Source: Thermoanaerobacter wiegelii Rt8.B1 (GTDB lineage: Bacteria; Bacillota; Thermoanaerobacteria; Thermoanaerobacterales; Thermoanaerobacteraceae). Taken from it: 64,000 bases of DNA. Within the stretch, counting starts at the first letter, position 1. Each line of letters opens with the position of its first letter. Made by a program: the position numbers and the translations under genes. The stretch lies in contig NC_015958.1 in the NCBI RefSeq assembly GCF_000147695.2, forward strand, positions 1,728,001-1,792,000, read 5' to 3'. Below the pieces are notes generated by a model that did no database searches, was not told where the DNA came from, and saw only the letters and a list, made by a program, of their open reading frames with translations. Below, piece after piece: positions 1-64,000 of this stretch.

Positions 1-929
1 CCGGTAGGTGTTCCTCTACCAGTTGTAAAAATAATTACTTGACTACCTCCAGCAGCCATTCCTGTCATAGACTCCACATCATGCCCTGGCGTGTCCATAA
101 TAACTAAGCCTTTTTTAGATGGCCTTTGTGCATAAACTAATATTTCTTGAACTGTGCTGGTTCCTGCTTTATGAATAGCACCCAGTGATTTTTCTTCCAA
201 CGTTGTAAGGCCACCTTTTACATTGCCCGGCGATGGATTCCCACCTCGAAAATCTACTCCTAGCCTCATATAACGTCTTTCAACCTGATTAATTAATTCT
301 AAAATTTTTTGACTTAATTCAGGAGTTGCCGCTCGCTTAGCCATAATATGTTCAGCGCCAATAATTTCAGTTGTTTCCGATAAAATAACGGTGCCTCCTA
401 AATTTACAACGCGATCAGCTACACGACCAGTTACAGGATTTGCCACAATCCCAGATGTAGTATCTGAGCCACCACATTCTGTCCCTAGGATTAATTTCTC
501 CCATCCAAATGGTTCTCTTTTCATCATTCCTAAATATTCTGCCATTTTTTTTGCTTTTTTTATCCCTTTTTCTACAGTTTGAGCTGTTCCGCCATCTTTT
601 TGAATAGAAACAAAATCCACTGGTTTTCCACTTTCACCTATGCGAGAAGCTAAATCAGCTGCATCAATACTTTCACATCCTAAACCTACAACTAATACTG
701 CCCCTACATTTGGATTTTTGCCAATTCCTTCTAAAGTACGAAAAACCATCTCCATATCAGCACCAATCTGAGCACATCCATGCTGATGTGTTACCGGTAT
801 AGCACCTGGTATTGCTTCCGCAATTAATTCCGTGGCTCTATTTGCACACACCACAGATGATACAATTAATAAATGGTTCCTAATGCCAACTTGATTATCT
901 TGGCGCCAATAACCTAGCAGCTCTTTCAT
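1..929 (-). CDS. UxaA-type sugar-acid dehydratase, large C-terminal subunit (3' end outside window)
   Basis: An ATG at 929 opens a frame that stays open to the window edge (about 309 codons). It begins MKELLGYWRQDNQVGIRNHL and contains HQHGCAQIG, VVGLGCES and GTECGGSDTTSG, which are hallmarks of the C-terminal domain of altronate/galactarate dehydratases. The family dehydrates aldonic or aldaric acids to 2-keto-3-deoxy acids using a metal centre. Here the enzyme is split: the SAF domain is a separate upstream gene whose stop overlaps this start as ATGA (926-929), implying translational coupling. The substrate is not readable from sequence. The gene is the last visible member of the sugar-acid cluster and its end lies left of the window. 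Confidence 0.88.
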   Translation of the reverse strand, partial: MKELLGYWRQDNQVGIRNHLLIVSSVVCANRATELIAEAIPGAIPVTHQHGCAQIGADMEMVFRTLEGIGKNPNVGAVLVVGLGCESIDAADLASRIGESGKPVDFVSIQKDGGTAQTVEKGIKKAKKMAEYLGMMKREPFGWEKLILGTECGGSDTTSGIVANPVTGRVADRVVNLGGTVILSETTEIIGAEHIMAKRAATPELSQKILELINQVERRYMRLGVDFRGGNPSPGNVKGGLTTLEEKSLGAIHKAGTSTVQEILVYAQRPSKKGLVIMDTPGHDVESMTGMAAGGSQVIIFTTGRGTPT

Positions 930-1276
930 AAATCCTTGTCCTCCTTCGAACCGCCCCGTCCTCTGCGACCCTCAATATTGTGGATATGTACATGTTCACC
1001 TGCATGAATATTGGTAAAGGCAACCCCTATGGCTTCTCCATATTTGATAACCTTTTCACCTTTCTGAATGTCTTTAAGTGCCACTTTGTGCCCAAAAGGA
1101 ATAGATTGTAATGCTTTTACCTCTAAGACTACATCTCCTATCAGTATCTCATCTTTTTTTATATCTTTTATTGCTGTGGCTACATTATCATTCTTGTTTA
1201 TAATTACTACATTATTCTTGCTGATTTTAATCCCCTCCCTACTTTCCAAAACTTTGCTTAATATAATCGATACCAA
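926..1276 (-). CDS. UxaA-type dehydratase, small SAF-domain subunit
   Basis: A small protein of about 100-116 aa with the SAF-domain pattern of the UxaA N-terminus (DNVATAIKDIKKDE, then IPFGHKVALKDIQKGE and HAGEHVHIHN). It should pair with the large subunit encoded immediately downstream. The start is uncertain. The longest frame begins at a TTG (1276) with no ribosome site, whereas a strong GGAGGGG near 1232-1238 is followed six bases later by ATC (1225), not by ATG, GTG or TTG. SAF subunits usually begin about where that ATC lies, so either a rare start is used or the start codon has mutated. The C-terminus is rich in Gly, Arg and Lys. Confidence 0.75.
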   Translation of the reverse strand: MVSIILSKVLESREGIKISKNNVVIINKNDNVATAIKDIKKDEILIGDVVLEVKALQSIPFGHKVALKDIQKGEKVIKYGEAIGVAFTNIHAGEHVHIHNIEGRRGRGGSKEDKDL

Positions 1277-1412
1277 TTAAGTTAATCAATATATTTTAAA
1301 ATGGAAGAAATTTTATCAGATTGGTTCTCAGATAAGGAATCAAGTATGATAGAATGATCACTAAGAGGCCATCGCACAGGCTTTTAAAATCTATACAGTA
1401 TTTATTTCTAAG

Positions 1413-3130
1413 TTATTCTATATATGCACCTTTTGTAGCAGAAACAGCTTTTTCTGTATAGAGTTTCAAAACTCCTCGTCTTTGTTTTTGAGGTTTTTGC
1501 CATTTAGCTCTGCGTTCTTTAAAAACCTCCTCTATCACCTCGCTTGGGCATTCTTTACCCTTAATACCGATAACATTCAATTTTCTTTTTTCTATATCAA
1601 GCTCAACAAGATCACCATCCTCTACAAGAGCAATTGGGCCACCAACAGCTGCTTCAGGGGATACATGCCCAATACATGGCCCTCTTGTCCCTCCAGAAAA
1701 GCGCCCGTCAGTAATCAAAACCACAGAAGCATTTAATTTAGGATCTACAGCAATAGCCTCTGTTGTCATAAGCATTTCTGGCATTCCTGAACCGCGTGGA
1801 CCTTCATATCTAATAAAAAGCACCATTCCAGGCTCTATATTTCCTTCTACAACTGCTTTATAAGCCTCTTCCTCAGAATTAAATACCCTCGCTGGTCCTA
1901 TATGATGCCACATATTTTGAGGAACAGCAGAATATTTAATTACTGCACCCTCCGGAGCAATATTTCCTCTTAACACTGCCACAGAACCAATAAGTTTAGT
2001 TTCGCGAACAGGTTTGATAACATCTTCTCTTTCTAATCCATAATTATGTAGATAACCTATTACACGTTCAAAGAATCCTTCTTTTTCTAAGTCCTCAAGG
2101 TTTTCTCTTAACGTCTTCCCTGTAACTGTCATGACATCTAAATCTAAATAATCTTTCAAAGCAAGCTGAACCATTGGAATACCACCAGCAAACCAAAGCA
2201 ATTCTGTAGTATATTCTCCACTAGGCGTAATATTGCAAATATGAGGAATTTTATGATTTAATTCGTCAAACAGTTCTATATCTAAATCATACCCCACTTC
2301 ATGAGCAATCGCAGGAAGATGAATCATTGCGTTTGTAGATCCCCCAATAGCTGCATGTACTATAATGGCATTTCTAAAAGCTGCTGAAGTTAAAATATCT
2401 CTTGGTGTAATATTTTTTTAACAAGTTCCATTATTTTACGTCCTGCTTTTCTTGACCAATCTAGTATATCTCTAAGTGTTGCTGGAATTAAAGCACTACC
2501 TGGTAATGCCATTCCTAATGCTTCTGCCATGCATTGCATTGTACTTGCAGTCCCCATAAATTGGCATGCACCACAAGAAGGACAACCAGTCAATCGATAA
2601 TTATTAATCTCTTTTTCGGAAGTTATGTCTCCCCTTCCTATTTCACTCACTTTTGTTAATGATGTAGCCATATTAGGACCAGGTCTCATGCTGCCTCCAG
2701 GCACAAAAATAGTAGGAATATTTATTCGTCCCGCAGCCATCAAGTGTGCGGGAATAGCCTTGTCACAAGACGAAATGAGTACCATTCCATCCCATGGAAT
2801 AACTGAAGCATGTAATTCTACCATATTGCATAGTATTTCTCTCTGAGCTAAAATATAATTCATACCATCATGGCCTTGAGCCCATCCATCGCATATATCT
2901 GTTGTAGTAAATCTAGCAGGTCGCCCTCCCTTTTCATAAATGCCTATTCTTACCTGTTCAGATAACGCCGACAAATGATAGCTACCAGGATGGCTTTCGC
3001 CATAAGCATCTTCAACAAGTATTTGCGGTTTCTCCAAATCTTCCAAATTCCAACCTATCCCTGTATGCAATGCATCACTTTGTATCCATAATTTTCGCAC
3101 ATCTTTGCTTCTTTGAATATAAGACTTCAT
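1413..3130 (-). pseudogene. IlvD/Edd-family dehydratase, broken by one-base deletion
   Basis: Two consecutive fragments make one IlvD/Edd dehydratase. The N-terminal part (3130 to about 2420) has SSCDKAIPAHLMAAGR and GCPSCGACQFMGTASTMQ, with the Fe-S ligand cysteines. The C-terminal part has GGRFSGGTRGPCIGHVSPEA. The break is in a T7 run at 2413-2419; eight bases restore KKNITPRDILTSAAFRNAII and join both parts into about 572 aa, the usual family length. The span of 1718 nt (3n+2) agrees with a single lost base. In this cluster the substrate is more likely a sugar acid such as a pentonate or hexonate than dihydroxyisovalerate; that is inference. A good AAGGTGAAGGAGG site precedes ATG 3130. 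The intergenic stretch up to the kinase gene (3131-3396) is AT-rich and shows no clear promoter. Confidence 0.85.
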
Positions 3131-3396
3131 CCTCCTTCACCTTCCTATCTCAATACTTTGTGATTAATTCAATTAAGCCTTTAAAATCTCTTTTTCGCTA
3201 AATTAAACTGCTTTAATATTATTTCTAACGAAGATGTTGTGAAGCAAGACAAACTTATGCGATATTCCCTCCCAAAATTTTTTTGAGAATCGTGCTTTTT
3301 TCTTCTTAGCAACTGTAAACATGATTCTTATGAATTTTGCTAAAATCGCACTTTGTTATTATTCAACTTTTGAATATTGCCTCTAATTATTTGCAC

Positions 3397-4725
3397 TTAA
3401 CTTTTTAAAACTTTACTTGCAATTTTAACGTTTCCAATTAAAGAACAATCCTTTCTCACCTTGAAGTCAAATTCCCTTAAAATATTCCTTTTAAACTTAA
3501 GATAAGAATCGCTTACCATCCCACCAGTCCAAAAAATACATGGATTAAGATTCATTTGGCTTTTGCAAACATTAATTGTGTTAAAAACAGGTTCATGAAT
3601 TCCTATAAAAAGACTTAATAATAGACTCTCCCTTGTACTATCAAAAGTAAGGCCAGAAAAAGATGCTGTCTTCTTGAGAAGACTATGTCTATCACCAGCA
3701 AGGTGTGGCTCAAATTTCTCATTTATATTCAAAACATCTTCCTTTGAATATTTCTCAAAAAATTCAGGAAGGTATTTCGAGTAAAATTCCTCTTCACTCA
3801 TCTCCCTATAAAACTCTTTCCTAAACCATTCTACTGCAGTACCACCCACTGTAATAGCAAGATAAAGCCATTTCCCAGGCTCAACCGAACACCTAAGGTA
3901 ATATTTCTCATTAGGAACAGGTCTGTCTGTAGTAACATGAATAATCTCATTGCTCCCAGAAACATTTAAAATATCTCCTCTCTCAACAGCACCTGCACCA
4001 TAAGACGCACTTGAGGTATCATTAGCTCCTACAATAACAGGGATACCTTCTCTTAATCCAGTTAGCCTAGCCGCTTCCTCCGTTAAATAACCAGCTATAC
4101 TCATGGATGGCATGATATCAGGTAGCTTCCCCAAATCAATGCCTAAACCTTCGCAAATCTCCTTAGACCATTCTCCCGCTTTTACTGTTTCATATAACCC
4201 AGTAAGAGATGCATTCGAGGGATCTATAAGAAATTTTCCAACCATTCTCTTTAAAAAAAATGTATTGAAATGCCCAAATTTATAGGTCTTGTTGTAAATT
4301 TCTGGTAGATTATCTTTGATCCAAAGAATACTTGTGCAGGTAATACCACCAGGAAATGGCAAATTACCATTGATCTCCATTAATTTTTCCTTCCCTACAG
4401 TCTTTAGAACGAATTCTGACTGCGCATAACTCCTCCTGTCCAGATGTAATATAACGGGATAGACAGGATTACCCTCTTTATCCATCGCTATTAATGACAA
4501 CGCAACATCGGGCACTACTACGTCTATTTTCTTACTATATTCCTCTAATCGCTTCATCCCCTCAAGAAAAGCTTTAAACATTATTTCTGCATCAATTTGT
4601 ATCTTCAATTTATCTATAACCTCAAAGTCATATTCAACTTTCGTATCTGCTAAAACCTCACCTTCTTCATTAAATACACCCATCTTAACTGAAGATGTTC
4701 CAAAATCTATAGAGAGTACATACAC
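3397..4725 (-). CDS. FGGY-family carbohydrate kinase
   Basis: 442 aa. It opens with the ATPase-fold signature LSIDFGTSSVKMGVFNEEG and contains IPVIVGANDTSSASYGAG and, near the C-terminus, FWTGGMVSDS, as in xylulokinase/gluconokinase relatives. Family enzymes phosphorylate sugars, polyols or, rarely, sugar acids. It is shorter than the usual 480-510 aa and the end after GNVKIASKVLKS is abrupt, but both domains look complete. ATG 4725 follows an AGG-rich ribosome site. It is the first gene after a consensus sigma-54 promoter at 4809-4823, so it probably opens an operon running into the IlvD-like and UxaA-like genes. The sugar phosphorylated is unknown. Confidence 0.88.
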   Translation of the reverse strand: MYVLSIDFGTSSVKMGVFNEEGEVLADTKVEYDFEVIDKLKIQIDAEIMFKAFLEGMKRLEEYSKKIDVVVPDVALSLIAMDKEGNPVYPVILHLDRRSYAQSEFVLKTVGKEKLMEINGNLPFPGGITCTSILWIKDNLPEIYNKTYKFGHFNTFFLKRMVGKFLIDPSNASLTGLYETVKAGEWSKEICEGLGIDLGKLPDIMPSMSIAGYLTEEAARLTGLREGIPVIVGANDTSSASYGAGAVERGDILNVSGSNEIIHVTTDRPVPNEKYYLRCSVEPGKWLYLAITVGGTAVEWFRKEFYREMSEEEFYSKYLPEFFEKYSKEDVLNINEKFEPHLAGDRHSLLKKTASFSGLTFDSTRESLLLSLFIGIHEPVFNTINVCKSQMNLNPCIFWTGGMVSDSYLKFKRNILREFDFKVRKDCSLIGNVKIASKVLKS

Positions 4726-4808
4726 CTCAACAACTCTCCTTTCTAAATTCTTTGATTTATTCCAACATTAAATTTATAAAAAACTTTGCTACTACACTAT
4801 GGTTAATT

Positions 4809-4823
4809 GCAAATTACATGCCA
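4809..4823 (-). promoter_or_regulatory. Sigma-54 (-24/-12) promoter of the FGGY kinase operon
   Basis: On the minus strand the sequence is TGGCATGTAATTTGC, matching TGGCAY-N5-TTGC with exact GG/GC spacing. Transcription should start near 4797, about 70 nt before the kinase ATG. Two palindromic motifs lie 66 bp further upstream (4889-4932). The activator that would drive it is encoded at 19363-21093. Confidence 0.82.
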
Positions 4824-4888
4824 AATGTAAATATTCTCAAACATCGATAAAATAAATACTTTAAAATAAGAGCAAACATATAATTCGA

Positions 4889-4932
4889 TGCATTTTTGCT
4901 AATTAACTTTTACTCTACAATGCATATTTGCA
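4889..4932. promoter_or_regulatory. Predicted enhancer (UAS) pair for the sigma-54 activator
   Basis: TGCATTTTTGCT (4889-4900) and TGCATATTTGCA (4921-4932) are spaced 32 bp start to start, about three helical turns, and end about 110 bp upstream of the sigma-54 promoter. The same TGCA-N4-TGCA dyad occurs upstream of the other sigma-54 promoter at 12810. Assignment to the activator is inference. The remainder of the 594-bp gap between the kinase and the next gene (4726-5319) is AT-rich and I see no gene in it. Confidence 0.6.
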
Positions 4933-5319
4933 ATCTTACACACACGTTGTAATCTAAATGTTGATCTCTATCCATTAAACCAATTACTAAAATTTTTTAC
5001 GAGAAAATTGCAGAAGTCACCTTATAAATATGCTGTTTTTTAACACAGCTATTAAATTAGATAATCCTGATAAGACAAGATTTGATATATTTTAAAAATT
5101 TTCTGCCTCATACAACTATTAATTTTCATGATTCGTTTGCCAACTTAAGTTTAAACTTTTTTGGTACATATTACGTTCTCAATGCAAAATAAGAAAATTA
5201 CAGCAATAACTAAATTTTTCTTATTGATTTTAACCTCTCACAATCTTCAAATAGCATTTTACAAGACACCATATAAGTTGATGAACATAATACATTAAAA
5301 CCTCGTCCATAAAAGTTAT

Positions 5320-6229
5320 TCAATTAATTAAACCTACCTCTTTTAAAAGAGCCTTAAGACTTTCAACTGCAAATTTCTCTGCACAACTTACAGGTTGGCG
5401 AACATAAGTACTAATTGGCACTCCGCAAAGTTTACAAGCTTCTTTGAGTATCCCAATAAAAGGTTTATCTAAATCGTATACACGCAGTAGTTTCAAAAGT
5501 TTTCGGTGCCAATTTATACTCTCTTCAACGTTACCAGATATAAAAGTTTTATAAATATTCACATGAATATGTGGTGCAAAATTTGCAATACCTGGTATAG
5601 CTCCATCGCCACCCATAGCTAAAGTTGGGAAGAGATGATCATCATAAGCTGCTAATACACAAAAATCAGGTCTCACAGCTTTAACTTCTAAAATTATATC
5701 TCTTATATGTGCAATGCTAGCAATAGTTTCTTTTATTCCTACAATATTAGGAAAATCAATTGCTAGTCGTGCAACAACCGAAGGAGAAAGATTTTGACCT
5801 GTTACATCCGGAAAATTGTAGAGAATTATAGGGATATCTACTGATTTGGCTACTGTAGCAAAATGTTGATATAATTCTTCATCTGAAAGTTTTACATAGT
5901 AAGGACATACCACTACTACCCCATCTGCACCAATTTCTTTCGCATGCTTTGTCAGCTCTATAACTTCCTCGGTATTAGTACTTCCAGTACCTATAAGAAT
6001 AGGTACTCGCTTATTAACATATTCTACTGCGAATTTCGCAAATTCTTTTCTTTCAGTAAAAGATAAATGAACAAATTCGCCTAAACTCCCTAATACAAAT
6101 ATTCCATGTACCCCTTTTTTTATAAAAAAAATCTATAAGTGCTTTGTTACCTTCCCAGTCAAATGATCCATCTTCCTTAAATATGGTTAGCATTGGTGGA
6201 ATAATTCCATGAAATTTCGTCTTGTTCAT
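5320..6229 (-). pseudogene. DapA/NAL-family aldolase, frameshifted
   Basis: Dihydrodipicolinate synthase/N-acetylneuraminate lyase family (TIM-barrel Schiff-base aldolases, which include KDG and related 2-keto-3-deoxy-acid aldolases). ATG 6229 follows AAGGAGTGAATT. Visible motifs are HGIIPPMLTIF at the N-terminus, VPILIGTGSTNTEEVIELT, IPIILYNFPDVTGQNLS and IVGIKET with the Schiff-base lysine. The frame breaks in an A8 run at 6124-6131; seven bases would give DFFIKKGVHGIFVLGSLGEF. The span of 910 nt (3n+1) agrees with one extra base. A complete relative lies at 11825-12724. An IS4-type element sits about 30 bp upstream, between this gene and the preceding dehydrogenase gene, so expression is probably also disturbed. 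Confidence 0.87.
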
Positions 6230-6247
6230 TGTAAATTCACTCCTTAT

Positions 6248-6260
6248 TACATTTAACAAT
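6248..6260. repeat. Left 13-bp target-site duplication of the IS4-family element
   Basis: TACATTTAACAAT at 6248-6260 is repeated exactly at 7903-7915, directly abutting the two ends of the element. Confidence 0.85.
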
Positions 6261-7902
6261 AGACTTGTGCAAAATTCAAAAGCCTTCATTTAAGCCATTT
6301 CATAGACATGCTTTTTTTCTATCACTCTTGAATTTTTTATCTTTTATGTAGGATTTCCCCTCCCATTTGTCGAATTATTATATATACACTATAAAAATTT
6401 TTTTAAGGAGGAGGAATTCCTACATGTACCAGCTTCAATTACTTTTAAATATACCTGAACTCTTTACCTCTCAGTCTAAAATTGATTTCTATTCTTCTAT
6501 GTTTGAAAATCTTGACCTGTCTTCAATACCTGAATTCCCTTCCTCTAATCATGGACGTAAGGGTTATTCTCATCATGCACTTTTTAGAGCTTTTATTGTT
6601 ATGAAAGCTGAAAGATTCGGTACAATTTCTGACCTTTTAGATTATCTCCGCAATAATCTTATCATTGCTCATCTTTGTGGCTTCGATATTTCTAAACCTC
6701 TTCCTTCTTATTGGACTTTTCGCCGTTTTATTAATGACTTCTCTCATGATTATTTAACCACTATCTTTCAAAATCAAGTCAATATCCTCAAAAATATGGG
6801 TATTATCTCTGGTGAGTTTATTTCCATGGATTCTACTCCTATTAAAGCTAACACTAAGTTAAATAACCCTAAGTCTTTTTCTAAAAATAAATTCTCTAAA
6901 GATAATCAGCCTAAGTCTGATAAGGATTGTAAATTAGGCGTTTATTCTGCTTCTAATGATTCTTCTAATAAACGTTATAAGTTTTATTGGGGATATAAAA
7001 ATCATATTATTGTTGATGCTATCTCTGGTTTACCTATCGCTGAAACTACTACTCCCGCTGATGTCCCTGATTTTGAAGTTGCTTTGTCTTTACTTGAAAA
7101 GACTAATAATTGGTTTAAACTGACTGGTACTAATTTTATCGCTGATAAAGGTTATGACGTTAAGAAACTCTATAATTATGTTAGAGATACTCTCCACGGT
7201 CATTGCTTTATCCCTCTTAACAAGCGTAATTCTAAAAATCCCCCTCTGACTGATGATGGTTATATGGTTTGTGAAGCGGGTATTAAAATGCTTAAAGATG
7301 GCAAACAGTATTTTAATGGTTTTATTAAGCAAAAATTTGTTTGCAAGTTCTGTAATTCTAAAGATGATTCTGCCTGCCCTATAAAGCATCCTAAATATTT
7401 TAATGGCAAAAAGCATAGAGGCTGTACTAAGTATGCTATTATATCTTCTGATTATAGGTCCTCTATTAATAGAGACTCCCTATATTTTAAGGCTGTCTAT
7501 AGATTGAGAATTGAATCAGAAAGATATAATTCCCGCTTTAAAGCTCTGGATTTTGAAAAGGCTTATGTTAGAAATATTAATTCTGTGAGCAACCTTAATA
7601 CTTTTGGCCATATTACTTTGCTTACTGTCGCTATTGTAGCTATTAAGTTGGGCAAATATGATGAGTTTAGATCTCTTGTTGCTTTGATGCAATCGGCCTA
7701 ATTTTTACTGAATCTATTTCATGCCATTTTTTAACATTTGACTCCTACAGGATATTTATGCCCTTTTTTAGCCCTCTTTTTATCTTTTCTTTTCCCTTAC
7801 CACTTCCTTTATGTTTGATTGTCAGTCTTGATTACTATATATTGTATGTCATACATATTTTGGCTTTTGATTATGATTATTTTATTTAATTTTGCACATC
7901 CC
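6261..7902 (+). mobile_element. IS4-family insertion sequence, apparently intact
   Basis: The element is about 1642 bp and bounded by imperfect inverted ends: TGTGCAAAATTCAAA at 6266-6280 matches the complement of TTTAATTTTGCACA at 7885-7898. A 13-bp direct repeat flanks it. Long target duplications of 10-13 bp are typical of IS4-family elements. It lies between the 2-hydroxyacid dehydrogenase gene and the DapA-like gene, opposite to their direction. Without it those genes would be about 100 bp apart, so it split what was probably one transcription unit. Identical duplications suggest a recent insertion. Confidence 0.88.
6424..7701 (+). CDS. IS4-family DDE transposase
   Basis: 425 aa from ATG 6424, preceded by AAGGAGGAGG; an upstream in-frame TTG at 6367 has no ribosome site. 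Catalytic DDE positions can be placed in ISMDSTPIKAN, FIADKGYD and RIESERYNSRFK. The last matches the IS4 YREK signature, Y(2)R(3)E(6)K, exactly. The frame is uninterrupted, so the enzyme could be active. Codon use is T-rich and differs from neighbouring genes, as expected for a mobile gene. Confidence 0.93.
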   Translation: MYQLQLLLNIPELFTSQSKIDFYSSMFENLDLSSIPEFPSSNHGRKGYSHHALFRAFIVMKAERFGTISDLLDYLRNNLIIAHLCGFDISKPLPSYWTFRRFINDFSHDYLTTIFQNQVNILKNMGIISGEFISMDSTPIKANTKLNNPKSFSKNKFSKDNQPKSDKDCKLGVYSASNDSSNKRYKFYWGYKNHIIVDAISGLPIAETTTPADVPDFEVALSLLEKTNNWFKLTGTNFIADKGYDVKKLYNYVRDTLHGHCFIPLNKRNSKNPPLTDDGYMVCEAGIKMLKDGKQYFNGFIKQKFVCKFCNSKDDSACPIKHPKYFNGKKHRGCTKYAIISSDYRSSINRDSLYFKAVYRLRIESERYNSRFKALDFEKAYVRNINSVSNLNTFGHITLLTVAIVAIKLGKYDEFRSLVALMQSA

Positions 7903-7915
7903 TACATTTAACAAT
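7903..7915. repeat. Right 13-bp target-site duplication of the IS4-family element
   Basis: Exact copy of TACATTTAACAAT at 6248-6260, immediately after the right end of the element. Confidence 0.85.
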
Positions 7916-7990
7916 TTTAATTGCTAGTTTTTTATTCTGAATTTGTGCTTTTTGAAATAGATGATAATCCTCCTCACAAGCAATTGTCTT

Positions 7991-8986
7991 TTAGTAATGT
8001 TCTTTTAGCATGATTTTATCCTTCACCTCTTTGTTTACTAAATACTTCGGCCAATAACCAAGTAAAACGTCAGCAACTCCTTGTGCTGCCTTTGTTCTCA
8101 ACTCCGCTTCGGCTTCCTCAGAATACCAAGCAACGTGGGGAGTAATAATCACATTATCCATTTTTAAAAGAGGATTATCACTCGGGGTCGGTTCTTGTTC
8201 AAGCACATCCAAACCTGCTCCGGCAATGCGTTTTTCTTGTAACGCCTTTATTAATGCTTTCTCATCAATCACTGGTCCTCTTGCTGTGTTGATTATAAAA
8301 GCACTCGGCTTCATCAAACCAATTTCCGTTTCTCCAATCAAATGATACGTCTTCTCGGTTAAAGGTGCATGCACAGAAACAAAATCGGACTTAGCCATTA
8401 ATTCCTCTAAACCCACTAAAGTTGCACCATATGGTTCTACATCTGCTTGGGTAATGTAAGGATCATACACCAAAATATCAAAACCAAATGGTCTTGCTTT
8501 TTCAGCTAAGGTTCTGGGAATACGTCCAAAACCTACTAGTCCTAAAACTTTGCCCCTCAGACGGTAAATAGGTTTGCTTATCTTAAAATCCCATGTACCC
8601 GCTTTCACTGCATTATTCATTAAAACTACTTTACGCGCACAGCCCAACAATAAGGCCAAGGCATGGTCAGAAACTTCATCCATACAATAATCCGGAACAT
8701 TAACAACACAAATACCTCTCGCCGTAGCCGCTTTTATATCAATGGTATCAACTCCAACACCATAACGCGCAATTACTTTGCAATTATCTAAAGCCTCAAT
8801 AACACGTCGGGTAATTTTCGCATACTGATTAATTAATCCATCAGCATCTTTACAAACTGAAATTAATTCTTCTTCACTCTTGCACTGAGCTGGTATTAGA
8901 GTAATACCGGCTTCTTTTAATACCCTTTCTTCATATCTCAAATCTCCAAATTCAAAATCAGTAACTACAACTTTTAATTCTCTCAT
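7991..8986 (-). CDS. D-isomer-specific 2-hydroxyacid dehydrogenase (CtBP-like)
   Basis: 331 aa, NAD-dependent. The dinucleotide motif reads GLVGFGRIPRTLA, in which a proline replaces the third glycine of GxGxxG. The catalytic residues are in NTARGPVIDE (Arg), VLEQEPTPSDNP (Glu) and ITPHVAWYSEEA (His). The family reduces 2-keto acids to D-2-hydroxyacids or the reverse. ATG 8986 is chosen because AAAGGTGG lies just upstream; the in-frame GTG at 8995 overlaps that site. Its likely downstream partner, the DapA-like aldolase, is now separated by the IS4 element. Substrate unknown; hydroxypyruvate, glyoxylate or a sugar-derived keto acid would fit. Confidence 0.9.
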   Translation of the reverse strand: MRELKVVVTDFEFGDLRYEERVLKEAGITLIPAQCKSEEELISVCKDADGLINQYAKITRRVIEALDNCKVIARYGVGVDTIDIKAATARGICVVNVPDYCMDEVSDHALALLLGCARKVVLMNNAVKAGTWDFKISKPIYRLRGKVLGLVGFGRIPRTLAEKARPFGFDILVYDPYITQADVEPYGATLVGLEELMAKSDFVSVHAPLTEKTYHLIGETEIGLMKPSAFIINTARGPVIDEKALIKALQEKRIAGAGLDVLEQEPTPSDNPLLKMDNVIITPHVAWYSEEAEAELRTKAAQGVADVLLGYWPKYLVNKEVKDKIMLKEHY

Positions 8987-9179
8987 ATAAACCACCTTTT
9001 ACCAATATTTTTTATTTTAGTCTTTGTTTGATATTTTATTACCACCTCTTCTTAATCTCTTTCATAACTGATTAATTGTTTGATCATTTTATTTTTTGCA
9101 TGATATTTACTGTAATAAAGAGTTACATTTGTATAGAAAATTAATTACATTTCTATATAACAACCAGAAATTATTTGTG

Positions 9180-9279
9180 CCTTAGATTCCACCTTACGAT
9201 GGACATCCTTGTCGTTAATTCTTACTGCGAAGCTCGTAGTGGATTTTCACCACCAAGCTACCGCCCATGCTAGGCGCAC
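9180..9279 (-). mobile_element. Group II intron remnant (5' end of domain I)
   Basis: On the minus strand the sequence from 9279 begins GTGCGCCTAGCATGGGCGG and continues with TGGTGGTGAAAATCCACTAC and AGGATGTCCATCGTAAGGTG. GTGYG is the conserved group II intron 5' boundary and the next 100 nt resemble domain I of bacterial group II introns. No reverse transcriptase frame and no domain V hairpin follow; similarity stops near 9180 and ordinary AT-rich sequence resumes. It lies in the 413-bp gap (8987-9399), which otherwise holds nothing I can name. The call is from recalled consensus. Confidence 0.55.
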
Positions 9280-9399
9280 AACGAAATTGTAATCAAAAAT
9301 TTCCACTTCCTTTAAAATAAGCTCTTAGTAATGTAGACTTCCTCACATCGACACAATTTTGTTTTCATTATTGTTATTCTAAAATAACAAAGCACCAAC

Positions 9400-10710
9400 T
9401 TACCATCCTGTTAACAATTGACCTGCTTCGTCAAATTTGAAATCTAACGGTCCTTCGACCACTTCAAGTTGTGGATTATTTTTTACTTCTACTAAAAGAG
9501 CTTCAGAAATGTATATATTCTCCAATTTAAGTGTATTTTTTATTCTAACTATACGACAGTTTTCGCCACTATAATCTAAATTGTTTGAAGTTTTTATAGC
9601 AGCTTTTATAGCCAAATAATCATTGGGCATAACTATAGGTAAACGCACAGTATTTGTTATTGCAGCTGTAATAGAGTTAATATAACCTTTTGTAAAATCA
9701 GTTTGGTTTAATACCCTTAGCGTTGTCACATCAGCCATACCAATGCCATTAGCATTGCCCTCAGTCTTATCTGTAAGGCGTAAAACAACTATACGATTAA
9801 CCTTAAGTTCTCCTTTTACATATTCTGACGCAAATCTTCCAGTTATGTTTGGATCCATTCCATCTCCACTTATATCCTTCCCTAGTTCATCTACAATAAG
9901 AACATCAAGATTATCTATTAAAATTTTAGGCATTAAACTTCTTGCTTTATTAAGAAGTTCTGGTTCAACAGTAAAAAATTCTTCTGATTTTAACACTCTA
10001 ACATCAACTGTTTCATCACACGAATCTTCTATAAGAGCCACTCCCAACAATATTGGAACCTTTAACATTATAATTCTTGCCATTTCCTTTAGTCTGTCAG
10101 CAAAATTATAAAATCCCATTTTATGACACAATTCGGCACCTTTTTGTTTACCTAAACCTATAACACACATCTTTACAAGACCGCTTTCAATATCTCCGCG
10201 AAAAGATGTATGAGGTTTAACACGATTAACAAGAATCACTGCATCCGCATTTAAAGCATCTTTGCTTGTATAAACTGGAATGCCTTCATCAGTACTACCG
10301 ATATATTCAACATCCATGCTTGAAATTATTGGTGCACCAACATTCTCTTCATATATTCCTAACTCCTTAAGCACATTTTTTTGTCCTTCTGCAGTTGCAC
10401 CACCATGACTTCCCATTGCAGGTATTATAAATGGTTGCCCTCCATATTTCTTAACAGTATCTACTACCTGGCGTACAACATCAGCAATATTATTTATACC
10501 GCGACTCCCAGCAGCTATGCATACTTTTTTCCCTTTAAGAGTTTTTAACAATTCTTGTTTGTTATTTAATTCCTCTCTAAGCTTTCTGTTAAAATTAAAG
10601 CCTGTATGTTTTTTAAACTTCTGCCTTACTTTATACATTTTAGGAATAGATACAGTATCAACTACTTCTACTATTGGTTGAAAATCAATTTTAAAACCAT
10701 AGGTTTGCAT
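9400..10710 (-). CDS. LarA-like (lactate racemase domain) protein
   Basis: 436 aa from ATG 10710, preceded by TAGGAGGAG. It matches the DUF2088/LarA superfamily: IAAGSRGINN, FIIPAMGSHGGATAEGQ, NRVKPHTSFRGDIESGLVKM and VDELGKDISGDGMDPN. LarA itself is a nickel-pincer lactate racemase; many relatives have other epimerase or racemase roles on 2-hydroxyacids. Lying next to a 2-hydroxyacid dehydrogenase gene, it plausibly inverts the hydroxyl carbon of a sugar-derived hydroxyacid. That role is inference. No nickel-cofactor genes (larB, larC, larE) are visible in the window. Confidence 0.8.
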   Translation of the reverse strand: MQTYGFKIDFQPIVEVVDTVSIPKMYKVRQKFKKHTGFNFNRKLREELNNKQELLKTLKGKKVCIAAGSRGINNIADVVRQVVDTVKKYGGQPFIIPAMGSHGGATAEGQKNVLKELGIYEENVGAPIISSMDVEYIGSTDEGIPVYTSKDALNADAVILVNRVKPHTSFRGDIESGLVKMCVIGLGKQKGAELCHKMGFYNFADRLKEMARIIMLKVPILLGVALIEDSCDETVDVRVLKSEEFFTVEPELLNKARSLMPKILIDNLDVLIVDELGKDISGDGMDPNITGRFASEYVKGELKVNRIVVLRLTDKTEGNANGIGMADVTTLRVLNQTDFTKGYINSITAAITNTVRLPIVMPNDYLAIKAAIKTSNNLDYSGENCRIVRIKNTLKLENIYISEALLVEVKNNPQLEVVEGPLDFKFDEAGQLLTGW

Positions 10711-10756
10711 GTACTATGCTCCTCCTAACCTATTTTGTTGTTAATAAGATTAAGTA

Positions 10757-10768
10757 TGCATATATGCA
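10757..10768. promoter_or_regulatory. Single TGCA-N4-TGCA dyad (possible activator site)
   Basis: TGCATATATGCA in the 143-bp gap between the 2-hydroxyacid dehydrogenase gene and the LarA-like gene is the same dyad found upstream of the sigma-54 promoters. I found no -24/-12 promoter in this gap, so its role is uncertain. Confidence 0.35.
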
Positions 10769-10853
10769 AAAGTTGATTCATAATTCACAAAATTAAATGA
10801 TTTTTATTATTTGGTCTCTATTTTTTTATCATTTTTAGCTTTTGCACTTAATT

Positions 10854-11828
10854 TTACATCAAACCTCTATTTTTCAATTCATTAATATTGAAAATATATT
10901 TTGGCTGACGTCCTTCAAAATAGTCAACAACAGCCTTAGCAGCTTCTACTGCCATGCGGATTGTTGCTTCTTTCGTAAGAGCTGCTGAATGAGGAGTAAG
11001 TATTACATTATCTAATCTAAGCAATTCATTATCACATGATGGTGGTTCTTGTTGGAACACATCAAGGCCTGCACCAGCAATCCTATTTTCTTTCAAAGCA
11101 TCAATCAAAGCTTGTTCGTCTACTATACCTCCCCTTGCTGCATTTATTAAATAGGCTGTAGGCCTCATCGAATATATAAGCTCTCTTGTTATCATCCCTT
11201 TCGTTTCAGGCGTCTCTGGAGAATGTAGTGTTATAAAATCTGCTTCCTTAAATAACCTTTCAAGTGAGTCAGTAAATTCATAGTCGTAATCTTTAAATTT
11301 TTCCTTTACGTAAGGATCATAAGCAAGAATCTTCATTCCAAGCCCATCATGACATTTCTTGGCCACTAAAGCACCAATGTTACCCATCCCCACAATGCCA
11401 AGTACTTTTCCTTCTAACTCTACAGATACATTAGAGTTTCGAGCTTTCCAATTACCAGTGCGTACTGCTTTATCCATGAAACTCAATTGTTTTGCTAAGT
11501 GCATTATCAGCGCTATCGTATGTTCACATACTGAAATATTGTTCACCGCGGGTAAGTTACAAACAAGAATACCTCTTTCCGTTGCTGCCTCTACATCCAC
11601 ATTATCAACACCCGCACCTGTTCTGGATATTATCTTTAATTTTGGAGCATTCTCTATCACTTTTCTTGTAATTTTTGATGTTGTTCTTAAAATAATTGCA
11701 TCTACGTCTTTTACCATAGATATTAGCGTTTGCTCACTTCTATCTGGTGCCACAAGAACTTCAAATCTTCCCTCTAATATTTTTTTGCCTTCCGGATGTA
11801 TTTCTTCTGAAAGCAGTACTTTTATCAT
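10854..11828 (-). CDS. D-isomer-specific 2-hydroxyacid dehydrogenase (SerA-like)
   Basis: 324 aa, NAD-dependent, with GIVGMGNIGALVA (dinucleotide site), INAARGGIVDEQAL (Arg), DVFQQEPPS (Glu) and LTPHSAALTKEAT (His). It resembles the catalytic and NAD domains of phosphoglycerate dehydrogenase without the ACT domain. Its ATG (11826-11828) overlaps the TGA of the upstream aldolase gene as ATGA, so the two are translationally coupled. It probably handles a keto or hydroxy acid from the same pathway. It is a clear paralogue of the 7991-8986 gene but not a near-identical duplicate. Confidence 0.9.
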   Translation of the reverse strand: MIKVLLSEEIHPEGKKILEGRFEVLVAPDRSEQTLISMVKDVDAIILRTTSKITRKVIENAPKLKIISRTGAGVDNVDVEAATERGILVCNLPAVNNISVCEHTIALIMHLAKQLSFMDKAVRTGNWKARNSNVSVELEGKVLGIVGMGNIGALVAKKCHDGLGMKILAYDPYVKEKFKDYDYEFTDSLERLFKEADFITLHSPETPETKGMITRELIYSMRPTAYLINAARGGIVDEQALIDALKENRIAGAGLDVFQQEPPSCDNELLRLDNVILTPHSAALTKEATIRMAVEAAKAVVDYFEGRQPKYIFNINELKNRGLM

Positions 11829-12724
11829 GATAACAACCCTTCCCCTTTTAAAACTTTTTTAATTTCCTCAATTTCGTCCTCTTTCAGCGGTAACAAAGGA
11901 AGTCTCGGTTCCATACCGTAATAACCTAGGAAATTCATTGCCACTTTAACAGCTGCAACACCGCCATTGCCTGATACTTTTTCATTTATTTTACAAAGTC
12001 TATTGCTCAATTTTTCTGCTTCCTCATACTTGCCATCATTAAATAATTCTTGAATTTCACAGCAAAGGTCAGGCAGGTAATTTGCCATTGAAAGAACACC
12101 GCCTATAGCTCCTTTTTTTAGTCCGTCCAAAAATTTATTTATAGAGCCGGAAAGTACATAGAACTCTGCTCCCTTAGGTACAGCATTTACATAATTTCCT
12201 ATATCTTCTTTTGAAGAATCTTTTATGCCAACTATATTAGGATGTTGTGCAAGTATAGAAATTGCACGCGGGGATATTAATACTCCATTTGCAGATCTTG
12301 GAATGCAATAAATTGTTATCGGAATAGGAGATTTATCAGCGACTTCAGTATAAAATTTGATTAATGCTTCATCAGTCATTTTACTAGCAAAATAATGAGG
12401 TGTAAGAACACTGGCAAAATCAACTCCAAAATCTGCCACTTTTTTAGTAAATTCTATTGTAGCCCATGCTGATTCTCTTCCTGTACCAGCAAGTAAAGTT
12501 TTATCTTTCGATTTACTCTTTGCAACTGTTTTTATAACTTTAATTGCCTCTTCATCTGTTAAACTTCTAAATTCGCCATTGCTTCCTAAGCATAAATAAC
12601 CTTTTAATTTAGAACTATTTAATTTCTGAATATTCTCTTTCAACTTTCCATAATCAATTTCTTGATTAACAAAAGGAGTTACAAGTGGTGCAAATACTCC
12701 TGTAAGTTTTTCTCTTATACTCAT
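11825..12724 (-). CDS. DapA/NAL-family aldolase (intact paralogue)
   Basis: 299 aa from ATG 12724 with AAAAAAGGAGGAT upstream; the frame extends further upstream but only into non-coding sequence. Family marks are GVFAPLVTPF, YLCLGSNGEFRSLTDEEA, LLAGTGRES, ITIYCIPRSANG (catalytic Tyr) and NIVGIKDSSKE (Schiff-base Lys). It probably cleaves or forms a 2-keto-3-deoxy acid. A consensus sigma-54 promoter at 12810-12824 lies 86 bp upstream, making this the first gene of an operon with the coupled dehydrogenase gene and perhaps the LarA-like gene. True dihydrodipicolinate synthase activity is less likely given the neighbours. Confidence 0.9.
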   Translation of the reverse strand: MSIREKLTGVFAPLVTPFVNQEIDYGKLKENIQKLNSSKLKGYLCLGSNGEFRSLTDEEAIKVIKTVAKSKSKDKTLLAGTGRESAWATIEFTKKVADFGVDFASVLTPHYFASKMTDEALIKFYTEVADKSPIPITIYCIPRSANGVLISPRAISILAQHPNIVGIKDSSKEDIGNYVNAVPKGAEFYVLSGSINKFLDGLKKGAIGGVLSMANYLPDLCCEIQELFNDGKYEEAEKLSNRLCKINEKVSGNGGVAAVKVAMNFLGYYGMEPRLPLLPLKEDEIEEIKKVLKGEGLLS

Positions 12725-12809
12725 TACAGTAATATCCTCCTTTTTTAATTTACAGTCATTATTTTCGTTTTGTTTTCTATTATATTCAACCTCTACTTTA
12801 AGCAGTAAA

Positions 12810-12824
12810 GCAAAAATTGTGCCA
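12810..12824 (-). promoter_or_regulatory. Sigma-54 (-24/-12) promoter of the aldolase/dehydrogenase operon
   Basis: The minus strand reads TGGCACAATTTTTGC, a full match to TGGCAC-N5-TTGC. The start site would be near 12798, 74 nt before ATG 12724. A pair of palindromes lies 66 bp upstream, the same distance as for the kinase promoter. Confidence 0.87.
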
Positions 12825-12889
12825 AAGCACGCAAAACGTTTGATAGTGAAGTTTCCTATCGTTTCACAGTCTACATTAAAAATCAATAA

Positions 12890-12931
12890 TGCAAATTTGC
12901 CATTTATTTTTTATTTCAATGCATAAATGCA
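12890..12931. promoter_or_regulatory. Predicted enhancer (UAS) pair for the sigma-54 activator
   Basis: TGCAAATTTGCC (12890-12901) and TGCATAAATGCA (12920-12931) are 30 bp apart start to start. The proximal dyad begins 66 bp beyond the -24 element, exactly as at the kinase promoter. They occupy the gap between the class II aldolase gene and the DapA-like gene. Confidence 0.62.
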
Positions 12932-12980
12932 ATGCTGACAAACAGTCCATCATTACCTCATTTGCAAACTAAAGCTATCG

Positions 12981-13907
12981 TTATTCTATAGCTTCCACAT
13001 CTTTATTCCCCATTGCAAAACTTCTTTTATTGATAAGTTTTAAAACCTCTGGTGCTTTATTAGTAGCATTCAATAGTTGTATTTTTTCTTTTACAGTCTT
13101 TTTTACATTTTCTCTTGCTATGGCACCATATTTTCTAACATCAACTAAATCCGGGTTATTTGATAATTCTTCCCTTAAAGCATGGGTAAAAGCCTTATTT
13201 AATTCTGTAGCAAAATTAACTTTTGAAATCCCAGCTTTTACTGCTTGAATAACAGAGTCATCCATTACTCCAGAAGCACCATGAAGTACTAATGGTATTT
13301 TTACTTTGTCTTTTATTCGTACTATTCCTTCAATATCTAATTGCGCAGACTGAACTTTCATTCTGTGAGCGCTTCCCACTGAAATCGCTAGTGAATCTAC
13401 TCCCGTCTTTTCATAAAATTCTAGAGCTTCTTCTGGAGTCGTAAGGTATTTTTTTACTTCCTCTGGAGAAAGGGGTCCCTTAGCTGCATCAGGTATCTTC
13501 CCAATTTCCCCTTCTAAAGGAATTCCTGCTGCATGTGCTATTTCTGCTAATCTTTTTGTCATCCTTATGTTTTCTTCAAACGTAAGAGACGACCCATCAA
13601 ACATAAGTGATGTAAATCCTGCTTTTAATGCTTTTATAACTGTAGAAAAGTTTACTCCATGGTCCAAATGGCATACTACAGGTACTGTAGCTTCCTCAGC
13701 TAATACCTTAATTAGAGCCGCAAATGATTTCTCACCTCCATATGCTATTGCTCCTTCACTTATCTGAATTATCACAGGAGCATTTTCCTCTTCAGCTGCC
13801 TCGATTATAGCTTGAACCATTTCCATGTTATAAGCATTAAAAGCCCCCACAGCAAATCCATTTTCCATTGCATAAATAAGCATTTCTTTACTACTTACAA
13901 GTGGCAT
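12981..13907 (-). CDS. Class II fructose/tagatose-bisphosphate aldolase family protein
   Basis: 308 aa from ATG 13907, preceded by AAGGGG; the in-frame TTG at 13928 precedes that site. Motifs are GAFNAYNMEMVQAIIEAA, VPVVCHLDHGVN (metal His), SLMFDGSSL, PLEGEIGKI (Glu), LAISVGSAHR (metal His) and LVLHGASGV (metal His), the zinc-dependent class II aldolase pattern. Enzymes of this group split fructose-1,6-, tagatose-1,6- or other ketose (bis)phosphates to triose phosphates. As the last gene of the transaldolase-to-aldolase operon, it would deliver the pathway product to glycolysis. The exact substrate is unknown. Confidence 0.9.
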   Translation of the reverse strand: MPLVSSKEMLIYAMENGFAVGAFNAYNMEMVQAIIEAAEEENAPVIIQISEGAIAYGGEKSFAALIKVLAEEATVPVVCHLDHGVNFSTVIKALKAGFTSLMFDGSSLTFEENIRMTKRLAEIAHAAGIPLEGEIGKIPDAAKGPLSPEEVKKYLTTPEEALEFYEKTGVDSLAISVGSAHRMKVQSAQLDIEGIVRIKDKVKIPLVLHGASGVMDDSVIQAVKAGISKVNFATELNKAFTHALREELSNNPDLVDVRKYGAIARENVKKTVKEKIQLLNATNKAPEVLKLINKRSFAMGNKDVEAIE

Positions 13908-13920
13908 TATATCAACCCCT

Positions 13921-14940
13921 TTATACAAGATATTCTTTTAGAGCATTAAATTCTTGAAAAGTTACACCTGCTTCTCCCAACTCTCTTGGATTAGCTACAC
14001 CCTTTTTATGATCTGCGTGATAGTCTGAACCTCCAGTAAAAAATTTTACTTTCCCATTATACTCTGTTCTAATTAATTCTTCAATTTCAAAATCTTTTAA
14101 AGTTCCTTTATAACTTGTTTTACTGTAAACATAACGGGCTTCTATGCCATCAATTCCATGCTTTATAAGTCTTTCTATATATTCTTTTCTAGTCAAATTA
14201 CTTCCATCCGGATAATGAATTACTTCATCTATTAGAAAAGGATGGGCTAATACTGCTGTTCCACCACAGGATTTAATCAGATCGATAGCATCAAATGGAT
14301 TTATTTTTTCTCTTCGGATATTTAACTCTGGATCATCTCTTACCATTATCTTGGCATCTTTCCATGTCGGAGCATAGCCCTTTTTAGCCATTAATTCAAA
14401 TATATGTTTTCTCTCAACCTCATCAGGATCTCTATACCTTATATTACCATTTTCATCAGTATATTTTAATATTTCATTCTCGTAATCAATTGGCATACCC
14501 TTAGATGTAAGAACTTCACACAATTTTTTATAAGCTTCTGTCTTACTTTTTCTCATCCTTTCTATTGCTTCCTCTAATAAAGGATTCTTCCAATCCATTC
14601 GGTATCCCAGAATATGAACATCATCAACATAAGTATCACAGGAAAATTCAATTCCTAATACCAATTCTATTCCTTGTTGTCTTGCAAAATCTTTTATATC
14701 TATCTTGCCATTAGTAGTATCTAAATAAAGTGGTGGTTGTACATCATGGTCTGTAATTGCTACTACTCTAAGACCATTTTTGGCAGCGTTAACGATTAGT
14801 TCCTGAGGTGTATCATTTCCATCAGAACGGGTAGTATGACAGTGCAAATCACACTCATATTTTCTTCTTGTTAAAGAAGAAGATGTTACAATACCCGGCG
14901 CTATAGAACCTTCCCCAAAAGAAGAGAAATAAGTATGCAT
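13921..14940 (-). CDS. PHP-domain metal-dependent phosphoesterase
   Basis: 339 aa from ATG 14940 after GGAGGGGAG. The PHP motif series is visible: DLHCHTTRSDGND (HxH), VVAITDHD (TDH), GIEFSCD, VLAHPF and GSDYHAD. The domain binds three metals and hydrolyses phosphoesters; characterised relatives act on nucleoside bisphosphates, histidinol phosphate or cyclic sugar phosphates. It overlaps no neighbour and lies in the operon between the HAD phosphatase and the class II aldolase. A sugar-phosphate substrate is plausible from context only. Confidence 0.85.
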   Translation of the reverse strand: MHTYFSSFGEGSIAPGIVTSSSLTRRKYECDLHCHTTRSDGNDTPQELIVNAAKNGLRVVAITDHDVQPPLYLDTTNGKIDIKDFARQQGIELVLGIEFSCDTYVDDVHILGYRMDWKNPLLEEAIERMRKSKTEAYKKLCEVLTSKGMPIDYENEILKYTDENGNIRYRDPDEVERKHIFELMAKKGYAPTWKDAKIMVRDDPELNIRREKINPFDAIDLIKSCGGTAVLAHPFLIDEVIHYPDGSNLTRKEYIERLIKHGIDGIEARYVYSKTSYKGTLKDFEIEELIRTEYNGKVKFFTGGSDYHADHKKGVANPRELGEAGVTFQEFNALKEYLV

Positions 14941-15008
14941 AAAAACTCACTCCCCTCCAATTTTTATGTCTCACTTATTTTAGTTTGCAAAGTACTACTT
15001 TCTTTAAA

Positions 15009-15656
15009 TTATGATACTAACAAAATTAGCTTCGTTAAATCAGTGATTATAAAATCAGGATTTGCAGCAATTATGGATTTTATATCTCCTATACCGTATG
15101 TTACAGCACATGTGTAAACCCCTGCACTTTTCCCACACAAAACATCTATTTCAGAATCACCTACATACAAGGCCTCTTCTCGCTTAACATTTAATTTTTG
15201 CAATATAATTTCTATTATTTCAGGATGAGGTTTTTTATTTGTTACATCTTCTGGTCCTAACATTATAGAAAAGTACTTCTCTAACCCAAAATGTTGTAAT
15301 ATCTTCTTGCTTAAAGACATCATTTTATTAGTTGCAAGTGCGATATTAATTTTTCTTTCTTTTAAAAATTCGAGGACCTCTCTTACCCCAGGAAATAAAG
15401 AAGTATAAACAATGCATCGTTCACTATAGTTTTCTTTAAATTTTTCAAATGCCCTTTCAAACTTATCTGCGTTTTTTTCCCCAATGCATTGTTTTATAAA
15501 CACTTCGGGTCCATAACTCATAAAAGGTATTATATCATCTTCAGGTAATGTAGGAATATCTAAATCCCTTAGTGTTTTGTTAATGGCCATAACGATATCT
15601 TTTTTTGAGTCTATAAGAGTTCCATCTAAGTCAAAAATAATTGTTTTAACATTCAA
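15009..15656 (-). CDS. HAD-superfamily phosphatase (phosphoglycolate phosphatase-like)
   Basis: 215 aa. Motif I is IIFDLDGTLIDS, motif II ALATNK, motif III the lysine of NKKPHPE and motif IV YVGDSEIDVLCG, the pattern of subfamily IA HAD phosphatases. The start is a TTG at 15656 placed nine bases after AAGGAG. It probably removes phosphate from a small phospho-sugar or phospho-acid arising in this pathway. It is 14 bp from rpiB upstream in the same operon. Substrate cannot be read from sequence. Confidence 0.88.
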   Translation of the reverse strand: MNVKTIIFDLDGTLIDSKKDIVMAINKTLRDLDIPTLPEDDIIPFMSYGPEVFIKQCIGEKNADKFERAFEKFKENYSERCIVYTSLFPGVREVLEFLKERKINIALATNKMMSLSKKILQHFGLEKYFSIMLGPEDVTNKKPHPEIIEIILQKLNVKREEALYVGDSEIDVLCGKSAGVYTCAVTYGIGDIKSIIAANPDFIITDLTKLILLVS

Positions 15657-15670
15657 AGCAAATCGCTCCT

Positions 15671-16129
15671 TTATTTTGTCACACTACGATATTTTTCATC
15701 TATCATGTTAATTTTTTCTACCTTTGGTAAAGAACGTCCCCCTTGAAATTCTGATTCAAGCCAAACATCTACCAGTTTTTTGGCTAACTCTGGTCCCACT
15801 ATTTGGCCTCCCATTGTCATAATTTGAGCGTTGTTACTTTTACGAGCTCTCTCAGCAGAATAAACATCATGACATGTAGCAGCCCTTACCCCTGGAACTT
15901 TATTTGCTACGATAGCCATCCCAATTCCTGTACCGCATATAAGAATGCCCCTCTCAAATTCCCCTGCTGCAATTTTTTCTGCCACAGCTAAAGCAATATC
16001 CGGATAATCTACTGGAGTCTTATCATAAACCCCTATATCAACCACCTCAACTCCTTTTGATTGCAAATGTTCTTTAATAACTTCTTTCAAATCAAATCCA
16101 AAATGATCACTACCCAAAATTATTTTCAT
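15671..16129 (-). CDS. rpiB: Ribose-5-phosphate isomerase B (RpiB/LacAB family)
   Basis: 152 aa. It starts MKIILGSDHFGFDLKEVI and has VDYPDIALAVAEKI, GILICGTGIGMAIVANK (the catalytic Cys) and NNAQIMTMGGQIVGPE, all typical of RpiB. It interconverts ribose 5-phosphate and ribulose 5-phosphate; some family members act on allose, erythrulose or other aldose phosphates. ATG 16129 follows GAGGAGAG. With split transketolase and transaldolase genes beside it, it completes a non-oxidative pentose-phosphate module, though a specialised substrate is possible. Confidence 0.93.
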   Translation of the reverse strand: MKIILGSDHFGFDLKEVIKEHLQSKGVEVVDIGVYDKTPVDYPDIALAVAEKIAAGEFERGILICGTGIGMAIVANKVPGVRAATCHDVYSAERARKSNNAQIMTMGGQIVGPELAKKLVDVWLESEFQGGRSLPKVEKINMIDEKYRSVTK

Positions 16130-16153
16130 TTCTTTCTCTCCTCTCGTTTTAAT

Positions 16154-17095
16154 TTACTGCTTTTTTAGAAAATTTTCAATAGTTTTAGCTATTGATTCAC
16201 TATCTATACCAAACTCACGTTTTAGCATATCTTCTGAACCCGCGGTCCCAAATCTATTCTTTACTCCTATTCTCAAGTGTTTAACACCTGGTTTCTTTTC
16301 AGTTAAAAATTCTGCTACCGCACTTCCTAAGCCACCGATTATATTGTGATGTTCAACAGTAATGATGTTATCAATAAAACTCGTAAGGTCTCTCAGCAAG
16401 TTTTCATCTAAGGGTCTTATAGTAGCCATGTTTACTACAGTTGTATAAATGTTTTTTGATTGCAATATTTCAGCAGCTTTTAAACAATCATATACAGCAC
16501 CACCACAAGCAACAATTAAAGCATCTTTCCCTTCTTTTAGGATTTGCCCCTTTCCGATTTCAAAATTTACCTCTTCATTAAAAATTAACGGTTCTTCCTT
16601 TCTTCCTCTAAGACGCATATAGACAGGTCCATTATAATCAAAGATTGCTTTTGTAGCACTATAGGTTTCTGCCGCATCAGCTGGATCTATTATAACTATT
16701 CCAGGGATTGCTCTTATCACCGCAATGTCTTCCAAAGCTAGATGTGTAAACCCTAGCCATGCTGCCGAAAATCCAGTATCGGTCCCTATCAATTTGACAT
16801 TTAATTTATTACCAGCTATATCTACACGTATTTGTTCAGCAGCTCTGAATACTAGAAAGTTAGCATACGACGTAACAACTGGCACCTTACCACAAAGGGC
16901 CATTCCCGCAGCTACGCCTACCATGGTTTGTTCTGCTATACCAACATTAAAACTTCTCTCTGGAAATTTTTTTATAAAATCCCCATATCGTGAGGCTGAA
17001 TCTGCTGCTATAGTAACAATATCAGGATTTTTTTCTCCTATCTCAACAAGTGCCTCAGCAAATGATGTTCTAGTTGATTTCTTTAGCTCACTCAT
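16154..17095 (-). CDS. Transketolase, C-terminal subunit (split type)
   Basis: 313 aa from ATG 17095 after GGAGGAG. It begins with the pyrimidine-binding domain (SRYGDFIKKFPERSFNVGIA, with the conserved Glu just after in AEQTMVGVAAGMA) followed by the transketolase C-terminal domain (GGAVYDCLKAAEIL, VEHHNIIGGLGSAVAEFL). Thiamine-diphosphate enzyme, active as a heteromer with the product of the upstream gene, whose stop it overlaps by eight bases. It moves two-carbon ketol units between sugar phosphates. Split transketolases are common in Clostridia and are also used in specialised pathways such as apulose-phosphate cleavage, so the role here need not be housekeeping. Confidence 0.93.
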   Translation of the reverse strand: MSELKKSTRTSFAEALVEIGEKNPDIVTIAADSASRYGDFIKKFPERSFNVGIAEQTMVGVAAGMALCGKVPVVTSYANFLVFRAAEQIRVDIAGNKLNVKLIGTDTGFSAAWLGFTHLALEDIAVIRAIPGIVIIDPADAAETYSATKAIFDYNGPVYMRLRGRKEEPLIFNEEVNFEIGKGQILKEGKDALIVACGGAVYDCLKAAEILQSKNIYTTVVNMATIRPLDENLLRDLTSFIDNIITVEHHNIIGGLGSAVAEFLTEKKPGVKHLRIGVKNRFGTAGSEDMLKREFGIDSESIAKTIENFLKKQ

Positions 17096-17933
17096 GATAA
17101 AGCTCCTCCAATGACATTTCATTTTTTAATTCTTCATATTGTTCATATGAAAGAACCTTATAGTGCCACTCAACCTTATTTTCAGCAATTTTTAAGCCCT
17201 TTCCTTTTACAGTATTAGCAATAATAACAGAGGGCTGACCTTTAACAAACGGAATTTTATTAAAAGCTGTAAGTAACTTTTCTATATCGTGACCATCTAT
17301 TATTTCTACACACCATCCAAAACTTTTCCACTTTTCAGCTAAAGGTTCCAACCGGGTTATATTTTCTGTAAAATCTCCTAATTGCAGCATATTTCTATCT
17401 ACTATTACAATTAAATTATCTAGTCCATAATAAGCAGCAGTCATGGCCGCTTCCCAATTACTTCCTTCCTGTAATTCTCCATCTCCAGTTATTACAAAAA
17501 CTCTGTATTCTTTTTTGTCCATTTTAGCTGCTAAAGCCATCCCTACACCAAGAGCTATTCCATGTCCCAAAGAGCCCGTATTAGATTCCACTCCTGGAAG
17601 TTTAGTTTCTGGATGGCCCGGAAGCATAGTATCATATTTAGTGCAAAAATCCCCTAATAATTTTCTTTCAAAAAATCCCATTTGTGAAAGTATAGAATAA
17701 AGTGCCAAACATCCGTGGCCTTTACTGAGTATTAACCTATCTCTATCAGGCCATTTTGGATTCTGTGGATCTACCTTTAATACACTTTTATATAAAGTAG
17801 CTAAAATTTCTGCTAATGAAAGTGCGGGCCCAAGGTGCCCCGTCCCTGCTCGTGTACTCATCCAAATGCAGTCTTTTCTTATTAAGTTAGCAGTCTGTTT
17901 TATCAAATCAATTTGTTCAAAAGAAATGTTCAA
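17088..17933 (-). CDS. Transketolase, N-terminal subunit (split type)
   Basis: 281 aa from a TTG at 17933, eight bases or so after AAGGAG; the longer frame from 17951 includes that site. It carries the thiamine-diphosphate domain: SKGHGCLALYSIL, LPGHPETKLPGVESNTGSLG, VITGDGELQEGSNWEAAM (the GDG...N metal motif) and NLIVIVDRNMLQLGD. It partners with the C-terminal subunit encoded immediately downstream. It lies 31 bp after the transaldolase-like gene in the sigma-54-driven operon. Confidence 0.93.
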   Translation of the reverse strand: MNISFEQIDLIKQTANLIRKDCIWMSTRAGTGHLGPALSLAEILATLYKSVLKVDPQNPKWPDRDRLILSKGHGCLALYSILSQMGFFERKLLGDFCTKYDTMLPGHPETKLPGVESNTGSLGHGIALGVGMALAAKMDKKEYRVFVITGDGELQEGSNWEAAMTAAYYGLDNLIVIVDRNMLQLGDFTENITRLEPLAEKWKSFGWCVEIIDGHDIEKLLTAFNKIPFVKGQPSVIIANTVKGKGLKIAENKVEWHYKVLSYEQYEELKNEMSLEELYHE

Positions 17934-17964
17934 AAGAATCAACTCCTTCAATCCCTTTTTATTT

Positions 17965-19167
17965 TTAAAATAAACTTTTTACATAATTTTCAAGGTCTAT
18001 AACAGCTTTTGAAAACTGAGTATAAGTAGTTATAGTCGGTTCAAGTTTTTCAAAATCTTCAAGTGCTATTGTAGTTTCACCATAAGCTTCTGCAAAATAT
18101 GGAATCTTCAACAAATTTTCCATTATCTCATTTGGAATAGGCTCTTCACATTTGTTTTCAATCGGTCTGCCCATATATAGCATCATAAATGCTTTTATTA
18201 ATTCTGGATTCATCGTATAGACCAAGTTACAACCTGCAAGTTTTTCTATATGCCATATATACTGTATTCCATTTACTTTAGGACTAACTCTGCTGGATGC
18301 TACCAGCATTTTGCTCGGATAATTCCTCTTAGCCAATATCTTACATGCTTTTTTAGTTATGGCAATTCCTGCCCACCTTTTCATTTCTTCAGTTAATTCT
18401 ATTCCTCTTTCTTTTGCTTGTTCTTCAAAAATTTTTGCGTCTTCAAATCTTCCTATCATAATGGTAATGACAGAACGCCACTTAGAATAATCGGTTCCAT
18501 ATCTTTCTCCTAGTGCTTTCCCTTGTTTTACAGCTTCAGCTACTGCCATTATTTGCGGTAAAGTATAACAAAGAGTAGCATTTGTAGGCACTCCTAAGGC
18601 AGTGAGAATATATATTGCTAAAACACCTGCTTTAGTTGTTGGAATTTTAACCATAATATTGGGCTGCAATGCTTTTAATTCAAGAGCTTGATTTACCATT
18701 TCTTTGGTATCCACTGAAATTCTTGGATCTACCTGCACTGATACATAACCGTATTTATAACCTGATTTCTCAAAAAGTGGCATGTAAAGACTTGCACCAC
18801 GTTTACACGCTTCTTTGTATGCCTTCCATGTTACTTGTGTATAATCCATTCGAGGATTATCCTTTATAATTTCTTGTATAATCTTTGTCCATTCATCTTT
18901 CAAATTATCAAATACCGCTTTTGTAAGCGGGGGATTTGTGGTTACTCCTTTAAAAACCCAATCTTTTGGATCAGATTCTTGGTCCCACAGCTTTTTTAGC
19001 TGAAAGCTTATTAAATCCTTTAAGTCTTTATCTTCTATTGAATTTAAAAAGTCATTACACCATTTTTCATAAATTAAAGGATTTGAATCCCACCATAATT
19101 CTATATCTGGTGACAATGAGTTAAGCTTTTCCATGGAGCTAGGTTTATAATTTTTGTTTTTATCCAT
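17965..19167 (-). CDS. Transaldolase-family protein, long divergent form
   Basis: 400 aa, much longer than the roughly 215-aa or 320-aa standard transaldolases. Family features are FKGVTTNPPLTKAVFDN near the N-terminus, SVQVDPRI, PNIMVKIPTTKAGVLAIYIL (Schiff-base Lys) and GVPTNATLCYTLPQ. It likely transfers dihydroxyacetone units or performs an aldol cleavage of a ketose phosphate. ATG 19167 is preceded by GGGAGGG. It is first in the operon under the sigma-54 promoter at 19210-19224. The long N- and C-terminal extensions and the pairing with a dedicated split transketolase suggest a special substrate. Confidence 0.82.
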   Translation of the reverse strand: MDKNKNYKPSSMEKLNSLSPDIELWWDSNPLIYEKWCNDFLNSIEDKDLKDLISFQLKKLWDQESDPKDWVFKGVTTNPPLTKAVFDNLKDEWTKIIQEIIKDNPRMDYTQVTWKAYKEACKRGASLYMPLFEKSGYKYGYVSVQVDPRISVDTKEMVNQALELKALQPNIMVKIPTTKAGVLAIYILTALGVPTNATLCYTLPQIMAVAEAVKQGKALGERYGTDYSKWRSVITIMIGRFEDAKIFEEQAKERGIELTEEMKRWAGIAITKKACKILAKRNYPSKMLVASSRVSPKVNGIQYIWHIEKLAGCNLVYTMNPELIKAFMMLYMGRPIENKCEEPIPNEIMENLLKIPYFAEAYGETTIALEDFEKLEPTITTYTQFSKAVIDLENYVKSLF

Positions 19168-19209
19168 TTAGTAACCCTCCCATTAGCAACTTCTCTATCT
19201 CTTATCTAA

Positions 19210-19224
19210 GCAATATTCATGCCA
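19210..19224 (-). promoter_or_regulatory. Sigma-54 (-24/-12) promoter of the transaldolase-transketolase operon
   Basis: The minus strand reads TGGCATGAATATTGC, matching TGGCAY-N5-TTGC with correct spacing. The predicted start is near 19198, about 31 nt before the transaldolase-like ATG. The gene for the cognate activator lies immediately upstream. Confidence 0.85.
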
Positions 19225-19228
19225 AAAA

Positions 19229-19265
19229 AATAAGACCTTGCAGTGTAGTGCAAAGGTCTTATTTT
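19229..19265 (-). terminator. Intrinsic terminator after the sigma-54 activator gene
   Basis: AATAAGACCTTGCA and TGCAAAGGTCTTATT form a hairpin followed on the minus strand by a T-run. It insulates the transaldolase operon from the activator transcript. Confidence 0.82.
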
Positions 19266-19321
19266 AACTAGAACCTATAATATTATTCACTCAAATATCT
19301 TAAGTCTAATTAATGATTTTA

Positions 19322-19355
19322 TGCATTTAAACATTCTAATAACTGCAAAATTGCA
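19322..19355. promoter_or_regulatory. Possible activator sites upstream of the transaldolase operon
   Basis: TGCAAAATTGCA (19344-19355) is a TGCA-N4-TGCA dyad and TGCATTTAAACA (19322-19333) a half-matching one. They lie 98-131 bp beyond the -24 element, further than at the other two promoters, and partly at the 3' end region of the activator gene. Confidence 0.42.
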
Positions 19356-19362
19356 TTAAAAT

Positions 19363-21093
19363 TTATAATTGCATAGATTCGTATTTCTTTAATTTTCTTA
19401 TTATTGTAGATTGATCTACTCCTAATACTTCCGCTGCTTTATAACTGCTTCCACATTCTTCTATAGCTTGTTTTATAAGTTGGTACTCCACAAGAGCACT
19501 AGCTTCTTTTAATGGCATTAATCTAGAAACATAAACTCCAGGCAAATGATTCGATTCTTCTTGATTAAGCAATTCACCGGGTAAATCTTTTTTCGTTATT
19601 TGATCATTTTCAGAAATTATCACAATTCTCTCTATAACATTTTCTAATTCACGAACATTACCTGGCCATGGATATTTCATAAATACTTCCATCACTTCAT
19701 TAGTTAGCTGTTTTGAACGTCCATATTTTTCATTATATATGTTAAGAAAATGATAAGCTAAAACAGGTATATCTTGAGTCCTTTCTCTTAACGGAGGTAT
19801 AGTAATAGGAACTACATTCAATCTATAATATAAGTCTTGTCTAAGTTTCCCTTCTTTGACTAATTCTTTTAAGTCCTTATTTGAAGCTGCAATTATTCGC
19901 ACATCAACTTTAATAGATTTTATACCCCCTACTCGAATAAATTCTTTTTCTTGTAAAACTCTCAATAATTTTACTTGCAGCGATAAAGGCAGTTCACTAA
20001 TCTCATCCAATAATAAAGTTCCCTTATCAGCAATTTCAATAAGTCCTGGTTTGCCTTCGCTTTTTGCACCTGTGAATGCACCTTTTTCATAACCAAATAA
20101 TTCTGCTTCTAAAAGATTCTCAGGTATCGCTCCGCAGTTTATCTTTATAAACGGTCCATTACTTCTACTGATATTGTGAATATATCTCGATAAAACTTCT
20201 TTTCCTACTCCTGTTTCACCATAAATAAGAATAGTAGATTCTGTAGGTGCAACTTTGTTTACTAGTTCTATCAATTTTTCCATTTGCTTGCTTCTATAAA
20301 TAAGCTCAGAATTCTTAAGGTGTGCAATTCTAAGTGAAGATAATTCCTCTTCATATTTTTGAAGTAACTCTTTTGTTTGTTGTAACTCAACTTTTAGTTT
20401 TTCTTCGTCTGTAATGTCTTTTGAAATACTTACAATTCTCCTAATGTTATTATCTTTATCAAAAAATGGTGTAGCTGTTACCAATAATTTTCGGCCAGTC
20501 TTTGTTTTTTGAATCACAGTAACTTTCTTTTTTTCTTCAATAGCAATTTTCGTAGCCGAGGGAAAGTACATACCATTTTTTTCTAAGTCGCTCACATTTT
20601 TACCAATGAGATCTTCCGGCTTTAATCCATATATTTTTTCAGCAGAAGAGCTAATTCTCACTTTTAAACCCGATCCGTCTGTAATACAAGCTAGATCGTC
20701 TGAACAGGCCATAAAAGCATCGAGGTCTGTTTTGACAAGGTCAAATTCTTTCTTAACAGATTTTAAATTATTTAATAAGAAAGATATTATTTCTCTAGAG
20801 GTAACAATACCTTTTATTTCATTGTAATTACCAGTCACTAAAAAAACCTCTCCATTATAAGTTTCTAAATCAATGCTTTCATTTTCATTAATTGTCAAAA
20901 ACGACATTATCGACAGTTTTTCCACTATCTCACTATTTTCCGATATTGGAATTATTTTTATCGGCAAATGAACATTATTTAATGTAATTATATAATTGTG
21001 TTCTTCGAAATTAACTCTCATATTTTTATTTAATTCTCTTTCTTCAATCAGTATTATTTTTTTGTTAATAAATCGTGTAATCTTTTCTTTCAT
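19363..21093 (-). CDS. Sigma-54-dependent transcriptional activator with PAS domain
   Basis: 576 aa from ATG 21093. An N-terminal region with a CBS-like look (residues about 50-115) is followed by a PAS domain (about 130-240), a short coiled coil, and an AAA+ domain with GETGVGKE (Walker A), ELFGYEKGAFTGA (the sigma-54-contacting GAFTGA loop), GTLLLDEISEL (Walker B) and RLNVVPITIPPLRER. A Fis-type helix-turn-helix (SSYKAAEVLGVDQSTIIRKL) closes the protein. It activates sigma-54 polymerase from upstream enhancers, here probably the three -24/-12 promoters in this region. The PAS or CBS part presumably senses the inducer; its identity is unknown. Confidence 0.93.
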   Translation of the reverse strand: MKEKITRFINKKIILIEERELNKNMRVNFEEHNYIITLNNVHLPIKIIPISENSEIVEKLSIMSFLTINENESIDLETYNGEVFLVTGNYNEIKGIVTSREIISFLLNNLKSVKKEFDLVKTDLDAFMACSDDLACITDGSGLKVRISSSAEKIYGLKPEDLIGKNVSDLEKNGMYFPSATKIAIEEKKKVTVIQKTKTGRKLLVTATPFFDKDNNIRRIVSISKDITDEEKLKVELQQTKELLQKYEEELSSLRIAHLKNSELIYRSKQMEKLIELVNKVAPTESTILIYGETGVGKEVLSRYIHNISRSNGPFIKINCGAIPENLLEAELFGYEKGAFTGAKSEGKPGLIEIADKGTLLLDEISELPLSLQVKLLRVLQEKEFIRVGGIKSIKVDVRIIAASNKDLKELVKEGKLRQDLYYRLNVVPITIPPLRERTQDIPVLAYHFLNIYNEKYGRSKQLTNEVMEVFMKYPWPGNVRELENVIERIVIISENDQITKKDLPGELLNQEESNHLPGVYVSRLMPLKEASALVEYQLIKQAIEECGSSYKAAEVLGVDQSTIIRKLKKYESMQL

Positions 21094-21679
21094 ACACAAT
21101 CACACCTTTTGTACTTAAATATATTTTAGTTTGTAAAACAATAAAGGTATTCTTATTTTTATATTGATAACACTTATACTTATAATAAATATTTTTCGCT
21201 TCTTGATTTTATGTCTTAACTTTTTAAGTATTTATCACTTATAACCTATTATAAAGTAAGAGTTTTTTATTATCCTATTACATTTATTTTTTCTTAACAG
21301 AGAAACTCTTAAAAACGAATAAAGAAAGTAATATTATAATTAATTAGGAAGAATATTCACAAATTATGTAATGTAATGGAACCCCTCTTATCGTTAGTGA
21401 AGTATTATCTTTCAGAAGAGTGTCAAATAGTTCTTAGGAAAGTTACAGTAACAGCACCGAACATTCCATACCTAAATCTTTGTAGAAGAAATTGCAGATG
21501 CACACTTGAGACAGTAAGGATGTAGAGCAAGTTTTTCTATAGTAAATCAAAATATCGTAAAACGGTTTCAAAATCAATACTTGCTTACAAATAATTGGCT
21601 TTCAATATAAAACAAATATATTTTGCTTTTATCCTTTTTATTAAGCGTATTCATTTTTTATTATATACCAATAATAAAA

Positions 21680-21910
21680 AAATTAAAAGCCCTTCCGGAA
21701 GGACTTTTAATTTTTATCCTTTTTATCCCACGAAGCCGTAAGGCTATGTTTTCATACCCGCTCTCGCAGGTGGGTACCCTGTCATCAGCTTCTGAAGTCC
21801 TGTCTTAGCAGGCATTTCTTCCACTGATGAACCCGGATTCCCGAAAAAGGTGCGTTGGTTGAAAACAAATTAGCCTAATACAAACTTCACAGGATTCATT
21901 TGGTTTTTCG
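21680..21910 (-). ncRNA. Candidate structured non-coding RNA with terminator
   Basis: Within the 931-bp gap 21094-22024, minus-strand sequence from about 21900 to 21720 is much more GC-rich than its surroundings and folds by eye into nested hairpins: TCATCAG/CTGATGA enclosing GAAG/CTTC and CCTG/CAGG; CCTGC-GAGA-GCGGG with a GNRA loop; TATG-AAAA-CATA; AGCC-TTAC-GGCT; with CCCAC/GTGGG closing the last three. It ends in an intrinsic terminator (21685-21708 then T-rich). A TATAAT at 21917-21922 fits a start near 21910. No gene follows closely, so it is more like a free RNA (6S-like or unknown) than a riboswitch. The rest of the gap shows nothing I can support. Confidence 0.5.
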
Positions 21911-22024
21911 TTTACAATTATAGTTTACGACAAATCTTACTAAATTGCAAGTGTAAAATATAGAAAATACAAGCTTTATACAAAAAAATAAAGAATGATA
22001 TAATATTGAGTGGAGGGAATTTCT

Positions 22025-22921
22025 ATGGAACCAGCAATAAAATGCAATATATGTCCAAGAAACTGCAATGTAGACAGGTCAAAATCAAAAGGACTTTGTA
22101 ACATGCCTTGGCAGGTAAAAGTATCAAAAGCCTATTTGCATCATTGGGAAGAGCCTTTTATAAGTGGAACAAGAGGCTCTGGAACAGTTTTTTTCAGTGG
22201 TTGTAACCTAAAGTGTGTCTTTTGTCAAAATTACGAAATAAGTCAATATCAATTTGGAAAGTTTATATCTGTTGATGAATTAGCTCAAATTTTCTTAAAC
22301 TTGCAAAAGCAAGGAGCTCACAACATAAACCTTGTTACTCCTACAATCCATGTCTTTGCCATAAAGGAGGCGATTTTATTAGCAAAAAGTCAAGGACTTC
22401 AAATACCTATAGTATATAATACAAACGCCTATGAAAATTTAGAAACTTTAAAAACGTTGGAAGGACTAATTGACATATATCTTCCTGACCTTAAGTATTA
22501 CGATGATACTCTTGCAAAAAAATATTCCAAAGCTCCTAATTATTTTGAACACGCAACAAAAGCCATATTAGAAATGTATAGGCAGGTTGGAATACCTCAA
22601 TTTGACGAAGAAGGAATATTAAAAAGAGGTTTAGTGATAAGACATCTCATAATGCCGGGATTTGTAGAGGACACTAAAAAAATTCTTTTGTGGATTAAAG
22701 AAAACCTCCCAAAAGAAATATATGTAAGCTTAATGAGTCAATATACCCCTTATTATCAAGCTCAAAAGTATCCAGAAATAAATAGAAAAATCACTCCTCA
22801 AGAATATGATGAAGCTATAGATTTTTTCTTTGAGATAGGCCTTGAAAATGGCTTAATTCAAGAAATAGAAAGCGCCAGTGAAGATTTCATCCCTGATTTT
22901 GATTTAGAAGGATTAGAATAA
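22025..22921 (+). CDS. Radical SAM protein, pyruvate formate-lyase activase-like
   Basis: 298 aa. ATG 22025 is chosen because GGAGGG lies seven bases upstream; the in-frame GTG 22010 precedes that site. An N-terminal cysteine pair region (CNICPRNCNVDR) precedes the radical SAM cluster motif in FFSGCNLKCVFCQNYEIS (CxxxCxxC). It resembles the PflA-like/YfkA-type family common in Clostridia, whose substrates are mostly undefined. It converges on the pseudouridine synthase gene with a nine-base overlap of the 3' ends and stands alone on its strand. Confidence 0.85.
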   Translation: MEPAIKCNICPRNCNVDRSKSKGLCNMPWQVKVSKAYLHHWEEPFISGTRGSGTVFFSGCNLKCVFCQNYEISQYQFGKFISVDELAQIFLNLQKQGAHNINLVTPTIHVFAIKEAILLAKSQGLQIPIVYNTNAYENLETLKTLEGLIDIYLPDLKYYDDTLAKKYSKAPNYFEHATKAILEMYRQVGIPQFDEEGILKRGLVIRHLIMPGFVEDTKKILLWIKENLPKEIYVSLMSQYTPYYQAQKYPEINRKITPQEYDEAIDFFFEIGLENGLIQEIESASEDFIPDFDLEGLE

Positions 22922-23770
22922 TTTTAGTAAATGTTGTATATCTTGTGGCAAAGGCGAATAAACAGAAATGCTTTTTTCTTCTAAAGGGTGTACAAAAGTA
23001 AGCCTGTAAGCATGCAATGCTTGCCTTTTAATATAATCATCAGAAGAGCCGTACAATGTATCTCCTACAATAGGATGTCCAATATGGCTCAAATGTACTC
23101 TTATTTGATGAGTTCTTCCTGTTTCAATTTTTACCTTTAAAAGAGAAAACCTTTCACTGCTTTTTACCACTTTGTAATTGGTTATAGCTCTATCTCCTTC
23201 CTCGGATACCATTCTTTCAATGCCACTTTGTGGTTTTCTCGATATAGGAAGGTCAATTCGACCTTCCCCTTCCATTTTTCCTTCTACTACTGCAAAATAA
23301 AGTTTACTCATAGGCTTTACAATTTGAAGATAATACTGCATAAAAGGGCGTTTGGCAAATACAACCAGACCCGACGTACCCTTATCTAAGCGATTAACAG
23401 GTCGAATCAAAGCCTTTATTCCTTTATCTTTAAAATACCACGCTACCCCATTTGCAAGAGTACCACTTTGATATCTTTTTGTTGGATGCACAACTACTCC
23501 AGCTGGTTTATCAACTATTAAAACATCCTCGTCCTCATAATATATATCCAAACCCATTTTTTCCGGGGCAATATCAGAATCTACCTCGGGAAGGATTAAA
23601 TCAATCACATCCCCTGGTTGTAAAATTCTTTGTACATTTTCTTTTACGCCATTTACTAATATTTCTCCTTGCCACTTATAAATTCTAATAAGTCTTTTAG
23701 AAAAACCTTTGTTCCTCAAAAAATTTTCTAATATAACGCCTTTTTCATTTTCTCCAACGATTAATCTCAT
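22913..23770 (-). CDS. RluA-family pseudouridine synthase
   Basis: 285 aa from ATG 23770 (GGTGGG upstream; the longer frame from 23824 reads into non-coding sequence). An S4-like RNA-binding N-terminus (WQGEILVNGVKENVQRILQP) is followed by the catalytic domain with VDKPAGVVVHPT, RPVNRLDKGTSGLVVFAK (catalytic Asp in RLD), IETGRTHQIRVHLSHIGHP and GDTLYG. It isomerises uridine in rRNA or tRNA, probably like RluD, but which site is uncertain. Confidence 0.93.
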   Translation of the reverse strand: MRLIVGENEKGVILENFLRNKGFSKRLIRIYKWQGEILVNGVKENVQRILQPGDVIDLILPEVDSDIAPEKMGLDIYYEDEDVLIVDKPAGVVVHPTKRYQSGTLANGVAWYFKDKGIKALIRPVNRLDKGTSGLVVFAKRPFMQYYLQIVKPMSKLYFAVVEGKMEGEGRIDLPISRKPQSGIERMVSEEGDRAITNYKVVKSSERFSLLKVKIETGRTHQIRVHLSHIGHPIVGDTLYGSSDDYIKRQALHAYRLTFVHPLEEKSISVYSPLPQDIQHLLKLF

Positions 23771-23856
23771 TTTCCCACCATTTTCTAATTTATTTAATGC
23801 AAAAAATTTATGTGGTATAATCAATTTATAAATAAAATACAGCGGTTGGTGATTTT

Positions 23857-24321
23857 ATGAAACAAATAATTGTAGGAGTAGGCGGTATTGTCATAAAAGA
23901 TAATAAAGTTTTATTGGTAAGGCATACTTACGGCCAATTTAAAGGCAAATGGATAATACCCGGCGGCCATGTGGAGACCGGTGAAAATATAGACGATGCA
24001 GTTTTAAGAGAAATAAAAGAAGAAACTTCAATAGAAACCCGTGTAAAAAATATCATTTCTATAAGAAGTATAATACTTCCCGATGGCAATTCGGAAATAT
24101 ACATTGTTTTTTTGTTAGATTATGTTTCAGGAACTCCTACTTCTGACGGAATAGAAAATGACGCCGCAGCTTTTTTTGACATAGATAAAGTCATAAATGA
24201 TGAAAATGTAGTCTATCTTTCTCGCTATTTAATTAAAAAGGTATTGACACACACTTATAATAAATTGTCCCCTGACCTCTTTTATCCTTTTGGCAATTTT
24301 AATTATAAGCTATTTTGTTGA
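23857..24321 (+). CDS. NUDIX hydrolase
   Basis: 154 aa. The Nudix box reads GGHVETGENIDDAVLREIKE followed by ET, matching GX5EX7REXXEE. These enzymes hydrolyse nucleoside diphosphates linked to a side group, often for sanitation. ATG 23857 has only a weak ribosome site (GGTGATTTT). Its last 12 bases overlap the end of the convergent zinc-finger gene. Substrate unknown. Confidence 0.88.
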   Translation: MKQIIVGVGGIVIKDNKVLLVRHTYGQFKGKWIIPGGHVETGENIDDAVLREIKEETSIETRVKNIISIRSIILPDGNSEIYIVFLLDYVSGTPTSDGIENDAAAFFDIDKVINDENVVYLSRYLIKKVLTHTYNKLSPDLFYPFGNFNYKLFC

Positions 24322-24507
24322 AATATATTCGTACTTATCTTTATTTTTAAAAGCCTCATCAAGCACTTCCGTATCATAATAGACTGCACCACATTTTTGA
24401 CAAACATATGCCGGCACATCTTTAATTATTATAGTCCTTTTCCCCCTTACCAACTTATATTCTACATTTTGTATCTCTATTTTGCCACCACAAAAGCACT
24501 TTTCCAT
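24310..24507 (-). CDS. YgiT-type zinc finger protein (MqsA N-domain-like)
   Basis: 65 aa from ATG 24507, nine bases after GGAG. Two cysteine pairs (CFCGG and YVCQKCGAVYYDTEVLDE) match the YgiT/MqsA zinc finger. In toxin-antitoxin pairs such a domain is the N-terminus of the antitoxin, but there is no C-terminal HTH and no MqsR-like toxin gene nearby, so it is probably a free-standing small protein. Confidence 0.75.
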   Translation of the reverse strand: MEKCFCGGKIEIQNVEYKLVRGKRTIIIKDVPAYVCQKCGAVYYDTEVLDEAFKNKDKYEYISTK

Positions 24508-24746
24508 TAGTTTCACTCCTTGTCACGTCGATTTCAAGTTGATAAGGACTTTTTTCTATTATATCATAAATTTCGACATAAATCCCTTAAATTTTAGCCA
24601 AAAATTTTGTACCACTTGAAAAAATATTTGAACAATGTTAGAATTTTATTGTAAATGTTAATTTTAAACTTTATAAGATATTTTTGCAATTTTAAACACA
24701 TTAAAATGCAAATTAGCTTTTATAAAATTAAAAGGAGGCATATTAA

Positions 24747-26312
24747 ATGTACGGTCTTGAAAAACTAAATATAATCAATGTTAAAAACGTTTACCGTAAT
24801 CTTCCCGTCCCTAAATTAGTTGAAGAAGCTATAAAAAGAGGAGAAGGAGTACTTGCAAATAATGGTGCTTTTAATGTTTATACCGGTAAATACACAGGTC
24901 GTTCTCCAAATGATAAATTTATTGTGGATGAACCAGAAGTTCATGAAGATATATGGTGGGAAAATAATAAAGCTATTTCTATGGATAAATTTGAAAGGTT
25001 GTACAACCGTTTAACTGCTTATTTACAAAATCGAGACATTTTTATATTTGACGGTTTTGTAGGTGCTGACCTTCAATATAGAATTCCTATAAGAGTTATA
25101 ACAGAATATGCGTATCAGAGTTTACTGGCACGCCAATTGTTCATTCGCCCTAATGAAGAAGAACTTAGAAATCACATCCCCGAATACACGCTAATTGCTG
25201 CACCAAAGTTCAACTCTATACCTGAATTAGACGGTGTAAATTCTGAAGCTTTTATTATATTAAGTTTCACTAAAAAACTAATTATAATCGGTGGCTCTCA
25301 GTATGGAGGGGAAATCAAAAAGTCAATCTTTACCCTCATGAACTATCTAATGCCAAAACGAGGCGTGTTATCAATGCATTGCTCTGCCAATATTGGCAAA
25401 GATGGAGATACCGCCCTCTTTTTCGGCTTGTCAGGAACGGGAAAAACTACCCTCTCTGCAGACCCTCAGAGGTTTTTAATTGGAGACGATGAACACGGAT
25501 GGTCAGACAAAGGCATTTTCAACTTTGAAGGAGGATGTTATGCTAAATGCATAAATCTTTCAAAAGAAAAAGAGCCTCAAATTTGGAATGCTATAAAGTT
25601 TGGCACCGTACTTGAAAACGTTGTATATGATGAAAATACAAGAGAGCCCGACTATAGCAGTGATAAAATTACAGAAAACACAAGGGCAGCCTATTCTATT
25701 GACTTTATACCTGGTGCCATCCCGAGTGGAATGGGAGGGCATCCAAAAGCAATTATATTTTTAACAGCAGACGCTTTTGGGGTTTTGCCACCGATTGCTA
25801 AACTTACAAAAGAGCAAGCGATGTATTATTTTTTATCCGGTTACACCAGCAAATTAGCGGGCACAGAGAGAGGTATCACAGAGCCTCAAGCTACTTTTTC
25901 TACTTGCTTTGGAGCACCCTTTTTACCTTTAAAGCCAATGGTCTATGCAAAAATGTTAGGAGAAAAAATCGAAAAATACAATACAAAAGTCTATTTAGTA
26001 AACACTGGATGGTCTGGTGGACCTTATGGGATTGGAAGCCGCATTAATTTAACTTACACAAGAACAATGGTGGCAGCTGCATTAAATGGCTCATTGGACA
26101 ACGTAGAATTTGTAAAAGATCCTATCTTCAATTTAAGCATACCTACCTCTTGTCCAGGGGTACCTTCTGAAATTTTAAATCCCAAAAATACATGGGCCGA
26201 TAAAGAAGCATATGAAAAAGCAGCAAAAAATTTAGCAACTAGATTTGCAGAAAACTTTAAAAAATACAAAGATGTAACTGAAGAAATTAAAAAATCAGGC
26301 CCAAATGTTTAA
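24747..26312 (+). CDS. pckA: Phosphoenolpyruvate carboxykinase (ATP)
   Basis: 521 aa from ATG 24747, after AAAGGAGG. Signature segments are [36 protein letters not shown] (P-loop), IGDDEHGW (metal binding), [17 protein letters not shown] and [12 protein letters not shown]. It interconverts oxaloacetate plus ATP with PEP plus CO2 in the cytosol. It stands alone between a 239-bp promoter region and a strong terminator. The length is normal and no key motif is missing. Confidence 0.97.
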
Positions 26313-26318
26313 AAGCAT

Positions 26319-26355
26319 AAAGTCTCCTTGCAGTGCGTACTGCTAGGAGACTTTT
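26319..26355 (+). terminator. Intrinsic terminator of pckA
   Basis: AAAGTCTCC and GGAGACTTTT form the stem around GCAGT/ACTGC, ending in a short T-run just after the pckA stop. Confidence 0.85.
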
Positions 26356-26427
26356 ATAATTTGTAGCCATTATAATATATCTTTCATATTATAAAGTAGA
26401 AGTCAACCTAAAAAAGGAGGTAAGTTT

Positions 26428-26547
26428 ATGTCTGACAAACACAAACACCATGAAAACCAATGGATTTGGATTATAATCATCATTTTGATAATTTTGTTAT
26501 TTGTACCTGGCATCATCATATGGGAAGAACCTAAAAACGCTGTTTAA
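26428..26547 (+). CDS. Small single-span membrane peptide
   Basis: 39 aa from ATG 26428, with AAAAAAGGAGG seven bases upstream. A His- and Lys-rich start (MSDKHKHHENQW) precedes a very hydrophobic helix of about 17 residues (IIIIILIILLFVPGIII) and an acidic tail. The stop lies inside the arm of the following terminator, so the gene has its own short transcript. I do not recognise a family; the ribosome site and clean helix support a real gene. Confidence 0.6.
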   Translation: MSDKHKHHENQWIWIIIIILIILLFVPGIIIWEEPKNAV

Positions 26548-26580
26548 TAAAAAGGGGCAACTGCCCCTTTTTATTAAACA
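26541..26580. terminator. Bidirectional terminator between the small peptide gene and rarA
   Basis: A perfect inverted repeat: arms 26541-26559 and 26562-26580 (core AAAAAGGGGCA / TGCCCCTTTTT) with a two-base loop and T-runs on both strands. Confidence 0.9.
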
Positions 26581-26588
26581 GCTCAAAA

Positions 26589-27919
26589 TTATTTTCCTTT
26601 CTTTTTTAAGTTGGTGATTTGCTCTAATCTCCTTTGTATGTCCTTCTCAAAACCAGAATCCGTCGGTACATAGTATTTCCTGTCTTTAAGATTATCCGGT
26701 AGACATTGCATATCTGTTACTTTCTCTTCAAAGTCGTGTGCATACTTATACCCTTTGCCATATCCTAATTCTTTCATAAGCTTTGTAGGAGCATTTCTTA
26801 AATGCATAGGCACACTTTCAGCAATTGTATCTTCTGCATCTTTTTTAGCTTTATTATATGCCACGTATACCGCATTAGATTTAGGAGCTAACGCTAAATA
26901 TATTGCCACCTGTGCCAGATTTACACTACATTCAGGCATTCCAATATAATGGCAAGCATTATATGCTGCAACAGCCATTTCAAGAGCTTGAGGATCTGCA
27001 AGCCCAATATCTTCAGAAGCAAAGCGTATCATCCTTCTTGCGACATAGAGAGGGTCTTCTCCCGCTTCTAACATCCTTGCAAGCCAATACACTGCCGCAT
27101 CCCAATCGCTATTTCTTAAAGATTTGTGAAAAGCTGATATTAAATTATAGTGCTCCTCTCCCTCTTTATCATACAGTAAAGTCTTTTTTTGCATTGCATC
27201 TGCTAATATATCATCTGTAACAATTCTTTTCCCTTCAATTACCTCTGCTGCCATAACTGCAATCTCCAATGTATTTAAAGCAACTCTCGCATCTCCATTT
27301 GCAAAAAGTGCAATCTTCTTAAGCTGATCTCCGCTAATTTCTATATCATACATTCCAAGACCTCTTTCTTTATCCCTTAAAGCTCTTTTAAGTAGTACAA
27401 GTAAATCTTCTTCTGTAAGAGGTTTCATGACAAAAACTTTAGAACGAGACAAAAGCGCTGAATTTACCTCAAAAGAAGGATTTTCTGTAGTTGCACCAAT
27501 TAATATTATGTTTCCTTTTTCCACATGAGGCAAAAAAGCATCCTGCTGAGCTTTATTAAAGCGATGAATTTCATCAATAAATACAACAGTTCTAGTTCCA
27601 TACATAGCATCCAATTCAGCTTTTGCCATTATCTCCTTTATCTCTTTGATTCCTGATAAAACAGCACTAAAGGTGATAAATTTAGAATTTGTCATATTGG
27701 CTATAATCATAGCAAGGGTAGTTTTACCTACCCCTGGCGGCCCCCACAAAATCATTGAAGTAATATTGTCCTTTTCAATCAATTCCCTAAGTAATTTCCC
27801 TTTACCTAAAAGATGTTCTTGACCTACAAACTCATCTAAAGTTTTGGGTCTCATCCTGTCGGCCAAAGGTTTATTTTTTTCACTTCATTATCAAATATAG
27901 ATGCTTGTTTGTATTCCAT
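26589..27919 (-). pseudogene. rarA: RarA/MgsA AAA ATPase, frameshifted near its N-terminus
   Basis: Replication-associated recombination ATPase acting at stalled forks. The body is complete: [32 protein letters not shown] (Walker A), [16 protein letters not shown] (Walker B), [12 protein letters not shown] and [19 protein letters not shown] 27919 ([15 protein letters not shown]) is the natural start, but a T7 run at 27874-27880 shifts the frame to a stop after LWPTG; eight bases restore [16 protein letters not shown]. The span of 1331 nt (3n+2) agrees with one missing base, giving 443 aa. A TTG at 27866 would allow internal initiation without the first 18 residues. As a housekeeping gene, this suggests a sequencing error rather than loss. 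Confidence 0.9.
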
Positions 27920-27925
27920 ATTTTC

Positions 27926-28300
27926 TCACCATCTAAGTTTTATTTTTTTGTACTTTTTCTTTCTTTTTTCTTTTAGTCGGAACTTTATAGTAACTTTTAC
28001 AAAGTCCTCTTCTAAAAATTCTGCAATAGCAAGGTCCTTTGTCACAAATTTTACCACAGCAAAGGCATGGCTCCCAAATCTATCGTAAATTCGCCCTGCA
28101 CTATAACAACCTCTTGGAACAGTTCCAACACTATTAGCTACATATCCTACTTGTCCTAATGGGGCAAGGGTAACAGATATTGCTTCATCATCATAGTCAT
28201 TGTACAAATCCTTTTCTAATCTTACAATCGTGCCTGGTTTCAAAACTTTTGTGCCGTAATAATATTGACATCCAGTTATTGCAATATAAATAGATTCCAC
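27926..28300 (-). CDS. HIRAN-like domain protein
   Basis: About 124 aa. GCQYYYGTKVLKPGTIVRLE, LYNDYDDEAISVTL and GQVGYVANSVGTVPRGCYSA resemble the HIRAN domain (a beta-barrel that binds DNA ends), followed by a very basic tail (RLKEKRKKKYKKIKLRW). GTG 28300 is preferred because GGAG lies eight bases before it; TTG 28315 is the longest option. It ends six bases before the rarA start, so the two are probably co-transcribed, which suits a DNA-repair context. The domain call is from pattern only. Confidence 0.55.
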   Translation of the reverse strand: MESIYIAITGCQYYYGTKVLKPGTIVRLEKDLYNDYDDEAISVTLAPLGQVGYVANSVGTVPRGCYSAGRIYDRFGSHAFAVVKFVTKDLAIAEFLEEDFVKVTIKFRLKEKRKKKYKKIKLRW

Positions 28301-28339
28301 CTCATACACTCCCAACTTGATTTTAATTAAAATTATATT

Positions 28340-28948
28340 TTATTTTACCATTTTGGCCTTTAAAACAATATTCATATCATTCTTTCTTTTATATAAAAGC
28401 ACAACAAAGTTGAGCATCCACAGTAAAAGTAAATAACTTTCAACACTACTCAAAAACAACAGCCCACCTAGAATACCAAAACCTACAAGGTCTAATACAG
28501 CATCTATTTCAGGTATAGAAGGCTTTCCTCTATTATACCGCCTCTCACCTAATTTTAAAATACCTAAAATGACAGCATAGGTCAAAGAAGCTTTAAAACG
28601 AGTAATGGCACTCCACACTCCAAAAGTAGTGGCTAATGCTTTGCCCCCTTTAAATTTTAAAAAGGGTGAAAAAGCGTGGCCTAAAATAGGAGCTATTGCC
28701 ACAATTGCAATAGCATTTCCTGTAACATACCCTTTTTCAAGAAAATACACCAGCGGAAAATAGCCCTTCATAAAATCAAAAGTAGCGCCAACGACTCCCA
28801 TTTTAAAGCCTGCTGCATGACCTAAATTGAAAGCTCCGGGATTTCCATCCCTCACTTCTTCTAATCTTTTTCCCAGCATAAGCCCCATCCAATATGAAAA
28901 CATCAATGAACCACAGCCAAACTCCAATATACTGAGCAGAATAATCAT
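28340..28948 (-). CDS. PlsY-like glycerol-3-phosphate acyltransferase family membrane protein
   Basis: 202 aa with several hydrophobic segments. It carries PlsY motifs: RDGNPGAFNLGHAAG and ILGHAFSPFLKFKGGKALAT. PlsY transfers acyl from acyl-phosphate to glycerol 3-phosphate at the membrane. The sequence is divergent from canonical PlsY (for example in the third motif), so it may be a paralogue. Its ATG overlaps the stop of the GT2 gene as ATGA (28945-28948), so the two are coupled and probably act in one lipid or glycolipid pathway. Confidence 0.8.
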   Translation of the reverse strand: MIILLSILEFGCGSLMFSYWMGLMLGKRLEEVRDGNPGAFNLGHAAGFKMGVVGATFDFMKGYFPLVYFLEKGYVTGNAIAIVAIAPILGHAFSPFLKFKGGKALATTFGVWSAITRFKASLTYAVILGILKLGERRYNRGKPSIPEIDAVLDLVGFGILGGLLFLSSVESYLLLLWMLNFVVLLYKRKNDMNIVLKAKMVK

Positions 28949-30045
28949 ACATTATTCCTTCTTTCTACACTTATTTCCCTACCCTTCCATAAAACTTTTT
29001 TCTTAAATGCCACCTGATAAAAGGAATGTAAAGTTACTAGTATAAAAAAGGCTGTCGAAATAAAATGAAAAATAGGAATAAATATACCAAATCTTCCTGT
29101 ATACTTTGTAAAATATAGTATTTGCAGAGTATAAAAAAGATAGCCAATTTCGTAAAAAATAGCAATAGGCGAATGAGAAAAAACCAAAAAAGGAGTTATA
29201 AATCCCACTAATACAAGTCCTAAAAGCCATAAAACTATCAAGAAAATCGTTCCAAAACTTAAAGTATTTGCACTCAAAATTGCTCCTTTGCTAAATCCCT
29301 GTATTTCGCTTATAATACCATAAGGGTACATCCTAAAAGAGACAAGGTCATATCCAATAAAATTTTTAATGTTAATTTTGGCATCTGAGAACTTTTTACC
29401 TAAATTAAGGTCATCTAATAGCTCTCCCTTTACACTATAGTGCCCTTTAACTTTCTCATAATTCTCCCTATCCACTACTATACATGATCCATATAAGCCT
29501 TTTGGACTTTTTCTTTCAAAAGGAGAAGTAAAAGCAAATATCCCTAAAATATTAGTTATAAGAGCAAGCCTTTCATAAAACTTATCTGTGTAATGATAAG
29601 GAATTACAGATATTGCTCCCCCAACTTTCACCTGTTCCTTAAGAAGAGACTCTACTGCAAAAGGAGATAGTCTCACATCTGCATCAAGGAAAATAAGTAC
29701 ATCTCCACTAGACTCCAAAAAGCCATTCCACAAAGCCCAATTTTTCCCTGCCCATCCTTTGGGTAATTCCCTATTTTTTATCACTTTAGCTCCAAAAGTT
29801 TTAGCTATTTCGCTTGTAGAATCCTCAGAAAAATCATCAACTACAATTATTTCATAAGGCTTATAAGTTTGTTTTTGTAGACTATCAAGAAGATATGGTA
29901 AATTTTTTTCTTCATTTCTAGCAGGAATAATTACAGAAACCCTTACATTACCAGTATAATGTTGAACACCATTTTTAATAATAACTCGTGAAAATAATAT
30001 AAAACCACTAATAACTCCTATAATTGATAAAATCAAAACAGTCAT
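28945..30045 (-). CDS. Membrane glycosyltransferase, family 2
   Basis: 366 aa. An N-terminal membrane helix is followed by the GT-A domain (VSVIIPARNEEKNLPYLLDS, EIIVVDDFSEDST, DVLIFLDADVRLSP) and three or four C-terminal membrane helices. The order resembles CrtQ/glucosylglycerol-type GT2 enzymes that modify carotenoids or lipids. It precedes and overlaps the PlsY-like gene, so a membrane glycolipid product is likely. Donor and acceptor unknown. Confidence 0.85.
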   Translation of the reverse strand: MTVLILSIIGVISGFILFSRVIIKNGVQHYTGNVRVSVIIPARNEEKNLPYLLDSLQKQTYKPYEIIVVDDFSEDSTSEIAKTFGAKVIKNRELPKGWAGKNWALWNGFLESSGDVLIFLDADVRLSPFAVESLLKEQVKVGGAISVIPYHYTDKFYERLALITNILGIFAFTSPFERKSPKGLYGSCIVVDRENYEKVKGHYSVKGELLDDLNLGKKFSDAKINIKNFIGYDLVSFRMYPYGIISEIQGFSKGAILSANTLSFGTIFLIVLWLLGLVLVGFITPFLVFSHSPIAIFYEIGYLFYTLQILYFTKYTGRFGIFIPIFHFISTAFFILVTLHSFYQVAFKKKVLWKGREISVERRNNV

Positions 30046-30181
30046 ACAAGACCCTCTTTTATTTTAATTTTAGGAATTTTTTAAAAACACTTTTTTAGTC
30101 TTTTCATCTCCTTCCAATAAATGAATAAATACTTCTTATACTGAACACAATAAGGTTTGTATAGGAAGAGGAGGTGATAAC

Positions 30182-30280
30182 ATGACAAAATGGACTCCTT
30201 CTATAGGTTGGGGTTGGTGGCTTCTTATCCATATAATAGCTATACCTTTACTGATTTACATTGGAATAAGTTTAAAATAA
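30182..30280 (+). CDS. Tiny Trp-rich membrane peptide
   Basis: 32 aa from ATG 30182, preceded by GAGGAGGTGAT. MTKWTPSIGWGWWLLIHIIA is followed by a hydrophobic end: a single membrane span with five tryptophans. No family recognised. It is divergent from the GT2 gene with about 136 bp between. The strong ribosome site supports translation. The stretch after it to 30455 shows nothing notable. Confidence 0.5.
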   Translation: MTKWTPSIGWGWWLLIHIIAIPLLIYIGISLK

Positions 30281-30455
30281 ATAAAATTAAATCCCCCTTT
30301 CCTTTATTTTCGCAATATCACACCAAAAACTCATTATCAACATAGTTCCATTACTCTTGCAGGATACCATCAGCCTTTGTAAGGAAGAAAGCAAAATACA
30401 TAATGATTGACACTAGGCTATAAAAAACCGTGCCATATAAAAGGAAAATAAGAAG

Positions 30456-31025
30456 CTAATTCTTTCTTCTAAAAAGCTGTTTAATTAGTATGACCGGTAC
30501 AAATACAAATATGCCAAACACTACTCCTAATTCATTTCCCAATGTGCTGTTAGGAAGAGGTTTACCTCCTAATCTTCTTCTTAAAGCATGAAAAGCATTG
30601 CCATGAGTATTACCTACCATAATAGCTCTTATAGCGTTCATAATGCTATAAGTATAGTCCTCTCCATAAGTCTCCAAAAGTCTTTTATAGGCATCTGGAT
30701 CAGGATGTCCTGCAGTCTCAGCATAATGCTCAGCAAACATTAAAGCTACCACTTGGTCTTCCGGAACATCTCCAAATTCTCCATTTAACAAATTTTTTAT
30801 CTCTTCCTTTGACATACCTGACTTCAAAGCCTCTTTGGCGTGAAAATAACTGCAATAGGGGCAACCATTCACTTGTGTTACCGCCAGCATAATCCTTTCC
30901 ATAAAATCTTTGCTTAACTTCACTTTTTTAGAAGGTTTAGGCTGCCCTCCATGGGTCAATAAATCTTCTACAAACTTATAAAATGTTTTTACATCGTATA
31001 TTTTATTTGCCTTTTCTTCTGACAC
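30456..31025 (-). CDS. Carboxymuconolactone decarboxylase/AhpD-family protein with C-terminal membrane helix
   Basis: 189 aa. The AhpD core motif VNGCPYCSYFHAKEALKSG (CxxC plus His) sits at about residues 54-72; GNTHGNAFHALRRRLGG follows, and a hydrophobic helix with a basic end (VFGIFVFVPVILIKQLFRRK) closes the protein. Family members act as thiol-disulfide peroxidase partners or decarboxylases. The membrane tail is an unusual addition. It has its own promoter region; role probably redox-related. Confidence 0.82.
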   Translation of the reverse strand: MSEEKANKIYDVKTFYKFVEDLLTHGGQPKPSKKVKLSKDFMERIMLAVTQVNGCPYCSYFHAKEALKSGMSKEEIKNLLNGEFGDVPEDQVVALMFAEHYAETAGHPDPDAYKRLLETYGEDYTYSIMNAIRAIMVGNTHGNAFHALRRRLGGKPLPNSTLGNELGVVFGIFVFVPVILIKQLFRRKN

Positions 31026-31105
31026 TTTTACTACCTCCAGTTTTATATTTTAGTATTCACACTTATTATACTCTATTATTGGAATAAAAAAAATTTGTCA
31101 TAAAT

Positions 31106-32308
31106 TTAACTAAAAATAATCCTACCTAATTCTTTTATGACTTCACTTTTTGTAAACAAAGAAAGCACATCCACTTTTTTAATTATTTTCTCGATTATAT
31201 TGCCCTCTTCTTCCTCTTCCTCTATTCTAACTTTTCTCTTTATTTCTTCTATAAGTTCAGCATAGGTGTAAACTTTAAACCTATCTACATCATAGGTTTC
31301 TGCTAAATTTTCTAACAATGCTAAAAATATTTCTTCGTAATCAGCAGTATCTTTTAAGTCCAAGATTCCACAAAGTCTTGGTATTATAAATTCAAACAAA
31401 GCCCTTTTGTCAGGTATTTCTTGATTGATTCTAAAAATCTCCTTTATATCTTTTATTTTCTCCCCTTCTAAGTTTAAAAGATAATTTATAAAAAATTCTT
31501 CTTTTTCCTCTGGGTGTATATAATATTTATATCCTTTTAGTCCTTTTAAAGCTTTTAGACCATCAAAGTACCCTAATTTAAGATTATACCTAGAAAGATT
31601 TTTATCAAAATCTAATATCCCTCCTAAATCCTCTTTTGGAGAAATGACCAAAACATTTAAGCCTTTAAAATCAAGTTTCCTCACGATTCCAAAGCTTCCT
31701 GTCCTTATGACTATCAAGTCCTTGTATCCCTTGTCCATTAGCAAATTAGCAGGAAGATTGTTGTATATCCCTCCGTCAATATACTTTTTTCCATCAATTT
31801 TTTCCCTCTTAAAAACAGGCAAGTAAGCGCTTGCCATCAAATAATCTACCAATTTCCCTTGAGGAATGTCTTCAATGTATAATTCCAACGGCTTTAAATC
31901 ACTTAAAGACACTGTCACAATGCCAAAATCCTTCCCTGACCTTCTTATCTTGTCTTCATCTATAACTTCTTGTAATAAATTCCTCAAAGGAGTTATATCT
32001 AAGCCTCCATCTCCAATGATGCCTTTTAATCTTTGAACTAATAAAAGGATATCTTCTCTTTCCAGCTTACCCTTTTTCAATTTCTCTATCTCTTCATCCT
32101 CAGCCTTTATGACTTTGGAATAAGAAATATCATACCATAGCTCATAAGCCTTTTCAAAATCTCCTTGCACTAATACAGCCCCATTTAAAGCGCCTACAGA
32201 AGTGCCTGCAATTCCTCCTACTTCTATTCCTTCCTCTATCAGTGCCTTATAAACTCCTATTTGATAGGCCCCTCTCGCTCCTCCACCTTCTAATACTACT
32301 CCATACAT
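31106..32308 (-). CDS. Patatin-like phospholipase (RssA/NTE type)
   Basis: 400 aa. The catalytic dyad is visible: LEGGGARGAYQIGVYKAL (oxyanion GGGxR/K), GIAGTSVGALNG (GxSxG serine) and KYIDGGIYNNLP (DGG aspartate). The patatin domain fills the first 210 residues; the remaining 190 form a mostly helical domain I do not recognise. It hydrolyses acyl lipids, presumably at the membrane. It appears monocistronic. Confidence 0.9.
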   Translation of the reverse strand: MYGVVLEGGGARGAYQIGVYKALIEEGIEVGGIAGTSVGALNGAVLVQGDFEKAYELWYDISYSKVIKAEDEEIEKLKKGKLEREDILLLVQRLKGIIGDGGLDITPLRNLLQEVIDEDKIRRSGKDFGIVTVSLSDLKPLELYIEDIPQGKLVDYLMASAYLPVFKREKIDGKKYIDGGIYNNLPANLLMDKGYKDLIVIRTGSFGIVRKLDFKGLNVLVISPKEDLGGILDFDKNLSRYNLKLGYFDGLKALKGLKGYKYYIHPEEKEEFFINYLLNLEGEKIKDIKEIFRINQEIPDKRALFEFIIPRLCGILDLKDTADYEEIFLALLENLAETYDVDRFKVYTYAELIEEIKRKVRIEEEEEEGNIIEKIIKKVDVLSLFTKSEVIKELGRIIFS

Positions 32309-32419
32309 TTTATATCCCTGCCTTTTCGCTACTTTGCACTATTAAGTATACCATATATTACCTAGAAAATAAATAAAAGCAGATAGCCATTCATTCTCGC
32401 AAAATTATCTGCTTACTTA

Positions 32420-32698
32420 TTAAAATTGAAATTCAGAAAAGCTTTCTACAAATCTATCAATAGCTTTTAACCTTTCTTTAACCTGTAAATCTATTTTTCC
32501 ACGTTCACATAAATCCGTCAATAGATAAAGCAAATATTCATCTCTTACAAAAATCCTTCTGGGCTTTCCTATATTTAAAATATAATTGATTATTACTTTA
32601 ATGTCCTTTTCAATAAAATCTTATTTTAAAGCTTTTTGAATTCTACGATATTTTAGCTCCATAATTTCTTCTTTCCATGATGTCAAATATAATAGCAT
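32420..32698 (-). pseudogene. Small unknown protein gene interrupted by in-frame TAA
   Basis: From ATG 32698 the frame reads MLLYLTSWKEEIMELKYRRI, continues QKALK, hits TAA (32621-32623), then continues in the same frame for 66 residues that look protein-like (DFIEKDIKVIINYILNIGKP, and later RDEYLLYLLTDLCERGKIDL) to a TAA at 32420. Upstream the frame is open to about 32725. No frameshift is needed, so a single nonsense change would explain it. I do not recognise the family. It follows the 81-aa gene closely. Confidence 0.45.
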
Positions 32699-32724
32699 GA
32701 GTGTCAATTTTTTTACTATGACAT

Positions 32725-32970
32725 CTATTTCAAAGTCGACAGTTTCTTAGCATATCGTTCTTCATTGTAGGCTTCACCATTTTTTAGCACCTCGTATATT
32801 TCTTCTATTAATATTGCGGCGATTTTTTCTTTTGCCTGTTGTTCTGTGTATCCTGATTTTTTTAGTCTTTCCAGTGTCACTTTGGTAATTGGTGGATTAT
32901 TGTCTCTAATCTGGTTATTTACAACCTCTAAAATAATCCTTTTTAAATTCTGATTGGCCAAACGGCTCAC
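32725..32970 (-). CDS. Small conserved hypothetical protein (DUF1841-like)
   Basis: 81 aa, helical and charged: PPITKVTLERLKKSGYTEQQ, then AKEKIAAILIEEIYEVLKNG. The pattern of a helix, a Gly-Tyr turn and an Ala-rich helix resembles DUF1841-type proteins. ATG 32970 follows GGAGGTGAG. It starts 10 bp after the RlmD-like gene's restored stop, so they are probably co-transcribed. Function unknown. Confidence 0.65.
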   Translation of the reverse strand: MSRLANQNLKRIILEVVNNQIRDNNPPITKVTLERLKKSGYTEQQAKEKIAAILIEEIYEVLKNGEAYNEERYAKKLSTLK

Positions 32971-32980
32971 CTCCTCATTC

Positions 32981-34340
32981 TTACTTTCTCTCTATTAAAA
33001 CTACCGTCTCAACATGATAGGTATGAGGAAACATGTCTACACATTTTACTTTTTTCACTTTATATACATCTTCACTGAGGGTTTTTAAATCCCTTACAAG
33101 AGATTCAGGATTACACGAAACATACACTATTTTTTCAGCGTTAAATTTCACAATGTCTTCAAGCGCTTTTGGATTGATTCCAGACCTTGGGGGGGTCTAC
33201 AATTACTACATCAGGTTTTTCTTTTATCTCCTTTAACTTTTGAGATACATCGCCAGCAATAAAAGTGCAATTTTCAAGGCCGTTTAGCTCAGCATTTTTT
33301 CTTGCTGACATAACTGCTTCTTCTACTAGTTCTATCCCAATTACCTTTTTAGCCATTGGAGCCATAATTATGCCTATGGTTCCTGTACCAGAGTACAAAT
33401 CAAAAACTATTTTGTCAGATACATCTCCTGCAAATTCCCTCACTGTCTCATAAAGTTTTTCTGCTCCGTATGAATTAGTTTGAAAAAAAGAAAATGCACT
33501 TATTTTAAATTTTAAATCCAAAATCTCTTCTATGAGATAATCTCTTCCATATAACACTTCCAATCTTTCGCATACTACAGCATCTGACCAGGAATCGTTT
33601 TGAGTATGTAGTACACCTACAAGCCGACTTTCAAAATTCGCATTTTTATATCTTTCAATAAGCTCTGTAAAGTCATGTTGCAACTGTGTTGTCGTCACAA
33701 TGTTTAACAAAATCTCTCCTGATTTTGATGCCTTTCTCACAACCAAATGTCTCAAAAAACCTTCATGAGTCTTTTTGTCATAAAAAGGAAGTCCTTTTTT
33801 TATTGCATAATCAAAAGTAAGATTTAAAGCTTTGAGAAAATCATCTTCAACAATATTACATTTGTCTGTCATGATTACCTCATAAAATCGACCTTTTCTA
33901 TGAAGTCCTAACGCCGCATTGCCTTCTTTATCTTTTCCAAAAGTGTATTCCATTTTATTCCTATAACCATGCTCTTTAGGACTTTTTACAATACCTAAAA
34001 ATTCGTACTCTGTTATTTCTTCTTTTTCAAAAAGCTTTTTCATAATATCTTCTTTTATCTTAAGTTGATCTTGATAGCTAACATTTTGATAAGTACAGCC
34101 GCCACAATCTCCAAAGTGAGGGCAAAGGCTTTGCTTCTCCAAAGTAGAATTCTCTATTACTTCTACTATTTCGCCTTCTACCATATCCTTTTTTACTTTT
34201 TTAACTTTTGCCTTTATTTTTTGCCCCAAAAGTGCTCCTTTTATTTTTACTTTTTTCCCCTCAAAATAGCCTATCCCAAATCCACCAAATTCCATCTCTT
34301 TTACGTCAACTGTGATAACATCGTTTTTTCTCACTGTCAT
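32981..34340 (-). pseudogene. RlmD/TrmA-type rRNA uracil-5-methyltransferase, frameshifted near the C-terminus
   Basis: A TRAM domain, a 4Fe-4S motif (CPHFGDCGGCTYQ), SFFQTNSYGAEKLYE and FDLYSGTGTIGIIMAP (SAM site) mark an RlmD-type methyltransferase. In the conserved VDPP segment a G7 run (33189-33195) gives VDPPKVWNQSKSA and a stop. With six G the frame reads VDPPRSGINPKALEDIVKF, then the catalytic VYVSCN segment, and ends FPHTYHVETVVLIERK at 32981. The span of 1360 nt (3n+1) agrees with one extra base, giving 452 aa. ATG 34340 lies close to GGAGG; GTG 34334 is an alternative start. A complete paralogue lies at 58891-60258. Confidence 0.9.
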
Positions 34341-34505
34341 TCCTCCTTTGCTATCTAGATTATACCTTATTTTGCTCAATAATTCTAATATTACTTATTA
34401 AAATGTTTTCATCAAAAAATAAAATAACCTTTACATAATTTTAATAACGTTGTATACTAATACTGGGTGAGAGAGTGAAAGAGTGAGAAAGGATGAAGAA
34501 TTAAA

Positions 34506-34922
34506 GTGTTTATAAACAACCTAACAGTTGCAAAAGGAGCCATAGTATTGTCTCTTTCCTCAAATAGAGAGGAAGAAGAAGAAATCAAAAAACTTCTCTT
34601 AGAAAAAGGTTACAAATGCGCTGTAACAGAGCTGGGAGGTAAAAGTAGCGAATTCAATGAAAAAATAGTCTCTGCAGTGGTAGGAGCAGCTTTAAACAAT
34701 AATGTAATTGAAAAAAATCCAACTTCTATGCACGCCCTCTTACATGCTACAATTGAAGCTGTAAAATCCTTATCCTTGACTTTGCCCTTAGACGTAAGCC
34801 TTATGATGAAAATTGCAGTTGTAGCAGATAATAGTTGGATTGCAGTTTCAATGTTTGGAAAATCAGCTTTACATCCTCTCACAAATCATGAAAGGTTGGG
34901 TTTTGGAATAATGCACTTATAA
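34506..34922 (+). CDS. HutP-family RNA-binding regulator
   Basis: 138 aa from GTG 34506. The C-terminal half matches HutP closely: SMHALLHATIEAVKSL corresponds to the SHALYHATMEAL region and NSWIAVSMFGKSALHPLTNH to the DWIAVSLYG region, ending GFGIMHL. B. subtilis HutP is a histidine- and Mg-dependent antiterminator of the hut operon. There is no hut gene here; instead a terminator-like hairpin follows, then sodium-pump decarboxylase genes. I infer a regulatory tie but did not find a convincing NAG-N4-NAG site. Confidence 0.82.
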   Translation: MFINNLTVAKGAIVLSLSSNREEEEEIKKLLLEKGYKCAVTELGGKSSEFNEKIVSAVVGAALNNNVIEKNPTSMHALLHATIEAVKSLSLTLPLDVSLMMKIAVVADNSWIAVSMFGKSALHPLTNHERLGFGIMHL

Positions 34923-34945
34923 AGTACATAAGGGGAGACAGAGGG

Positions 34946-34979
34946 AAAGAGTCATAATACTATGGCTCTTTTATTTTTT
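34946..34979 (+). terminator. Terminator or attenuator between the HutP-like gene and the decarboxylase genes
   Basis: AAAGAGTCATA (34946-34956) and TATGGCTCTTT (34961-34971) form a hairpin with G-U pairs, followed by TATTTTTT. The OadG-like ribosome site comes directly after it, so read-through would control downstream expression. It could be the HutP-like protein's target. Confidence 0.7.
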
Positions 34980-34993
34980 CAGGAGGTGAAATA

Positions 34994-35140
34994 ATGGTAC
35001 CAGATACAGTTTTAGGAGCTATTTATTTGTCAATCATAGACATGGTTTTGTTGTCAATGCTTCTGTTAGTAATTGGTGCTATATTATCAAAGATATTTCC
35101 GTTATTTAGTAAAATCGAAAAATTTATTAACAAAAAATAA
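34994..35140 (+). CDS. Small membrane subunit of sodium-pump decarboxylase (OadG-like)
   Basis: 48 aa from ATG 34994, preceded by AGGAGGTG. One hydrophobic span (VLLSMLLLVIGAILSKIF) between short polar ends. Its size, single helix and position 12 bp before the beta-subunit gene match gamma/delta-type subunits of sodium-translocating decarboxylases. The family assignment rests mainly on context. Confidence 0.65.
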   Translation: MVPDTVLGAIYLSIIDMVLLSMLLLVIGAILSKIFPLFSKIEKFINKK

Positions 35141-35152
35141 GGAGTGACACAA

Positions 35153-36280
35153 ATGGAGTTTCTGTTAAAACTATTTAATGATATGATACAAACTACCGGT
35201 CTTGTTCATTTAACTTGGGGTAATGTGTTTTTAATATTGGTAGGTATATTCCTCATATACTTAGCTATTGTAAAAAAATATGAGCCATTTTTACTTCTTC
35301 CAATAGGTTTTGGCAGTATTGTAGCAAACATACCAGCTACTGATTTATTGGAACCTGGAGGACTTATACACTTTTTTTACTTAGGGGTTGAAAAGGTTAT
35401 CTATCCTCCCCTTATCTTCCTCGGCGTAGGTGCCATGACGGACTTTGGTCCTATGATTGCGAATCCTAGTTTAATGATTTTAGGTGCTTTTGCCCATATA
35501 GGAATATTTATAGCATTAATAGGCGCAAAACTTTTAGGTTTTAGTATATTTGAAGCGGGGGCTATAGGGATTATTGGCGGTGCAGATGGACCAATGGCAA
35601 TTTACGTAACTCAAAAATTAGCTCCCCACCTTATGGCTCAAATATCTGTCGCTGCGTATTCTTATATGGCGTTAATGCCTTTAATACAACCTCCTATCAT
35701 GAGGTTACTTACTACAAAAGAGGAAAGGCAAATAATGATGAAACAGATGAGACCCGTTTCAAAAACAGAAAAAATCGCCTTTCCTATTGTAATAACTGTT
35801 TTAATAGATTTACTACTTCCTCCAATTGCTCCTCTTATAACAATGTTGATGTTAGGAAATCTTTTAAAAGAGTCGGGAGTTGTAGATAGGCTTGCAAAAA
35901 CAGTCAGTGGAGAATTTATGAACGTAATTACGATATTATTAGGAGTCTCCATAGGCTCCACCATGAAAGCAGACACTTTTTTGACCATTAAGACATTAGA
36001 GATAGTCACCTTAGGGCTTATCGCTTTTATGACAGGAACAGCTGGAGGTGTACTGGGAGCAAAATTTTTAAATAAACTTTCTGGTGGAAAAATAAATCCT
36101 CTTGTTGGCTCTGCAGGTATAGCTTCTGTTCCAATAGCTGCGAGAGTGTCCCACTCTGTAGCCATAAAAGAAAATCCTTACAACTTTTTAATAATGCACG
36201 CCATGGGGCCAAACCTTGCCGGAGTTTTTGGAACGGCAATAGCAGGTGGAATAATGCTTGTACTATTAGGAGTTCATTAA
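35153..36280 (+). CDS. Sodium-translocating decarboxylase, beta subunit (OadB/GcdB/MmdB family)
   Basis: 375 aa from ATG 35153 after AAGGAG; GTG 35144 is upstream of the correct spacing. It is highly hydrophobic, with family motifs GVGAMTDFGPMIANP, GIIGGADGPMAIYV (sodium-binding aspartate region) and NPLVGSAGIASVPIAARVSH. It couples decarboxylation on a partner subunit to sodium export. No alpha (carboxyltransferase) or biotin carrier gene is adjacent, so the catalytic partners must lie elsewhere. Confidence 0.9.
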   Translation: MEFLLKLFNDMIQTTGLVHLTWGNVFLILVGIFLIYLAIVKKYEPFLLLPIGFGSIVANIPATDLLEPGGLIHFFYLGVEKVIYPPLIFLGVGAMTDFGPMIANPSLMILGAFAHIGIFIALIGAKLLGFSIFEAGAIGIIGGADGPMAIYVTQKLAPHLMAQISVAAYSYMALMPLIQPPIMRLLTTKEERQIMMKQMRPVSKTEKIAFPIVITVLIDLLLPPIAPLITMLMLGNLLKESGVVDRLAKTVSGEFMNVITILLGVSIGSTMKADTFLTIKTLEIVTLGLIAFMTGTAGGVLGAKFLNKLSGGKINPLVGSAGIASVPIAARVSHSVAIKENPYNFLIMHAMGPNLAGVFGTAIAGGIMLVLLGVH

Positions 36281-36305
36281 AACAGCCAAAATGGCTGTTT
36301 TTTAT
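36281..36305 (+). terminator. Intrinsic terminator after the decarboxylase beta-subunit gene
   Basis: AACAGCCA-AAA-TGGCTGTT followed by TTTTATT directly after the stop codon. Confidence 0.9.
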
Positions 36306-36369
36306 TGTATCACAAAGATATATGCAAGAATATTATATTAGTAAATATATAGATTTGGGAGGTTTAAAA

Positions 36370-36543
36370 ATGTACGACTATAATCCTTATGTACAAGATT
36401 ATGCTTTTCCTCCTCTAAAGCTTGCACAAGCTTATGTACCTTTACAGAAATATGTATCTATTTATCCTCCAGAAGAAGCCATTAAAAAAGGCACTGTTTT
36501 TCCTGAACTTGATATGCCTTATGTAGGCGAAAAAATGAGGTGA
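36370..36543 (+). CDS. cotJA: Spore coat protein CotJA
   Basis: 57 aa from ATG 36370 with GGGAGG upstream. It is Pro- and Tyr-rich (PPLKLAQAYVPLQKYVSIYP), with the EEAIKKGTVFPEL segment typical of CotJA. It is needed for assembling CotJC in the spore coat and is made in the mother cell. First gene of the three-gene cotJ operon; the frame upstream of 36370 is not coding. Confidence 0.9.
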   Translation: MYDYNPYVQDYAFPPLKLAQAYVPLQKYVSIYPPEEAIKKGTVFPELDMPYVGEKMR

Positions 36544-36547
36544 TAAA

Positions 36548-36805
36548 ATGGATGGCAATCAAATATCTTTGCTTAAGAAAATCATGGAAATAGAGTTTAC
36601 CTGTATAGATTTGAATCTATATTTAGACACCCATCCCGATGACCAAAAAGCCCTTCAAGACTATAACTATTATTCCAACCAATTGTCTATGTTGAAACAA
36701 CAATATGAACAATTTTACGGGCCCTTGATGGTTTTTGGTCATTCACAAAGTCAATATCCTTGGAAATGGGTAGATGACCCATGGCCTTGGGAAATAGAAT
36801 ATTGA
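36548..36805 (+). CDS. cotJB: Spore coat protein CotJB
   Basis: 85 aa. ISLLKKIMEIEFTCIDLNLY and the end WKWVDDPWPWEIEY are characteristic of CotJB. ATG 36548 follows GAGGTG in the end of cotJA (four bases between stop and start). It functions in the coat with CotJA and CotJC. Confidence 0.92.
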   Translation: MDGNQISLLKKIMEIEFTCIDLNLYLDTHPDDQKALQDYNYYSNQLSMLKQQYEQFYGPLMVFGHSQSQYPWKWVDDPWPWEIEY

Positions 36806-36818
36806 GGAGGACTTTGCT

Positions 36819-37391
36819 ATGTGGGTTTATGAAAAGAAACTGCAATATCCTGCTAAAGTATGCAAACCAGATGTAAAAATGGCAAAATACCTCATCGCCC
36901 AATATGGAGGCCCTGATGGAGAATTGGCAGCCGCTTTAAGATATCAAACTCAGCGATTCGTCATGCCTACAGGAAAAGCAAAAGCAGTTTTGACAGACAT
37001 TGCTACAGAAGAATTAGCACACCTTGAAATAATAGCAACTCTTGTTTTCAAGCTTTTAAAGGGAGTACCAGTAGAAATATTAAAAAGAGAAGGATTAGGG
37101 GAATACTATACAGAACATGATAGAGGCCTATTCTATGCAGATACAACAGGAATGTTATGGACCGCCGCCTATATCCAGGCTAAAGGAGATGCAATCGCTG
37201 ATCTACACGAAGATATGGCAGCCGAAGAAAAAGCAAGAGCAACTTATGAACATTTAATAAATCTCACAGATGACCCTTGTGTAAAAGATACTCTAAGGTT
37301 TTTGAGAGAAAGGGAGATTGTACACTTTCAAAGATTTGGAGAAACTTTAGTACAGGTAAGAGAATATATGGAAAGTAAAAAATTCTTTTAA
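36819..37391 (+). CDS. cotJC: Spore coat protein CotJC (manganese-catalase family)
   Basis: 190 aa. A di-manganese catalase-like ferritin fold: AALRYQTQRFVMPT, DIATEELAHLEIIATLV (metal-binding EExxH) and REREIVHFQRFGETL (ExxH). The protein is a coat component and may have peroxide-removing activity. GAGGAGG precedes ATG 36819. Last gene of cotJABC, followed by a terminator. Confidence 0.93.
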   Translation: MWVYEKKLQYPAKVCKPDVKMAKYLIAQYGGPDGELAAALRYQTQRFVMPTGKAKAVLTDIATEELAHLEIIATLVFKLLKGVPVEILKREGLGEYYTEHDRGLFYADTTGMLWTAAYIQAKGDAIADLHEDMAAEEKARATYEHLINLTDDPCVKDTLRFLREREIVHFQRFGETLVQVREYMESKKFF

Positions 37392-37395
37392 AAAA

Positions 37396-37425
37396 GTAGA
37401 TGTATGTCTATTGGCATACATCTAC
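37396..37425. terminator. Terminator of cotJABC overlapping the 3' end of the YbaK-like gene
   Basis: GTAGATGTATG (37396-37406) and CATACATCTAC (37415-37425) form an 11-bp stem. The right arm is also coding sequence for the last residues of the convergent gene. Confidence 0.78.
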
Positions 37426-37863
37426 CCATTTTCCTTCTACTATTTTATCAAGGTCTTCGACTTTTATGGTAGCAGCAGCATTTGTATCACCAGCTGCAGG
37501 ATATACTACCTCATAATTTTTTAAAGACACATCATAATATACTTCAACCGGATTTTTCAGCCCATAAGGACAAACGCCACCAACAGGATGCCCTGTAACT
37601 TCTAACACTTCTTCTGGGGATGCCATTTTTGCTTTTGTTTTAAAAGTATCTTTAAATTTTTTATTGTCTATTTTTCTATCCCCTGCTGTTATAATCATAA
37701 TATATTTATCTTTTAATCTAAAAAGCATAGACTTTGCTATTTCCCCAGGAGTTACCCCTAAAGATTTAGCTGCTTTTTCCACAGTGCTTGTATCTTCAAA
37801 AATTTTTATTTTAATATCATATCCTTTCTCTTTAAAAAACTCTTTCACCGCTTCTACTGACAC
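37408..37863 (-). CDS. YbaK/prolyl-tRNA deacylase-domain protein
   Basis: 151 aa from GTG 37863, seven bases after AAAGGTGG. It carries the YbaK editing domain: VEKAAKSLGVTPGEIAKSML, KFKDTFKTKAKMASPEEV and HPVGGVCPYGLK. These free-standing domains hydrolyse mischarged tRNA such as Cys-tRNA(Pro). It follows metH by 13 bp, so may be carried on the SAM-riboswitch transcript, but a functional link is not evident. Confidence 0.88.
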   Translation of the reverse strand: MSVEAVKEFFKEKGYDIKIKIFEDTSTVEKAAKSLGVTPGEIAKSMLFRLKDKYIMIITAGDRKIDNKKFKDTFKTKAKMASPEEVLEVTGHPVGGVCPYGLKNPVEVYYDVSLKNYEVVYPAAGDTNAAATIKVEDLDKIVEGKWVDVCQ

Positions 37864-37876
37864 CTCTACACCACCT

Positions 37877-40300
37877 TTAAATACCACAAGTTTTACATAA
37901 AAGAGCATTTTTTAAGAAAAACTTATCAGCAATTTTAACTGCATCTTGAGCCGTTTTTCCGTAATAATCTGCTCCAATCTTATAGGCATATTCCTCAGTC
38001 AAAACAGCCCCGCCTACCATTATTTTCACATCAGTATTTGCTTTAAGCAGTTTGATAATTTTCTCCATATTAAACAAAGTTGTCGTCATCAAAGCACTTA
38101 GACCTACTAACGGTGCCCCTGTTCGCTTTACTTCCTCTAATATCACTTCTCCTTTTACATCTTTTCCTAAGTCAATTACATCATATCCATAGTTTTCAAG
38201 CAAAACTTTTACTATATTTTTTCCTATATCATGTACATCTCCTTCAACTGTAGCAAGTATTATTTTGCCTTTAGATACTGAACCTTTTGGAAGCTTTTCT
38301 TTTATTATCTTAAAAGCGCTTTGCACCACTTCTGCAGAGCTCAAAAGTTGTGGCAAGAAATATATGCCTTTTTCATATCTATCTCCCACTTCTTTTAAGG
38401 CAGGAATTATTATGTTATCAACTATAGAAAGAGGCTGAACTTCCTCCTCTAAAATATTTTTTACTATATCTTCTACTCCTGACTTTTTGCCTTCTAAAAT
38501 CTGGATATAGAGTTTTGATTTTAAATCTTCTTCTTGAATTTTTTGTTGTTCTTTCTCTTTGATCTCCTCTTTTTGCTTTTTCCCATATATATTCAGATAA
38601 TTCACACTGCCTTTATCTTTATTTAGTAAAACCATTGAAGCCCTCAAAGTGTCCATCATGGCTTCATCGCAGGGATTTATAATAGCAGTAGTAAGCCCAT
38701 AAGATGCTGCCATTGCTAAAAAAGTAGAGTTTATCAACCTTCTTTCAGGTAAACCAAAGGAAACATTGCTAAGTCCCACAACAGTATTTACTCCTAACTC
38801 TTCTTTAGCCAATTTTATCGCTTCTAAAGTCTCAATTGCAGCCTCCTGCTCAGAAGAAACCGTCAGCACAATACAATCTATCAATATGTCCTCTTTAGGT
38901 ATGCCATACTCTTCCGCTTTTTTTATAATTTTTTTCGCATTTTCAATTCTTTCATGCCTATCTTTGGGAAGCCCTTTATCTCCTACAGTAAGTCCTACAA
39001 CACAAGCTCCGTATTTTTTGACAATAGGAAGCACTTCTTTTAAACTTTCCTCTTTTGCACTTACAGAGTTGATTATGGGTCTACCTCTTAAAATTCTTAT
39101 AGCTTTTTCTACAGCTTTAATATTAGTGCTATCTATTTGAAGAGGAATGTCTACCACATTTTGTATTTCAGAAACTACTTTAGGAAGTAATTCTTCTTCG
39201 TTTACCCCAGGAACTCCCACATTTACATCCAATATTTCCGCTCCGCATTTTTGCTGTTTTATAGCTTCCTCTACTGCTAAACTTACATCTCCCGCCAAAA
39301 AAGCCTCACTTAACTTCTTTTTTCCAGTAGGATTTATACATTCCCCTATAACCCTTAAAAGATAATTTTCACCTATGAAAACTGTTTTTGTATTGGAAGC
39401 TACAGCTGTAAATTTGTTGACTTTGACTTTTGGCTTTAAATCTTTTACAGCTTTTTTAACAAGTTTTATATAGTGAGGAGTAGTACCGCAGCACCCTCCC
39501 ACTATAGAAGCGCCTTTTTCAACAAGTAAAGGAAAGAAACTGGCAAACTCTTCTGGTTTTAAGTCGTAAACTGTTTTTCCATCCCTAATCACAGGCATAC
39601 CTGCATTAGGCTGCGCAATAATAGGTATGCGAGCAACCTGTGAAATTTTTTCAACTACACTTACCATTTTATCGGGACCTGTCGAGCAGTTAACGCCAAT
39701 GGCATCTAATCCTAACCCTTGTAAACTAACTACTACAGTTATAGGGTCTGACCCCATAAGAGTCCTTCCATCTTCTTGAAAAGTCATTGTACATATAACT
39801 TTCATGTTTGAATTCTCTTTAGCAGCAAGAATGGCAGCTTTTGCCTCCAGCATATCTGACATTGTTTCAATTAAAACAATATCTGCTCCCGCTCTTTCTG
39901 CAGCTATAACTACTTCTTTAAAAACATCATAAGCTTCGTCAAAAGTCATGTCTCCATAAGGAGTTAAAAGCTCTCCAGTAGGTCCTATAGAAAGTGCCAC
40001 AGGTTTATCTCTTGCCGCTCTTTTTGCGATTTTGACAGCTTGAGTGACGATATTGAAAACTTCATTTTCCAGTCCATACTTTGCTAATTTTATCCTGTTA
40101 GCGCCAAAGGTATTTGTTTCAATTACATCCGCTCCTGCTTCTATATAGGACCTGTGGATATCAAATACTACTTCTGGATGGGTTATATTCATATATTCGG
40201 GACACTCTCCAGTTTTTAAACCCCTCTCTTGAAGTTGTGTCCCCATTGCTCCATCAAAAACAATCACTCTATTTGAAAGTTCTTTAAAAATGTCTAACAT
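37877..40300 (-). CDS. metH: Cobalamin-dependent methionine synthase (short form without activation domain)
   Basis: 807 aa. Domains in order: homocysteine-binding barrel (FDGAMGTQLQERGL; zinc ligands in VGGCCGTTP), pterin-binding barrel (GECINPTGKKKLSEAFLAGD), B12 cap and B12-binding domain (EGDVHDIGKNIVKVLL, the DxHxxG ligand). The C-terminal SAM-dependent reactivation domain of the E. coli enzyme is absent, as is usual in Clostridia and Thermotogae. It methylates homocysteine with methyl-tetrahydrofolate. It is 13 bp after metF, under the SAM-I riboswitch. Confidence 0.95.
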   Translation of the reverse strand: MLDIFKELSNRVIVFDGAMGTQLQERGLKTGECPEYMNITHPEVVFDIHRSYIEAGADVIETNTFGANRIKLAKYGLENEVFNIVTQAVKIAKRAARDKPVALSIGPTGELLTPYGDMTFDEAYDVFKEVVIAAERAGADIVLIETMSDMLEAKAAILAAKENSNMKVICTMTFQEDGRTLMGSDPITVVVSLQGLGLDAIGVNCSTGPDKMVSVVEKISQVARIPIIAQPNAGMPVIRDGKTVYDLKPEEFASFFPLLVEKGASIVGGCCGTTPHYIKLVKKAVKDLKPKVKVNKFTAVASNTKTVFIGENYLLRVIGECINPTGKKKLSEAFLAGDVSLAVEEAIKQQKCGAEILDVNVGVPGVNEEELLPKVVSEIQNVVDIPLQIDSTNIKAVEKAIRILRGRPIINSVSAKEESLKEVLPIVKKYGACVVGLTVGDKGLPKDRHERIENAKKIIKKAEEYGIPKEDILIDCIVLTVSSEQEAAIETLEAIKLAKEELGVNTVVGLSNVSFGLPERRLINSTFLAMAASYGLTTAIINPCDEAMMDTLRASMVLLNKDKGSVNYLNIYGKKQKEEIKEKEQQKIQEEDLKSKLYIQILEGKKSGVEDIVKNILEEEVQPLSIVDNIIIPALKEVGDRYEKGIYFLPQLLSSAEVVQSAFKIIKEKLPKGSVSKGKIILATVEGDVHDIGKNIVKVLLENYGYDVIDLGKDVKGEVILEEVKRTGAPLVGLSALMTTTLFNMEKIIKLLKANTDVKIMVGGAVLTEEYAYKIGADYYGKTAQDAVKIADKFFLKNALLCKTCGI

Positions 40301-40313
40301 TTTTAACCTCCAT

Positions 40314-41225
40314 TTAATTCATCTGTACGTTATTTTCTGCAAAATCACAGACTAAATCATCGACTCTTGAAATTATTTCTAACACAACATTTGTACTCCC
40401 TAAAGGCATAATGTGAATTCCTGCAACTTCACTGCGTATCCGCTTTATAAACTCTACAGCTATGTTTATTCCCTCTTCTCTTCCTCCATCCTTTAGCCTT
40501 TCTAAAACTTTTTCTGGAATATCTATACCTGGCACTTTTTCATTTAAATTGACTGCCATTTTATAGCTTTTAAGAGGTAATATGCCTATCAAAAGTGGTA
40601 CATTGAAATTTTTAATCTTTTCAATAAACTTAAATAAAATTTCCTCATCATAAACCGGTTGTGTTTGAATAAATTCTGCCCCTGCCTCTATCTTAACTTT
40701 AAGCTTCTCTAGTGCTTCATCCCTTAAATCATTTGGATTTGCAGTCGTACCGGCGCAAAATTCTGTTGGGGAATCTAATTTATTTCCATTGTAATCATAA
40801 CCTCTATTAAAAGCACTGATAATCTTTAAAAGCCCAACAGAATCTACATCATATACCCCTTTAGCCTGAGGAGTATCTCCACGGGAAGGGTCATCTCCTG
40901 TCAAGGCTAGTATGTTTCTCACACCTAACGCATAAGCTCCTAAGAGCTCTGACTGAAGGCCTATCAGATTTCTGTCTCTACAGGTCAAATGAAAAATAGC
41001 TTCAATGTTTAAGTGGTCTTGTAAAAGGTGAGCGACTGCTATAGGACTCATCCGCATATTCGCCATAGGACAGTCCGTTATATTTAAGGCATCTACAATG
41101 CCTTTTAATTTTCTCGCTTCTTCAATAGTTTTCGTTATATCTACCCCTTTTGGCGTAGAAATTTCTGCTGTCACAACAAACTTCCTTTTCTTAAGTTTAG
41201 TACACAAATTTTCATTTTTCAACAT
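40314..41225 (-). CDS. metF: Methylenetetrahydrofolate reductase
   Basis: 303 aa. VVTAEISTPKGVDITKTIEE, NITDCPMANMRMSPIAVAHL, HLTCRDRNLIGLQSELLGAY, ALTGDDPSRGD and GAEFIQTQPVYDEE are MetF signatures. It reduces methylene-THF to methyl-THF, feeding MetH encoded directly downstream. ATG 41225 follows GGAGGCGATG. The transcript leader is a SAM-I riboswitch, so expression should fall when S-adenosylmethionine is plentiful. Confidence 0.95.
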   Translation of the reverse strand: MLKNENLCTKLKKRKFVVTAEISTPKGVDITKTIEEARKLKGIVDALNITDCPMANMRMSPIAVAHLLQDHLNIEAIFHLTCRDRNLIGLQSELLGAYALGVRNILALTGDDPSRGDTPQAKGVYDVDSVGLLKIISAFNRGYDYNGNKLDSPTEFCAGTTANPNDLRDEALEKLKVKIEAGAEFIQTQPVYDEEILFKFIEKIKNFNVPLLIGILPLKSYKMAVNLNEKVPGIDIPEKVLERLKDGGREEGINIAVEFIKRIRSEVAGIHIMPLGSTNVVLEIISRVDDLVCDFAENNVQMN

Positions 41226-41250
41226 CTACATCGCCTCCATTTTTAAAAAT

Positions 41251-41391
41251 AAAAAAGTCTCTTCGCCAAAAGAAGAGACACCAAAACTCTCTCATCTTTC
41301 AGCGAAACGCTGCTGGAATTGGCACCAAGACGCATATAAAATGCCGGTTGCCGGGTTTCATCGGGCCAGTCCCTCCACCACTCTCGATAAG
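41251..41391 (-). promoter_or_regulatory. SAM-I (S-box) riboswitch with terminator controlling metF-metH
   Basis: The minus strand from 41391 begins CTTATCGAGAGTGGTGGAGG and continues with the conserved GACTGGCCCGATGAAACCCG, CAACC, GGTGCCAATTCC and GAAAGATGAGAG segments of the S-box. An intrinsic terminator follows at 41251-41279 (GTCTCTTC...GAAGAGAC plus T-run). SAM binding stabilises the terminator and stops transcription before metF. It accounts for much of the 41226-41624 gap. Confidence 0.97.
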
Positions 41392-41430
41392 AGATTTTAA
41401 AGTATTAACTTATTAAACTATTTAAGCTAT

Positions 41431-41459
41431 ATAATACTATGGTTTTACTCCCCTGTCAA
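41431..41459 (-). promoter_or_regulatory. Sigma-A promoter of the metF-metH operon
   Basis: On the minus strand TTGACA (41454-41459) and TATTAT (41431-41436) are separated by 17 bp, placing the start about 35 nt before the riboswitch. Confidence 0.8.
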
Positions 41460-41553
41460 TAAAAAATTTTTTATGGTTTCGAATAAAATTAAAAACTTTT
41501 TTAATGCTTAAATCCTTTACACATTCATTCTAAAATCTTTCCTTTTGGATCTG

Positions 41554-41591
41554 TGCAAGCACTTGCATAATAGATTTTTTAATATTATAAT
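41554..41591 (+). promoter_or_regulatory. Promoter of glgP with overlapping palindromic operator
   Basis: TTGCAT (41563-41568) and TATAAT (41586-41591) are 17 bp apart. A 14-bp perfect palindrome TGCAAGCACTTGCA (41554-41567) overlaps the -35, as a LacI-type repressor site would. The regulator is unknown. Confidence 0.7.
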
Positions 41592-41624
41592 ATACTTAAT
41601 ACTTGGGAAATGAGGAGGTTTAAT

Positions 41625-43250
41625 ATGAGTAATGAAAAATTGCCAAAAGTAGCCTATTTCTGCATGGAATACGGCTTACAATCAGATTTCAAACTATACG
41701 CAGGTGGTCTTGGCATTTTAGCAGGAGACCATCTAAAAGCCGCAAAAGAATTAGGTATGCCTTTAGTAGGAATAGGCATACTGTGGAAACAAGGTTATAC
41801 AGAACAACATATCGGTGAAGACGGATACCCTTATGATGCCTATCGCAATTACACACGTAAGTACGACTTTTTAAAGGACACAGGAGTAAAGGTAAAAGTA
41901 AAAATAAGAAACAAAGATGTATACTGCAAAGTATGGTTAGTAAACAGCTTTGACAATGCGCCTTTGTATTTGCTTGACACAGATATACCAGAAAATGGAG
42001 ATAGATGGATAACAGGTCAGCTTTATGGATGGTTTGGTGAAGAAAGAGTTTCACAGGAAATGGTGTTAGGCATTGGCGGAGTAAGAGCTTTAAGAGCTTT
42101 GGGAATTGATGTAGATGTTTATCATTTTAACGAAGGGCATGCAGTATTAGCAGCCATTGAGCTTATAAGAGAAAAAATGGAAAATCAAAATATGAGTTTT
42201 GAAGAAGCATGGAAAGCCACAAGGGAAGAAGTAGTATTTACAACCCATACCCCTGTTAAGGAAGGAAACGAATCTCACGATTTAGAACTTCTTATGTATA
42301 TGGGTGCAAACAATGGCCTTTCAATTGAGCAAATGGCCCAAATTGGTGGCGTTCCTTTTAATATGACAGTCGCAGGTTTGAGACTTTCTCGCATTGCAAA
42401 CGGTGTCTCAAAACTTCACGGTCAAACTGCAAACAAAATGTGGGAACATGTTGACAACAAGGCTCCTATAATTTCAATAACAAACGGAATTGATAGAAAC
42501 ACTTGGGTAGATAAAAGAATAATAGAAGCCTACAACAAAGGTGAAGGACTTTTAGAAACTCATAATATTTTAAAACAAGAATTAATTGATTTTGTATATC
42601 AAAGGACAGGAGTCAAATTAGACGCTGATAAACTTTTGATAGGTTTTTCAAGGAGAGCTGCTCCTTACAAAAGAAGCGACCTTATATTTACAAATGACGA
42701 AGTCATAGGTAATTATCTAAGGTCTAAAAAAATACAAATGGTGTTCTCAGGAAAAGGTCATCCACTAGATGATGTGGGTAAAAAAATTGTCACAAAATTA
42801 ATAGAGATGACAAAGAAATATCCTGAAAGCGTAGTATTCTTAGAAGATTACGACATGACAATAGGAAAAATGCTTACTCGAGGCGCTGATGTGTGGTTAA
42901 ACAATCCAAGAAGGCCAATGGAGGCCAGTGGTACCTCCGGCATGAAAGCCGCCATGAACGGAGTACTAAATTTAAGCATTTTAGATGGATGGTGGCCAGA
43001 AGCTTGTATAGACGGAGTAAATGGCTGGCAATTTGGAGATGGTTTTGAGTCTGACAATATAGAAGAATTAGACAAACACGACCTTGAAGCACTCTACGAC
43101 GTTCTTTTAAATAAAGTAGTACCCACATACTACAATGATAAAGCAAAATGGGAAAATATGATGAGAGAAAGCATAAGGACGACTTATGAAGCTTTCTCAG
43201 CTAATAGAATGTTAAAAGAATACTACGATTTAATGTACACAAAAAAATAA
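41625..43250 (+). CDS. glgP: Alpha-glucan phosphorylase, short form
   Basis: 541 aa from ATG 41625, seven bases after AGGAGG; the in-frame ATG at 41610 precedes that site. Family segments are VAYFCMEYGLQSDFKLYAGG, HFNEGHAVLAAIELI, FTTHTPV, RRAAPYKRSDLIF and NNPRRPMEASGTSGMKAAMN, where the pyridoxal-phosphate lysine lies in the last. It releases glucose 1-phosphate from glycogen, maltodextrin or starch fragments. It lacks the long N-terminal domain of classical phosphorylases. It faces pgi across a shared terminator, and both feed glycolysis. Confidence 0.93.
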   Translation: MSNEKLPKVAYFCMEYGLQSDFKLYAGGLGILAGDHLKAAKELGMPLVGIGILWKQGYTEQHIGEDGYPYDAYRNYTRKYDFLKDTGVKVKVKIRNKDVYCKVWLVNSFDNAPLYLLDTDIPENGDRWITGQLYGWFGEERVSQEMVLGIGGVRALRALGIDVDVYHFNEGHAVLAAIELIREKMENQNMSFEEAWKATREEVVFTTHTPVKEGNESHDLELLMYMGANNGLSIEQMAQIGGVPFNMTVAGLRLSRIANGVSKLHGQTANKMWEHVDNKAPIISITNGIDRNTWVDKRIIEAYNKGEGLLETHNILKQELIDFVYQRTGVKLDADKLLIGFSRRAAPYKRSDLIFTNDEVIGNYLRSKKIQMVFSGKGHPLDDVGKKIVTKLIEMTKKYPESVVFLEDYDMTIGKMLTRGADVWLNNPRRPMEASGTSGMKAAMNGVLNLSILDGWWPEACIDGVNGWQFGDGFESDNIEELDKHDLEALYDVLLNKVVPTYYNDKAKWENMMRESIRTTYEAFSANRMLKEYYDLMYTKK

Positions 43251-43265
43251 GTCAACCCTTATTTA

Positions 43266-43292
43266 AAAAGGCCGCGCAATTGCCCGGCCTTT
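43266..43292. terminator. Bidirectional terminator between glgP and pgi
   Basis: AAAAGGCCG...CGGCCTTT hairpin with A- and T-runs, between convergent genes. Confidence 0.88.
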
Positions 43293-43295
43293 AAT

Positions 43296-44651
43296 TTATT
43301 TTCCCAATCTCTTTTCTAACAATTCTTTTTCTTTTTCATATCCTGGTTTTCCTAAAAGTGCAAACATGTTTTTCTTGTAAGCCTCTACCCCTGGTTGGTC
43401 AAATGGATTAACCCCATTTATATATCCGCTTATAGCACAAGCCATTTCAAAGAAGTAGACCAGATTGCCAAAATAGTAAGCTGATATTTCAGGGATATTT
43501 ACTACAAGGTTAGGAACATTCCCATCTGTATGAGCCAATAATGTACCTTCAAAAGCCTTTTTATTGACAAAATCTATAGTTTTTCCTGCTAAAAAGTTAA
43601 GCCCATCTATATTGTCCTTGTCTTCATTTATAACTATATCTTTAACAGGTTTTTCAACATTTAAAACTGTTTCAAAAATATTTCTGCTTCCCTCTTGTAT
43701 AAACTGCCCCATTGAGTGTAAATCTGTCGTAAAATCTACTGAAGCAGGATAAATTCCCTTATTGTCTTTACCTTCACTTTCTCCAAAAAGCTGTTTCCAC
43801 CATTCAGAGAAATAGTGAAGCTTTGGCTCATAATTTACAAGTATTTCTATAGCTTTGCCTTTTCTGTACAAAATATTTCTCAAAATTGCATACTGCATGC
43901 TTATATTTTCATTAAGGTTGTCTTTGGTATAGACTGTTGAAGCATCGTAAGCACCCTGCATCATATCGTCTATGCTAATGCCTGCTACTGCTATTGGTAG
44001 AAGGCCTACAGCTGTCAAAACTGAGTATCTTCCTCCAACATCGTCAGGAATCACAAATGTTTCATATCCTTCTTCATCAGCTAATTTTTTTAAAGCTCCT
44101 TTCGCTCTATCTGTTGTCACATATATTCTCGATTTAGCCCCTTCTTTTCCATATTTTTTCTCAAGAAAATCTCTAAAAACCCTAAAAGCTATTGCCGATT
44201 CTGTGGTAGTACCAGATTTAGAAATCACATTTATTGATACATCTTTGTCCTCTATAAGTTCAAATAAATCACTTAAATATGTAGAGCTTATGCTGTTTCC
44301 AGCAAAATAAATCTCCGGCATATTCCTCTTACCTTTTGGCAACAAATTATAGAAGGAATGAGAAAGCATTTCAATTGCCGCTCTTGCCCCTAAATAAGAC
44401 CCACCTATACCTATAACTACAAGCACATCAGAATCTGATTGAATCTTCTCTGCTGCTTTTTTAATGCGTTCAAACTCTGCCTTATCATAATCTTTGGGAA
44501 GACTTACCCATCCTAAAAAGTCATTCCCTTGAGCATTTTTATTAAGCACCATATCAAGAGATAATTTTGCATGCTTTTCCATATATTCAATTTCTTTTTG
44601 ACTTACAAATTGTAGAGCTTTTGAATAATCAAAACCTATCAATTTCTTCAT
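43296..44651 (-). CDS. pgi: Glucose-6-phosphate isomerase
   Basis: 451 aa. [38 protein letters not shown] (sugar-phosphate site) and the C-terminal signature around [20 protein letters not shown] are all present. It interconverts glucose 6-phosphate and fructose 6-phosphate. ATG 44651 follows GGAGG. The length is that of the Bacillus/Clostridium type. It appears monocistronic. Confidence 0.97.
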
Positions 44652-44742
44652 ATGTAAACCTCCATTCCTTATTTACATACTTATTTTATACCATAAATCT
44701 ATGTTGTTCAAGTTTTTCAAAAGTATGTATAAGTTTACTTAA

Positions 44743-45246
44743 TTAATTTCCATTGTCGGATCCACCTTGTCCTCCCCTATGATTTACCTTATAAATGTAG
44801 TAAGCTGTAGCAAATAAAAGCCCTGCGATAATAGGTTCTACATCTACATACGTTCCATTTACATCAAAACCTATTACCTCTCCACCCATTCTTCCAGATA
44901 TCTTTCCATTGTCAAAAGTCAATTTTACATCAAAACCTATTATATTTCCCCCACACCTTCCATGTATTTCTTTATCGCTAACTCTCAAACTAAGGTCATT
45001 GCCATCAATAGCTCCTCCCAATCTCAGAGAGACAAAGTCTTTTCCAATAGCCCCAGAAATACTCCTTCCTATAATAACACCCCCTATCCTCCCTTCAATT
45101 GTCCCTATCTCAAAAGAATATTTTATATCAAGGTCTGCTCCCAAAAGTGTTCCTCCAATTCGACCAGCTATTCTCCCATTATCTATACTAGCATGAACAT
45201 CATAACCGGATATAAAGCCTCCAATTCTTCCTTCAACCTTGCCCAT
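44743..45246 (-). CDS. GRIGG-repeat protein with C-terminal membrane helix
   Basis: 167 aa built almost wholly of about six tandem repeats of 22-24 residues, each with a core like (V/I)xGRIGGxIxGxD: VEGRIGGFISGYDVH, IAGRIGGTLLGADLD, IEGRIGGVIIGRSIS, VSLRLGGAIDGNDLS, IHGRCGGNIIGFDVK, ISGRMGGEVIGFDVN. The alternating hydrophobic/Gly pattern suggests a beta-solenoid or similar. A final helix (EPIIAGLLFATAYYIYK) and a Gly/Asn-rich tail follow. No signal peptide. I know no named family. ATG 45246 has an AAGGAGG-type site. Confidence 0.75.
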   Translation of the reverse strand: MGKVEGRIGGFISGYDVHASIDNGRIAGRIGGTLLGADLDIKYSFEIGTIEGRIGGVIIGRSISGAIGKDFVSLRLGGAIDGNDLSLRVSDKEIHGRCGGNIIGFDVKLTFDNGKISGRMGGEVIGFDVNGTYVDVEPIIAGLLFATAYYIYKVNHRGGQGGSDNGN

Positions 45247-45357
45247 ACTTTTACCCTCCTTTTATTCAGCTTTATTTTTACATACCCATAAATTTTTGTC
45301 AATCTTTTTGGAATTTTTACTTTATGGGATATAATATAAAGAGGAGGTGCAAAAGTT

Positions 45358-45855
45358 ATGGAGGCATTAGAGGCTTTAAAAAAGAGAAGAAGTATAAGGA
45401 AATACATAGATAAACCTATTCCAAAAGAAATATTAGAAGACATAATAGACTGCGCAAGGCTTGCTCCCAGTGGAAATAACGCACAGCCTTGGCATTTCGT
45501 CGTTATAACAGACAAAGAAAGACTTAAATTCATAGCAGAAAAAGCTACATATGGGAAATTTATTAAAGATGCAGGAGCTTGTGTCATCGTCTACTGCGAT
45601 AAAAATAACAGACATCACTTAGAAGATGGTTCAGCAGCAACAGAAAATATATTACTCGCAGCTACTGCCTACGGCATAGGTTCCTGTTGGGTAGCTGGGT
45701 ATAACAGAACCTATGAAAAAGAAATAAACGAATACCTCAACATTCCTGACAACTTAAGAATGATTTCTATTATATCATTAGGATATCCCGCAGAAGAGCC
45801 ACAACCAAAATATAAAAAAGCTTTATCTGAAGTTTTACATTGGGAAAAATTTTAA
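45358..45855 (+). CDS. Nitroreductase-family flavoprotein, short type
   Basis: 165 aa. LKKRRSIRKYIDKPIPKEIL, ARLAPSGNNAQPWHFVVI (FMN site), NILLAATAYGIGSCWVAGY and SIISLGYPAEEPQPK are the family pattern. These FMN enzymes reduce nitroaromatics, quinones or other acceptors with NAD(P)H. ATG 45358 follows GAGGAGG. Its stop abuts the next gene's upstream in-frame ATG at 45856, so it is co-transcribed with pepT. Confidence 0.93.
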   Translation: MEALEALKKRRSIRKYIDKPIPKEILEDIIDCARLAPSGNNAQPWHFVVITDKERLKFIAEKATYGKFIKDAGACVIVYCDKNNRHHLEDGSAATENILLAATAYGIGSCWVAGYNRTYEKEINEYLNIPDNLRMISIISLGYPAEEPQPKYKKALSEVLHWEKF

Positions 45856-45873
45856 ATGAAAGAGGGTTATAAT

Positions 45874-47100
45874 ATGTCAAAAGTAGTGGAGAGATTTTTA
45901 AAATATGTAAAATATCATACAACATCGGATGAAAACTCAACAACTTATCCCAGCACTGAGGGACAAGTAATATTTGCAAAAGAATTAGCAAATGAGCTTG
46001 AAGAAATAGGCCTTAAAGAGGTAAATGTAGATGAAAACGGTTATGTTACGGCTTTACTTCCTTCAAATACTGACAAAAAACTCCCTACAATAGGATTTAT
46101 AGCTCATATGGACACAAGTCCTGACATGTGCGGCAAAGACGTAAAGCCTCAGATAATAGAAAATTATGATGGCAAAGATATAATCTTAAACAAAGAAAAA
46201 AACATAGTATTATCTCCTACTGAATTTCCAGAGCTTAAAAATTACATAGGAAAAACTTTAATCACCACAGACGGAACAACTCTTTTGGGAGCTGATGATA
46301 AAGCAGGAATTGCAGAAATAATAACAGCTATGGAATATTTAATAAATCATCCTGAAATAAAGCATGGCAATATAAAAGTAGCCTTCACACCTGATGAAGA
46401 AATTGGTAGGGGTGTAGACAAATTTGATGTAAAAAAATTTAATTGTGATTTTGCTTATACTGTAGATGGCGGTGGAATTGGAGAAATAGAATACGAAAAT
46501 TTCAATGCTGCCAGTGCTAAAATCAAAATTAATGGCAGAAATGTGCATCCTGGAACAGCAAAAGGCAAGATGAAAAACTCCATTTTGATTGGAATAGAAC
46601 TCCAAAATATGTTACCTGAACATGAAACTCCTGCCCATACTGAAGGATATGAAGGTTTTTATCATTTGAACAATTTTGAAGGCAATGTAGAACAAACTAA
46701 AATGTATTATATTATCAGAGATTTTAATAAGCAAACTTTTTTAGATAAAAAAGAATACCTAAAAAGCATTGTAGAAACATTAAATAAAAAATATGGTGAA
46801 GGCACACTAGAGCTTGAACTTAAAGACCAGTATTACAATATGAGAGAAATAATTGAAAAGCATATGCACATAGTCGATACAGCATTAGAAGCAATGAAAT
46901 TAGTAGGAGTGGAACCTAAAATAGTGCCTATAAGAGGAGGCACTGATGGAGCAAGATTAAGCTATATGGGGCTTCCAACACCTAATTTATTCACAGGAGG
47001 GCATAATTTTCACGGTAAATATGAATTTATACCGACATATGCAATGGAAAAAGCAGTCGAAGTAATAATAAAAATAATTGAGCTTTACGCAGAAAAATAA
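45874..47100 (+). CDS. pepT: Peptidase T (tripeptide aminopeptidase)
   Basis: 408 aa from ATG 45874 (GAGGG site upstream). M20-family zinc ligands are in [29 protein letters not shown] and [14 protein letters not shown], plus [20 protein letters not shown] and [11 protein letters not shown]. Cytosolic release of N-terminal residues from tripeptides. The second gene of a nitroreductase-pepT unit, followed by a terminator. Confidence 0.96.
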
Positions 47101-47124
47101 GGGATAGCGATGGAGCTATCCCTT
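47099..47124. terminator. Terminator between pepT and the convergent hydrolase gene
   Basis: AAGGGATAGC (47099-47108) and GCTATCCCTT (47115-47124) form a perfect stem that overlaps the stop codons of both genes. Confidence 0.82.
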
Positions 47125-47895
47125 TAACAATTCCCTTTTGAAAAACTCTACTGACTCCTCAATCGCCTTTTTCTCCCATTCTAAACTCTTAAAAGTATGG
47201 TCTGCATTTTCGATTGTCACTCTTGTAGCGTTATCCCCATAAACCTCTTTTAAGATTCTATCAGAAACTTTATATTCAACCGCTTCATCATTTGTCCCAT
47301 GAACTATAAGCACTTTTTTATCGTATCCTTTTGACAGCTCAAATATATTTAATTTTGAAATATCCTCAACAAAATCTTTACTCAGTTTATGTCCTCCTAT
47401 GTCTACAAAGCCCAATTGTTCCATAATAGCTCCGTATTGCTTTACACTTTCGTTCATTATAAGCTCAGGCATATTAAAAGCTGGAGCCCATAGCACCAAC
47501 GCCTTTATTTCATCTTTATATTCCCTTGCTACAATCCCTGCAATAGCTCCTCCCATACTCAAACCAAGTAGTCCTATTCTCTCAGGGTCAGTCGTAGGTT
47601 GCTCTTTCACAAACTTTAAAATTTGTCTTGCATCTTCCAATTCACTGCTAAATGTCATTTCACTAAAGTCCCCATCACTTTCTCCAGAACCATAAAAGTC
47701 AAACCTTACACTCCCAATACCTACTTTTTCTAAAGCTCTTGACATCTTCACAAAAATAAAGTGAGACTCTACTTTATTGCCTGTAAAACCGTGAAACATT
47801 ATTACCATAGGCACTTTACCCTTAACATCATCAGGCAAATGCATCATTCCTCTTAAAGTTTTGCCGTTATATGTAATTTCAACAGCCTTTTGCAT
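47116..47895 (-). CDS. Alpha/beta hydrolase, esterase/feruloyl-esterase-like
   Basis: 259 aa from ATG 47895 with GGAGGTG upstream; earlier in-frame codons are before that site. MFHGFTGNKVESHFIFV, nucleophile GLLGLSMGGAIAG, acid in HGTNDEAVE and histidine in ENADHTF complete the triad. The lid segment between strands 6 and 7 (MNESVKQYGAIMEQLG) resembles cinnamoyl esterases such as Est1E. Cytosolic (no signal peptide). Natural substrate unknown. Confidence 0.88.
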   Translation of the reverse strand: MQKAVEITYNGKTLRGMMHLPDDVKGKVPMVIMFHGFTGNKVESHFIFVKMSRALEKVGIGSVRFDFYGSGESDGDFSEMTFSSELEDARQILKFVKEQPTTDPERIGLLGLSMGGAIAGIVAREYKDEIKALVLWAPAFNMPELIMNESVKQYGAIMEQLGFVDIGGHKLSKDFVEDISKLNIFELSKGYDKKVLIVHGTNDEAVEYKVSDRILKEVYGDNATRVTIENADHTFKSLEWEKKAIEESVEFFKRELLKG

Positions 47896-47967
47896 AATAA
47901 CACCTCCAAATATTTCATAATTCAATTATACTACAGTCAAGAAAACTTTTCCACATAGACAGATTTT

Positions 47968-48906
47968 TTATCTATCAAAAATTGAAGTTTGCCAAACAGC
48001 ACAAGATTTAACTTCCCTTTCTTTTATTACATCCTCTTCTGTCAATTTGCTACACAACAAAGGAAAATTTACATTGTACTGCTTTGTATTTCTTTTTATA
48101 GTACTGATACTACTGTTTGCGTAGCAATAAATACAGCCATGTAGACAAGTATCATAGGCACCAATATCTATACTTTCATCACAACCACAAAACTTCCTTT
48201 GATTCTTATCCTTTCCTATATTGAGTTTTTTACCTGAAAGCTCTTCTATTAAAGTTTTATCTATACATCTCGCATGCTCTATACCATATGGCGATAAATC
48301 CAATTCTTCTGCACAAGTCTCAAGTTTAATTGTGTGCTCTTTCGCTATTTCATAAAATCTATATGCAATTTCTAACTTCTGTTCCTTGTTTATCTCATAA
48401 GCCCCTATTTTTTCTAAAGTCTTGTAAACTTTAGGATAAAGAGTCACAAAACTGATTATACATTTTGATGTATATCCATAAAGTTCAGACATTATTTCCT
48501 TAAAGCTTTTTACATGGTATTCTATATCAAATTCGGGAGTTAAAATAATAGGGTCATAACGCCAAATTACCCTCTCTTTCCCTATTTTGCTAGACAGCTT
48601 TTTAAAAACTTCAATTATATGTGATTTTTCTGGCACATTCCTCTCTATTCTTTTATCATAGGGATTTAAAGTAAATAAAAAATAATAAGCATAGTCCTCT
48701 ATCAAATGCAATTTCGTTATCATTTTTTCTGGATTTTTTGTCCAAAACACAATGCCATCTACTGCATCTTTCTTTAAAGAAACTTTACTGACTTGATGAA
48801 AATTAAAAGGATTCCTCACCAAAACATAGCCTTCCTCAATTCTTTTAAAAAACCAATCGCTGTAAAAAGCCGGAATATCCGTTCTCCTGCTTGCACTTAT
48901 TATCAT
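47968..48906 (-). CDS. DUF1848 family protein with cysteine cluster
   Basis: 312 aa. MIISASRRTDIPAFYSDWFF at the start and VFWTKNPEKM, WRYDPIILTP are DUF1848 hallmarks. The C-terminus has a cysteine-rich motif (CGCDESIDIGAYDTC...HGCIYCYA) that could bind an Fe-S cluster, reminiscent of radical SAM-related folds. The biochemical function is not known to me. It lies downstream of cimA but separated by a terminator. Confidence 0.88.
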   Translation of the reverse strand: MIISASRRTDIPAFYSDWFFKRIEEGYVLVRNPFNFHQVSKVSLKKDAVDGIVFWTKNPEKMITKLHLIEDYAYYFLFTLNPYDKRIERNVPEKSHIIEVFKKLSSKIGKERVIWRYDPIILTPEFDIEYHVKSFKEIMSELYGYTSKCIISFVTLYPKVYKTLEKIGAYEINKEQKLEIAYRFYEIAKEHTIKLETCAEELDLSPYGIEHARCIDKTLIEELSGKKLNIGKDKNQRKFCGCDESIDIGAYDTCLHGCIYCYANSSISTIKRNTKQYNVNFPLLCSKLTEEDVIKEREVKSCAVWQTSIFDR

Positions 48907-48929
48907 TCAAATTTCTCCTTTCAAAAAAA

Positions 48930-48987
48930 GAGAAATTGACATGTTCATTTTTACTTTAACATCAATGACAATTCATGTCAATTTCTC
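48930..48987 (-). terminator. Long inverted repeat acting as terminator of cimA
   Basis: GAGAAATTGACATG (48930-48943) and CATGTCAATTTCTC (48974-48987) are perfect 14-bp arms around a 30-nt loop, followed on the minus strand by T7. Confidence 0.8.
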
Positions 48988-48997
48988 CGCTTTTGAA

Positions 48998-50560
48998 TTA
49001 ACTTTCTTTGTTAAGTTTGTACTCTATTGAATCAACAAGGGCTCTCCAACTGGCCTCAATAATATCTGTAGAAACCCCAATTGTGCTCCATGAATCTTTT
49101 CCGTCTGTCGACTCTATTATAACTCTAACTTTAGCAGCAGTTGCAGAATTAGAATCCAAAACCCTCACTTTATAATCTGTCAACCTCATTTCTTTTATCT
49201 GTGGGTAAAATCTCTCCAGTACTCTTCTTACAGCATTATCAAGAGCATGTACTGGCCCATCTCCCTCAGCTGCAGCTATCTCCTCTATACTATCGACTTC
49301 CACTTTTATAAGTGCTGAAGAATTAACACTATTTACAGAAGGCTCATTTACAATAACTTTAAACTCTTTTAAATTAAATGCTGGTTTATATTTTCCAAGA
49401 ACCTTTCTTATCAAAAGTTCTAAAGAACCTCCTGCATTTTCATATTGATACCCTAAATACTCCATTTCTTTTAATTTATCTAAAATTAACTTTGTTTCAG
49501 GAGAATTCTTTGTAATAGTTGGATCTATTTCATTTATGGCATTTAGCACTGTTCCTCTGCCTGCAACTTCAGAAATCAAAAAGGTCCTACTATTTCCCAC
49601 TAAAGAAGGGTCAATCAGTTCATAAGAATAAGTATTTTTATTTACAGCATCAGCATGCATCCCCGCTTTGTGGGAAAAAGCATTTTTCCCAACATAAGGC
49701 GCCCTTTCATCGTAAGTGACATTTGCAATTTCACTTACAAATCTGGCTAAATGAGTCAATTGTTTTAGATTTTCATCAGGCACACATTTATATCCCATAA
49801 GTAATTGCAAATTCGGTATCAAGGTACATAAATTCGCATTGCCACATCTTTCACCATAACCGTTTATTGTACCTTGTACTTGTATTGCCCCTGCTTGTAC
49901 TGCCATTATAGAATCTGCGACAGCCATTCCGTTATCATTATGACAGTGTATTCCTACTTCTGTATTAAATTTATCCACAACAGTTTTTGTTATTTCATAA
50001 ACCTCCATAGGAAAAGCTCCGCCTTTTGTATCGCACAAGCATACACTGTCTGCTCCCGCCTCTAATGCTACTTCTAATGTCTTTAAAGCATACTCTGGAT
50101 TTTGTTTGTAACCATCAAAAAAATGCTCTGCATCAAATATAACTGACTTACCTTTGTCTTTAAAAAACTTTACTGTATCATAAATCATTTTTAAGTTTTC
50201 TTCTAAAGTAGTTTTCAAAATTTCTATAACTTGAAAATCCCATGACTTGCCAAAGATAGTTACTACCTCTGTGCCAGCATTTAAGAGTGAAATTACATTA
50301 GCATCTTCTTCGGTAGTTGTATTTGCTCTTCTTGTGCTACCAAAAGCAATTAATTTAGCATTTTTTAATTTAATATTCTTAACTTTTTCAAAAAATTCAA
50401 TATCTTTAGGATTAGACCCAGGATTACCTGCCTCAATATAGGCCACACCAAACTCATCAAGCGCTTTAACTATTTTTAATTTATCTTCCACAGTAAAAGA
50501 TATACCTTGTCCTTGAACTCCGTCTCTTAATGTTGTATCGTATATGCGTAGGTTCTTCAC
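48998..50560 (-). CDS. cimA: (R)-citramalate synthase, CimA type
   Basis: 520 aa. LRIYDTTLRDGVQGQGISFT, the HCHNDNGMAVADS metal motif and GTINGYGERCGNANL place it in the alpha-isopropylmalate/homocitrate synthase family. DAEHFFDGYKQNPEYALKTL and the length fit citramalate synthases, which condense pyruvate with acetyl-CoA to start an isoleucine pathway that bypasses threonine. A C-terminal LeuA-type regulatory domain (about residues 390-520) allows isoleucine feedback. No leu or ilv genes adjoin it. Confidence 0.93.
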   Translation of the reverse strand: MKNLRIYDTTLRDGVQGQGISFTVEDKLKIVKALDEFGVAYIEAGNPGSNPKDIEFFEKVKNIKLKNAKLIAFGSTRRANTTTEEDANVISLLNAGTEVVTIFGKSWDFQVIEILKTTLEENLKMIYDTVKFFKDKGKSVIFDAEHFFDGYKQNPEYALKTLEVALEAGADSVCLCDTKGGAFPMEVYEITKTVVDKFNTEVGIHCHNDNGMAVADSIMAVQAGAIQVQGTINGYGERCGNANLCTLIPNLQLLMGYKCVPDENLKQLTHLARFVSEIANVTYDERAPYVGKNAFSHKAGMHADAVNKNTYSYELIDPSLVGNSRTFLISEVAGRGTVLNAINEIDPTITKNSPETKLILDKLKEMEYLGYQYENAGGSLELLIRKVLGKYKPAFNLKEFKVIVNEPSVNSVNSSALIKVEVDSIEEIAAAEGDGPVHALDNAVRRVLERFYPQIKEMRLTDYKVRVLDSNSATAAKVRVIIESTDGKDSWSTIGVSTDIIEASWRALVDSIEYKLNKES

Positions 50561-50662
50561 AATGCATCCCCCTTTATACCTTTTCTATGTATAGTACATA
50601 TTTTATCAAATTGAACTGATAAAGTGAAGAAAATTTATTTTTAATTCTTAAAATAAAATAAT

Positions 50663-50696
50663 AAAGCTTCCTGACCGACTAAATTCAGGAAGCTTT
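50663..50696 (-). terminator. Terminator of the opuC operon
   Basis: AAAGCTTCCTGA (50663-50674) and TCAGGAAGCTTT (50685-50696) form a 12-bp perfect stem ending in a T-rich run on the minus strand. Confidence 0.92.
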
Positions 50697-50708
50697 ACAT
50701 TTCTGCTG

Positions 50709-51623
<915 letters not shown>

Positions 51624-51642
51624 TTAAAATCTCCTCCTTTTT

Positions 51643-52281
51643 CTATTTTATTCCCTTTGGAGTTACTATTTTTTCTACTAAAAGTAAAATATAGTCTATC
51701 AATAGTGCCAAAATCATTGCTGGTATTGCACCTGCTAGTATCATCTGGTTATTCACCATAGATATCCCCCTGTAAATCAATTGACCTAAACCACCGGCTC
51801 CAATCAACGCCGCCAAAGTAGTAAATCCAACGGCTGTCACAGCTGCTATTCGAATACCTGCCATTATAACAGGTAAAGCCAATGGCAGTTGCACCATCCT
51901 CATTAATTGTATCTCCGTCATTCCCATACCTTTACCTGCTTCGAGAATAGCTTTATCTATATTGACAAGACCGGTATAGGTATTTTTTATAATTGGTAGT
52001 AGTGTATACATAACTATCATAACTATTGAAGGAGTTGAACCTATACCTAAAAAAGGCACCAAAAATCCCAACAAAGCTAAACTTGGAATTGCTTGTACAG
52101 CATTGGCTAATCCAATGACAAATGAAGAAGTTGAAGGAAATTTTGCAATCAAGATACCTAATGGTACTCCTATAGCTATAGCTATAATCAGAGCCATAAC
52201 AGATAATTGAATATGCTGAGTTGTTAAAATTAAAATATCGTCAGCTCTATCTTTCATAAAATTTATATATTCTGCCAACAC
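51643..52281 (-). CDS. opuCB: Osmoprotectant ABC transporter permease (OpuCB-type)
   Basis: 212 aa, about five membrane segments. The cytoplasmic EAA loop is EAGKGMGMTEIQLMRMVQLP. It forms the channel with the OpuCA ATPase. GTG 52281 is preceded by AAGGAGG. Only one permease gene is present, so the transporter may be a homodimer, as in several two- or three-gene OpuC/OpuB systems. Confidence 0.93.
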   Translation of the reverse strand: MLAEYINFMKDRADDILILTTQHIQLSVMALIIAIAIGVPLGILIAKFPSTSSFVIGLANAVQAIPSLALLGFLVPFLGIGSTPSIVMIVMYTLLPIIKNTYTGLVNIDKAILEAGKGMGMTEIQLMRMVQLPLALPVIMAGIRIAAVTAVGFTTLAALIGAGGLGQLIYRGISMVNNQMILAGAIPAMILALLIDYILLLVEKIVTPKGIK

Positions 52282-52300
52282 TATTTAAAAGTCCTCCTTC

Positions 52301-53413
52301 CTATTCTGCATAATTTGCACCTAAATAATTTACCAGGGCACTTCGCGTGATCAAGCCTTGGAGCAAATTATTTTCATTCACTACTGGTACATAACCTATA
52401 TTTTTTTGCGCCATTAATTTAAGAACATCTAAAATTGAATCATCAGGTTTGACTGTATAAACATTTCGAGTATAAATCTCTTCTATCCGTTTTGCAGTGT
52501 TTTTATTAGCCCTTATATCCTCCGCTGTTACTATGCCTAAAAGTTGATTTTCTTTATTAACCACTAAAATACTGTCAACACCACTATTACTCATAATTTC
52601 TATCGCTTGTGCAAGAGTTCTGGAAGGAAGAGCCTTTATTGGATTGGTAATCATAATATCTTTTGCTAAAACATGCTCTGGTTGTATCCACATTCGTTTT
52701 TTCCCTATAAAATTCTCCACAAATTCATCTGCTGGATTTTTCAATATTTCTTCGGGAGTATCAAATTGCACTACTTTTCCATCTTTCATTATACAGATCC
52801 TGTCACCTAATTTTAACGCCTCATCCATGTCGTGAGTTACAAATACAATGGTCTTTTGCAACTTTTGCTGCAATTCAAAAAGTTCTTCTTGTAACTGAGA
52901 CCTTGTAATAGGGTCCAGGGCACTAAAAGGTTCATCCATTAAAATGATGTCTGGATCTGCAGCCAAAGCCCGTGCAACTCCTATCCTCTGTTGTTGCCCA
53001 CCAGATAATTCTTTTGGATATCTGTTCATATACTCTTCTGGAGGCATTCCTACAAGATGCATTAATTCCTTTACTCTTTCAATTCTCTTCTTTTTTGGCC
53101 AATTTTTAAGCAAAGGAACTAATTCTATATTCTGTTCTACTGTCATGTGTGGAAGTAAACCAATTTGCTGAATCACGTATCCAATATTCCTGCGAAGTTG
53201 GATTGGGTCTATCTGAGAAATGTCTTGTCCGTTTATATATATTTTGCCAGAGGTTGGTTCAATTAAGCGATTTATCATTTTCAACGAAGTGGTTTTCCCA
53301 CAACCACTCGGTCCTATCAAAACCACCAATTCATTATCTTTTATTTCTAAATTTATTCCTTTTAATATTTCAGTTTCTCCATATGTTTTTACTATATTTT
53401 CAAATCTTATCAA
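52301..53413 (-). CDS. opuCA: Osmoprotectant ABC transporter ATPase with CBS pair (OpuCA-type)
   Basis: 370 aa. ATPase: GPSGCGKTTSLKMINRL (Walker A), ELSGGQQQRIGVARAL (signature), DIILMDEPFSALDP (Walker B). Two CBS domains follow from about residue 250 (IMSNSGVDSILVVNKENQLL and KNIGYVPVVNENNLLQGLIT). In Gram-positive OpuCA the CBS pair binds c-di-AMP and inhibits uptake. TTG 53413 is preferred, about ten bases after AAAGGAGG; GTG 53422 is too close to that site. First gene of opuCABC. Confidence 0.93.
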   Translation of the reverse strand: MIRFENIVKTYGETEILKGINLEIKDNELVVLIGPSGCGKTTSLKMINRLIEPTSGKIYINGQDISQIDPIQLRRNIGYVIQQIGLLPHMTVEQNIELVPLLKNWPKKKRIERVKELMHLVGMPPEEYMNRYPKELSGGQQQRIGVARALAADPDIILMDEPFSALDPITRSQLQEELFELQQKLQKTIVFVTHDMDEALKLGDRICIMKDGKVVQFDTPEEILKNPADEFVENFIGKKRMWIQPEHVLAKDIMITNPIKALPSRTLAQAIEIMSNSGVDSILVVNKENQLLGIVTAEDIRANKNTAKRIEEIYTRNVYTVKPDDSILDVLKLMAQKNIGYVPVVNENNLLQGLITRSALVNYLGANYAE

Positions 53414-53434
53414 TGCTACCACGCCTCCTTTCTA

Positions 53435-53476
53435 AGTGACAACCTATATTATATAATAAAGTTGTCAGTATGTCAA
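53435..53476 (-). promoter_or_regulatory. opuC promoter with overlapping BusR-type bipartite operator
   Basis: Sigma-A promoter on the minus strand: TTGACA (53471-53476), 17-bp spacer, TATAAT (53448-53453). Overlaid on it are AGTGACAAC (53435-53443) and GTTGTCAGT (53461-53469), an inverted repeat with 17 bp between. The GTGACA-type half-sites at such spacing resemble the bipartite sites of BusR, whose homologue is encoded just upstream. Binding would block the promoter. Confidence 0.75.
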
Positions 53477-53498
53477 TAAAAGGGATTACAAAAAATAA

Positions 53499-53523
53499 CC
53501 TAGCAACTAATGTTGTTGCTAGG
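53499..53523 (-). terminator. Terminator of the BusR-like regulator gene
   Basis: CCTAGCAAC and GTTGCTAGG pair around a seven-base loop, followed by TTATTTTTT on the minus strand; one arm overlaps the gene's stop codon. Confidence 0.87.
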
Positions 53524-54157
53524 GAAAACTAATAACAGTATAGTTATCGACTAGAGATATACTTTTTTTGAAAGCCTCCTTACTTCCTACAAGAACTAAA
53601 TAATCTCCACCTTTAATTTGCTCATTGGGACCAGGAGAAATAATTACCTCTTCTCCTCTCCTTATAGCTATTACGGTAGCACCTGTAACATCCCAAAATT
53701 TTAACTCAGCCAAAGTCTTACCTACAGCAGTGCTTTTCTCATTGACGCGAATTTCAACAGGATTAAAGTCACTAATATTTTTTAATCTATTAGCGTATTC
53801 TATAAATTTTAGTAAAATAGTTTCCATCCTTTCATCAAGTTTTTTTCTTTCTTCAGCGATTTTAACCAATTCATTTTTTAAGACCTCTAAGGTTTGTTTT
53901 TCATTAAATTGATTTATATATCTTTGTGCCGCTTCTTTCGATTTAACAATTACTCCTTTACCTTGTTCTGAAACAACTACTCCCATGTCTTGTAAAAGGG
54001 AAATAGCACGCCGTATTGTCTCAGGTGAAACTTTGTAAAGTCCTGCAAGATTTGACCTGCCGTACAATCTCTCATCCTCATTAAACTCGCCCTCTACAAT
54101 TCTTTTAGCAATATCAAAAGCAATGTACTCATATCTAGGCCTTACGATTTCAGACAT
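53519..54157 (-). CDS. GntR-type regulator with RCK_C domain (BusR-like, probably c-di-AMP-responsive)
   Basis: 212 aa from ATG 54157 with GGAGG upstream. A winged helix (ERLYGRSNLAGLYKVSPETI, then RRAISLLQDMGVV) at residues 10-75 is followed by a coiled coil (about 95-130) and an RCK_C/TrkA_C domain (EIRVNEKSTAVGKTLAELKF, then GGDYLVLVGSKEAF). That order is BusR, which represses osmolyte importers when bound to c-di-AMP. Its position directly upstream of opuCABC and the matching operator support the same role here. Confidence 0.9.
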   Translation of the reverse strand: MSEIVRPRYEYIAFDIAKRIVEGEFNEDERLYGRSNLAGLYKVSPETIRRAISLLQDMGVVVSEQGKGVIVKSKEAAQRYINQFNEKQTLEVLKNELVKIAEERKKLDERMETILLKFIEYANRLKNISDFNPVEIRVNEKSTAVGKTLAELKFWDVTGATVIAIRRGEEVIISPGPNEQIKGGDYLVLVGSKEAFKKSISLVDNYTVISFP

Positions 54158-54481
54158 AAAAATGTGCCTCCATCTCATCTCTTAAAAATTATAGTTAATT
54201 TTAAACTTCTTGTTTTTATTTTATTCCTGCCATATTATTATACTATTTTCATTTAAAAACTCAATGAAAATTTCTCTCAGATGCTCCATACTATCATCTA
54301 ATAAGAAGCTCTTATTAACACAAGTCTTAGTTACTGTAAATTTTCCCTTTTGTGCTATAATACTATTAGCAATTAAAAAGTGGAATTTTTGAAGAATACA
54401 ATAGATAAATTTAAAAAGGAATTAATATAAAATAATGGTTGTATAAACTCCGCTAATTCCTCAGCAAACAGGAGGTGTTAC
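54158..54481. other. Intergenic region between the BusR-like and MATE genes
   Basis: This gap of 324 bp holds a plausible minus-strand promoter for the regulator (TTGAGT 54259-54264, TATAAT 54237-54242, 16-bp spacer). It also holds an open minus-strand frame of about 60 codons ending at 54221 whose translation looks protein-like (EHLREIFIEFLNENSIIIWQ) but has no good start apart from ATG 54289 near its end. The MATE ribosome site CAGGAGGTG ends the region. Confidence 0.4.
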
Positions 54482-55834
54482 ATGGCAACTAAAAAAGAAA
54501 TAAAAGAAATACTTAATTTAGCATTACCTGCAGTTGGAGAAATGCTATTATACATGGTAGTGTGGGTAATAGATACAATGATGGTAGGGCATTTTGGCGG
54601 TAAAGATAGTGTCAGCGCTGTAGGCCTTGCATCAGAAATTATATATACCTTCTCTAATATTTTTATAGCAATGGGAATCTCCATAGGAGTAACTTCTTAT
54701 GTCGCCCGCAGTATAGGAGCGAAAGATTTTGAAGCTGCCGAAAAATACGCATCTCAAGGAATTCTTTTAGGATTTATTTTTGCTATTTTCATTTCTTTAA
54801 TACTTTTTACCTTTGCAGAAAATTTTTTAATAATAGCTGGCGCTACTGGTAATGTGCTTGTCTTAGGAAGGATATTTATAAAAATTGCATCAATAGGTAT
54901 TTTCTTTAATATGCTTATGAATGTATTAAACGCAATTTTAAGAGCTCAAGGAAATACAAAAACACCTATGATAGGAGCAAGTATAGTCATATTTATTAAT
55001 ATTTTATTGGACTGGATTTTAATATTTGGAAAATTAGCCTTTCCTCCTTTAGGTGCAAAAGGGTCTGCAATTGCTACTACTATAGCACAAATTACTGGCT
55101 TTATATTTATAATGTTATATTACTTCAACCAAAAAATATTAAATATCGAGCTTCGTGATATAGTGAACTTTGACAGGCAAATAATTGTAGATATACTGAA
55201 ACTTGCCTTCCCTGCTTCTCTTCAAGAAGCTGCCTTTGACATAAGTCGACTTATTTCAATATTCATGATAATGCACCTTGGGACAGTAGCTTTTGCAGCA
55301 AATCAAATTGCAACTACGATTGAATCTATATCCTTTATGCCAGGATGGGGTTTTGCAGTCGCTGCAACCACAATGGCAGGTCAAATGGTAGGAGCTAAAA
55401 AATATGACAGTGCAAAAAGGTATACAAATATTTCGGCATTATTTGCTGTAGCAATTATGGGTACAATGTCTATACTATTTCTGACAATACCCCATCTCTT
55501 TATAAGAGCTTTTATAAAAGATGCTGACGTAATAGCTGTCGGCATCCTTTGCCTTATGGTAGCCTCCATTGAACAGCCTTTTATGGCAGTTGGTATGGTT
55601 TATGGAGGAGGCCTTAAAGGAAGTGGAAATACAAAGACTCCCTTTATTATCTCCACAATATCCAGCTGGTTTATAAGACTTCCTCTTATGTACGTAGTCA
55701 TTTACATCTTAAAATTAGGAGTTGTATATGTATGGTTTGTAACAGCTATCCAATGGGCTTTTGAAGGAACTACAATGTATTTATACTTTAGAAAAGAAAT
55801 AAATAAATTAAAAAGTGCAGTAAAAGATTTTTAA
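54482..55834 (+). CDS. MATE-family multidrug/metabolite exporter
   Basis: 450 aa from ATG 54482 after AGGAGGTG. Twelve predicted membrane segments in two similar halves: the first with VWVIDTMMVGHFGG and the second with the corresponding SLQEAAFDISRLISIFMIMH. Family proteins export cationic compounds or metabolites in exchange for sodium or protons. Substrate unknown. It has its own terminator. Confidence 0.93.
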   Translation: MATKKEIKEILNLALPAVGEMLLYMVVWVIDTMMVGHFGGKDSVSAVGLASEIIYTFSNIFIAMGISIGVTSYVARSIGAKDFEAAEKYASQGILLGFIFAIFISLILFTFAENFLIIAGATGNVLVLGRIFIKIASIGIFFNMLMNVLNAILRAQGNTKTPMIGASIVIFINILLDWILIFGKLAFPPLGAKGSAIATTIAQITGFIFIMLYYFNQKILNIELRDIVNFDRQIIVDILKLAFPASLQEAAFDISRLISIFMIMHLGTVAFAANQIATTIESISFMPGWGFAVAATTMAGQMVGAKKYDSAKRYTNISALFAVAIMGTMSILFLTIPHLFIRAFIKDADVIAVGILCLMVASIEQPFMAVGMVYGGGLKGSGNTKTPFIISTISSWFIRLPLMYVVIYILKLGVVYVWFVTAIQWAFEGTTMYLYFRKEINKLKSAVKDF

Positions 55835-55855
55835 TACGCTTTACTGCACCTTTTT
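55815..55855 (+). terminator. Terminator of the MATE gene
   Basis: GTGCAGTAAA (55815-55824) and TTTACTGCAC (55840-55849) followed by CTTTTT; the left arm is within the last codons. Confidence 0.85.
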
Positions 55856-55897
55856 ATCACCATTTAAGCATTATAAAATTAACTGGGAGGAAAGAAA

Positions 55898-56584
55898 ATG
55901 ATTGACGATGGTTTAATCCATGAAATCAGAAATAAATTCCCTTTTATTAAAAACCTAAAGGATAAAAATAAGTTAGACAATTTTATGAAAATCATCAAAA
56001 TTATCAAGTTAGAAAATGAAGAAAAACTTTTAGAAGAAGGAGATTACTGTACCGACATAGTTTTTGTTATAAATGGAGTAGTAAGAGTATATAAACTTTC
56101 TCCTGAAGGAAAGGAAATAACTCTCTACAGACTTTACGATGGCGAAACCTGTGTCCTAAATGTAGCGTCTATTATGAGTAATACACCTTATCCTGCAACT
56201 GCTGAAGCTGAACAAGAAGTTTTAGTTGGTCTTATTCCAGTTTCATTTTATAATGATTTATTTTTTACAGAGCCATCATTCCAACAATTCATTTTTAATA
56301 CTGTATCTACAAGGTTTCAAGAAGTTATATTGTTAATTGATGAAATTGTATTTAAAAATGTAAACTTAAGATTGGCTAAATTTATATTAAAAAAATCAGC
56401 TGAAAATGGGCAAAAAGGAAGCTTGGAAATTACCCATGAAAAAATCGCCGGAGAATTGGGTACCGCAAGAGAAGTAATCAGTAGAATACTTAAAGACTTC
56501 GAAAAAGAAAATATTGTTACACTTTTACGAGGAAAAATTATCATAAAAAATGAAGAAAAATTAAAAAGAATTGCAGAAATGTGA
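55898..56584 (+). CDS. Crp/Fnr-family transcriptional regulator
   Basis: 228 aa from ATG 55898 (GGGAGG upstream). A cyclic-nucleotide-type beta-barrel (EEKLLEEGDYCTDIVFVING, ITLYRLYDGETCVLNVASIM) is followed by a C-terminal winged HTH (ITHEKIAGELGTAREVISRI). There is no FNR-type N-terminal cysteine cluster. The wing matches the short Crp/Fnr group found beside small membrane proteins or redox genes in anaerobes. Next gene downstream is a DUF2892 protein, a likely target. Confidence 0.9.
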   Translation: MIDDGLIHEIRNKFPFIKNLKDKNKLDNFMKIIKIIKLENEEKLLEEGDYCTDIVFVINGVVRVYKLSPEGKEITLYRLYDGETCVLNVASIMSNTPYPATAEAEQEVLVGLIPVSFYNDLFFTEPSFQQFIFNTVSTRFQEVILLIDEIVFKNVNLRLAKFILKKSAENGQKGSLEITHEKIAGELGTAREVISRILKDFEKENIVTLLRGKIIIKNEEKLKRIAEM

Positions 56585-56662
56585 CTTTGTCACTGAATTA
56601 AATTGTATAGTCTTGTATAATAGATATCAAGATAGGAAAAATAAATGGAGGAGGTTATAAAA

Positions 56663-56857
56663 ATGAAAAATGTTGGAAAAATTGATAAAATAATCAGATA
56701 TATAATAGGAATAGCTTTGTTGAGTCTGTTGTTTTTAGTTCATAGTAACATAAGATTTTTGGGATTAATAGGACTTGTACCAATATTAACAGCTGCTTTT
56801 GGTTTCTGCCCATTATATGCCTTATTTGGCATTAATACATGTTCAACAAAAAAATAA
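56663..56857 (+). CDS. DUF2892 (YgaP-type) small membrane protein
   Basis: 64 aa from ATG 56663 after GGAGGAGG. Starts MKNVGKIDKIIRYIIGIALL, two membrane spans, then AAFGFCPLYALFGINTCSTK, the typical DUF2892 end with two cysteines. In YgaP this part anchors a rhodanese domain; here it stands alone. It lies 78 bp after the Crp/Fnr gene and may be under its control, perhaps in sulfur or redox stress. Confidence 0.87.
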   Translation: MKNVGKIDKIIRYIIGIALLSLLFLVHSNIRFLGLIGLVPILTAAFGFCPLYALFGINTCSTKK

Positions 56858-56934
56858 AAATTTTCTTTATGTAATATCTTAGTTTTAAATTTTAAATCAG
56901 TTAATGATGTAATAATTTTTTATCAAATTAATGT

Positions 56935-56951
56935 GAGGGTTTAATACCCTC
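56935..56951 (+). terminator. Terminator after the DUF2892 gene
   Basis: GAGGGT-TTAAT-ACCCTC with flanking T-rich sequence. Confidence 0.7.
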
Positions 56952-57064
56952 CCTCTATTATCTTTTATTTTCTCTTAATATCTTAGTTTTTCTTTAAATT
57001 TCTCATTACAACAAGAGCATCTCATGGCTTATATTATCATTTATTACTTATTTAACCATTAAAT

Positions 57065-58784
57065 AGGTAAGTTTAATAAACCTCATATCTTATTTCCATA
57101 TTATGGCGGGATAGCTCCACTTATCTCATGGGGTTTACCCTCCCATGTCTCACTGGATCTCTGTCCTTAATTCCTTCGTTCTACCTGCCATGAGGTGGAT
57201 GTCATTTCTGCTCCATTGCAGGGTCTTTGCCCGTATGGTGATTATTCTTGTATGACAATTCCCGCTCTTGTTGTCAATATCCCATCTCTTGATTACTTGT
57301 TTTTATTTTATTCCTTCCGTTACCTTTTATATAACGTCGTTCATACTTTCGCTTTCCCTAAAAATTGATTTCTTCTTAAGGGTCAGCTCTTTAGATGTGA
57401 TTAAGTTAAAGCTGAAGAAAAGATGATTAACCCTTAATTGATTTGATAGTATATTGCACTTTTTATGCAACTTCCTGTAATGCTGGCCTCTTTATGTCCT
57501 TCATCATCTTGATTGGGTCATATTTTACTCCTTTCTTTAATATGACATAAATATCCTTATTAGTTTGTTGCCCAATACTATTAATGATTGCTTCTTTTTA
57601 GCGGGTTTTGCGCTCTGGTAGTGTAATATTTGTGAAGTTCACGAAATTCTTCGTTTTTTGCCACCAAAGCCATTACTGCAGTAAATAGTACTCTCCTCAA
57701 TCGCTTCCTCCCTCTTTTACTTATTGTCGTTTCTCCTTTATGCTTACCAGAGCTATTCTCTACTAGGTTTAATCCTCCTAGTTTTTGTATCTGTTTCGGA
57801 TGTTCATATTTTTCAATATCTCCTACTTCTGCAATAAAACCTGCTACTGTATTTACTCCTATCCCTTTGATTCCTAGCAGTTCTTTAACCCCTGGTATCT
57901 CAACTATTAATTCTTCTATCTTCTTCTCTATTTCCTCAATTTGTTTTTAAAAAATTCGTATTGTTCAATGAGGGTCTTTATCTCATATTCTGCCATCTTC
58001 ATTCCCTGCTTCTTCCCTATGCTCTTCCTCGCAGTTTCTATTAGCTTTATAGCCCTTTTTTCTCCTACCCCCCTTTGTACTTCTTTCTTCCATATCGATA
58101 GGATTTCTCCACTGCTTTTTTCTGCTATCTTTTCTGGTGTTGGAATTTCTTTTAATGTGATAAGTGCTGCTTTCCCTTCCCAGTCTGAAAATACGCTGTT
58201 AAACTCTGGAAAGTATATGTCTATCCATCTTGTTATTTGATTCTTTATCATCCCTATTTGTTTGTTCAACCTGTCTTTTATGTCCATCGCTATCCTTAAT
58301 TCTGCATATACTCCTTCAGGTATTGTCGGTTCTACATATCTCCCATCTTTTACTAGCATTGCTATTGTTTTTGGGTCTTTTCTATCGCTTTTTGTGGGAG
58401 AATTGTCATCTAATTCTTTGCTCCTCTTTACATGAAATGGATTAACCATTACTACCTTTATGTTATTGTCTTTAAGGTATTGGACTAAACATACCCAATA
58501 TTGTCCTGTCGGTTCCATCCCTACTATTAGTTTGTTTTTCTTATGTCTCTCCATCAAGTCTTTCGCCCATTTAGAAAATTTTGTCATACCTTCTCTATTG
58601 TTCTCAAATCTTAGGTATTTCCCATATTCTACTCCTCTGTAGTCAAATGCTCTGGCATAATGGCTTTCTTTTGCTATGTCTACTCCTACAATTAATGTGT
58701 CTTCTGTTACTTGCAAAATCTTTTCATTTTGTGTATACTTCATTTTAGGTACCTCCTGTTTATTTTGATAATTCGAGGTAAGTT
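57065..58784 (-). mobile_element. Decayed IS110-family (IS1111-like) element
   Basis: An IS110-type transposase pseudogene with about 400 bp of unusually GC-rich non-coding sequence downstream of it and about 40 bp upstream to the proposed edge. AGGTAAGTT at 57065-57073 recurs at 58776-58784 and is proposed as the repeated target core at the two ends; IS110 elements make no ordinary target duplications. A long downstream non-coding segment is the arrangement of IS1111-type elements, whose guide RNA is encoded there. The edges are inferred. Confidence 0.55.
57463..58743 (-). pseudogene. IS110-family transposase with three frameshifts
   Basis: The first 271 codons are intact: LIVGVDIAKESHYARAFDYR (DEDD catalytic Asp), KLIVGMEPTGQYWVCL (Glu) and KSDRKDPKTIAMLVKDGRY (Asp pair). 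The C-terminal half, including GVKELLGIKGIGVNTVAGF, QKLGGLNLVENSSGKHKGET and ISKRGRKRLRRVLF, needs three single-base additions, at 57944-57948, 57595-57599 and 57549-57551, to reach TAA 57463. The span of 1281 nt plus three gives 428 codons, a normal IS110 length. GGAGGTACCTAAA precedes ATG 58743. Confidence 0.87.
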
Positions 58785-58890
58785 CTTAAACTTACACTCT
58801 GTATTTTATCAGGAGGTACTTATTTTTTCAAAGTCCATTCTTCTTTATTTTTTATTCATTACAGGAATGCTCCATTAATTTGATATATCT

Positions 58891-60258
58891 TTAAAAAAAT
58901 GAAGGCAACACCAATGCCACACTTTCCACATGGTGCGTATAAGGGAACATATCAACAGGCTGAACTTCCATCGTTTTGTATCCATTGTCCTCAAGGTATC
59001 TTAAATCCCGTGCTAATGTGGAAGGATTGCAAGAGACGTATACAATTTTTTTCGGATTCATTTTTATAACTGCTTCTAAAACAGATGTATCACAGCCCTT
59101 TCTTGGAGGATCCATTATAACTACATCTGCTTTGACTCCTTTATCAGCCAACTCAGGCATTACTTTTTCCGCATCCCCTGAAATAAATTCCACGTTTTTA
59201 ATGCCATTTATGTAAGCATTTCTCTTTGCGTCTTCCACTGCTTGGTGGACAGCCTCAATACCATAGACAAAGGCTGCCTTTTGTGCTGCAAACAAAGATA
59301 TAGTCCCTATACCACAATACACATCTATTACAGTCTCCTCACCTTTTAAATCAGCATATTCAAGGGCTTTTCCGTATAAGACTTCTGTTTGAACAGGATT
59401 TACCTGAAAAAATGACAAAGGGGATATTTCAAATTTTATGTCTTTTATATAGTCAATAATATTATCGCTTCCGTAAATAGTTATATTTTCCTCCCCCATA
59501 ATCACATTAGTTTTTTTGGTATTAATATTTATTACTACACTTTTAAGCCCCCTTATCTCTTCTTTTAAAGCATCAATCAGTTGTTTTTTATATTGTATGT
59601 CCTTTCCATTAATCACAATAACAGCCATAACTTCCCCAGTTTTAAAAGCAACTCTTGTGACAATATGCCTTATCAGACCTTTTCCTGTTTTTTCGTCATA
59701 TACAGATATGTTGTATTTTCTAATCCAATTCCTTACAATCCTAGCAATCTCATCACTAATCTCATGCTGTATCATACAACTTTCCACAGGCACAATGTCA
59801 TGAGAACGAGGAGCGTAAAAACCTGTAACAGCAGCTTTCCCTTCAACCATTCCAACTGGAAATTGTGCTTTATTTCTATACCGCTGAGGCTTTTCCATCC
59901 CTATGGTATCGTGGACTCTAGTATACACTTTGCCTATTCTCTCTAAATTGTCTTTGACTTTTTGTGTTTTATATTTTAACTGCCCTTCGTAGCTTAAATG
60001 CTGTAAAGAACAGCCACCGCACTTATCTGCATAAGGACATAAAGGTTCTACTCTATCACGGGACTTTTCTAATATTTCTACTACATGACCTATAACGTAA
60101 TTTTTGGAAATTTTATCTATTTGTGCAACGACCCTCTCTCCTGTCAATGCTCCTTCTACAAAGACAGCCACTCCTTCAATTCTTCCAACTCCTTGGCCTT
60201 CATGGGCCATATTGTCAATATATACCTCGTATTTTTCCCCTACTTTTATGTCGTGCAA
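58891..60258 (-). CDS. RlmD/TrmA-type uracil-5-methyltransferase
   Basis: 455 aa, complete. TRAM domain (VYIDNMAHEGQGVGRIEGVA), Fe-S cysteines (CPYADKCGGCSLQHLSYEGQ), SAM-binding DVYCGIGTISLFAAQ, VIMDPPRKGCD and the catalytic cysteine in VYVSCNPSTLARDL. It methylates a uracil in 23S rRNA or tRNA; the exact site is not resolved. It is paralogous to the frameshifted gene at 32981-34340. Confidence 0.93.
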   Translation of the reverse strand: MHDIKVGEKYEVYIDNMAHEGQGVGRIEGVAVFVEGALTGERVVAQIDKISKNYVIGHVVEILEKSRDRVEPLCPYADKCGGCSLQHLSYEGQLKYKTQKVKDNLERIGKVYTRVHDTIGMEKPQRYRNKAQFPVGMVEGKAAVTGFYAPRSHDIVPVESCMIQHEISDEIARIVRNWIRKYNISVYDEKTGKGLIRHIVTRVAFKTGEVMAVIVINGKDIQYKKQLIDALKEEIRGLKSVVININTKKTNVIMGEENITIYGSDNIIDYIKDIKFEISPLSFFQVNPVQTEVLYGKALEYADLKGEETVIDVYCGIGTISLFAAQKAAFVYGIEAVHQAVEDAKRNAYINGIKNVEFISGDAEKVMPELADKGVKADVVIMDPPRKGCDTSVLEAVIKMNPKKIVYVSCNPSTLARDLRYLEDNGYKTMEVQPVDMFPYTHHVESVALVLPSFF

Positions 60259-60358
60259 TTCAAAAACGCCTCCTTCACAATTATTATACCTTTATATAGC
60301 AAAAAAATATAGAGGATAATACATCCCCACAGTTTGTTGACAAAGTTAAAAAATTTTC

Positions 60359-60405
60359 AAAGGAGATATTTTGCATCGTCCCTCCTTATGCAAAATATCT
60401 CCTTT
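60359..60405 (-). terminator. 18-bp perfect inverted repeat downstream of the glucoamylase gene
   Basis: AAAGGAGATATTTTGCAT (60359-60376) and ATGCAAAATATCTCCTTT (60388-60405) around an 11-base loop. TTTGTTGACAAAG and AAAGTTTGTCTAC extend the symmetry loosely, and ATACATCCCC occurs on both flanks (near 60320 and 60430). It is likely a terminator. Confidence 0.7.
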
Positions 60406-60447
60406 ACAAAAGTTTGTCTACAGTCTGAGAGGAATAATACATCCCCG

Positions 60448-62562
60448 CTATTTTTTCCCTAACACATATCTATCATAAACTGTTTGAGGCATATCTACAA
60501 CTTTATGCTCTATATTTGAAACGAACAATACTACATACTCTGCATGGGCCCAGTTAAGAGGCGATGCAGAATCTGTAGGAAGTCCTGTATCTTCCCAAAC
60601 TTGCTCAGACAACACATAGCCTTGATTTGCAAAATTCTCCATTGCCTTAAGGTATTCATCAGCACTTTTACCTGCCGCTATTTCATACATACCTCTTTCA
60701 CCAGTAAGAAGAGGCCATAATCTTCCTTTACCTGTGCCATGATATGGTTCTGTTTTAGAGGGCTCTCCATAGCCATCATGATTATACCTATACCAACAAG
60801 GACCTTTTGGAGTATTAACTTTTATGAGGTTGTCTACTACATAAATAGTGCTTAATATTTTAGGGTCATTGGCAGGTTTTACTCCCAACCGCACCAATTC
60901 AAGAAAACTTGGGTCTACAATTTCCTTTTGGTCATAGACTCCACCGCCGTTAGCGATGCTTATTAAAAAGTCTGAATTTGGATCCGGTAGTCCTGCTATT
61001 CTTATATAATACTGCCCGTTTCCATAAGGTCCTTTTGTTGTATAAGTCAGCTCATCAATTAATTTTTGCCATTTATCAGCCTTATCCAAATATTTTTGTG
61101 CACTTTCCATATCTTTATTTTGTTTTGCTATGTCCGCAGCACATACAAGTCCCGCAACTTCAGCTGCCATTGTAGCAGGTGAATATCCCCCTGCTTCTTC
61201 CCATCTTTCTTGCCCTGTTTTGGGGCCAATTTTTATAATAAAGTCCGCAAGAGGTTTTACCAATTTTTCGTACAAATCATACCGCTTTAGCTGATATGCC
61301 AGTATTATAGGGTCTGCTTGCTCATCCATTTGAATGCCATTCCAATAAGGCCCCCCATTTATCCAGGTATTTTGTGGAATAAACCCATTTTTCTCTACTA
61401 CCATAGTTAAAAAGTCTAAAGCTCTATTAGCAGAATCTTTGTCTCCAGCTGCAATAAAAGCATTCGCAATGTGATATAAGTCCCTTGCCCAAACTAAGTG
61501 GTATCCCCCTTTATTTTCATCTCCTTGACCTTCACCCCATGGAATTGAAAGAGAAGCAATGTAGGCACCTTTATTAGTCTTATCTTCACTAGCTTTTAAA
61601 ATCATCATACTCGTGTAGTATAACTCATTAGCTTTTTCTTTAAAATCTTTAAGCCCATCACAGTATTTATTCCACTCAGCAATGTATATGCCAAGCATTT
61701 TATCATAATTGTCCTTTAATGTACTCAAAGCAGTTTTTGCTGCCTCCTCTTCACTTTCTCCAAAAGAAAGCACTGTTTTAAACTCTGTCTTATCGCTTAA
61801 ATCTATCTCTATTCCTTCAATAATATTCCCTCTTGCCTTGTCAAAATGTTGTGTCATAGTTTTGTTTTTTTCTAAATCTGATATCGGGTCATTCACCTGA
61901 TTATATCCTATAGAATACCCTTTCCATTTTACATCAGTTGTCAAAGCTGAATATATTTTTTCTCTATGTACTATAAGAATTTCCTTATCATTTGCCTTTA
62001 TAACATACCCCTCATTGTATTTACCTTGATTAGCAATATGAGGGTCATAAGCAAGATAAAGTTTATAATCTTATACATTCCCTTTCAATGCTTCAAATGT
62101 TGTCTTCATAATAACAGAATTCCTTCTAGGATCAGTGAATATCTCTTTTGTAATCCTATATCTTCCTTGTTTGTCAGTATTTATTAGTTTAAATGCTAAA
62201 GACCTAGTGTTGAGTTTCTCCACTTTGCTCACTGTATCCTTTGTCTCATCAGAAACAAAACTTTTTCCGTCAGTTACTAAAAATTTTAAAAATTTGCTAT
62301 TAGCCATATCAATCGTGGGATAGTAAACTTCTGATATTGCACCATGAGTCAAAGTAAACCATACCTTTGAAACATCATTATTTGCAGTTCCAATGCCTTG
62401 TTTTTGAGCAGATGCCCAAGTGTCCTCTTTGCCAGGTGCCTGTGGTGCTTCATTAGCAGTTAAGTGCTGAATTTTTACATAAGAAACATCAGAAGAACAT
62501 CCTGAAAAAATAGTTATTGAAAAAATTATTAAAAATAATATCGCTACAATTTTTCTATTCAT
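60448..62562 (-). pseudogene. GH15 glucoamylase lipoprotein, interrupted by in-frame TAA
   Basis: A single 705-codon frame carries a TAA at 62071-62073. The first part has a lipoprotein signal (ILFLIIFSITIFSGC) and the N-terminal beta domain (GIGTANNDVSKVWFTLTHGA). After the stop the same frame continues DYKLYLAYDPHIANQGKYN and includes the whole (alpha/alpha)6 domain, with WARDLYHIANAFIAAGD, RWEEAGGYSPATMAAE (general acid) and LSEQVWEDTGLPTDSA (general base). The enzyme would release glucose from starch ends outside the cell. With the stop only a 163-aa fragment is made unless it is read through or the base is wrong. Confidence 0.9.
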
Positions 62563-62589
62563 CTAATAACACCTCCGTCTTATATCTCT

Positions 62590-62627
62590 ATTTTATCTCA
62601 AATCATAACTTTGTGCAAACGTTTGTT
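62590..62627 (-). promoter_or_regulatory. Glucoamylase promoter with overlapping LacI/CcpA-type operator
   Basis: Minus strand TTGCAC (62613-62618), 17-bp spacer, TAAAAT (62590-62595). The dyad TGCAAACGTTTGTT (62614-62627) overlaps the -35 and resembles a cre or LacI-family operator, with a central CG. Consistent with repression in the absence of inducer or in rich sugar. Confidence 0.7.
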
Positions 62628-62644
62628 ATGAATAAAAAAGAAAA

Positions 62645-62665
62645 AATACACTTAGAAAGTGTATT
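62645..62665 (-). terminator. Terminator of the thioesterase gene
   Basis: AATACACTT and AAGTGTATT pair, followed by TTTTTT on the minus strand, upstream of the glucoamylase promoter. Confidence 0.82.
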
Positions 62666-62737
62666 GAGAAAAAATCGGTTACCCTATTATTTATTATAAC
62701 TCATTTTAATAGTATTTTATACCATTTTTTATAAATT

Positions 62738-63154
62738 TTAATCACAGCATTTTGCAAGCATTTCATAAACTTCTGGCATTACTTTTTTTAAATTGATAGG
62801 CTTTTTTTCAAGATTTGTAAAGGGATGCTCTGTATAACCTTGTGCTAAAAGTTTGTTATCCTCTTTGCGTATTATATCATATAAAAATTTAAGACGAGTT
62901 CCTTTCACAAATTCTAATCGTGTTCGTATTATTATGAGGTCATCGTACAAAGCAGAAGAAAAATATTTACACTGAGCGTCAATTACAGGTAGCATTACAT
63001 TTTTTTCTTCTAAGCTTCTGTAGGACATCCCCAAAGAGCGAAAAAACTCCGTCCTGCCAATTTCAAACCAATTAAAATAATTGGAATAGTAAACTATACC
63101 CATTTTGTCCGTTTCTCCGTATCGAACCCTTACCTCGGCATCCCATACATGCAT
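62738..63154 (-). CDS. Acyl-CoA thioesterase, YbgC/4HBT hotdog family
   Basis: 138 aa. VRVRYGETDKMGIVYYSNYF contains the catalytic DxMGxVYYxxY motif of YbgC-type thioesterases, with WFEIGRTEFFRSLG after it. It hydrolyses short acyl-CoAs. ATG 63154 follows AAGGAG. It lies downstream of pyk with a terminator between them. Confidence 0.92.
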   Translation of the reverse strand: MHVWDAEVRVRYGETDKMGIVYYSNYFNWFEIGRTEFFRSLGMSYRSLEEKNVMLPVIDAQCKYFSSALYDDLIIIRTRLEFVKGTRLKFLYDIIRKEDNKLLAQGYTEHPFTNLEKKPINLKKVMPEVYEMLAKCCD

Positions 63155-63180
63155 AATTTAAATCACTCCTTAAAAAAACA

Positions 63181-63203
63181 AAGACAAGAGAAAATCTTGT
63201 CTT
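63181..63203 (-). terminator. Terminator of pyk
   Basis: AAGACAAGA and TCTTGTCTT around a five-base loop, followed by T-rich sequence on the minus strand. Confidence 0.87.
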
Positions 63204-63205
63204 AT

Positions 63206-64000
63206 TTATTTAATATTTACAATTCCTTTATACACAAATCCTCTAACTGTGTCAACCGTTACAGTCATGCCATCTTTTAATTTAGAAGTCGCTCCTTCAC
63301 AACCTACAACTACAGGAATTCCTAAGTTTAATCCCACAATAGCTGCGTGAGAAGTAAGCCCTCCTTCTTCTGTGATTATAGCAGAAGCTTTCTCTATAAG
63401 AGGCATAAAATCTCTTTCTGTCTTTGCAGTTACTATTATATCGCCTTCTCTAAATTTATCTTTGTCTTTGCTGATATCATTAATAACACATACAACACCT
63501 GTAGTAGCCTTAGAACCTATACCTATTCCTCTCAACAAAACATCTCCTACTATATGTACCTTCAACATGTTGGTGGTACCTGTCATAGCTACAGGAATTC
63601 CTGCAGAAATTACTACGATATCGCCATTTCTTATAAGTCCAGCAGTTAAAGCACTTTGTATTGCAACATCTATCATTTCATCTGTAGTAGAAACCTCTTC
63701 TGTAACTAAAGGATATACTCCCCAGACTATAGAGAGCTTCCTCGCAACACTTTCGCTTGGAGTAGTAGCAATAATTGGAGCTTGAGGTCTGTACCTCGAT
63801 ACCATTCTCGCTGTATAACCAGATTTAGTACAAGTTATTATAGCAGCTGCTCCTATATCTCTTGCAGTAGTACAAGTTGCATGGCTTATAGCGTTTGTAA
63901 TAGAAACATTTGTATCAATATTTCTATCAATGATATCTCTATATCCCACATAAGCCTCTGTCTTTTCTGCAATCTTTGCCATTGTCTCAAAGGCCTCTAT
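63206..64000 (-). CDS. pyk: Pyruvate kinase, C-terminal part (5' end outside window)
   Basis: 265 codons are visible. TCTKSGYTARMVSRYRPQAP and WGVYPLVTEEVSTTDEMI belong to the allosteric C-terminal domain. They are followed by an extra PEP-utiliser mobile domain (AIITEEGGLTSHAAIVGLNL, then GIPVVVGCEGA), as in Bacillus and Thermoanaerobacter enzymes. It makes pyruvate and ATP in glycolysis. The catalytic barrel lies beyond the right edge. Confidence 0.96.
   Translation of the reverse strand: MEAFETMAKIAEKTEAYVGYRDIIDRNIDTNVSITNAISHATCTTARDIGAAAIITCTKSGYTARMVSRYRPQAPIIATTPSESVARKLSIVWGVYPLVTEEVSTTDEMIDVAIQSALTAGLIRNGDIVVISAGIPVAMTGTTNMLKVHIVGDVLLRGIGIGSKATTGVVCVINDISKDKDKFREGDIIVTAKTERDFMPLIEKASAIITEEGGLTSHAAIVGLNLGIPVVVGCEGATSKLKDGMTVTVDTVRGFVYKGIVNIK

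What the first reader, a model, noticed from the sequence alone, without database searches (positions are those of the whole stretch)
21680..21910. GC-rich structured RNA candidate in a long intergenic region
Several compact hairpins, including a GNRA-capped stem, and a strong terminator occur in a 230-nt minus-strand block with a TATAAT upstream and no close downstream gene. I could not match it to a standard riboswitch, tmRNA, SRP RNA or RNase P.
Basis: partly seen in the sequence, partly recalled or inferred. Interest (0 to 1): 0.58.

Follow-up and report, generated by a model that had tools for sequence, protein, structure and literature searches.

The report
Second 6S RNA of a Thermoanaerobacter
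The hairpin-rich block is a 6S RNA gene, a well-known small RNA that mimics an open promoter and holds RNA polymerase in check; this genome carries two of them and this is the more diverged one, which is a solid but ordinary result.

Summary
The block is a 6S RNA gene (Rfam RF00013). The match covers the whole model at window 21721-21898, minus strand, at 95.3 bits against a gathering score of 46.4. The hairpins, the GNRA-type hairpin, the TATAAT box (21917-21922) and the terminator (21678-21715) are all real, and the fold beats all 200 shuffles (z -6.1). The genome has a second, better-scoring 6S copy between an aspS-like and a tcdA/yrvM-like ORF; the window copy is paralogue "B". 18 of 19 genomes of the family have both copies. 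Copy B keeps the 6S rod by compensatory changes: 12 of 47 pairs changed on both sides, 98.2% of cells paired against 32-49% in slid controls. The predicted pRNA start lies in a conserved part of the central bubble. Two 6S copies were already reported for Thermoanaerobacter tengcongensis, according to a passage of PMC8414754, so this is not new. Mildly interesting extras: A and B split deeply, carry different predicted pRNAs, and one sister lineage has only a B-like 6S. Transcription and function were not tested.

The parts
21721..21898 (-). 6S RNA (copy B), 178 nt body
   Evidence: RF00013, 95.3 bits, model 1-187 of 187, gathering 46.4
21883..21895 (-). closing stem, 5' strand (helix 1)
   Evidence: columns 4-16 of A1; 2 pairs with changes on both sides, 96.8% paired
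21725..21737 (-). closing stem, 3' strand (helix 1)
   Evidence: columns 164-176 of A1
21860..21867 (-). helix next to the central bubble, 5' strand (P2-like; helix 3)
   Evidence: 8 pairs invariant in 18 of 18 sequences; overlaps the predicted pRNA template
21747..21754 (-). helix next to the central bubble, 3' strand (helix 3)
21843..21859 (-). central bubble, 5' strand
   Evidence: unpaired between helices 3 and 4 in the structure counted
21854..21867 (-). predicted pRNA template (first templated base 21854; pRNA 5'-GUUGGUUGAAAACA)
   Evidence: inferred from the conserved CCAAC ending at nt 45; start site not measured
21755..21771 (-). central bubble, 3' strand, with the GAGA-loop hairpin at 21756-21771
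   Evidence: fold; hairpin loop sequence kept in 10 of 18 copy-B sequences, lost in 8
21772..21842 (-). apical (internal) stem-loop
   Evidence: helices 4-6; 8 pairs with changes on both sides
21678..21715 (-). intrinsic terminator
   Evidence: 17-pair stem, 4-nt loop, T tail
21917..21922 (-). -10 box TATAAT
   Evidence: 6 of 6; identical in 7 of 8 genus-g1 copies (G007 differs), weak -35

Best explanation
It is a 6S RNA gene (ssrS/bsr type), the second and more diverged of two paralogues in a Thermoanaerobacter genome. It is transcribed leftward from a promoter with a TATAAT box at 21917-21922 to the terminator at 21678. The RNA folds into a rod with an open central bubble that resembles an open promoter. 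By analogy with characterised 6S RNAs it binds the housekeeping RNA polymerase holoenzyme and blocks promoters; on nutrient return the polymerase copies a short product RNA from the bubble, starting at about nt 45 (21854), which refolds and releases the 6S RNA. Shown here: family membership, fold, covariation, orthologues, paralogy. Inferred: transcription, polymerase binding, pRNA synthesis, growth-phase role, and any division of labour with copy A.
For: RF00013 end to end, 95.3 bits. Same family in 39 of 41 relatives, and in the 2 missed ones with laxer filters (59.4 and 51.8 bits). Two copies in 18 of 19 genomes of the family (G000-G018) and in a further genome of the same species (G041). 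Covariation in 18 copy-B sequences: 98.2% of 846 cells paired, 12 of 47 pairs changed on both sides (3 of 500 shuffles reach this), covariation score reached by 0 of 500; slid controls 32-49% paired. Bubble motif CCAAC ending at nt 44-46 in 39 of 39 sequences. Divergent radical-SAM neighbour shared by 7 of 7 same-genus loci, plus G010 and G014, of 17 loci compared.
Against: No transcript or binding data. The -35 box is poor in this genus, so the promoter is not certain. The predicted pRNA start rests on alignment, not measurement. One same-genus genome (G006, 90% complete) has only copy A. The radical-SAM neighbour is not found at 8 of the 17 copy-B loci.
Confidence: 0.97

Rival explanations
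1. A decaying duplicate of 6S RNA that keeps the shape but no longer works.
For: Lower Rfam score than copy A (95.3 against 115.6 bits); weak -35; absent from G006.
Against: Helix 3 next to the bubble is invariant in 18 of 18, bubble motif conserved, compensatory changes kept across genera, terminator present in this genome.
Confidence: 0.04
2. A 6S relative with a changed target, for example another sigma-factor form or the core polymerase, as Ms1 RNA does in actinobacteria (abstract of PMC9130861 in the listing).
For: Distinct predicted pRNA (9-mer GUUGGUUGA in 17 of 18 B copies against GUUGGCUCA in 19 of 19 A copies) and a different promoter.
Against: Rod, bubble and family score are those of ordinary 6S RNA; no positive evidence for another target.
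Confidence: 0.07
3. A chance cluster of hairpins with a terminator, or a cis-acting leader.
For: The terminator alone gives strong folding; sub-threshold leader hits such as Phe_leader (25 bits against 55) overlap it.
Against: End-to-end RF00013 match, z -6.1, covariation, no minus-strand ORF within 580 nt downstream.
Confidence: 0.005

Closest known systems
6S RNA / SsrS (Rfam RF00013)
   Same: Length, rod shape, central bubble, apical stem, full-length model match
   Different: Nothing found outside the family's range
6S copy A of the same genome (G000:C1:1209603-1209785, between aspS-like and tcdA/yrvM-like ORFs)
   Same: Same family and CCAAC start motif
   Different: About 60% identical on average between A and B sets (range 55-65%); different predicted pRNA; promoter with a better -35 in this genus
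B. subtilis 6S-1 and 6S-2 RNAs
   Same: Two paralogues in one genome; the 3'-bubble hairpin described for 6S-1 (passages of PMC8876501) resembles the GAGA hairpin here
   Different: Orthology with either was not tested: no B. subtilis sequence was available to my calls
Second 6S copy reported for Thermoanaerobacter tengcongensis
   Same: Two copies stated in PMC8414754 (passage seen, citing its reference 15; the paper I took this to be was not held); a Caldanaerobacter subterraneus contig in my set carries copy B
   Different: Could not compare sequences with the original report; that T. tengcongensis is now placed in Caldanaerobacter subterraneus is recalled

Membership tests
6S RNA (RF00013) | Covariance-model score at or above the gathering score | tested here: met
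   95.3 against 46.4 bits, model 1-187 of 187
6S RNA (RF00013) | Rod of closing stem, central bubble and apical stem, conserved by compensatory change | tested here: met
   98.2% of cells paired, 12 of 47 pairs changed on both sides, slid controls 32-49%
6S RNA (RF00013) | pRNA start site in the 5' strand of the bubble | tested here: inconclusive
   Conserved CCAAC ending at nt 44-46 in all 39 sequences; GG at pRNA positions 4/5 as PMC8414754 describes; start not measured
6S RNA (RF00013) | Own promoter and terminator | tested here: inconclusive
   Terminator met; TATAAT present but -35 weak
6S RNA (RF00013) | Binds housekeeping RNA polymerase holoenzyme and templates pRNA | not testable with these tools
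   Needs biochemistry
B. subtilis 6S-2 orthologue | Groups with 6S-2 in a tree | not tested
   No B. subtilis sequence was fetched

The most novel reading that the evidence does not exclude
The A and B copies are an ancient pair of 6S types in clostridial bacteria, kept side by side because their different pRNAs give two release thresholds for RNA polymerase, with some lineages (the two f3 genomes) having dropped the A type and living on a B-like 6S alone.
Probability: 0.25. Interest if true: 0.4.

Novelty: already known. Interest (0 to 1): 0.13.

Why it matters
It removes a candidate 'unknown RNA' by identifying it firmly. The small gain is a clean set of 18 orthologous second-copy 6S RNAs from one family, with fixed but different predicted pRNAs in the two paralogues, which would let one test why some bacteria keep two 6S RNAs.

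Tried and rejected
Plasmid records gave no DNA match to the 341-base locus. Sub-threshold Rfam hits at or near the terminator (Phe_leader, BTnc231, MIR319, rnk_pseudo, SSRC34_2, SurC) are all far below their gathering scores and were rejected. The idea that G020 and G022 lack 6S RNA was wrong: stricter filters had lost them. The idea that the 21100-21660 intergenic block holds another gene found no support: no ORF of 50 aa or more besides 21623-21808 overlaps 21330-21660, no Rfam hit over gathering there, and a long match only in the same-species genome locus L136, 91% over 579 nt. The sign that the B type is deep is not clean: model R1 scores do not follow the tree for G042 and G162, whose A-side copies score 90 and 85 bits with the B model, and 2 of 10 two-copy genomes (G038, G085) have both fetched copies on the B side.

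Full report
What was checked. All are in the sequence. The fold is far better than chance: -80.4 kcal/mol against a shuffled mean of -55.6, z -6.1, 0 of 200 shuffles as good. Part of that is the terminator stem, but the 178-nt body alone folds at -63.8.

What it is. A scan of the whole 64-kb window against all Rfam families at gathering thresholds gave two matches, one of them RF00013, 6S RNA, at 21721-21898 minus, 95.3 bits against 46.4, covering the model from first to last position (alignment). In the whole genome there are two such matches: copy A at G000:C1:1209603-1209785, 115.6 bits, and the window copy B. Copy A lies between an ORF that reads as aspartyl-tRNA synthetase and one that reads as TcdA/YrvM (those names are recalled from the sequences, not from a search). 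Copy B lies between a PAS/sigma-54-activator regulator (19363-21099, minus) and a divergent radical-SAM protein (22010-22921, plus; Pfam).

Host. The nearest named contigs to the radical-SAM neighbour are Thermoanaerobacter sp. A7A (96% identity) and T. thermocopriae (93%), so the window is from a Thermoanaerobacter or very close to it. Contig lengths tie G002 to A7A, G008 to T. thermocopriae and G003 to Caldanaerobacter subterraneus DSM 13054.

Conservation. RF00013 matched 39 of 41 genomes searched as relatives; the two misses, G020 and G022, do have a 6S RNA (59.4 and 51.8 bits). In the window's own family 18 of 19 genomes have two copies; G006, 90% complete, shows one. A tree of 39 sequences (19 A, 18 B, 2 from the order) separates A and B with 100/100 support, with A-B identity averaging 60%. 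On the 18 copy-B sequences a 47-pair rod is paired in 98.2% of 846 cells, with 12 pairs changed on both sides; slid versions are paired in 32-49%. The eight pairs beside the bubble never vary, which says nothing about pairing but fits their double use as pRNA template. PMC8876501 (passages seen) describes a small 3'-bubble hairpin in B. subtilis 6S-1.

How it works. From the family (PMC8876501 passages): 6S RNA occupies the housekeeping polymerase and is released when the polymerase copies a pRNA from it. The conserved CCAAC places the predicted start at nt 45 of copy B, window 21854. The predicted 9-mers are GUUGGUUGA in 17 of 18 B copies (GUUGGGUGA in G003) and GUUGGCUCA in 19 of 19 A copies; predicted 14-mer hybrid energies average -18.6 for B and -21.0 for A. 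These are 37 C nearest-neighbour values and only relative for a thermophile. GG at pRNA positions 4/5 agrees with the feature that PMC8414754 calls conserved. That B may be released later or with longer pRNAs than A is inference.

Promoters. Copy A in this genus has TTGAAA-17-TATTAT in 9 of 9 genomes; copy B has TATAAT in 7 of 8 with weak -35 partners, while 9 of the 10 copy-B loci outside the genus have TTGCAA-17-TATACT and the tenth TTGAAA-17-TATACT. So the two copies, and copy B between genera, are probably driven differently.

Known or new. PMC8414754 (passages seen) states that two 6S copies were reported for several Firmicutes including Thermoanaerobacter tengcongensis; the paper I took to be its source was not held. 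A search for 6S RNA with Thermoanaerobacter returned 4 papers (listing). The finding is thus an ordinary member of a known family, in a lineage where a second copy was already stated to exist.

What is left over. Among 149 genomes drawn from the phylum, 17 have two or more matches. In a 47-row tree, 8 of 10 two-copy genomes outside the family put one copy on the A side and one on the B side of a 99/94-supported split, 2 of 10 (G038, G085) put both on the B side, and the f3 genomes' single 6S joins the B family with 98/84. This hints at an old duplication with loss of A in f3, but the RNAs are short, the less typical copies have longer branches and could attract each other, the root is only a midpoint, and the R1 scores of G042 and G162 disagree with it.

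Noticed in passing
window 41289-41393, minus: SAM (S-box) riboswitch, 93.6 bits, upstream of a MetF-like ORF (40314-41225) and an ORF that reads as a fused homocysteine/pterin methyltransferase (37877-40300); ordinary methionine regulation. Gene names recalled from the translations.
   Followed up: partly
window 21100-21660: AT-rich intergenic block between the 6S terminator and the sigma-54-type regulator; long similarity only in the same-species locus L136 (91% over 579 nt), not in other same-genus loci held. No function found.
   Followed up: partly
L149 1501-1677 (minus) and L150 1501-1677 (plus): Single 6S RNAs of two f3 genomes that stricter Rfam filters missed; they group with copy B in the tree, so this lineage may live on a B-like 6S alone.
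   Followed up: partly
G038 and G085 (L167, L168, L175, L176): Two-copy genomes whose fetched 6S copies both fall on the B side of the tree.
   Followed up: no
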